DNA of 24,776 nt from a virus, in IMG/VR virus record IMGVR_UViG_3300006920_000233, positions 1 through 24,776 of that record; one strand, written 5' to 3'. The translations under genes were made by a program, and so were the position numbers. Of the stretch, positions 1 to 24,776 are shown piece by piece; within the stretch, counting starts at the first letter, position 1; each line of letters opens with the position of its first letter. Under the pieces are notes generated by a model that made no database searches, was not told where the DNA came from, and saw only the letters and a program-made list of their open reading frames with translations.

Positions 1-1002
1 CAAGTGCAAAACACACGAACTATTTTTGAAAATGTAACTTTTGTTAAGCCTTTTAATGGTATAGAGGCAAAAACTGTAAATGGTTTAAAAATAATTGGCT
101 GCTATTTTGCCTCAACTAAAAATGTTTCGGTAAAACTTGAAAATGAATTAATTAATGACAGTGGCGATCATGCTATATTTGCTAATACATTTGACGCTGG
201 AGCAGAGCTAGGGACTATAGCCATAAGGCAACTTAACTCTGGCGGCTTAAAATGCACTAGCAATAAGTTTCTTGCAGGGGATACGCACTACCAAGGATCT
301 TTCCAGCACACCGGGTCAGGAGCAGAGTCAGGGGATACAAGCGTATTAATTTTTAATAACAACAGCTCAGAGAATTGCACAGGCTCTGCAATGTCTTTTA
401 ATTCGGTTTCTCCGGCAACAGTTAAATATATAATAATATCAGACAATCAATTTTCTCTTAATGGAGCAACAGGTATTTTATTTACTGATCCCGGCTATGA
501 CTATATAAGCGATATCATTATAAGCGGAAACAATTTTAATATGGGTGGCGTATCTCCTGTTTCTATTAATTGCGGCAGGCTTTCACGCTCATGCATCGGT
601 GAAAATATACATCTAGGAAACAGCACAGGGGAGACAGGGATAATAGTATCAGAAAATTGTAACGGAATTAAAATAGCACCTCAAAAATTTACGTCAATAA
701 CTGATGAGTGGATTGTTAGCGCATTAGCTGCAAATATAGAATTTACCGGAGGTGCTTGGGAGTCTGGCAGCGAGTCAAGCACGACAAATAGCGCATACGC
801 GGCATTATTCGCAAGTAGCACCATAAATGTTATATTTAACACTCAACTTCCAGCAATACCAAGGATAAATTTAACGCCTGTTTCTGGTGGTGGGGTTTTA
901 AGCGCTTCTTACTCATCTGTAACAACTGCTGGCTTCAACATGATCATTTATGGAGTAACCAGCGGTGGCTCTGTAAGTGTTGAATGGGATGCCTTGTACT
1001 AA
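1..1002 (+). CDS. Tail spike/fibre protein, C-terminal part (5' truncated)
   Basis: The reading frame is open from the first base, so this is the 3' part of a longer gene; the GTG at position 4 is probably internal. The 333 visible residues are rich in short beta-strand-like runs with Asn/Gly/Ser turns (NNNSSENC, ISDNQFSLNG, ISGNNFNMGG), spaced like the coils of a right-handed parallel beta-helix as in pectate-lyase-like tail spikes. The end (about residue 270 on) is a compact beta-rich tail ending WDALY, as in a trimerisation or capping domain. It probably binds or cleaves surface polysaccharide at the virion tail; no catalytic residue can be named. It converges with, and overlaps by 3 nt, the leftward small gene ending at 999, with no terminator between them. 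Confidence 0.75.
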   Translation, partial: QVQNTRTIFENVTFVKPFNGIEAKTVNGLKIIGCYFASTKNVSVKLENELINDSGDHAIFANTFDAGAELGTIAIRQLNSGGLKCTSNKFLAGDTHYQGSFQHTGSGAESGDTSVLIFNNNSSENCTGSAMSFNSVSPATVKYIIISDNQFSLNGATGILFTDPGYDYISDIIISGNNFNMGGVSPVSINCGRLSRSCIGENIHLGNSTGETGIIVSENCNGIKIAPQKFTSITDEWIVSALAANIEFTGGAWESGSESSTTNSAYAALFASSTINVIFNTQLPAIPRINLTPVSGGGVLSASYSSVTTAGFNMIIYGVTSGGSVSVEWDALY

Positions 1003-1124
1003 CCTTCATAATCTGGATGCGGTAGATTTAACTTTTCTATCGTTTCCAATGTCTCATCAAAATACACAGCCTCATCTTTAGTTAGTGGATTTACTATCAG
1101 TTCATTTTCTGCATTATTAATCAT
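999..1124 (-). CDS. Small acidic hypothetical protein (41 aa)
   Basis: A 41-codon ORF starting MINNAENELIVNPLTKDE and ending NLPHPDYEG. It is acidic and has no membrane segment. Its ATG shares ATGA with the stop of the upstream membrane micro-ORF (1121-1228), and an AGAGGG Shine-Dalgarno lies about 9 nt upstream, so translational coupling is likely. Its stop overlaps the stop of the convergent tail-spike gene, which makes it the last gene of the leftward transcription unit. No family is recognised. Support comes from the RBS, the coupling and the protein-like composition. Confidence 0.5.
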   Translation of the reverse strand: MINNAENELIVNPLTKDEAVYFDETLETIEKLNLPHPDYEG

Positions 1125-1228
1125 GACTTGCCCTCTTTATTAAAAATTAAATTCTCGCTTATAACATCGAAATAACTAACAATACAAACGCCAATTATTC
1201 CAAATAAATACCATGTTATAAATATCAT
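1121..1228 (-). CDS. Single-span membrane micro-protein (35 aa)
   Basis: A 35-aa ORF beginning MIFITWYLFGIIGVCIVSYF, a single hydrophobic helix covering residues 2-20, followed by a short charged tail ending NKEGKS. An AGGA Shine-Dalgarno sits 7-8 nt before the ATG. Its stop overlaps the next start as ATGA. The product should lie in the inner membrane. Function is unknown; such phage micro-proteins may be holin-like, superinfection-exclusion or host-takeover peptides, but nothing here decides between them. Confidence 0.5.
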   Translation of the reverse strand: MIFITWYLFGIIGVCIVSYFDVISENLIFNKEGKS

Positions 1229-1250
1229 TAGTTATTCCTTATTTGCCTAC

Positions 1251-1580
1251 CTATTCGTAATTACTGTGAAGCTCGTCTATCTGGTTTTGAAGATTATCTA
1301 CTTTCTTTATAAACCCGCTAATGGCTATCTCTTCGCGCTTAACTGATAGTTTTCCTATTGCTTGCTTTGCAATCTCTTTGATTAGGTCACGATTATAAGC
1401 GAACATATCAGTCGCATCGCGGTTGTCCTTGCTACTAAAAGCAACAATAGAAACTACATCTGTCGTTCCCTGTATTTCAATTAGCTTCATAAAGTTGTTG
1501 GCAGCAGCGTGAATCTCTTGTGATAACTTTTCTCTTGCGCCTTTTCTGATGCGCTCATCAATGGTATTTACTTTGCTCAT
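1251..1580 (-). CDS. Hypothetical protein (109 aa), mostly helical
   Basis: It begins MSKVNTIDERIRKGAREKL behind a good GGAG Shine-Dalgarno 8 nt upstream. The sequence is charged and mostly helix-forming, with one beta-like hydrophobic stretch (DVVSIVAFSS, about residues 41-50) and a C-terminal heptad-like segment (VDNLQNQIDELH). No signal peptide or membrane span is seen. It follows rha in the leftward unit, with an inverted repeat (1619-1654) in the gap between them. Not assigned to a family. Confidence 0.6.
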   Translation of the reverse strand: MSKVNTIDERIRKGAREKLSQEIHAAANNFMKLIEIQGTTDVVSIVAFSSKDNRDATDMFAYNRDLIKEIAKQAIGKLSVKREEIAISGFIKKVDNLQNQIDELHSNYE

Positions 1581-1618
1581 TTTTATTCTCCAAATTTCTA
1601 TCTAAGTTTAAATTGGAA

Positions 1619-1654
1619 TAAATAGACACTTCCACTCTCTATATCGTCTATTTA
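1619..1654. repeat. 9-bp perfect inverted repeat between rha and the 109-aa gene
   Basis: TAAATAGAC (1619-1627) and GTCTATTTA (1646-1654) are perfect inverted copies 18 nt apart. The stem is AT-rich and no clear U-tract follows on the leftward strand, so it is at best a weak terminator or processing hairpin. It could also be a protein-binding dyad upstream of the 109-aa gene. Confidence 0.35.
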
Positions 1655-1690
1655 ATCTTGTTGTGTTCGTTATTTTAAGGTTTAGGGTTA

Positions 1691-2170
1691 TTATAGACCT
1701 AGTTTTAATTGCACTTTATCGACAAGCTCCAATACTGATTTGTCATGTGCTTTTTTCTGCTTATTAATCTGCCTACCGAACAAGCTCCATTCACTGCCTA
1801 GCTTTTTAAGCTCCTTTCCTTGGTTTGACAATCTAGTCATTTCTGAGTCAACATTTAATAAGCCTTTTTCCATTTCATTAAATGCACGAATAAATTTAAT
1901 TTTCCACTCTAAAGCCTTTTTTCCACTTAGTGACATAGCCACTAATGAAAACCCATCTCTTGTCATGTTGAAACATTGTAAAACTTTATTTTGTGGCGAG
2001 GTGTAAGAGGAGCGAAAGAAATGTTGCGCTCCGAATTCTGGCTCACTTTCCACTAATTCATCAATGCGCTTCATAATATATCTATGACCTCCCGATACAT
2101 TAAAGTGCTCAAATACAACCTTGGAGTTAGTCATTAACTCGCCATTGCTAATTTTTACTAAATCATTCAT
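1691..2170 (-). CDS. rha: Rha family phage regulatory protein
   Basis: This 159-aa protein matches the phage pRha regulatory family (Phage_pRha). The signature is visible at residues 69-76 and 85-94 (NMTRDGFS, KKALEWKIKF), after an N-terminal segment with HRYIMKRIDEL (about 29-39). The C-terminus is a basic coiled-coil-like tail (from about residue 110). Known members are DNA-binding regulators first described in phi80/P22-type phages, which interfere with growth in hosts lacking IHF. An AAGG Shine-Dalgarno precedes the ATG. It has its own near-consensus promoter with an internal dyad (2201-2229), so it is probably expressed independently of the long leftward operon. Confidence 0.88.
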   Translation of the reverse strand: MNDLVKISNGELMTNSKVVFEHFNVSGGHRYIMKRIDELVESEPEFGAQHFFRSSYTSPQNKVLQCFNMTRDGFSLVAMSLSGKKALEWKIKFIRAFNEMEKGLLNVDSEMTRLSNQGKELKKLGSEWSLFGRQINKQKKAHDKSVLELVDKVQLKLGL

Positions 2171-2200
2171 TTTTTAACCTTGTTAATTGGTGATTATCAA

Positions 2201-2229
2201 ATAATACAACTCCTATCATGAGTTGTCAA
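2201..2229 (-). promoter_or_regulatory. rha promoter with operator-like dyad in its spacer
   Basis: Read leftward, TTGACA (complement of 2224-2229), a 17-nt spacer and TATTAT (complement of 2201-2206) form a near-consensus sigma70 promoter 31 nt from the rha start. The spacer region carries a perfect dyad, ACAACTC (2206-2212) and GAGTTGT (2220-2226), 7 nt apart, whose arms overlap both boxes. A bound protein would block RNA polymerase. Rha itself is one candidate ligand, which is inference. Confidence 0.6.
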
Positions 2230-2252
2230 ATTTAATTTTCATCAACACAATA

Positions 2253-2888
2253 TCACATTAATTCTCTAATTTTTTTATTTATCCTTGCTGTTTCTGCTTT
2301 TATATCTGATATTTCAGGGTATTGCTCTTTTAAAGATTTGTGATTTACATCGCATTCAAGCCACTCAACTTTATCAATCCCCACTTCTTCAATTAGCCGC
2401 TGCCTGTATTCAGCCCTCATGCCTGAGTTATGAGCATTACACTTGTAGCATTGCATTCTTAAATTGGCCAACATAAACCGCCTTGGATCAACTTGCTTTT
2501 GTGGGATAAAATGACCAACATGAAAGGCTTGTCCAGAATCTTCATGATGCTGTTTTTTGCCACACGTATAACACGGCTCACCCTTTCTTAAATAATGCTT
2601 GATGTATTTGTGTAATGCAGTTTTGAGGTTGTCATAAAATCCATTTTTGCCAGTGCGCGTTTTAATTGATTCTTTACGTCTCCTAGTCTCTTTATTAAAG
2701 GCTTTAACCTCTTTGGCTAGTGCTTGTTTAGCTTTGTTGTTTTCTCGCGTTATTCGCTTTGACGTTTCTTTATTTGCCCATTCAATAGCATCGTTATAGC
2801 TACAGAAATTTCCTTTGGGCGTTTTGATTAATGTATCGGCTTGTTGATATTCACCGTGACACTTACATTTCCTTTTGGCGACTGTCAT
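2253..2888 (-). CDS. ninG: NinG-like recombination protein (Rap family)
   Basis: The 211-aa product fits the lambda NinG/Rap family, a structure-specific endonuclease that helps phage recombination. An N-terminal Cys cluster (C8, C10, C29) is followed by a long basic helix (about 38-80). An HNH-like zinc core follows: C106xxC109, HVGHF (123-127), then C147xxC150NAHNSG. The upstream in-frame ATG at 2900 is possible, but 2888 is preferred because it overlaps the stop of the preceding zinc-protein gene as TAATG. In lambda, nin genes follow O and P in the rightward operon; here NinG is in the leftward operon, away from the replication genes. Confidence 0.85.
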   Translation of the reverse strand: MTVAKRKCKCHGEYQQADTLIKTPKGNFCSYNDAIEWANKETSKRITRENNKAKQALAKEVKAFNKETRRRKESIKTRTGKNGFYDNLKTALHKYIKHYLRKGEPCYTCGKKQHHEDSGQAFHVGHFIPQKQVDPRRFMLANLRMQCYKCNAHNSGMRAEYRQRLIEEVGIDKVEWLECDVNHKSLKEQYPEISDIKAETARINKKIRELM

Positions 2889-3058
2889 TATTTCAACCAT
2901 TCCATAACTTTAGATATAAACGATTTATTCTCACTAGCCTTTCGACCACACTCAAAACAAAGCTTTTTACCTCTGCGTTGAGGGTAATATAAATCGCCTG
3001 AATTGATAGCGTGACCTCTTTTACATTCAGTGTTTCTTTGTGCTCGTTTTGAGTTCAT
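2888..3058 (-). CDS. Small zinc-binding protein (56 aa)
   Basis: This 56-aa basic protein has a clear metal-ligand pattern: C12xxxH16 near the N-terminus and C34xxC37 after a 17-residue insert containing LYYPQRRGKKL. The arrangement resembles short phage HNH-like/zinc-knuckle proteins of the type C-x-x-G-H...C-x-x-C. It ends FISKVMEWLK, and its stop is coupled to ninG (TAATG). It may act with NinG on DNA or be a nucleic-acid-binding accessory, which is inference from neighbourhood. No HNH catalytic triad is evident. Confidence 0.6.
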   Translation of the reverse strand: MNSKRAQRNTECKRGHAINSGDLYYPQRRGKKLCFECGRKASENKSFISKVMEWLK

Positions 3059-3076
3059 GATTACTTATCCTTAAAT

Positions 3077-3265
3077 TTAATCCCAATCGCGCATCATCAC
3101 AAAGTCGATGTTACTTAACCCTGTAAAATCCCATTCATCTAATTCAGCCTTTGGTATATCAACCTTTTTACCGTCTTTGTAATACTGGTTTTCAGAGGCA
3201 TTATTTTTATTTATTTCTGCTCTTTGCTCTTGTAGCTCATAAACATCTTCTACGTTAATTTTCAT
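3077..3265 (-). CDS. Hypothetical protein (62 aa)
   Basis: A highly charged, acidic 62-aa protein (MKINVEDVYELQEQRAEINK...) with a helical N-terminal half and an aromatic C-terminus ending MMRDWD. It starts 2 nt after the stop of the NinB-like gene, with an AAGG-type Shine-Dalgarno inside the end of that gene. No family is recognised. Confidence 0.5.
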   Translation of the reverse strand: MKINVEDVYELQEQRAEINKNNASENQYYKDGKKVDIPKAELDEWDFTGLSNIDFVMMRDWD

Positions 3266-3267
3266 AA

Positions 3268-3711
3268 TTAAGCCTTATAATCCAAATTTAAACCCATAGC
3301 TCCAAAGTGATTTTGTAAATCATCTCTAAGCCTATTGTGCATCGGTGTATCAAATAATCTTGTTACTGGTAGCATTTCCATTTCAAGAAGCTGATGTTCG
3401 TAACTTAATTGAAAATAACCTTTAGCATTTAACCCTTCACCGATTAACGGCCCCATATATTCATGCGCTAAAAGTATCGGCATTCCAAAGGTAAATTTTA
3501 TATACCTTGTTGTTTCAGGAATAGTTAACGCTAGTATATTGGATATTTCAGGTATCCAAGCCTGATAAGCCGCATTAGCTGGCAAGCTTCGTTTCTTTTT
3601 TCTATCAGAAATATTAAGTACAAATTTCTTTTGAGGATTAGCGCCCAGGAACACATCTATTTTTCTGTAAACGTCCTGCCTAAGTGTTAATGATATCGGT
3701 TCATTTTTCAC
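3268..3711 (-). CDS. NinB-like recombination-associated protein (tentative)
   Basis: This 147-aa protein starts at a GTG that overlaps the previous stop as GTGA. After an N-terminal beta/alpha segment comes FVLNISDRKKKRSLPANAA (about 30-48), resembling the R-S-L-x-Q-N-x-x-Y/W motif of lambda NinB/YbcN-type proteins. These bind ssDNA and assist annealing recombination. Downstream residues (IPEISNILALTIPETTRYIK) fit the helical region that follows in that family. The motif has Pro-Ala where NinB usually has a Gln, so the match is partial. Lying four genes upstream of ninG supports the call. Alternative: an unrelated phage protein. Confidence 0.45.
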   Translation of the reverse strand: MKNEPISLTLRQDVYRKIDVFLGANPQKKFVLNISDRKKKRSLPANAAYQAWIPEISNILALTIPETTRYIKFTFGMPILLAHEYMGPLIGEGLNAKGYFQLSYEHQLLEMEMLPVTRLFDTPMHNRLRDDLQNHFGAMGLNLDYKA

Positions 3712-4016
3712 TTTTCACCCACCCATACATAAGTAACCGGCTGTCCCGATAATTTTCTGTTTATTTCTTTGCGTACCATCTTTCTGTAAAACAACGACCG
3801 TAAACATGCTTGTATTGAAGACCTACTAAACTCTAATTGCTCAACAATATCAGTAAGCAATATCTTCCCATTGGTTTTTATAAGGTCAATAACACCTTCC
3901 ATAATCTCTGGCTTAGTTGCTTTGCGTTTTTTGTGACTCTGTTTTGATGGACATATTTTATTGAACAACTCATCACCAACAACACGATAAACTGATTTAA
4001 CTGCTTCATAATTCAT
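3708..4016 (-). CDS. Winged-helix DNA-binding protein (102 aa)
   Basis: The ATG at 4016 is chosen over a GTG at 4058 because it overlaps the stop of the 31-aa membrane micro-ORF (ATGA) and has a GGTG Shine-Dalgarno. Residues about 40-95 look like a winged helix: ILLTDIVEQLEFSRSSIQAC is helix-turn-helix, then LRSLFYRKMVRKEI and a wing ending VTYVWVG. A basic linker (SKQSHKKRKATKP) precedes it. It is probably a phage transcription regulator, perhaps of this operon; the target is unknown. Confidence 0.6.
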   Translation of the reverse strand: MNYEAVKSVYRVVGDELFNKICPSKQSHKKRKATKPEIMEGVIDLIKTNGKILLTDIVEQLEFSRSSIQACLRSLFYRKMVRKEINRKLSGQPVTYVWVGEK

Positions 4017-4108
4017 GACATCACCAACGTAATAAGATAAATAGAAGATAATGCGCACAATGCTATAACTGTAATTACTCGCAAACCTCTTTTAGTTCTT
4101 AATTTCAT
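4013..4108 (-). CDS. Membrane micro-protein (31 aa)
   Basis: A 31-aa ORF with a strongly basic N-terminus (MKLRTKRGLR) followed by one hydrophobic helix (VITVIALCALSSIYLITLVM), in classic positive-inside orientation. It has one of the best Shine-Dalgarno sequences in the operon (AAAGGAG, 7-8 nt spacing), and its stop overlaps the next ATG (ATGA). It could be a real inner-membrane peptide or a leader peptide that couples translation of the winged-helix gene. Function is unknown. Confidence 0.5.
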   Translation of the reverse strand: MKLRTKRGLRVITVIALCALSSIYLITLVMS

Positions 4109-4109
4109 T

Positions 4110-4334
4110 TTATAGCTCCTTTTGTGCAATCTCTTTGTTTATTTGGTTGACCGTCCACTGAAGTGTTTGCCCTTTTTTTAGCTTCCATACTTTAGAGTAA
4201 AATTCCTTTTCATCAGTTTTACATTCTTCACAGCCAGCCACATCAAGCATGCCGCCAGACGGAAAGAATGAAACTTCAAAATGATAACCCTTTAGTTGCT
4301 CTCTAATTTCATCTTCTGCATATGTTAAAATCAT
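4110..4334 (-). CDS. Hypothetical protein (74 aa)
   Basis: An alpha/beta 74-aa protein with a CEEC motif at residues 35-38 (AGCEECKTDEKEF) after a glycine turn (FFPSGGML), and a helical C-terminus. A GGAG Shine-Dalgarno lies 5 nt before the ATG. The CxxC pair could be redox-active or bind half a zinc site. It starts one base after the 79-aa gene ends, and its own stop is one base before the 31-aa micro-ORF. No family is recognised. Confidence 0.55.
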   Translation of the reverse strand: MILTYAEDEIREQLKGYHFEVSFFPSGGMLDVAGCEECKTDEKEFYSKVWKLKKGQTLQWTVNQINKEIAQKEL

Positions 4335-4335
4335 A

Positions 4336-4575
4336 CTAACTCCAAATCGCTTTATTAATCGAACTCTTCAAGCTCACAGGCTCAAAATCCTTCACACTAA
4401 ACGTTTCATCTTCGTCATAGTCACCGTTATCAAGATGAGCTAACCACAGACTATAAGCTTTATCTTCTGCCTCAGGTTTGGTATCACCTTCAGTACAAAA
4501 TAAGCCTTTATTACAAGCTGCATACCATTTACCATTTGAGTATTTATATTTTATTGAGTCTTTAAAGTTACTCAT
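4336..4575 (-). CDS. Hypothetical protein (79 aa)
   Basis: The start MSNFKDSIKYKYSNGKWY is preferred over an in-frame ATG 27 nt upstream, because AGAGG lies at suitable spacing and the preceding membrane gene ends one base away. The N-terminal half (IKYKYSNGKWYAACNKGLFC, then TKPEAEDKAYSLWLAHL) has a strand-strand-helix pattern loosely like a HicB-type fold. The C-terminus is acidic (DYDEDETFSV). No partner toxin is visible. Unassigned. Confidence 0.55.
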   Translation of the reverse strand: MSNFKDSIKYKYSNGKWYAACNKGLFCTEGDTKPEAEDKAYSLWLAHLDNGDYDEDETFSVKDFEPVSLKSSINKAIWS

Positions 4576-4576
4576 T

Positions 4577-4753
4577 TTATTTATTCCTCTTAAATAGTCC
4601 ACTTATAGGCATTAGCACAGCCCACAGAAGCACGCTAATCCCAAAAGGTGCATCTCTGTCACACAATGTAGAGCCTTCCTTTACTGAGCTTGCAAAGCTA
4701 AAGCCGCAAAATATATACCAAGCAATAAATAAACAATAATAAAATTCTTTCAT
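4577..4753 (-). CDS. Small membrane protein (58 aa)
   Basis: This 58-aa protein begins MKEFYYCLFIAWYIFCGFSF, a hydrophobic segment that could be a signal anchor. A short loop follows with Cys32 and DRDAPFG, then a second hydrophobic segment (ISVLLWAVLMPISGLF) and a basic end (KRNK). It probably spans the membrane twice. GGAG lies 8 nt upstream. Function is unknown; it sits among other small proteins of the leftward operon. Confidence 0.55.
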   Translation of the reverse strand: MKEFYYCLFIAWYIFCGFSFASSVKEGSTLCDRDAPFGISVLLWAVLMPISGLFKRNK

Positions 4754-4776
4754 CTCTCTTACTCCGTTAGTTGTTG

Positions 4777-5025
4777 TTAAATATCAAAATGCTCTTTAAA
4801 TATCGCTACCATTTCAAACATAATCTCATTTGCGTTATTGGTTAACTCAAAGTGATCTCTTGCTATTTTTAGAGTCTGCACTTCGTCAGTTTTAATATTA
4901 AATTGATCGTGCAAAAAGTCATTTATACTATCGGAATCACTGATTTTCGACCCCTCTATTGTTGAAATTAAATCAAATAACTTTTTAAGGTAGTTCTTTT
5001 CTAACTTTGTTAGTTTGTTACTCAT
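4777..5025 (-). CDS. Hypothetical helical protein (82 aa)
   Basis: An all-helical, acidic 82-aa protein (LEKNYLKKLFDLISTIEG at residues 8-25; NEIMFEMVAIFKEHFDI at the end). It has no cysteines and no membrane span. A GAGAG Shine-Dalgarno precedes the ATG, and the spacer upstream carries the AACTAA motif that recurs in this operon. No family is recognised. Confidence 0.5.
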   Translation of the reverse strand: MSNKLTKLEKNYLKKLFDLISTIEGSKISDSDSINDFLHDQFNIKTDEVQTLKIARDHFELTNNANEIMFEMVAIFKEHFDI

Positions 5026-5046
5026 AATCTACTCTCTGTTTAGTTG

Positions 5047-5346
5047 TTAGTTGGTCTGTTTAACTTCAATCCATTTTTTCTTTTTTGTGACCTTTAGTGC
5101 GAATTTTAATTTATCTAATTGCTTTTCTAAGTCTTCAATATCGCTTTCCATTCTTTCAATTGCTGGCTTTCTGTTAAAGTGATAACCATCAAAATAATGA
5201 TCGTAAGTTCCACGCCCTTCATTCCCAACGGCAGCCCTGGCGTCTTTTTCATCTCCATAACCGGTTAGTATTTTATACTCAACGTGTTGCTGTCTGTTTA
5301 TTACCTCTACCGTAGTAGGGTTTGTATATCCGAATGTAAACTTCAT
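5047..5346 (-). CDS. Hypothetical protein with C-terminal coiled coil (99 aa)
   Basis: The N-terminal half is beta-rich and aromatic (MKFTFGYTNPTTVEVI, then TYDHYFDGYHFNRKP). Residues about 62-85 form a clear heptad coiled coil (AIERMESDIEDLEKQLDKLK), and the C-terminus is basic (TKKKKWIEVKQTN). An AAGGG Shine-Dalgarno lies about 10 nt upstream. This suggests an oligomer with a nucleic-acid-facing tail, which is inference. No family is recognised. Confidence 0.55.
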   Translation of the reverse strand: MKFTFGYTNPTTVEVINRQQHVEYKILTGYGDEKDARAAVGNEGRGTYDHYFDGYHFNRKPAIERMESDIEDLEKQLDKLKFALKVTKKKKWIEVKQTN

Positions 5347-5375
5347 TCTTCTATCCCTTCTTGGTGTTTGTTAAA

Positions 5376-5558
5376 TTAACTTCTATTTCTACAATTAACT
5401 TTAAAATCTGCAACGGCATCGTCAACAGTTCGACCAAAGCCAAATAACCCATTAGGCATTTCACCGATAGATACACACCATTTATCACCATCTTCATACA
5501 AGCTAGCTGTTATTTTATACCCTGCATTGCCTAAGTTTATTTCTATGTTATCTTTCAT
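5376..5558 (-). CDS. HicB-like single-domain protein (60 aa)
   Basis: The whole 60-aa sequence fits the partial RNase H-like HicB fold: strands ITASLYEDGDKW and CVSIGEMPNGLFGFG, then the helix TVDDAVADFKVNC. HicB proteins are usually antitoxins for a HicA toxin, but no HicA-sized partner with its conserved histidine is adjacent, and there is no C-terminal DNA-binding domain. It is probably a stand-alone phage HicB-like protein, whose role could include neutralising a host HicA (inference). GGGGA is about 9 nt upstream. Confidence 0.5.
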   Translation of the reverse strand: MKDNIEINLGNAGYKITASLYEDGDKWCVSIGEMPNGLFGFGRTVDDAVADFKVNCRNRS

Positions 5559-5596
5559 TATTCATTCCCCTGTTTTGTTTGATGTGGTTAGTTACT

Positions 5597-5785
5597 TTAG
5601 CGCTGAATTGCTACGTTATATTTAACTACTGTAGCCTTGCTTAACTCAGCATTATAGAATCCCTTGTCTTTACCAGAAATAACTTTATCCTTTGCCTGGA
5701 ATTCATTGATAGCCAAAACCTCCTTGAACTCAACGGGATAATCTAACCAATGTATCTCTACTTTGTATTGATGTTTAACTTCCAT
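5597..5785 (-). CDS. Hypothetical protein (62 aa)
   Basis: A small alpha/beta protein (MEVKHQYKVEIHWLDYPVEF) with strands at both ends and a central helix (NEFQAKDKVISGKDKG). AAGGG precedes the ATG at about 8 nt. The spacer before it (5786-5813) contains the ACTAATCAAAC motif shared with the next spacer upstream. No family is recognised. Confidence 0.5.
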   Translation of the reverse strand: MEVKHQYKVEIHWLDYPVEFKEVLAINEFQAKDKVISGKDKGFYNAELSKATVVKYNVAIQR

Positions 5786-5813
5786 TACTCTGCCCTTCTT
5801 GTGGTTTGATTAG

Positions 5814-5963
5814 TTAATCGTCTACGCTAAGTAATTCGCCAGCCAGTGATATTAAGTCAGCCGCCAACTCTTTAGCTTCTTTCGCGTTAAGCGTCCCCGT
5901 TTCAACTTCATCTACCCTAACCTCTACAAACTTATTGCTTATCCAGTGTAAATTTAAATTCAT
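5814..5963 (-). CDS. Small acidic hypothetical protein (49 aa)
   Basis: A 49-aa ORF starting MNLNLHWISNKFVEVRVDEV, with a helical, leucine- and acid-rich C-terminus (AKELAADLISLAGELLSV). The N-terminal part alternates polar and hydrophobic residues like a beta hairpin. A purine-rich AGAGAG lies about 8 nt upstream. It keeps the one-direction gene order and typical spacing of the operon. Unassigned. Confidence 0.5.
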   Translation of the reverse strand: MNLNLHWISNKFVEVRVDEVETGTLNAKEAKELAADLISLAGELLSVDD

Positions 5964-6007
5964 TTTTTTATCTCTCTATTTGTTTGATTAGTTATTAACT
6001 GAGATAA

Positions 6008-6709
6008 TTAATGGCCATGAATCACTAAAACTACATGGCCATCATCTAAATGCTTTTTAATTTCTAGTTGGTAAAGCTCTGCAGTATCTTTTTGCTCCCA
6101 AACTCTATTGGTCCCATTTGGTAGCTTGGTCCTGCGAACATCTTCAACAGTGAAATTTAATATACCTTTTTCTCTTTTAGTGGCCACGCTAATTAATTTT
6201 GCAAACTCCCACTTGGCCACGTGTTTTTTATTAGGGTTAAACGAATTCACAGTTTCTATACAATCCATCGTGAACCATTCACCTCTAATATGAAATTGCT
6301 TGCAGGCTCTATGTAACATCTTTTCTATTTTGATCGCGTCCTTTGGCGTACTGGCCACGTAGTATTTCCATAATAGGACTAATTCACTAGGGCTTGATGT
6401 CTGCAGCGATTTAAGTCGGCCGTTAACGTTACTAGACATTCCTAACTTAATTTCTTGGCCATTACTGATCGCATATAAATAATGCTTCTTTTTAACTGCA
6501 GGTTTCTTTTTCACATAAGTTAAACTTTTGGCCAATGATAATTGAGCTGGTGTAAAGTAGTTATTAATCTGAAACCATCTAACTAATGACTCAGTTTTTT
6601 GTTTATCTGCAGTACTTGTTGTTTTGGCCAATGAAAAAGCTTTTAGCTTAACAAAGATCACTTCTTTATAATTTAACTTTATTTTCTTATGTTTTTTAAC
6701 TTTAGACAT
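6008..6709 (-). CDS. T5orf172/GIY-YIG-superfamily protein (233 aa)
   Basis: The central region fits the T5orf172/MUG113 branch of the GIY-YIG nuclease superfamily: YLYAIS (77-82), IKLGMS (87-92), R98, E129 and GEWF (143-146). The N-terminal 75 residues are Lys-rich, with a helical WFQINNYFTPAQLSLAKSL segment; the C-terminal 80 residues are extra. It probably binds or nicks DNA, but activity cannot be shown from sequence. It is first in the leftward unit after a 360-nt leader and has an AAAGGG Shine-Dalgarno. Eight TGGCCA palindromes lie within the gene, in two codon frames, which is highly unusual for this AT-rich DNA. Confidence 0.7.
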   Translation of the reverse strand: MSKVKKHKKIKLNYKEVIFVKLKAFSLAKTTSTADKQKTESLVRWFQINNYFTPAQLSLAKSLTYVKKKPAVKKKHYLYAISNGQEIKLGMSSNVNGRLKSLQTSSPSELVLLWKYYVASTPKDAIKIEKMLHRACKQFHIRGEWFTMDCIETVNSFNPNKKHVAKWEFAKLISVATKREKGILNFTVEDVRRTKLPNGTNRVWEQKDTAELYQLEIKKHLDDGHVVLVIHGH

Positions 6710-7070
6710 AACTAAATCCCTTTCTTATCTCTAGATGTCTTAATCAAGCTCAACTAGCTCTAGACATTTAGATGATAATAATAAGGTCCCCCTAAATTAA
6801 TATTTCATCGTTGATAACACGGATACAAGTAAAAGCATGGCCGTGATTTATAAACCCGTATTTAGATTCTCGGTTCCCTGAATATTTATTTAATAGCTTA
6901 TTTTGCCGTTAGGGATTTTGACAAGATACCAATTAACTTGGCTATTTGAAGTGGTATTCGAGGCAATAAAAAAGGCTTAGGGAATATCTCTGGTGGATTG
7001 GGTTAACCTAATAACCCCAGAAACATTCACTAAACCTTATCTATCATTCGGAATCCACGCCAAACAACAA
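6710..7070 (-). promoter_or_regulatory. Structured 5' leader of the T5orf172 gene (no ORF)
   Basis: This 390-nt gap holds no convincing gene. The leftward RNA can form several helices: 7052-7058 with 6993-6999 (7 bp); 7030-7038 with 6972-6980 (9 bp, one G-U), followed by an A6 on the plus strand (U6 in the RNA); 7000-7005 with 7012-7017; 6926-6931 with 6952-6957; 6892-6897 with 6941-6946; 6818-6822 with 6841-6845; and 6731-6740 with 6762-6771 (one mismatch) just before the RBS. The first two cross each other, so they are mutually exclusive or pseudoknotted. This suggests an attenuator-like leader or ncRNA. It matches no riboswitch I recognise. Confidence 0.4.
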
Positions 7071-7075
7071 TTACT

Positions 7076-7103
7076 ATTATACTTTGTTATGCCTATTTAT
7101 CAA
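7076..7103 (-). promoter_or_regulatory. Leftward promoter for the T5orf172 operon
   Basis: Read leftward, TTGATA (complement of 7098-7103), a 16-nt spacer and a consensus TATAAT (complement of 7076-7081). It overlaps the last codons of the methyltransferase gene and would start transcription near 7070, creating the long leader. This makes the small-gene operon independent of, or additional to, transcription from the methyltransferase promoter. Confidence 0.55.
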
Positions 7104-7963
7104 GCTTTGTTAAAAAAGCTTTTGAATATATGAACGATAACATCAACATGCCACCCATTACCGAGCATTCTCATAGATTGAGTTTTCGAGCTTACCTTAA
7201 AATAATCATCCGGCACCCCATGCAGCCTACAAGAATCAATAAGTGATGGTATAAATACCTCATCACCTATAGCTATATTTGTGGCGCCTGAATTACTAAT
7301 ACCCTGTCCGTGAGTGGTTAAGCATTTAGCCTTTTGCTCTAAAGTTCTTATTGCTGATCTGCTTTTTGTGTATGCCAAAGTTCCTTTTACTTTCTTGTTA
7401 AACCTTTCTGTAACATTTACGCCACCGGACCATATATCACCTATACACGAATTGATTTTTTTTGGCGCCTTAAAGTCCCATGTAGCCCAATAATTCCTGT
7501 TTCTTGATATTGGAGCGATAAGAGATGCATTTATATTTACCGGGCTAATCCCCATGCATTCATTTATAACGTCTAAAAACTCCTGCTTCATGACTACGTT
7601 CTCTAGGAAAAAGTGAGCGTTACCATTAAAATCTAAACAATGGTTTACTATATCCATGTAGGTAAAAAACAAAGCTGACCTTGGATCGTCAAATGCTAAT
7701 TGTTTACCAGCCATAGAAAAACCCTGACAAGGCGAACCACCCATGATCAGATCAATACTAGCCCAATCAACATCCCACTCCTTCCACTTGGTTACATCGC
7801 CTAAATGAATCATATTAGGCCAATTAGCGTTAGACTCTTTTATTGCGTGTACATCAAGCTCACTTGCGTAATATTTAGCAACCTTAACCCCTATCTTCTT
7901 GAGTGCTATCTGCCCGCAACTCATACCATCAAATAAACTCAATACAGTAATACCTTTTTTCAT
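7100..7963 (-). CDS. DNA (cytosine-5) methyltransferase
   Basis: All core C5-methyltransferase motifs are visible in order: I LSLFDGMSCGQIA (8-20), II ASELD (33-37), III GDVTKW (55-60), IV GGSPCQGFS (75-83, nucleophile C79), VI ENV (121-123), VIII RNRNYW (154-159), IX RLHGVPDDY (246-254) and X LGNGW (267-271). At 287 aa it is short, with a compact target-recognition region between VIII and IX, so the recognition site cannot be read. It transfers methyl from SAM to cytosine in DNA, probably protecting phage DNA. No cognate restriction enzyme is adjacent. A GAGG Shine-Dalgarno precedes the start. It is transcribed divergently from the replication genes, from overlapping promoters. Confidence 0.92.
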   Translation of the reverse strand: MKKGITVLSLFDGMSCGQIALKKIGVKVAKYYASELDVHAIKESNANWPNMIHLGDVTKWKEWDVDWASIDLIMGGSPCQGFSMAGKQLAFDDPRSALFFTYMDIVNHCLDFNGNAHFFLENVVMKQEFLDVINECMGISPVNINASLIAPISRNRNYWATWDFKAPKKINSCIGDIWSGGVNVTERFNKKVKGTLAYTKSRSAIRTLEQKAKCLTTHGQGISNSGATNIAIGDEVFIPSLIDSCRLHGVPDDYFKVSSKTQSMRMLGNGWHVDVIVHIFKSFFNKA

Positions 7964-7997
7964 TCTCTAAATCCTCGTTCGTTGTTGATGAAATTAA

Positions 7998-8041
7998 ATA
8001 TAATCGATACCTATTGACAAAGTCAATATAATAATTATAAT
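7998..8041. promoter_or_regulatory. Divergent overlapping promoters: methyltransferase (left) and replication operon (right)
   Basis: Rightward: TTGACA (8014-8019), 16-nt spacer, TATAAT (8036-8041), a full-consensus promoter 36 nt before the 8078 gene. Leftward: TTGACT (complement of 8021-8026), 17-nt spacer, TTATAT (complement of 7998-8003), 34 nt before the methyltransferase start. The two -35 boxes are one base apart on opposite strands, so two polymerases cannot bind together and one bound protein would silence both. Confidence 0.7.
8012..8028. promoter_or_regulatory. Operator-like palindrome spanning both -35 boxes
   Basis: TATTGAC (8012-8018), AAA, GTCAATA (8022-8028) is a perfect 7-bp dyad. 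Each arm contains a -35 hexamer of one divergent promoter. Candidate ligands are the methyltransferase itself (some C5 enzymes autoregulate this way), the RHH-like product of the 8078 gene, or the XRE protein encoded at 11383-11595. Confidence 0.6.
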
Positions 8042-8077
8042 ATTTGCAATAGATACTAAAACAAGGACTTAACAAAT

Positions 8078-8554
8078 ATGAAAGCAAAACAAAAACCACT
8101 TAGTTTTTCACTACACCCAGACAATCACGCCTATATAGAAGCGGTTGTAAGTAAGCAGAAAGAGACTAACCATCGCTACAATAGATCAACGTATATGGAT
8201 GATTTAATTACTCACCTACGGACTAAATCAGAGGTGCAGTTAAAGAATATTCAAAACGTGGGGTTAACAACAATTGAAAACCCCAAACCTAAAGTAAGTA
8301 GATTTTCGCCACCTGACTTAACTTGTGTTTACAATTACATGATAGAAAGAGGCGTTAATGATATGGATGAGGCGAATAGCTTTAAAGACTTTTACGAGTC
8401 TAAAGGCTGGGTTGTTGGTAAAGCTAAAATGAAATGCTGGAAAGCCGCTGTTCGTAATTGGTTAAAAGGCTATAAAGAAAAATCAGCTAATAAAAATATA
8501 TTGCAAGATTCATCTAATAGCGATTGGCACTTAAAAGAAGATACGGGGTTTTAG
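8078..8554 (+). CDS. Replication protein with RHH-like N-terminus and DnaT-like C-terminus
   Basis: This 158-aa protein has two parts. Residues 1-50 (LSFSLHPDNHAYIEAVVS, then RYNRSTYMDDLITHLR) look like a ribbon-helix-helix DNA-binding segment. Residues about 75-132 (FSPPDLTCVYNYMIERG, FKDFYESKGWVVGK, WKAAVRNWL) match the small DnaT/replisome-organiser C-terminal module found in phage initiators, which contacts ssDNA or helicase loader. It sits where lambda gene O would be, directly before the P-like gene. It may bind the phage origin and/or the adjacent palindrome. AAGGA lies about 10 nt upstream. No iterons were seen inside the gene. Confidence 0.65.
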   Translation: MKAKQKPLSFSLHPDNHAYIEAVVSKQKETNHRYNRSTYMDDLITHLRTKSEVQLKNIQNVGLTTIENPKPKVSRFSPPDLTCVYNYMIERGVNDMDEANSFKDFYESKGWVVGKAKMKCWKAAVRNWLKGYKEKSANKNILQDSSNSDWHLKEDTGF

Positions 8555-8555
8555 C

Positions 8556-9251
8556 ATGAAAGGTTTATCTCAAATGGTTAAAGGTATTAATCGAAATAAT
8601 ATTACCGAGCATCAAGAAAAGCCGGTTATTGATGAATTTGCTAAAGGTATTATTAACCGTGTGTTTGATAACTTGGCGATTATATTTCCTGCTTGGCAAT
8701 ACAACTGGAAAACTCAACAGCAAATTGATGGTGCTAAACGTGAATGGACTAAAGCATTTATTGAAAACAAAATCTGCACGATGGAGCAAATATCATACGG
8801 GTTCGCTAAGGCGCGTAAATCTGAAACTGATTTCCTCCCAAGTTGCGGCAAGTTTATAAGCTGGTGTAGTCCATCTGCTGAGGATTTAGGTTTCCCTAGT
8901 GAGCAAAAGGCACTGGAACAATGTATATCACACCGCAACAAGAAAAAGATGCATATTGATAGTCACGCTAGCCATTTTATACAAACGCTCTGTGGATGCG
9001 TTGACTGGTTCCAAATGAATACGGCTAACAGTCAGAATCAAATAGCATTGGCTAACAAAGCATTTAAGGAAGAGTATTTACATTTAATCGCTAACTATCA
9101 AGAGCCACAAGAAACCGATAGCGCACGATTAGAGACTAGTGAAGTGACCAGAAAGCGTATGAGTCCATCACAACAAAAAGCAAGCTGTGAGCGTGGATTA
9201 AGTGCAATGGCAGAGGTTAGGGCTAAGCTAAAGAATAAAGGTGAAGAGTGA
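8556..9251 (+). CDS. Lambda P-like replicative helicase loader
   Basis: The 231-aa product fits the phage replication protein P family, which recruits host DnaB helicase to the origin complex. The diagnostic block is about residues 37-107: VFDNLAIIFPAWQYNWKT, then REWTKAFIENKICTMEQI, then FLPSCGKFISWCSPS. The C-terminus is basic (RKRMSPSQQKASCERGL, ending KLKNKGEE). It starts one base after the upstream stop and overlaps the next gene by one base, so it is tightly coupled. Pairing with the DnaT-like gene gives an O/P-type theta replication module. Confidence 0.85.
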   Translation: MKGLSQMVKGINRNNITEHQEKPVIDEFAKGIINRVFDNLAIIFPAWQYNWKTQQQIDGAKREWTKAFIENKICTMEQISYGFAKARKSETDFLPSCGKFISWCSPSAEDLGFPSEQKALEQCISHRNKKKMHIDSHASHFIQTLCGCVDWFQMNTANSQNQIALANKAFKEEYLHLIANYQEPQETDSARLETSEVTRKRMSPSQQKASCERGLSAMAEVRAKLKNKGEE

Positions 9252-9442
9252 TGAAAGAAATAACAGATATGAAAGAACTACTAAACGAGATTGAAGCTTA
9301 TTTGTGCTTTAGATTAATGGCTGACACTCCAGTTATTGATGAGGGCGAAATTAGAGGTATAAGAAATTCAATAATCCATTGCCTAAAAGCTAATAATCAA
9401 CCTGTTCCAGTAAAGTTGGTTAAACAAGGAGAGATAAGATGA
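9251..9442 (+). CDS. Hypothetical protein (63 aa)
   Basis: The ATG at 9251 is chosen over an in-frame GTG at 9248 because it shares one base with the P-gene stop (TGATG). The product is a small helical protein (MKEITDMKELLNEIEAYLCF ... GEIRGIRNSIIHCLKANN) with two Cys. An overlapping ATGA links it to the next gene. No family is recognised; it is an accessory gene of the replication operon by position only. Confidence 0.55.
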   Translation: MKEITDMKELLNEIEAYLCFRLMADTPVIDEGEIRGIRNSIIHCLKANNQPVPVKLVKQGEIR

Positions 9443-9645
9443 ATATATCAATTAGAAAATCAAAGCATCAAAAAGAACCTATGACAGACAATCAATTTAA
9501 GTTTGCGTGTAAGTGTGTCGAGTCTTACAAGTCAAAAGGCAATAATACTTATTTTAATTATGAAGGTTCGATTTATAACGAAAAAATGCACTGTGATATT
9601 TACACGACCAAAACACAAATATCAGCAATAGTTTATAAGCGCTAA
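9439..9645 (+). CDS. Hypothetical basic protein (68 aa)
   Basis: A basic 68-aa protein (MNISIRKSKHQKEPMTDNQF) with a central C-x-C pair (FACKCVESYKSKG, residues 23-25 region) and a beta-rich end (IYTTKTQISAIVYKR). AGGAGA lies just upstream, and the start overlaps the previous stop (ATGA). Unassigned. Confidence 0.55.
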   Translation: MNISIRKSKHQKEPMTDNQFKFACKCVESYKSKGNNTYFNYEGSIYNEKMHCDIYTTKTQISAIVYKR

Positions 9646-9740
9646 ACACAACCAATAGGAATGATAAGAGATGAATAGAGCATTTAAAAGCTATTAGAGC
9701 TAAGTTGAGAACTAAAACATAATCAATAAAGGTAAACACA

Positions 9741-9932
9741 ATGGCAACTAGTAACTTTGATAATCCTGACTCGACAGGCTACGTGTATTTTGAAGGGTTT
9801 GGTAGGCGGATTCGTTATGTAATGGCTGGTAAATTAGAAACTCAAGATTCAATGGTAATTAACAAGGTAGTACCAAAACATCCGCAAGCAAGAAGAAATA
9901 AACGCGATAATTTTAAAAAGCATAATCAATAA
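9741..9932 (+). CDS. Hypothetical very basic protein (63 aa)
   Basis: It begins MATSNFDNPDSTGYVYFEGF, has a beta-like middle (RRIRYVMAGKLETQDSM) and a strongly basic C-terminus (HPQARRNKRDNFKKHNQ) suited to nucleic-acid contact. AAAGG is about 9 nt upstream. The 95-nt gap before it has no convincing gene. Unassigned. Confidence 0.5.
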   Translation: MATSNFDNPDSTGYVYFEGFGRRIRYVMAGKLETQDSMVINKVVPKHPQARRNKRDNFKKHNQ

Positions 9933-9943
9933 GGAAGATAAGA

Positions 9944-10279
9944 ATGAATAAGTTAAAAGAAATATCAAAAGAAACAGAACTTAAAATATTAAAGTACGCG
10001 GGAGTAATAATTGCAGAGCATGGCTCGATTGTTGGTGATAGATGTTGTCAAGATTGGAGTATTGACGAAGATCAAATAGAGCACCCAGAAATTGGTTTTG
10101 ACAAAAAAGAGCAGAAAGCATTATCTTTTAATTACCAGCAATGGAATAGCGACGGTGAGGATTACGATGAAGACTGTTTATTTTTTGGTGATGAAATGTC
10201 AGTTTCTTTTATGCTGTCAAGAGCTATTCAGTTGATGATTAAAGGGATTGAATTAAATCAATCTCAAAGCAAGGATTAA
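9944..10279 (+). CDS. Hypothetical acidic protein (111 aa)
   Basis: An acidic protein with a helical N-terminus (KLKEISKETELKILKYAGVI), a central acidic aromatic segment (WNSDGEDYDEDCLFFGDEM) and a C-terminal helix (SFMLSRAIQLMIKGIEL). Three Cys are present, two adjacent (DRCCQDW). AAGGA lies at good spacing. The charge could mimic DNA, as in some anti-defence proteins, but this is speculation. No family is recognised. Confidence 0.55.
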   Translation: MNKLKEISKETELKILKYAGVIIAEHGSIVGDRCCQDWSIDEDQIEHPEIGFDKKEQKALSFNYQQWNSDGEDYDEDCLFFGDEMSVSFMLSRAIQLMIKGIELNQSQSKD

Positions 10280-10282
10280 ACA

Positions 10283-10477
10283 ATGCACTACGATAACGAA
10301 AGAGAGTTAGAGGTTAAACACGACATTAAAGATGTTGATATGACCGATTATACTAACGAGCAGTGGTTTGATGAATTGCGGGCGTATTTAACTGATGTAA
10401 TGGGAATGAATAAAAAGCAGTTGAAAGATGAGTTTGATAAACGCTTTCCTGGTTTACTTGTGAAGGATTTATTATGA
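10283..10477 (+). CDS. Hypothetical protein (64 aa)
   Basis: A small acidic helical protein (VDMTDYTNEQWFDELRAYLT; MNKKQLKDEFDKRFPGLLVK). The second half reads like a short helix-loop-helix. AAGGA precedes it, and ATGA overlap links it to the next ORF. Unassigned. Confidence 0.5.
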   Translation: MHYDNERELEVKHDIKDVDMTDYTNEQWFDELRAYLTDVMGMNKKQLKDEFDKRFPGLLVKDLL

Positions 10478-10656
10478 ATTATAAAATAGAAAAGCAGTTG
10501 GTTGATCAGGCTGTAAATAACTGCAATAGAATCGATTATCCAGTTACTGTTACCGGACAAGATTTCGCTGATGATTTGGCTCATGCTCTTAGTGTAATTA
10601 ATGTGCTATTAATTCAAGTTGAAAAGCTAGAAAGGTTTATTGAGACATCAAAATAA
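10474..10656 (+). CDS. Hypothetical helical protein (60 aa)
   Basis: An all-helical 60-aa protein (MNYKIEKQLVDQAVNNCNRI; DLAHALSVINVLLIQVEKLE) with a leucine-rich, coiled-coil-like second half. It is the last gene of the replication operon: the bidirectional terminator starts 18 nt after its stop. AAGGA precedes the start. Unassigned. Confidence 0.5.
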   Translation: MNYKIEKQLVDQAVNNCNRIDYPVTVTGQDFADDLAHALSVINVLLIQVEKLERFIETSK

Positions 10657-10673
10657 CAATGCACCTCCAACAA

Positions 10674-10702
10674 AAAAGGCTCAATTAAGAGCCTTTTATT
10701 TT
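10674..10702. terminator. Bidirectional intrinsic terminator
   Basis: AAAAGGCTC (10674-10682), a 6-nt loop and GAGCCTTTT (10689-10697) form a 9-bp stem with a T-rich run to the right and an A-run (U-run on the opposite strand) to the left. It ends the rightward replication operon and the leftward XRE/GIY-YIG cassette, whose last stop is at 10713. Confidence 0.85.
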
Positions 10703-10712
10703 ACCCGGCAAA

Positions 10713-10916
10713 CTATAAAGTTTTAAGCATATCCTCAAAGTAGCTTTTATCAGTAGCACGCATTAACTTTTCAGCTTCATAATCATCTAGTTTTTTTCTT
10801 ACCTCGCTACATGCTATGCCGTTTTTGTGAGGTTTACGTTTTAAGGGGTGGGTTTCTGCTTCAATTATATTCATTATAGAGTTTGCCAGTTCGTCAGCTA
10901 GTAGATTAGTTTCCAT
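10713..10916 (-). CDS. Hypothetical protein (67 aa), third gene of the XRE/GIY-YIG cassette
   Basis: A 67-aa helical protein (METNLLADELANSIMNIIEA; DYEAEKLMRATDKSYFEDML) with a basic centre (PLKRKPHKNGIACSEVRKKL). Its ATG overlaps the stop of the GIY-YIG gene (TAATG), showing translational coupling, and it ends just before the shared terminator. It may be a partner of the nuclease, such as an inhibitor or specificity factor; this is inference from gene order. Confidence 0.6.
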   Translation of the reverse strand: METNLLADELANSIMNIIEAETHPLKRKPHKNGIACSEVRKKLDDYEAEKLMRATDKSYFEDMLKTL

Positions 10917-11383
10917 TATACACTCTCCAATAATTCAGGTGATTGATAAACGAAGTTTTCTATATGCTCAATTAATGAATTTGTGTATTCGCGCTTAGTG
11001 TAAATAATTCCCTCTTTTCCTCCGACGGATGGGCATCCGACAAACGAATTATTCTCTAGAAGTTTTTTGTTTATCACTTGTATCACCTCTTTTGCAAAAG
11101 CCCTATCACCTACAAAGGTGTTGTTTTTTGGTAGGATCTTATTTAGTTTTGGTCTGCATCTCGCTATTTCCGCAGATTCCATCTCGTCAAGTTGATCAAT
11201 TTCGCAGTTAAAAAAGGAAAATGAATCGAACTCCTTTTCTCTTATGTGGCTCTTTATTCTTGCTGTCAATGAAACGGACTGCCCGACATACGTTGCATCA
11301 CCGTTAAGGTATAATGTATAAACAGATGGAGATCCTGTTTCTGCAAGTGCTACTTTTTCTATTTGTATAATTATTATGTTCAT
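10916..11383 (-). CDS. GIY-YIG nuclease family protein (155 aa)
   Basis: The N-terminal 81 residues form a GIY-YIG domain: SVYTLYLNGDATYVGQS (20-36), then R42 and H46 in the helix, and the probable catalytic Glu69 with N81 in MESAEIARCRPKLN. These residues are those needed for catalysis, so it is probably an active DNA endonuclease. Residues 85-155 are an extra domain with a near repeat (NNTFVG, NNSFVG). The start at 11383 is set by TAATG overlap with the XRE gene; a longer version with a start at 11422 is less likely. It may be a homing-type, recombination or interference nuclease. Confidence 0.75.
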   Translation of the reverse strand: MNIIIIQIEKVALAETGSPSVYTLYLNGDATYVGQSVSLTARIKSHIREKEFDSFSFFNCEIDQLDEMESAEIARCRPKLNKILPKNNTFVGDRAFAKEVIQVINKKLLENNSFVGCPSVGGKEGIIYTKREYTNSLIEHIENFVYQSPELLESV

Positions 11384-11595
11384 TACTCTTCTCCTAATTG
11401 GATGAATTTCCAAAGCGTACAATTTAATATTGCTGCAACCTCATCAAGCTTCGCTATTGATAGCTTTCCATTCTTCATGATGTTAGATATGTAAGTTGGC
11501 GTACACTTCATCTTGTCAGCCAATTGTTTTTGGTTCATGCCTTCATGTGCTAAGGCTATTCTTAATGATTTCTCTAGTTTTTCTTGCAATGTCAT
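11383..11595 (-). CDS. XRE/Cro-type HTH regulator (70 aa)
   Basis: A single-domain lambda-repressor-like HTH: LRIALAHEGMNQKQLADKM, then CTPTYISNIMKNGKLSIAKL and DEVAAILNCTLWKFI. The helix-turn-helix spans about residues 20-45. At 70 aa it has no dimerisation or RecA-cleavage domain, so it resembles Cro, an antitoxin or an R-M controller (C) protein rather than a full CI repressor. It is transcribed divergently from the recombination operon and coupled to the GIY-YIG gene. It probably acts at the operators between 11596 and 11744. Confidence 0.85.
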   Translation of the reverse strand: MTLQEKLEKSLRIALAHEGMNQKQLADKMKCTPTYISNIMKNGKLSIAKLDEVAAILNCTLWKFIQLGEE

Positions 11596-11608
11596 AATTA
11601 CTCTTTAG

Positions 11609-11675
11609 TTAAGTTTATTAATGTGTGATGAATCATAACTCAAGCAATTGACGTTGTCTAGGTTAATAAAGTTAA
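11609..11675. promoter_or_regulatory. Candidate operators of the second divergent switch
   Basis: TTAAGTTTATTAA (11609-11621) and TTAATAAAGTTAA (11663-11675) are inverted near-copies (12 of 13 match when one is reversed), each an imperfect TTAA-N5-TTAA dyad. Between them, TTGAC-GTT-GTCTA (11648-11660) resembles the TTGAC-AAA-GTCAA operator at 8012-8028, with two mismatches outside the spacer. The spacing suits an XRE dimer controlling both directions. Confidence 0.45.
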
Positions 11676-11683
11676 CAAAGTGC

Positions 11684-11712
11684 TTGCAATAAGATTTTAG
11701 CTAGTCTATTAT
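11684..11712 (+). promoter_or_regulatory. Rightward promoter of the recombination operon
   Basis: TTGCAA (11684-11689), a 17-nt spacer and TATTAT (11707-11712) form a good sigma70 promoter 32 nt before the 11745 ORF. The candidate operator 11663-11675 lies directly upstream of its -35. Confidence 0.55.
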
Positions 11713-11744
11713 TGATTTCATCGAAACGAAGCAAGGAAAGTAAA

Positions 11745-11879
11745 ATGAATGAAGATGATAAATCAAAAGCTAAATTGCTTAGTCAGATTATTGGCGCTAT
11801 AGACGAGTTTAATTTTACAACTACTAGTCAAATAAATGGATATTTAAAATCACTGTTAGAAATGTACGAGGCTGAATAA
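11745..11879 (+). CDS. Small acidic hypothetical protein (44 aa)
   Basis: A 44-aa helical, acidic ORF (MNEDDKSKAKLLSQIIGAID ... YLKSLLEMYEAE), first in the rightward recombination operon. AAGGA is 6-8 nt upstream, and its stop overlaps the next start (TAATG). It is placed where lambda-like phages carry a Cro-like or short regulatory gene, but no HTH is visible. Unassigned. Confidence 0.55.
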   Translation: MNEDDKSKAKLLSQIIGAIDEFNFTTTSQINGYLKSLLEMYEAE

Positions 11880-12214
11880 TGAGAATCAACGAACAGATAG
11901 AGTCGCATAAAAATGGAAAGGTTACGTTCTTAAAAATGGATCGTCCTCAGTTCGTTTGTGAAAGTGATGATGATTATATTGAGTACATAAATTATTATTG
12001 GAGCTTTATAAATAAAGCATCTTTTGATATTTCAACTCTTTCATTTTTTAATGATGAAGACCATATAGATATCGCTCATTTAGCTCAAGAAGTTGGTCGC
12101 GCTCATGGTTTACTGGAATTGTGCCACAAATTTTTAAGCGGAAAATCTTTACCAGTAACTAAAAAAGTTTCTAGTGTATTTACGACGACAATGTCACACG
12201 AAAGGAGAGCGTAA
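11879..12214 (+). CDS. Hypothetical protein (111 aa)
   Basis: A mixed alpha/beta protein with an acidic aromatic middle (CESDDDYIEYINYYWSFINK) and a helical region HIDIAHLAQEVGRAHGLLEL (about 66-85) that could be a HTH-like or dimerisation segment. The C-terminus is basic (SHERRA). Overlapping stop-starts join it to both neighbours. No family is recognised. Confidence 0.55.
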   Translation: MRINEQIESHKNGKVTFLKMDRPQFVCESDDDYIEYINYYWSFINKASFDISTLSFFNDEDHIDIAHLAQEVGRAHGLLELCHKFLSGKSLPVTKKVSSVFTTTMSHERRA

Positions 12215-12345
12215 TGGATAGCGAAACGGTAACAGTAACAATTAAAGGTGTGCCACACTTTTTTAATGGTGATGAATTAACCAGCCCAGCACAGCAAGCA
12301 ATATTGTTTTTACAAGAGCTAGATTATTTAGAGGCGGAATTTTAA
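12214..12345 (+). CDS. Small hypothetical protein (43 aa)
   Basis: A 43-aa ORF (MDSETVTVTIKGVPHFFNGD ... LFLQELDYLEAEF) with TAATG overlaps at both ends and AAAGGAG 7 nt before its ATG, so translation is well supported. A beta-hairpin is followed by an acidic amphipathic helix. It is directly coupled to the ERF annealase and may be its partner (inference). Confidence 0.55.
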   Translation: MDSETVTVTIKGVPHFFNGDELTSPAQQAILFLQELDYLEAEF

Positions 12346-12872
12346 TGGAAAAGTCAGAGTCAATTAAAAATTTAGCTGTTGCTATGTGTAAAGCTCAAGG
12401 TGAAATGGGGGGTGCTCACAAAGGAACGAAAAACCCATTTTTTAAAAAGAAGTATGCTGACCTTGGGGCGGTAGTTGAAGCTGTAAAGGAGCCTTTCGCG
12501 ACTAACGGTTTAAGCTATGTTCAATTCCCTATTAATGATGGTGACAAGATAGGCGTTGAAACTATATTGATGCACGAATCAGGGGAGTGGTTGATTAATC
12601 GCTTCACTGTAAAAGCATCTAAACAGGACGCTCAAGGTGCTGGCTCTGTTATTACATATTGTAGGCGTTATGGTTTACAAGCTGTTGCTGGGATACCTAG
12701 TGAAGATGATGATGGTAACGCATCAAGTAGCAATAATAATTCACCAGAAAAACCAACTAAAGACGATCTTTCATGGGTGTCAGCTATAAAGCAAAACCCA
12801 GAGAATGCAAAGCAAATAATAGATCCAGTTTACTTGGCTAAAATTCAATTATTTATTAAGGAAGGTTACTAA
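12345..12872 (+). CDS. erf: ERF-family single-strand annealing protein
   Basis: The 175-aa product matches the ERF superfamily of phage recombinases, which anneal complementary ssDNA in rings. Family landmarks are visible: an N-terminal PFFKKKYADLGAVVEAVK (31-48), QGAGSVITYCRRYGLQ (97-112) and the acidic EDDDGN (120-125) ending the conserved core. A polar linker and a short C-terminal helix follow, as usual. Its neighbours are a coiled-coil protein and an SSB, giving a phage annealing-recombination module that would act with host or phage exonuclease; no exonuclease gene was identified here. Confidence 0.9.
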   Translation: MEKSESIKNLAVAMCKAQGEMGGAHKGTKNPFFKKKYADLGAVVEAVKEPFATNGLSYVQFPINDGDKIGVETILMHESGEWLINRFTVKASKQDAQGAGSVITYCRRYGLQAVAGIPSEDDDGNASSSNNNSPEKPTKDDLSWVSAIKQNPENAKQIIDPVYLAKIQLFIKEGY

Positions 12873-13561
12873 TGGAAATTACTATTTTTAAAGAAATAAC
12901 TACTGAAGGTGTTATTTCATCAATAGAAGAAAACAGCAAAAAGTATCATGAAGGTTTTTATGCTGACATGAATAACGCACCAGAAAGAAAGCTTGTAAAG
13001 GAAAGTGCTGCTGATATCAACAATATGATTAAAGATTTAAAGGCTGCACGAATTAGAATCACAAAGGAAAACACAGCAAGAGTAAACAAAGAGCATGACG
13101 CTATAGTTGAGCGACTTATTACTGCAAACTTGCCTTTTACAGTTTTAATTGATGAATACAATATTGAACGTAAACGTATATTAGATGAAGAAAAGCGTGT
13201 TGTAGCATTAAAAGCCGCTATGGTGCAGAAAGAAGATGATCATGAAATGGCTTTGCTTATCAATAAAACATTTGAGTTTGATAAAGCTGAAACAGCAAGG
13301 TTAGCAAAAGAAGAATCAGAGCGATTACGTGTTGACGCAGAGATGCAGGCGGCAGTTAATCAAGAGCGAATTAACGAAAAAGCAAGACAAGACACTATTA
13401 ATGCTGAAAACGCAAGGCTAGCAAATGTTGAGCATGTAAGAAGCGTGAACATGGCAATACTAAATTCAATGATTGCTCACGGATTACCTGAAGCAGAAAG
13501 TAAAAAGTTTATAGCTACACTAGCTAGAAAAGAATTAAACCAACTAACAATTAACTATTAG
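12872..13561 (+). CDS. Coiled-coil phage protein between ERF and SSB (229 aa)
   Basis: Almost entirely helical and highly charged. Residues about 45-210 form long heptad-like coils (INNMIKDLKAARIRITKENT; RINEKARQDTINAENARL), with a final helix-turn motif (LNSMIAHGLPEAESKKFI). No catalytic motif is seen. Its layout resembles DUF1351-type phage proteins often found beside annealases; I hold this loosely. The start overlaps the erf stop (TAATGG). It may be a recombination accessory or a nuclease inhibitor like Gam (inference). Confidence 0.65.
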   Translation: MEITIFKEITTEGVISSIEENSKKYHEGFYADMNNAPERKLVKESAADINNMIKDLKAARIRITKENTARVNKEHDAIVERLITANLPFTVLIDEYNIERKRILDEEKRVVALKAAMVQKEDDHEMALLINKTFEFDKAETARLAKEESERLRVDAEMQAAVNQERINEKARQDTINAENARLANVEHVRSVNMAILNSMIAHGLPEAESKKFIATLARKELNQLTINY

Positions 13562-13570
13562 GAAAATAAC

Positions 13571-14026
13571 ATGCACATTATTCATGGCGAACTAAGAAAA
13601 GCACCATACATCAAAACTGGTTGTGGTCAAGACGGTCAATCAACGATGTTTATCGTTGAGTTATCAGAGGTTGTAAAGGACCGTCAAACTGGCGAGAATA
13701 CATATACTAATTACAGCGCGGCTATTTTTGCCAAGTCACCTGCTCAAATTGGTTACTACACAACATCATTAGTAGAGGGTAATTTTATCGTAGTTAACTG
13801 CGAGAAGTTAAAAGTTGATGTTAGCGAAAGTAACGGCAAGCAATACATTAAATTGCAAATGGAAAACGCAAGACTGGAAGGTGCTAAGTACGTCGAAAGC
13901 AGCCAGCAAGGAGGTTACACTCAGCAGCAGGGAGTACCACAGCAATATCAGCAACAGCAGCAGCAGCAACCAGCATTCGGTCAACAAGCAACAAGTCACA
14001 ACTTTAACAACATCGGTGGCTTTTAA
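13571..14026 (+). CDS. ssb: Single-stranded DNA-binding protein (OB fold, Q-rich tail)
   Basis: Residues 1-108 are beta-rich and fit a phage SSB OB fold (RKAPYIKTGCGQDGQSTMF; NYSAAIFAKSPAQIGYYTTS; EGNFIVVNCEKLKVDV; KQYIKLQMENARL). A Gln-rich linker follows with a run of seven Gln, encoded mainly by CAG/CAA. The tip is FNNIGGF, not the acidic DDxxPF that bacterial SSBs use to recruit partners, so it may not bind host SSB interactors. AGGA precedes the ATG. It lies with erf in the recombination module. Confidence 0.75.
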   Translation: MHIIHGELRKAPYIKTGCGQDGQSTMFIVELSEVVKDRQTGENTYTNYSAAIFAKSPAQIGYYTTSLVEGNFIVVNCEKLKVDVSESNGKQYIKLQMENARLEGAKYVESSQQGGYTQQQGVPQQYQQQQQQQPAFGQQATSHNFNNIGGF

Positions 14027-14060
14027 GGCGGCTAGCTGTTATTGTTAAAGTCAAACCTAA

Positions 14061-14108
14061 GCACCTTTCGCCGTAGAGATACGGCACTTAACCTCAATTA
14101 ACAGGTGC
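14061..14108 (+). promoter_or_regulatory. Hairpin leader that can mask the HNH gene RBS
   Basis: GCACCT (14061-14066) pairs with AGGTGC (14103-14108), which contains the AGGTG Shine-Dalgarno of the gene starting at 14113. Nested inside is a perfect 6-bp hairpin, GCCGTA (14070-14075) and TACGGC (14080-14085), closed by a GAGA tetraloop of the GNRA class. A minor TTAA/TTAA helix fits in the remaining loop. The whole could fold as a small junction that represses translation. It is confined to the spacer and probably travelled with the endonuclease gene. Confidence 0.5.
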
Positions 14109-14112
14109 GAAT

Positions 14113-14586
14113 ATGATCACTCAATCTAAACTAAAAGAAATACTTGATTACGATATCGACACAGGCGTTTTCACTTGGAAGGTTTCTGCTTCTTCTTCCG
14201 TATCTGTCGGCTCGATTGCTGGGGCTATAGATAATAAGGGCTATCGAAGAATAGGGCTTAACCGAACTTATAAAAGAGCGCATAGGTTAGCTTGGTTTTA
14301 CGTGTACGGTGAATGGCCAAAAAGCCAGATAGACCACATAAATAGAAATAGAGATGACAATATGTTGTCAAACTTAAGGGCCGCAAACGACCAGCAAAAC
14401 TGTAGAAATAGGTCTCCGAAGATAAACAAGTTTGGCGTTATAGGGCTATCTTGGTGCAAAAGAAGTAAAAGGTTTTTTGCTAGGATAACCATAGACAGAA
14501 AAACCGAGTATCTTGGGTACTTTTCCGATATGTTTGAGGCTATATGCGCCAGAAAATCAGCAGAAAATAAATATTTTAATTTTTAG
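14113..14586 (+). CDS. HNH homing-type endonuclease with AP2 domain
   Basis: The 157-aa protein has the architecture of free-standing phage HNH-AP2 endonucleases. An N-terminal segment (LDYDIDTGVFTWKV) is followed by an HNH core with H57 in RAHRLAW, D74-H75 in QIDHIN and the N/L-rich NMLSNLRAANDQQNCRNR. The AP2-like DNA-binding end (about 104-155) is NKFGVIGLSWCKRSKRF, then ARITIDRKTEYLGYF. Such genes spread into phages by cutting alleles without the insert. It lies between ssb and small genes, after an 86-nt spacer with a folded leader, consistent with an inserted mobile gene. Confidence 0.88.
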   Translation: MITQSKLKEILDYDIDTGVFTWKVSASSSVSVGSIAGAIDNKGYRRIGLNRTYKRAHRLAWFYVYGEWPKSQIDHINRNRDDNMLSNLRAANDQQNCRNRSPKINKFGVIGLSWCKRSKRFFARITIDRKTEYLGYFSDMFEAICARKSAENKYFNF

Positions 14587-14597
14587 GATTTGAACTA

Positions 14598-14846
14598 ATG
14601 GAATACGAACAATTAGAGCGGTGTTATAAAAACGTACTAAGTCAGCGAGATAGATATCACGATAATGGCGTTGAATTAGAGTTGCTTGTTGATACTTTGA
14701 TGTACGAGTTAAATATGGCTATTGATGAAGTTAATGCTATGCGAGATCTTTATAATAAAGATGATTTAACTCCTGCGGATCACTGGGATAAAGAAACTTT
14801 GCACAATGCACAGGTGAAGCTACGCAAGATAACTTCACCAAGGTAA
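14598..14846 (+). CDS. Hypothetical acidic helical protein (82 aa)
   Basis: A helical 82-aa protein (MEYEQLERCYKNVLSQRDRY; LELLVDTLMYELNMAIDEVN), acidic, with coiled-coil character over residues 20-50 and a basic end (VKLRKITSPR). It begins 11 nt after the HNH gene, whose insertion may have separated it from ssb. Unassigned. Confidence 0.5.
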   Translation: MEYEQLERCYKNVLSQRDRYHDNGVELELLVDTLMYELNMAIDEVNAMRDLYNKDDLTPADHWDKETLHNAQVKLRKITSPR

Positions 14847-14854
14847 TAACATAA

Positions 14855-15055
14855 ATGAAAACTATAACTAAAGTTGTATTCACTCCAAAACGAAACGCTC
14901 CTGTTAATTGTAAGCAGGCTGAATATCTTGTTGACCATATCAACGGCAAGATTAATTACACTTATGCTCGCTCTATAGCAAAAACAAGGTTTGAATTAGA
15001 TAATAAACTGCATGATAGATATAATTGTTTATGTGCTGAAATTGAGGTTTTATGA
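14855..15055 (+). CDS. Hypothetical basic protein (66 aa)
   Basis: A 66-aa protein with a beta-like basic start (MKTITKVVFTPKRNAPVNCK) and a helical remainder (YTYARSIAKTRFELDNKL) with three Cys. The Shine-Dalgarno is weak; it starts 8 nt after the previous stop and overlaps the next gene by ATGA. Unassigned. Confidence 0.45.
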   Translation: MKTITKVVFTPKRNAPVNCKQAEYLVDHINGKINYTYARSIAKTRFELDNKLHDRYNCLCAEIEVL

Positions 15056-15279
15056 GCTATAAGTTTAAATATGTCGTTAAAGCTTCTAGTGATTACGAGG
15101 ATGCTTCTTTAGGCTGTTGTGTTGTGGAAGTTGGTATAAGGCATGCAGATTTAGAAACGAGAAAAGAGGCTCTTTATTTAGATGGATGTGAAAATATTAG
15201 GTATGCATGTTCAGCAAAAGGAATGAATGAACGTATACGGCTAATAGACTCTTTAATTCTAAAGGGCTTAGGCGTATAA
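15052..15279 (+). CDS. Hypothetical cysteine-containing protein (75 aa)
   Basis: An alpha/beta protein (MSYKFKYVVKASSDYEDASL, then GCCVVEVGIRHADLETRKEA) with four Cys: an adjacent pair at 22-23, DGC and YAC. A metal site is possible but the spacing is not a standard zinc finger. Coupled to the previous gene by ATGA. Unassigned. Confidence 0.5.
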   Translation: MSYKFKYVVKASSDYEDASLGCCVVEVGIRHADLETRKEALYLDGCENIRYACSAKGMNERIRLIDSLILKGLGV

Positions 15280-15302
15280 TAGTAAAATTACGCGCCATTT
15301 TA
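15252..15302 (+). promoter_or_regulatory. Weak promoter-like site and hairpin before the 81-aa gene
   Basis: TTTAAT (15252-15257), a 17-nt spacer and a consensus TATAAT (15275-15280) could form a promoter overlapping the end of the previous gene. Just downstream, TAAAAT (15283-15288) and ATTTTA (15297-15302) are inverted arms around a GC-containing loop. The -35 match is poor. Confidence 0.25.
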
Positions 15303-15310
15303 GATTGAGA

Positions 15311-15562
15311 ATGAAAAAAATTAAGCAGATAGACATTGTTTTGTGCGACGACTGCGACGGAGGCGACCCACCAAAAATCAATAAAGCGGACCATCTTATA
15401 CCGTACCGAAAAGAGCATTACGGAATGTTAGAAGATGGTTCAATTGATAAGCGAGTTGTAGGCATTTGCAATAAATGCTTAAAGAAAAGAAACAAGTTTC
15501 AGCGAGAAAACACACAAGAGGTCGATGTTGACCATCCACACATTGTTTTAAGAAATATATAA
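15311..15562 (+). CDS. Putative zinc-ribbon protein (83 aa)
   Basis: The ATG at 15311 is preferred over a TTG two codons upstream. Two CxxC pairs, CDDC near residue 12 and CNKC near residue 53, are spaced like a zinc ribbon, with a basic stretch after the second (LKKRNKFQREN). The product is probably a small nucleic-acid or protein adaptor. The Shine-Dalgarno is poor. It lies in the delayed-early region, where phages often keep late-gene regulators, but there is no direct evidence for that role. Confidence 0.5.
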   Translation: MKKIKQIDIVLCDDCDGGDPPKINKADHLIPYRKEHYGMLEDGSIDKRVVGICNKCLKKRNKFQRENTQEVDVDHPHIVLRNI

Positions 15563-15571
15563 GGGTTAGTC

Positions 15572-16096
15572 ATGATTAAAAATGCTAGTCAATGGATATT
15601 GGAGTATTCACAAATTAACTTTTTGGATAGCTTTATGGTCCAAGGTTTTGAGTTTGAATTAATGTCACTAAGCAAAGAAAATATAGAAGCCGCTCGGGTG
15701 CTCACATCATCTAAAGATATTATAGAATTAGCCGCTAATGGTGGTATTGCTATAAATAAAAATAGAATGATTGAAGATGAAAGCCTTATTGGTGGTTTAG
15801 CTGCTTACTGGGATCATCCAGAAGTTAAAGCTTTTGAAGATCCCACAATCATGTTTAGTGTAGGTGAAAAAGTTTGTGAATTGTCGGGGCTATCTGACGT
15901 GTTAAGCGAAATGATTCTCGATGAAGAAGTGGCAGAAGAGGCAAGAATCGCAGAATTAGCTAAAATCGAAGAGGCGCATAGTGAAGCAATCGAAGAGCAA
16001 AAGCTTCTTGATGATGCCACCAATGGTGATACTGGCGTGCCTGATACGTTACTTGGTAAACTAAATCAAGCTGCTGAAGATTATCACGCAGCATAA
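15572..16096 (+). CDS. Hypothetical acidic protein (174 aa)
   Basis: A helical, strongly acidic protein. The N-terminal half contains FELMSLSKENIEAARVLTSS and GGIAINKNRMIEDESLIGGL. The C-terminal half is a Glu/Ala coiled coil (EEVAEEARIAELAKIEEAHS). The N-terminal part faintly recalls phage tail-assembly-chaperone-like proteins, but its position before the lysis cassette does not support that. AAGGG is at good spacing. Function is not assigned. Confidence 0.5.
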   Translation: MIKNASQWILEYSQINFLDSFMVQGFEFELMSLSKENIEAARVLTSSKDIIELAANGGIAINKNRMIEDESLIGGLAAYWDHPEVKAFEDPTIMFSVGEKVCELSGLSDVLSEMILDEEVAEEARIAELAKIEEAHSEAIEEQKLLDDATNGDTGVPDTLLGKLNQAAEDYHAA

Positions 16097-16113
16097 CAAA
16101 AGGTAAAATAAAT

Positions 16114-16503
16114 ATGACTGTACACGGAACAACATTAAGTGCTCCAGTAAAAGATGAAGCTGGCCGGCTTTACCCTGACGCATTTATCGGCATTAGAAAG
16201 GTTGTTGAAACACTACAAAAGTCACTTGATAACCCAAGCTTTAGTGATCTTGATGTGCCAAGGGTTGAATACAATATTAACGCTCTCGTTTATAGTGTTA
16301 GTTATTGGTGTAACAAAGAAACATTTGAATGGCTTGATGGTGCGCACTCTAGACCATTATCAAACCCGCTAAGTGTTGAGCCTGACATATTTGAGGCTGA
16401 CGTTACGACCTCAGAGGCGCAAGCCGCAATGAATAGCGGGTTGTCTGGTGATGATTTAACAGTTGAATTAATTAGACTTGATTTAATTAGACGAGCTATT
16501 TAA
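16114..16503 (+). CDS. Hypothetical protein before the lysis cassette (129 aa)
   Basis: A 129-aa mixed alpha/beta protein (KDEAGRLYPDAFIGIRKVVE; NINALVYSVSYWCNKETFEW), acidic at the end apart from the last basic helix (ELIRLDLIRRAI). AAAGG precedes the ATG. A strong terminator begins 5 nt after its stop, so it ends the rightward early operon. In lambda this position holds the late antiterminator Q; no Q-like motif can be seen, so that role is only a positional idea. Confidence 0.5.
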   Translation: MTVHGTTLSAPVKDEAGRLYPDAFIGIRKVVETLQKSLDNPSFSDLDVPRVEYNINALVYSVSYWCNKETFEWLDGAHSRPLSNPLSVEPDIFEADVTTSEAQAAMNSGLSGDDLTVELIRLDLIRRAI

Positions 16504-16507
16504 TGCC

Positions 16508-16545
16508 AAGCCAGCTTAAAATATAAGCTGGCTTATTTATTTTTA
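16508..16545 (+). terminator. Strong intrinsic terminator upstream of the lysis genes
   Basis: AAGCCAGCTTA (16508-16518) and TAAGCTGGCTT (16524-16534) form a perfect 11-bp stem with a 5-nt loop, followed by a T-rich tract to 16545. The endolysin ATG is only 11 nt further on, with no promoter between. Late transcription must therefore read through or start upstream. Confidence 0.85.
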
Positions 16546-16555
16546 CGGGTAGCAA

Positions 16556-17032
16556 ATGAATAAACAACAACTAACCGATTTAGTGATAATTCCAACGCTA
16601 GACGAAATTCCAAACGGGTACTCTGGCGAAGCTGTAATGGCTATTCAGATGATAATTGCTCATGAAAGTGAGGGTGGAGAATATATAAGGCAAAAAGACT
16701 GCTGTGGCGATGTGGGTGCATTCGGGGCCACTCAAATTGAAAAGTTAACACACAATCAAACATGGAAGTTTGGGGATAGCATCTGGAAAAATGCGTTAAA
16801 TCTAAAAATAATATCTAAAACTGATTTCTTTCTGAGGAAGCACCCACCAGTTGAACGCTTGATTTATGATTTGCGTTATGCTGTATTTATGACAAGACAA
16901 AAACTATTCATGGCCCAAGGTGCTTTACCCTTGAATGCGAAAGATATGTCAGTGTATTTAAAAAAACACTGGAACGGTGACGGCAAGGCAACACCAGAAA
17001 AATATCACAATGATTTTTTAAGGTGGGTATAA
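16556..17032 (+). CDS. Endolysin (lysozyme/transglycosylase-like)
   Basis: The 158-aa protein has a lysozyme-like active-site region: a helix ending IAHESEGGEY with the likely catalytic Glu37, then GDVGAFGATQIEKLTH, which parallels the G-x-G-x-x-Q motif of transglycosylase/lysozyme folds. The C-terminus (SVYLKKHWNGDGKATPEKYH) fits the end of such domains. It has no signal peptide, so it needs a holin for release, and a holin gene lies two genes downstream. It is called from motif layout and lysis context rather than a close family match. Confidence 0.65.
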   Translation: MNKQQLTDLVIIPTLDEIPNGYSGEAVMAIQMIIAHESEGGEYIRQKDCCGDVGAFGATQIEKLTHNQTWKFGDSIWKNALNLKIISKTDFFLRKHPPVERLIYDLRYAVFMTRQKLFMAQGALPLNAKDMSVYLKKHWNGDGKATPEKYHNDFLRWV

Positions 17033-17370
17033 TGACAGAAAAAACTGACATCGAAAAAATGAAAGACATGGCTGGCTTTAAGTTTCCTGAAATATCAGAT
17101 GGATTAGCAAAGTTATTGGTTGAGCAAGAAAAAAACAACGTCCTTGTTGAGGATAATAAAATCCTTCTTAAGGCAATTGTCCAATCAAAGCTAGATCAGA
17201 AAATTAGTGACAACGAAAAGCACGCAGTATGGAAAAAACAAAAAGACCAAAGCACTATTCTTTCACTGGTTGCGATATTTATAGCAGGATTGGCGTTTGC
17301 TGATAGTAGAAATATTGATGTTATCGGTATTGCTATGGGTTACATTAATTCAATAGAGGCATTATTATGA
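17032..17370 (+). CDS. Lysis-cassette membrane protein (112 aa)
   Basis: The ATG at 17032 overlaps the endolysin stop (TAATG), which rules out the in-frame start 9 nt upstream. Residues 1-72 are charged and helical (LAKLLVEQEKNNVLVEDNKI), followed by one or two hydrophobic segments (STILSLVAIFIAGLAFADS; VIGIAMGYINSIEALL). This resembles membrane-anchored coiled-coil accessory proteins of lysis cassettes, such as an Rz-like spanin component or antiholin; the orientation does not match classical Rz, whose membrane helix is N-terminal. Exact role unknown. Confidence 0.6.
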   Translation: MTEKTDIEKMKDMAGFKFPEISDGLAKLLVEQEKNNVLVEDNKILLKAIVQSKLDQKISDNEKHAVWKKQKDQSTILSLVAIFIAGLAFADSRNIDVIGIAMGYINSIEALL

Positions 17371-17711
17371 TCTGGAATTTTTTAAGTAGCTTAGTGTCAC
17401 CAATTACTAATGCAGTAACAAAAGTAAATACTAACAAAACAGAAGTTAAAAAACGCAATATTGACCGCATAATTAACGCTGATGACAAGTTAGCAGAGTG
17501 GGAAATGATTCAGGCCGAAAAAGGCAGTGGTTGGCGTGATGAGTGGTTTACTATCCTTTTATCGATACCTTTAGTGGGAGCGTTCATACCTCCGTTTGTG
17601 CCTCATATACTGGCTGGATTCGATGCGCTTAATCAAATGCCTGTTTATTATCAATATTGGGTAGCGGTAGCAATACTTTCATCCTTCGGTATTAGGGCTA
17701 TTAAAAAGTGA
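17367..17711 (+). CDS. Holin (3TM type)
   Basis: This 114-aa protein fits the 3TM holin family found in phages and gene-transfer agents: an N-terminal amphipathic segment (MIWNFLSSLVSPITNAVTKV), a charged helix (DDKLAEWEMIQAEKG), then the family-typical SGWRDEWFTILLSIPLV (53-69), which runs into the first membrane segment. A second segment (YYQYWVAVAILSSFGIRAI) and a basic C-terminus (KK) follow. Holins form inner-membrane lesions that let endolysin out. It is coupled to both neighbours by ATGA/GTGA overlaps. Confidence 0.75.
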   Translation: MIWNFLSSLVSPITNAVTKVNTNKTEVKKRNIDRIINADDKLAEWEMIQAEKGSGWRDEWFTILLSIPLVGAFIPPFVPHILAGFDALNQMPVYYQYWVAVAILSSFGIRAIKK

Positions 17712-17947
17712 TAGACTTAATCATACTTGTGGTATTTGTCCTTGTAGTTCTCGCATTAGTCGCAGGGTTTTTATATTGCCTAAAAGATTTGATCCACATT
17801 TTATATTTATATTATGTAGAGTGTAAGATTTATAACGAGACACAACACCCTGAAATATTTTGGACAGATTTAGATTTTGCTAGAATGAAAAAGGCTCATG
17901 ATTGCCGGGCAAAACGTAGATTTATAACGAGTCATTATCTGAATTAA
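17708..17947 (+). CDS. Small N-anchored membrane protein, last lysis gene (79 aa)
   Basis: It starts at a GTG overlapping the holin stop (GTGA). A strong hydrophobic helix fills residues 2-24 (IDLIILVVFVLVVLALVAGF). A longer basic soluble part follows, rich in aromatic residues and His (CKIYNETQHPEIFWTDLDFA). The topology, an N-terminal anchor with a soluble tail, suits a spanin or holin regulator, but no family motif is seen. A 14-bp inverted repeat begins at its last codons. Confidence 0.5.
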   Translation: MIDLIILVVFVLVVLALVAGFLYCLKDLIHILYLYYVECKIYNETQHPEIFWTDLDFARMKKAHDCRAKRRFITSHYLN

Positions 17948-17977
17948 AATGTGTTAGAATAGGTTAATTCAGATAAT
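17934..17977. repeat. 14-bp perfect inverted repeat after the lysis cassette
   Basis: The arms 17934-17947 and 17964-17977 are exact inverted copies (core TTATCTGAATTAA), 16 nt apart. The left arm includes the last codons and stop of the lysis gene. The stem is AT-rich and followed by no clean T-tract. It may be a weak terminator, an mRNA stability element, or a dyad for a late activator; the loop holds a TAGAAT that could be a -10. Confidence 0.5.
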
Positions 17978-17996
17978 TAAATAATCAAGGTTAAAT

Positions 17997-19370
17997 ATGG
18001 CGTTTTATTATTTTAAAAGCGGAGGTACGGCAACTGGTGATTCTGGCAGGTATTTGACGGCTCAGACAGGTAGTTTTGCGACTCTTGGTGCTGCTAATTA
18101 TTACGATAATATTAAAGCAGCAATGAACGCAACGACGCCGCCAGTTTCTGGTGATGTCGGGTACGGTAGTCATTTGCATTCACACCTTTATACAGCAAAC
18201 AATGCTTATGTAGGGTCAACATCTGGTGAGTTTATACATTGGGCATCAGTAAATGACGCGGCAATAGACAGTTACCTTGCAGGGGCTTCAGAAAGCGCGT
18301 CTGATGGGTTTGATTTATCGTTCACTGGAAGAAATACTTTTACAGGTATTGATTTGATGTCGGGTGATGACATTGATATTACAAACCAAAACACTCAGGT
18401 TTTTGTTACTAATGGATCTATAGGTGTTGATGGTGGTAATGATATAGTCAGAATAGCTGGTGACGGTTCTGCGTTGGTTTTGAATAATTCTGATTTATCT
18501 TGCGCAGGCTTTAGCGCCTCTGTTGACCTGTCAAACGGTGTTTATTTGGAAATGAACGGTGGTGCAGTTATTACGGATGATAGGTTTATGTTCTCAAATT
18601 GGGACAGCGGTGGTGCAAAAGTCAAGCTTACGGGCGTTGATCTTACTCAAGTTTCAACATACCTATTAAGATTTGTTGGTGCTTCACCGAGCACTGATGA
18701 TTTACTCGACGTTAATTTGATTGGGTGCAGTTTAAGCACATCATCTCCGGGGTTTGTTGAGGAAGAATTTACAAACTTAAATCATAAGTTTTCTACTTTT
18801 AATTCATCAAAAACAAGCGCTGGCGCTGAGTATCAGTTTTTTGTTCGTACAATGCAAGGGGATGCGGCAGATGAGTCTGATAGCGGGATACACAGAAATG
18901 AATCAACAGCATTCCCAAGTGGTACAAAAGTAAGTATAAAAACCACAACCAAGTCCACCACCTCAAAATTCAACCCGTTAGTGATAGATTTACCTTCTGT
19001 ATTTGCTGATTTGTCAAGTGCATCTAGTGACACGCTAAGAATATATTTCGCAGTAGCTAACACGACAACATTAACTGACACTAACTGCTGGGCTGAATTG
19101 ACTTACTCAGACGGAACGGTTAAGCAACAATATAATTTAGCATCAAATAGAAACGCTGATATTTTATCTGCTGGAGTAACTCACACTGACGATAGTGGCG
19201 CATCAACTTGGAAAAATGGCGTGGTTGATTTAACGGGCTACAATGAATACAGGATGGATGTTGATACTTCCGCTAATGCTGGCTCTGATGGTGTACCAAT
19301 AATAAAAATTTATTTAGCAGAGCCGTCAGTCGATGTTTATTTTGATACTACTGTTAATGTGGTGGCGTAA
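17997..19370 (+). CDS. Probable virion structural protein, beta-rich (457 aa)
   Basis: It begins MAFYYFKSGGTATGDSGRYL, an opening I associate with phage virion proteins of unknown role. Residues about 95-260 are Gly/Asp/Asn-rich short strands (FTGIDLMSGDDIDITNQNTQ; NGSIGVDGGNDIVRIAGDG) like a beta-helix. The last 180 residues are beta-sandwich-like (LRIYFAVANTTTLTDTNCW; EYRMDVDTSANAGSDGVP). It is probably a fibre, decoration or adhesion-type protein. AAGG lies about 8 nt before the ATG. Its stop overlaps the next start, and it precedes the terminase genes, so it belongs to the late transcript. Confidence 0.6.
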   Translation: MAFYYFKSGGTATGDSGRYLTAQTGSFATLGAANYYDNIKAAMNATTPPVSGDVGYGSHLHSHLYTANNAYVGSTSGEFIHWASVNDAAIDSYLAGASESASDGFDLSFTGRNTFTGIDLMSGDDIDITNQNTQVFVTNGSIGVDGGNDIVRIAGDGSALVLNNSDLSCAGFSASVDLSNGVYLEMNGGAVITDDRFMFSNWDSGGAKVKLTGVDLTQVSTYLLRFVGASPSTDDLLDVNLIGCSLSTSSPGFVEEEFTNLNHKFSTFNSSKTSAGAEYQFFVRTMQGDAADESDSGIHRNESTAFPSGTKVSIKTTTKSTTSKFNPLVIDLPSVFADLSSASSDTLRIYFAVANTTTLTDTNCWAELTYSDGTVKQQYNLASNRNADILSAGVTHTDDSGASTWKNGVVDLTGYNEYRMDVDTSANAGSDGVPIIKIYLAEPSVDVYFDTTVNVVA

Positions 19371-19999
19371 TGTCAAAGTATATTGCAGGCGGTAAGATAT
19401 ACGAAGATAACGAAAACACGCTTTCTATTGTCGGCAATAAGATACTAAGGCGCACTGGTTTTTCAGGTGGTAGCGGGGTAACTGTAACAGCATCACTTGG
19501 AACAATTAGTTACACTTCCCAGGACACTACCGTCTCACTTGCTGGTGTAATAGATGTAAGCACAACTTTGGGTACTATTAGTTATTCAAGCCAAGATGCG
19601 TCAATATCACTAACAGGTTCGCTTGATGTATTTGCCACACTTGGATCAATAAACTATTCATCTCAAAGTACTACGGTAAGTTTAACAGGCGATGTAGATA
19701 TAATCGCCACATTAGGCGCTATAAATTACACGTCTAATAACGCTATAATAAGCCTGTCTAGCGAAACAATAATAAACGCCACGTTAGGCACGATTGATTA
19801 CACTAGCCAAGATACAGCGGTTACACTATCTGGCTTAATTGATATTACATCAACGCTAGGTTCAATTGTTTATAATAGTTACCCAGTAATCGTTAGTATT
19901 GGCGAAGGGCAAGTTATAGGCAATGTTACAACCTCATTCGCTGACAACATTTATACAGCAGGCTTTAAACCTGATACAATAACAGTAAGTTTTAAATAG
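19370..19999 (+). CDS. Tandem-repeat beta protein (209 aa), probably virion-associated
   Basis: After 36 residues, six repeats of exactly 24 residues follow (about 37-180). Each has the pattern [AST]-[ST]-L-G-[TSA]-I-x-Y-[TSN]-S then a hydrophobic strand ending L-[AST]-[GS]; the LG pairs fall at 43-44, 67-68, 91-92, 115-116, 139-140 and 163-164. This predicts a beta-solenoid or bead-like array. The C-terminus (TAGFKPDTITVSFK) looks like a cap. There is no signal peptide. It is probably a fibre, decoration or adhesin-like virion protein between two other structural genes. Repeat number may vary between relatives. Confidence 0.6.
   Translation: MSKYIAGGKIYEDNENTLSIVGNKILRRTGFSGGSGVTVTASLGTISYTSQDTTVSLAGVIDVSTTLGTISYSSQDASISLTGSLDVFATLGSINYSSQSTTVSLTGDVDIIATLGAINYTSNNAIISLSSETIINATLGTIDYTSQDTAVTLSGLIDITSTLGSIVYNSYPVIVSIGEGQVIGNVTTSFADNIYTAGFKPDTITVSFK
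19478..19909 (+). repeat. Six 72-bp degenerate in-frame repeats
   Basis: These are the DNA encoding the six 24-residue units of the gene at 19370-19999. The copies keep exact 72-bp length and similar motifs, such as variants of acactaggc/acgctaggt coding T-L-G, but differ at many synonymous and some coding sites. They are old duplications kept by protein selection rather than a recent expansion. Confidence 0.75.
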
Positions 20000-20011
20000 G
20001 AAGAAGAAATC

Positions 20012-20464
20012 ATGGCACAAGGTAGCTTAAAAACATTCGATTATTACCCGTTTAAGGCTGGTAAGAAATTATACGATAACGTTAATGATACGTTTAAATA
20101 CGCATTTATTACAGACGCATATTCTACAGTAAGCAAGGCAACAGTTGACCCAGCCCTCGCTTCATTTACAGAAGTTGCGGCAGGGGGTAATTATGCTGCG
20201 GGTGGTAATGCTTTACCAGGTAACGCTTGGACCATCGCCGCAGGCGTATCAAAGTTAGATTTTACTGATATCAGCTTAACTAAGTTAGCAGGAAGCCCGA
20301 CAACAGCTAAGACATTATTAATTATTAATTCAACGGCTACAAATGACTGTTATCACGCCATACAATTAGGCGCTGCTGATGGTGATGCTATTGATTTAGT
20401 AAATAACGATTTAACTGTTACGTTTAATGCTGCTGGTACGGTTAATATCACAGTGACAGCGTAA
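20012..20464 (+). CDS. Probable virion structural/decoration protein (150 aa)
   Basis: A beta-rich 150-aa protein. The N-terminus (MAQGSLKTFDYYPFKAGKKL, DTFKYAFITDAYS) is followed by a Gly/Ala loop (VAAGGNYAAGGNALPGNAW) and a strand-rich end (LVNNDLTVTFNAAGTVNITV). This layout is typical of small phage head or tail structural proteins found near the packaging genes. It could decorate the capsid or cap the preceding fibre-like proteins. A purine-rich AGGAAGAAG precedes the start. It is not assigned to a precise family. Confidence 0.6.
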   Translation: MAQGSLKTFDYYPFKAGKKLYDNVNDTFKYAFITDAYSTVSKATVDPALASFTEVAAGGNYAAGGNALPGNAWTIAAGVSKLDFTDISLTKLAGSPTTAKTLLIINSTATNDCYHAIQLGAADGDAIDLVNNDLTVTFNAAGTVNITVTA

Positions 20465-20487
20465 AAATAAACTTCAATTAAATCAAC

Positions 20488-20506
20488 GGGGAATTCATAG
20501 TTCCCC
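20488..20506 (+). terminator. Hairpin between structural genes and terS (weak terminator or processing site)
   Basis: GGGGAA (20488-20493) and TTCCCC (20501-20506) form a GC-rich 6-bp stem with a 7-nt loop, 24 nt after the stop of the 150-aa gene. No T-run follows, so full termination is doubtful. An RNA-processing or stabilising hairpin is as likely. The terS RBS (AGGGG) is just downstream. Confidence 0.4.
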
Positions 20507-20537
20507 ACCGTATATATAAACCCTAAAGGGGTAGTAA

Positions 20538-20951
20538 ATGGCAAAGCCTAAACTTACAGATAAGCAGGAGCTTTTTTGCTTAGAATATCTAATTGATTTA
20601 AACGCAACGCAAGCAGCTATACGCGCTGGTTACTCAGAAAAGACAGCCCACTCGATTGGCAATGAAAACCTTATAAAACCATTAATACAGGCGCGTATAG
20701 CCAAGGCAATGGAAGAAAGGGCAGAAAAAACCAAGATAGATGCATCATACGTACTTAGAATGAGTAATGAGCTTTTATTGAGGTGCATGGTAGATGGTGA
20801 GGACTTTAGCCCTTCAGGAGCTGGTAAGGCACTAGAGCTAATTGGAAAGCATGTAAATGTTCAGGCGTTCAATGAGAAATCTACTAGCGAAACAACACTA
20901 AAAGTATCTAACTCATTAGCTAAAAGGTTGACGGGTGCAAGTCTCAGATAA
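20538..20951 (+). CDS. terS: Terminase small subunit
   Basis: The 137-aa protein matches the Terminase_2 family. The N-terminal HTH-like region is clear: LTDKQELFCLEYLIDLNATQ followed by AAIRAGYSEKTAHSIGNENL (about 6-45), then a helical oligomerisation part and a C-terminal tail that contacts the large subunit. It recognises phage DNA for packaging. AGGGG lies 6-7 nt before the ATG. It overlaps terL by 17 nt, so the two subunits are translated together. Confidence 0.92.
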   Translation: MAKPKLTDKQELFCLEYLIDLNATQAAIRAGYSEKTAHSIGNENLIKPLIQARIAKAMEERAEKTKIDASYVLRMSNELLLRCMVDGEDFSPSGAGKALELIGKHVNVQAFNEKSTSETTLKVSNSLAKRLTGASLR

Positions 20952-22512
20952 TCATAAAAAAGCTAGATGGTACATTGATAATATTGAGCAACTAAGTTAT
21001 GAAGACTTAGCTGAAGCAATGGCGTATAAATGGTTTCGCCTAAATACTATTTACAATATTAAAAACAAAGCTGGCAAAAAGGTTTTATTTACTCCTAACG
21101 CTGAGCAAGAAGAATTTTATTGTGGCCAACATGGTAGAGATATAATACTCAAGGCTAGGCAGTTAGGGTTTACCACATTTAAAATGATAAGTGATCTGGA
21201 TGATTGCTTATTTATTGAAAACTTTAGTGCTGGCTGTATCTGTCACAATATGGATTCAGCTAAAGATATATTTAGAAATAAAATAAAGTTTGCTTACAAC
21301 AATATTACTGATGATCAAAAGTTATTAATATCAGAACTTGGGTACGAGTTACCAACACCAACCAGTGACAAAGGTAACGCTTACGTTTTTAGCAATGGCT
21401 CATCTATCAAGGTTGGCACGTCATACCGTGGCGATACTTTGCAATCATTACACGTTTCAGAGTTTGGAAAAATATGTAAAAAATACCCAGACAAGGCACA
21501 GGAAATTGTAACAGGCGCATTTGAAGCAGTACCGGCAGAAGGCGGGGTAATAACATTAGAATCAACGGCAGAGGGTAAAGAGGGTTATTTCTTTCAATAC
21601 TGCCAAACAGCCAAGAAGTTAAAAGACTTAAAAAAAAAGCTGTCAATATTAGATTTTAGGTTTCACTTTTTTAGTTGGTGGCAACGTCCTGAGTATGAAA
21701 TTAACGGCGATATACTTCCTTCATTACAAAAATATTTTGATGAGTTGGAGTTTAAGCAAGGCGTTACACTCAATGATAGGCAAAAGGCGTGGTACTCGGC
21801 TAAGTGGGCGATTCTAGGCGACGATATGCGCAGAGAATACCCGTCAACACCAAAGGAGGCGTTTGAACAATCAATAAGCGGGGCATATTATTCTCAACAG
21901 TTCGCAGAGATATACAAAGACGGCCGTATAATTGATTTAACATCATACGATAATAAAGGCGATGTATTTGTTCAGTCTGATATTGGTGTAGGCGATTCAA
22001 CCGCTTTGTGGTTTTATAGAAAAGTTGGCAATGAGATACATTTGTTGCATTATTACGCTAATAGCGGCGAAGGCCTGGGTCACTATATGAAATATATCGA
22101 TGAACTAGCAGAAAGGAATAAGTGGCGCATTCGCCAAAGATATGGCCCTCATGATATGAATAACAGGGAATTTGGCAGCAACGGAAAGACCAGAAAAGAA
22201 TTGGCGCGTGAAGGTGTAGAGTACATGGGTAAAACATATCGTGCTGACTTTGAAATAGTACCGAAGCTTGGCGTTGATGATGGAATTCAATTAGTGCGTG
22301 GCATATTGCCTCGCTGCGTATTTGATGAATCATGCGAAGAAGGTATAAAGGCATTAGAATCGTACCGTAAAGAATGGAATGATAAGCTGGGCTGTTGGCG
22401 TGATAAACCATTACATGATTGGGCTAGTGATGGTGCTGATTCATTCAGGTATTTAGCTGTTACAGAAAGTAAGCGACAAGGTAATACACACGTGCAGCAA
22501 CTAATTGTATAA
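20935..22512 (+). CDS. terL: Terminase large subunit
   Basis: The 525-aa protein is a packaging ATPase-nuclease. ATPase motifs: variant Walker A KARQLGFTT (73-81), Walker B-like LHVSEFGK (172-179) and coupling motif LESTAEG (208-214). The nuclease domain carries acidic residues in QSDIGVGDS (D349, D354), PHDMN (D407) and DWASDGADSFRY (D495, D499, D502). It starts at a GTG within the end of terS, with AAAGG about 6 nt upstream. It pumps DNA into the prohead through the portal encoded next. The variant Walker A is typical of this terminase class. Confidence 0.93.
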   Translation: MQVSDNHKKARWYIDNIEQLSYEDLAEAMAYKWFRLNTIYNIKNKAGKKVLFTPNAEQEEFYCGQHGRDIILKARQLGFTTFKMISDLDDCLFIENFSAGCICHNMDSAKDIFRNKIKFAYNNITDDQKLLISELGYELPTPTSDKGNAYVFSNGSSIKVGTSYRGDTLQSLHVSEFGKICKKYPDKAQEIVTGAFEAVPAEGGVITLESTAEGKEGYFFQYCQTAKKLKDLKKKLSILDFRFHFFSWWQRPEYEINGDILPSLQKYFDELEFKQGVTLNDRQKAWYSAKWAILGDDMRREYPSTPKEAFEQSISGAYYSQQFAEIYKDGRIIDLTSYDNKGDVFVQSDIGVGDSTALWFYRKVGNEIHLLHYYANSGEGLGHYMKYIDELAERNKWRIRQRYGPHDMNNREFGSNGKTRKELAREGVEYMGKTYRADFEIVPKLGVDDGIQLVRGILPRCVFDESCEEGIKALESYRKEWNDKLGCWRDKPLHDWASDGADSFRYLAVTESKRQGNTHVQQLIV

Positions 22513-22534
22513 TAATGTATAATGATAAAAAATC

Positions 22535-22549
22535 ATCGGTTAAGCCGAT
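22535..22549 (+). promoter_or_regulatory. Hairpin in the portal 5' spacer, with alternative RBS pairing
   Basis: ATCGG (22535-22539) and CCGAT (22545-22549) form a 5-bp hairpin. The loop side (GGTTAAGCC, 22538-22546) can instead pair, with one bulge, with GGCTTACC at 22566-22573, next to the portal RBS and ATG. Two TATAAT boxes (22508-22513, 22518-22523) are present, but no good -35. Confidence 0.3.
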
Positions 22550-22573
22550 ATAACAACTAATTTAAGGCTTACC

Positions 22574-24001
22574 ATGTCAACAGACGTTTCAGAACAGAGA
22601 GAAGAATACACGGAGCTATTACCATATCAATTAGCTAATCGTGCAGCGGTTCAAGGTCAGCGAGCTATTAGAAAAGGCGGCACTAAGTTTTTAATGCCGC
22701 TTGCTTCTATGATGTGTTCAACTTCTTACAATGCGGATGGTATTGCAAGGATTGATTACTCGACCACTTTAACGGCAGAGGGCAAAGCTAAATATGATAA
22801 GTATTTGCACAACGCTTACTTTTACGGTGCATCAGGGCGAACGGTGACGGGTTTGTCTGGTTTGATATTCGCTAAACCTCCAGTGTCAGAGCTACCTAAT
22901 CAAATTGATTACTTTAAAGAGAATGTTGACGGCAAAGGTAAGTCATTAAATGACTTTGCTAGCGAATTGGTTAATGATGCTTTTCAATCTGTTTGGTCGG
23001 GTGTTTTAGTTGCAAGACCATCAACTCCAGAAGGTGCAAGTGAGTTAGAAGTTGAGCAGTCAAACTTGCGCCCTAAATTATTACATTATAAATTTGAGTC
23101 GATAATCAATTGGGATTACACAATCATAAATAACAAGGAAGTTTTGTCTTTGTTGGTCCTAGTAGAATCAACAACCAAAAGAAACGGGTTTAAAGTTGAA
23201 AGCGAAAAGCAGTATCGAGTATTAGAATTAATTGGCGGCATTTATCATCAGTCATTATATAACAAAGATAAAAACGTAATCGAAGATGCAGCACCAGTAA
23301 TCATTAACGGTAAAAATGCCACTGAAATTCCTTTTTTCTGGCTACAGGCTGATGAAGGCACTAAAGCGGTCATTGATGATTTGGTTGATTGTAACTTTCA
23401 ACACTATAATATTTACGCTGATTACGGCTCTAAGCTGCATTATTCGTCATTTATTATCTATTATGAGACAGGCGTAAATAGTGGCGAAAGTCAGAACATG
23501 GTTGTTGGTAATGGTGTAAAGTGGAATGGTGGTAGTGAGTCAAGTTTTGGAGTCTTACAGCCAGACGGTAACGCAGATAGCCACAGGATAGCATTACAAG
23601 ATACTGAGCAGCGCATGGCAGCATTAGGTGCTGAAATGTTAAAGCCTAGAGTTAGTGGTGCAGAATCAGGCGAAGCAAAAGCATTAGACCAAGTGGCTCA
23701 AAACTCAACTACTGCAAATGTAGCCAATACAGTAAGCGAAGTATTAACTCGTGCGTGTAACTTTGCAAGCATGTGGATGAATGGCGCAGAAGATACGGTT
23801 TACAGTCTCAATACAGACTACAACCCCACTGGAATGAGCCCGCAGTTATTAACAGCACTAATGGCAGCGGTGCAATCTGAAAATACTATCAGCGGGCAAA
23901 CTTTATATGAGCTAATGCAGAAAGGCGAAGTAGCAAACACTGAAAGAACGTATGAAGAAGAGCAAGCATTGATAGCACAGCAAACGACGAATATTGAATA
24001 A
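22574..24001 (+). CDS. Portal protein (DUF4055 family)
   Basis: The 475-aa protein matches DUF4055 phage proteins, which take the portal position after the large terminase. Visible features: an N-terminal LPYQLANRAAVQGQRAIRKG, a TVTGLSGLIFAKPP strand-helix (about 90-103), the beta-rich clip/stem region (LLHYKFESIINWDYTIINNK) and a conserved late segment (MAALGAEMLKPRVSGAESGE) before the C-terminal helices. The portal is the dodecameric ring for DNA entry and exit. AAGG lies 7-9 nt upstream. Its stop overlaps the MuF gene start (TAATG). Confidence 0.88.
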   Translation: MSTDVSEQREEYTELLPYQLANRAAVQGQRAIRKGGTKFLMPLASMMCSTSYNADGIARIDYSTTLTAEGKAKYDKYLHNAYFYGASGRTVTGLSGLIFAKPPVSELPNQIDYFKENVDGKGKSLNDFASELVNDAFQSVWSGVLVARPSTPEGASELEVEQSNLRPKLLHYKFESIINWDYTIINNKEVLSLLVLVESTTKRNGFKVESEKQYRVLELIGGIYHQSLYNKDKNVIEDAAPVIINGKNATEIPFFWLQADEGTKAVIDDLVDCNFQHYNIYADYGSKLHYSSFIIYYETGVNSGESQNMVVGNGVKWNGGSESSFGVLQPDGNADSHRIALQDTEQRMAALGAEMLKPRVSGAESGEAKALDQVAQNSTTANVANTVSEVLTRACNFASMWMNGAEDTVYSLNTDYNPTGMSPQLLTALMAAVQSENTISGQTLYELMQKGEVANTERTYEEEQALIAQQTTNIE

Positions 24002-24776
24002 TGGCTGACCCAATTCAACAAGCAAGTAGGCATTCAATCTATGTAGACAGGTTTGCTGGCTATCTCGCTAATTTATTCAATCCATACTCTGAAAAGTTAA
24101 AGCGTGAATTGCGCTTGATTATGCTTGATGCTCCTGACACAACTCAAAGTATCAGGCGTATTAATCAGATAATAAAAGAGTTCAGAAGTATTTCGCTGGC
24201 CCTGTATGGTGATTATAACGATAAGGCCATCTTATCCGAGCTAGAAGCCTTTGCTATTAGTGAAGGTGATTTTACTATTGACAGCTTAAAGTCAGTCATT
24301 AAATCATCGGTAGAATTAACTTCTTCAGCTCCAGCTCAATTATGGGCCGGTGTGAACTCCACTCCTTTAGTTATACCTGGTCAAGGTGGTGTAAATTTAT
24401 TACAACCTTACATTAAAGAAATGGAAGCTATTCAGGTTAAGAAAGTATCAGACTTGATAAAAGTCGGATTTATGACGGGTAGGACTTCACAGCAAATAGC
24501 GCGAGATATCGCAGGGAAAGACGGGTATCTAGATAAGCAGAATAAGCGAGCCATTAAATCAATGGTACGTACTGCGACTAATCATGTTAGCAATATCGCA
24601 CGACAAAAAACTTATGAAGAAAACGACGATATTGTTATCGGTTACGAATGGGTGTCAACTTTAGATGGTCGAACAAGTAATATATGCAAAGGCTTAGACG
24701 GCACGATTTTCTTAAATAAAGACAAAGATAAACGATACCCTCCAGCACACGTAGGATGCCGGAGCACTACAGCGCC
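24001..24776 (+). CDS. Head morphogenesis protein, MuF-like (3' truncated by window)
   Basis: The frame is open from ATG 24001 to the window end, giving 258 residues. It starts MADPIQQASRHSIYVDRFAG, has a helical middle with a Gly/Pro linker (LVIPGQGGVNLL), and ends in a MuF/SPP1 gp7-like domain: REQ-like helix RAIKSMVRTATNHVSNIARQ, then WVSTLDGRTSNICKGLDGT and YPPAHVGCRSTT, where D/T and C/H residues are family landmarks. These proteins are packaged or act in head assembly beside the portal. The C-terminal end, where some MuF proteins carry toxin domains, lies outside the window. Confidence 0.88.
   Translation, partial: MADPIQQASRHSIYVDRFAGYLANLFNPYSEKLKRELRLIMLDAPDTTQSIRRINQIIKEFRSISLALYGDYNDKAILSELEAFAISEGDFTIDSLKSVIKSSVELTSSAPAQLWAGVNSTPLVIPGQGGVNLLQPYIKEMEAIQVKKVSDLIKVGFMTGRTSQQIARDIAGKDGYLDKQNKRAIKSMVRTATNHVSNIARQKTYEENDDIVIGYEWVSTLDGRTSNICKGLDGTIFLNKDKDKRYPPAHVGCRSTTA

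Follow-up and report, generated by a model that had tools for sequence, protein, structure and literature searches.

Clusters of two palindromic hexamers in a GIY-YIG nuclease-like gene of related phages

The highly iterated palindromes (HIPs) of cyanobacteria, HIP1 and its alternates, occur at densities of approximately one per kb and are associated with methyltransferases in some genomes (PMC4390886). Within the T5orf172 class of homing endonucleases, 87% of members carry a Zn-finger DNA-binding domain of the CapR/DUF723/DUF4397 type (PMC10448857). The locus described here has points in common with both systems, as two palindromic hexamers, TGGCCA and CTGCAG (hereafter the words), are concentrated in a single phage gene that is assigned by its domain to the T5orf172/MUG113 GIY-YIG class. 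No palindrome arrays confined to one gene were described in the titles and abstracts of the literature searched.

The words and their gene in the window

TGGCCA occurs 11 times in the window, which is the whole 24,776-nt stretch of phage DNA that was analysed, and eight of these copies lie within one gene on the minus strand (Table 1). The original prediction had listed eight copies between 6012 and 6630, and all of these coordinates were verified; its count of three copies in the remainder of the window was also correct, with those at 2465 and 21123 in place and the one assigned to 14324 lying instead at 14314. When the window was shuffled 100 times with dinucleotide composition preserved, 11 copies were never reached and the mean was 4.4. 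The estimate that well under one copy would be expected from composition was borne out, given that base composition predicts 0.08 copies in the 702-bp gene against the eight observed (p ~4e-14). Synonymous shuffles that kept both the protein and the codon usage gave a mean of approximately 1.7-1.8 copies and reached eight in 0 of 5000 trials, with a Poisson p of ~3e-4. On the coding (minus) strand two codon frames are represented, xTG-GCC-Axx by five copies and xxT-GGC-CAx by three, as first reported. All four copies of CTGCAG in the window lie inside the same gene, where synonymous shuffles gave a mean of 0.4 and reached four in 0 of 5000. The earlier observation is real and larger than first noted, as CTGCAG is also clustered. 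The tetramer GGCC is under-represented, both across the window (26 copies against ~40 in shuffles) and in the part of it outside the gene (17 against ~28-37 expected).

The 233-aa product of the gene matches the Pfam families MUG113 (E=7.5e-12, 46.1 bits, cut-off 22.3) and T5orf172 (E=3.4e-7, 31.2 bits, cut-off 20), and its PHROG matches are endonucleases or homing endonucleases. The motif YLYAIS..IKLGMS..GEWF is kept among its relatives, with G142, E143, W144 and F145 of GEWF invariant across five of them, and the glutamate may be the catalytic residue. The protein is probably a free-standing, homing-endonuclease-like nuclease; no Zn-finger domain of the CapR/DUF723/DUF4397 type is present among its Pfam domains, and its predicted structure, with a mean pLDDT of 46, is too poor for use. 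The terminase encoded in the window has its nearest counterparts in Pseudoalteromonas phages BS5 and HS2 (73% identity), suggesting that the host is probably a marine gammaproteobacterium. Two further genes of the window resemble nuclease genes by eye. One, at 10916-11422 (-), encodes a second GIY-YIG-like protein (VYTLYLNGDATYVGQS), adjoins an HTH repressor gene and has no Pfam match at E 0.01. The other, at 14113-14586 (+), resembles HNH/AP2-type homing endonuclease genes, holds the TGGCCA at 14314 and is similar in kind to a gene at 2893-3501 in the related phage contig L006.

Table 1. Positions of the gene, the words and the adjoining features in the window
Feature	Position	Strand	Remarks
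GIY-YIG (MUG113/T5orf172) gene, 233 aa	6008..6709	-	holds the palindrome cluster; Pfam, PHROG, conserved motif
TGGCCA	6012..6017		abuts the stop codon
TGGCCA	6036..6041
CTGCAG	6079..6084
TGGCCA	6181..6186
TGGCCA	6214..6219		common to all four genes
TGGCCA	6352..6357		window copy only
CTGCAG	6401..6406
TGGCCA	6456..6461		common to all four genes
CTGCAG	6496..6501		common to all four genes
TGGCCA	6529..6534		common to all four genes
CTGCAG	6607..6612		window copy only; Ala-Asp in the window, Asp-Asp or Asp-Gly in relatives
TGGCCA	6625..6630		kept in three of the four genes
Non-coding leader of the GIY-YIG gene	6710..6890	-	conserved in eight phages; neither word in it
Leader hairpin/inverted repeat, CACGG..ATGC-loop-GTAT.CCGTG	6818..6845	-	9 pairs
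C5 cytosine methyltransferase	7100..7963	-	PF00145, E=1.4e-27; judged outside the phenomenon

DNA-level constraint on, and gain of, the words in one gene clade

The gene of the window was compared with those of three viral contigs, L005, L006 and L007; the four are related by descent and share 75-78% DNA identity among each other. Copies of TGGCCA and CTGCAG number 8 and 4 in the window gene, 8 and 5 in L005, 4 and 4 in L006, and 5 and 3 in L007, which amounts to 8-13 words inside each gene, and the 1-kb flanks of the gene are free of both words in all four phages. Both words are approximately 50-100 times more frequent inside these open reading frames than base composition predicts. Across the four loci, GGCC is enriched 15-fold and TGCA 2.4-fold inside the gene relative to the sequence outside it, every other palindromic tetramer shows less than a twofold enrichment, and GGCC is depleted outside the gene in all four phages. 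Elsewhere in the four loci the words are at or below expectation, with one exception, CTGCAG within the structural region of the L007 record. There, a 16-kb stretch that lies away from the gene (L022, G003:C1:6284-22427) contains 14 CTGCAG, several-fold above expectation, and CTGCAG is nearly absent from most phages related to this one.

Neither word is present in the sister gene L014, which has ~64% amino-acid identity and the same leader and architecture, nor in the genes of the more distant relatives L011, L013 and L015, and no comparable clusters occur in the T5orf172 genes of phage ICP1. The count across the window and among homologues, proposed with the original prediction, thus gave a low density elsewhere in the window and, among homologues, a mixed outcome, with words kept by close relatives and absent from sister and distant genes. 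Since L014 is wordless despite its shared architecture, the protein family does not need the words. Word clusters as a general property of T5orf172 genes were rejected on the basis of ICP1, L011, L013 and L015.

The words occupy 17 positions in the alignment of the four genes, 11 for TGGCCA and 6 for CTGCAG, and lie in all three codon frames. At alignment positions 178, 251 and 493 TGGCCA is present in all four genes, as is CTGCAG at 211; at the remaining positions the word is found in one, two or three genes, often alongside amino-acid differences. These include GAT against GCA at position 100 (Asp/Ala), AAG or AAA against GCA at 367 (Lys/Ala), GTT against GCC at 217 (Val/Ala) and GAA against CAT at 671 (Glu/His). 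With the ancestral state inferred from the other clade members and L014, this suggests that some words were gained together with multi-base replacements that changed Lys, Asp and Val to Ala and Glu to His.

At positions where the amino acids are identical, word hexamers are kept in 48 of 51 comparisons in frame 1 and 16 of 17 in frame 2, the two most frequent codon frames (94% overall), against 46-47% for non-word hexamers, with p=3e-4 in a site-level permutation, although these pairwise comparisons are not independent because the genes share ancestry. Each word in each of the four genes exceeds its synonymous shuffles (p<=0.005, mostly <2e-4). When the codon changes observed between any two members were permuted among equal codons, too few words were obtained in all 12 of the 12 within-clade comparisons (p<=0.002). 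Therefore, as had been claimed at the outset, repeated amino acids do not account for the pattern, and neither do codon usage or simple inheritance. The two palindromic words are under DNA-level constraint within this gene clade and have been gained within it, suggesting that the DNA itself, besides the protein, is under selection.

A reading in which codon usage, protein repeats or chance created the words, amplified by descent from one unusual ancestor, draws on the four sites common to all four genes and on single-gene p-values that are moderate with codon usage fixed. These p-values are only moderate because the shuffle nulls retain a codon usage that is shaped by the words themselves. Each lineage, however, has new sites at new positions, conservation at synonymous positions is in excess and permuted codon changes fail to reach the observed counts. 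Position turnover, retention and the permutation tests appear largely to refute this reading, which is improbable. RNA structure was also rejected as a cause: the predicted mRNA folding of the gene is only slightly stronger than that of synonymous shuffles (z -0.6 to -2.2), and RNA pairing needs no repeated identical palindromes.

Candidate readers and alternative origins

The palindromy of the words, the presence of two of them, their freedom of position and frame and their sharp confinement to the open reading frame fit sites of dimeric or restriction/modification-type proteins. It is tentatively proposed, at somewhat less than an even chance, that TGGCCA and CTGCAG are DNA-level recognition sites selected inside this gene and read by dimeric DNA-binding or restriction/modification-type proteins. 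The likeliest readers would be host- or phage-encoded proteins of two specificities acting on a mobile nuclease gene, such that the number of sites would count more than their place, and binding or cutting at the words may shut the gene down or confine breakage and its repair to this gene. Consistent with such selection are the high word counts in four genes with none in the 1-kb flanks, the excess retention of words where the protein is unchanged, the outcome of the permuted codon changes, and the partial turnover of positions, some of them arising with amino-acid replacements. On the other side, there are just four gene copies, all kin by descent, the sister gene is wordless, the single-gene p-values are only moderate, two different words require two readers or a shared cause, and turnover at a near-constant number would equally result from a word drive acting across a donor genome. 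Of the original interpretation, the DNA-level nature of the sites is supported by the synonymous shuffles, the permuted codon changes and the excess conservation; binding by the encoded T5orf172 protein, also suggested originally, is weakened by L014 and the ICP1 genes, which have no clusters.

The DNA upstream of the gene contains a leader that lies directly ahead of a GIY-YIG/MUG113 gene in the window, L005, L006, L007, L014, L011, L013 and L015, and its 9-bp hairpin is invariant across these eight phages, with one compensatory change in L007. The leader of L006 and L011 lies just downstream of a tRNA gene. An Rfam search of the leader and the gene returned nothing above thresholds. In genome contigs the leader pattern has two matches only, and these look like chance because neither is followed by a related gene. 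The leader may act as an operator or as a regulatory RNA, or may belong to the mobile unit.

Beyond the leader, 391 bp from the gene, lies the C5 cytosine methyltransferase gene, whose PF00145 match covers the catalytic part of the enzyme. It had been suggested that the words are GGCC methylation targets of this neighbour, which its proximity and the annotation of some of its phage relatives as HaeIII-type methylases would favour. Its best PDB matches are DNMT3 enzymes, and HaeIII methylase is matched only at E=1e-9 and in the N-terminal third. The records of L005, L006 and L007, the other word-carrying phages, may be fragments but yielded neither a relative of this enzyme nor a PF00145 match, and the methyltransferase was therefore rejected as a cause; GGCC is also scarce across the rest of the window, and CTGCAG, which is not a GGCC site, would be left unaccounted for. 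This suggestion is not supported and is very improbable. Methylases of the N6/N4 type (PF01555, PF02086) were likewise not found in six phage records searched, which may be fragments.

Among 426 open reading frames (361 kb) from related and comparison phages, this gene provides most of the strongest excesses of palindromic hexamers. A GC-rich palindromic hexamer reaches at least 4 copies per 700 bp in nine cases in ~598 kb from 16 phage records. Seven of these cases belong to this gene, and in the two others the hexamer is also CTGCAG. The first of the two is a DnaB-type helicase gene of 1.4 kb in Vibrio phage 1.236.O (L031:21316-22695). It was compared within a Vibrio phage group of genes (L031, L039, L040 and L048-L051), where CTGCAG numbers 6-7 in the homologues of 1.198.A, jenny 12G5 and L048, falls to 4, 3 or 1 in more distant homologues and is missing from two others. 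The second is a Rha-KilAC antirepressor gene (L027:10197-10880) with four CTGCAG and three CTCGAG, and its homologues in six other Vibrio phages have no such clusters. The DnaB and Rha-KilAC genes suggest that such word clusters recur.

The main rival to selected recognition sites is that the gene has most of its evolution in other replicons, in which both words are highly iterated palindromes comparable with HIP1 in cyanobacteria, and has recently moved into these phages, and would therefore stand out in genomes poor in these words. Several observations are in keeping with such a donor: the placement of the words is indifferent to codon frame and encoded protein, two unrelated words show the effect together, similar CTGCAG clusters are present in the DnaB and Rha-KilAC genes, the L007 phage has its 16-kb stretch with 14 CTGCAG, T5orf172 genes have been described as mobile (PMC10448857), and HIPs are linked to methyltransferases (PMC4390886). 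However, with 8-13 words in 0.7 kb the gene surpasses the HIP density of approximately one per kb (PMC4390886) by a factor of about ten or more, no words occur in the leader, which accompanies the gene, and DnaB is an ordinary replication gene of related phages and not an obvious recent import. The search of genome contigs gave no donor, with the two leader matches lacking a related gene and no related protein found. An origin in a donor of this kind is possible, though rather doubtful.

TGGCCA is the MscI/BalI site and CTGCAG the PstI site, and breaks made there by common host restriction enzymes could promote recombination through which the nuclease gene is copied from one co-infecting phage to another. 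The clusters are made of words that are avoided elsewhere, as expected under host cutting: GGCC is depleted, and CTGCAG occurs 10 times against ~67 expected in 14 records with the cluster genes excluded. Nevertheless, twelve cut sites would first raise the sensitivity of the phage, no restriction system was identified, and the DnaB cluster is left unexplained, making spread assisted by restriction an improbable account.

More generally, and only as a conjecture that is less likely than not, some phage genes may carry gene-confined arrays of short palindromic recognition sites in genomes where such sites are otherwise avoided. Selection at the DNA level would keep these arrays by number over position, tolerating amino-acid changes as the price, which would be a cis-acting mode without a match in the titles and abstracts searched. 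If words are selected within one phage gene, they must have a reader in the cell that acts at this gene, and this would reveal a new control of a mobile nuclease, an interplay of homing genes with restriction systems, or a hidden donor pool subject to a word drive of its own. The system lends itself to testing, since both words are defined 6-bp sequences and nature provides four alleles rich in sites as well as one that lacks them.

Comparison with known systems

The words resemble HIPs in being GC-containing palindromes that lie far above expectation and ignore the reading frame (PMC4390886), and both contain the GC step, as do several HIPs. Unlike HIPs, they are confined with sharp edges to one 0.7-kb gene and have few copies elsewhere in the genome, their density is approximately ten times higher, two words are involved at once, and no matching methyltransferase was found in the other phages, whose records may be fragments. 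Genome-wide over-representation, the defining feature of HIPs, is absent here.

The gene shares its domain and its character as a free-standing mobile phage gene with T5orf172/GIY-YIG homing endonuclease genes (PMC10448857) and with Odn of ICP1 (PMC8263062), and, as for such genes, a tRNA gene is nearby in two of the relatives. It differs from the T5orf172 class in that the Zn-finger DNA-binding domain common there (PMC10448857) was not found, and from the ICP1 members in its palindrome clusters, which these do not have. As in phages that avoid restriction sites, these genomes have a deficit of CTGCAG and GGCC outside the gene, whereas the concentration of the same words in one gene is the reverse of avoidance.
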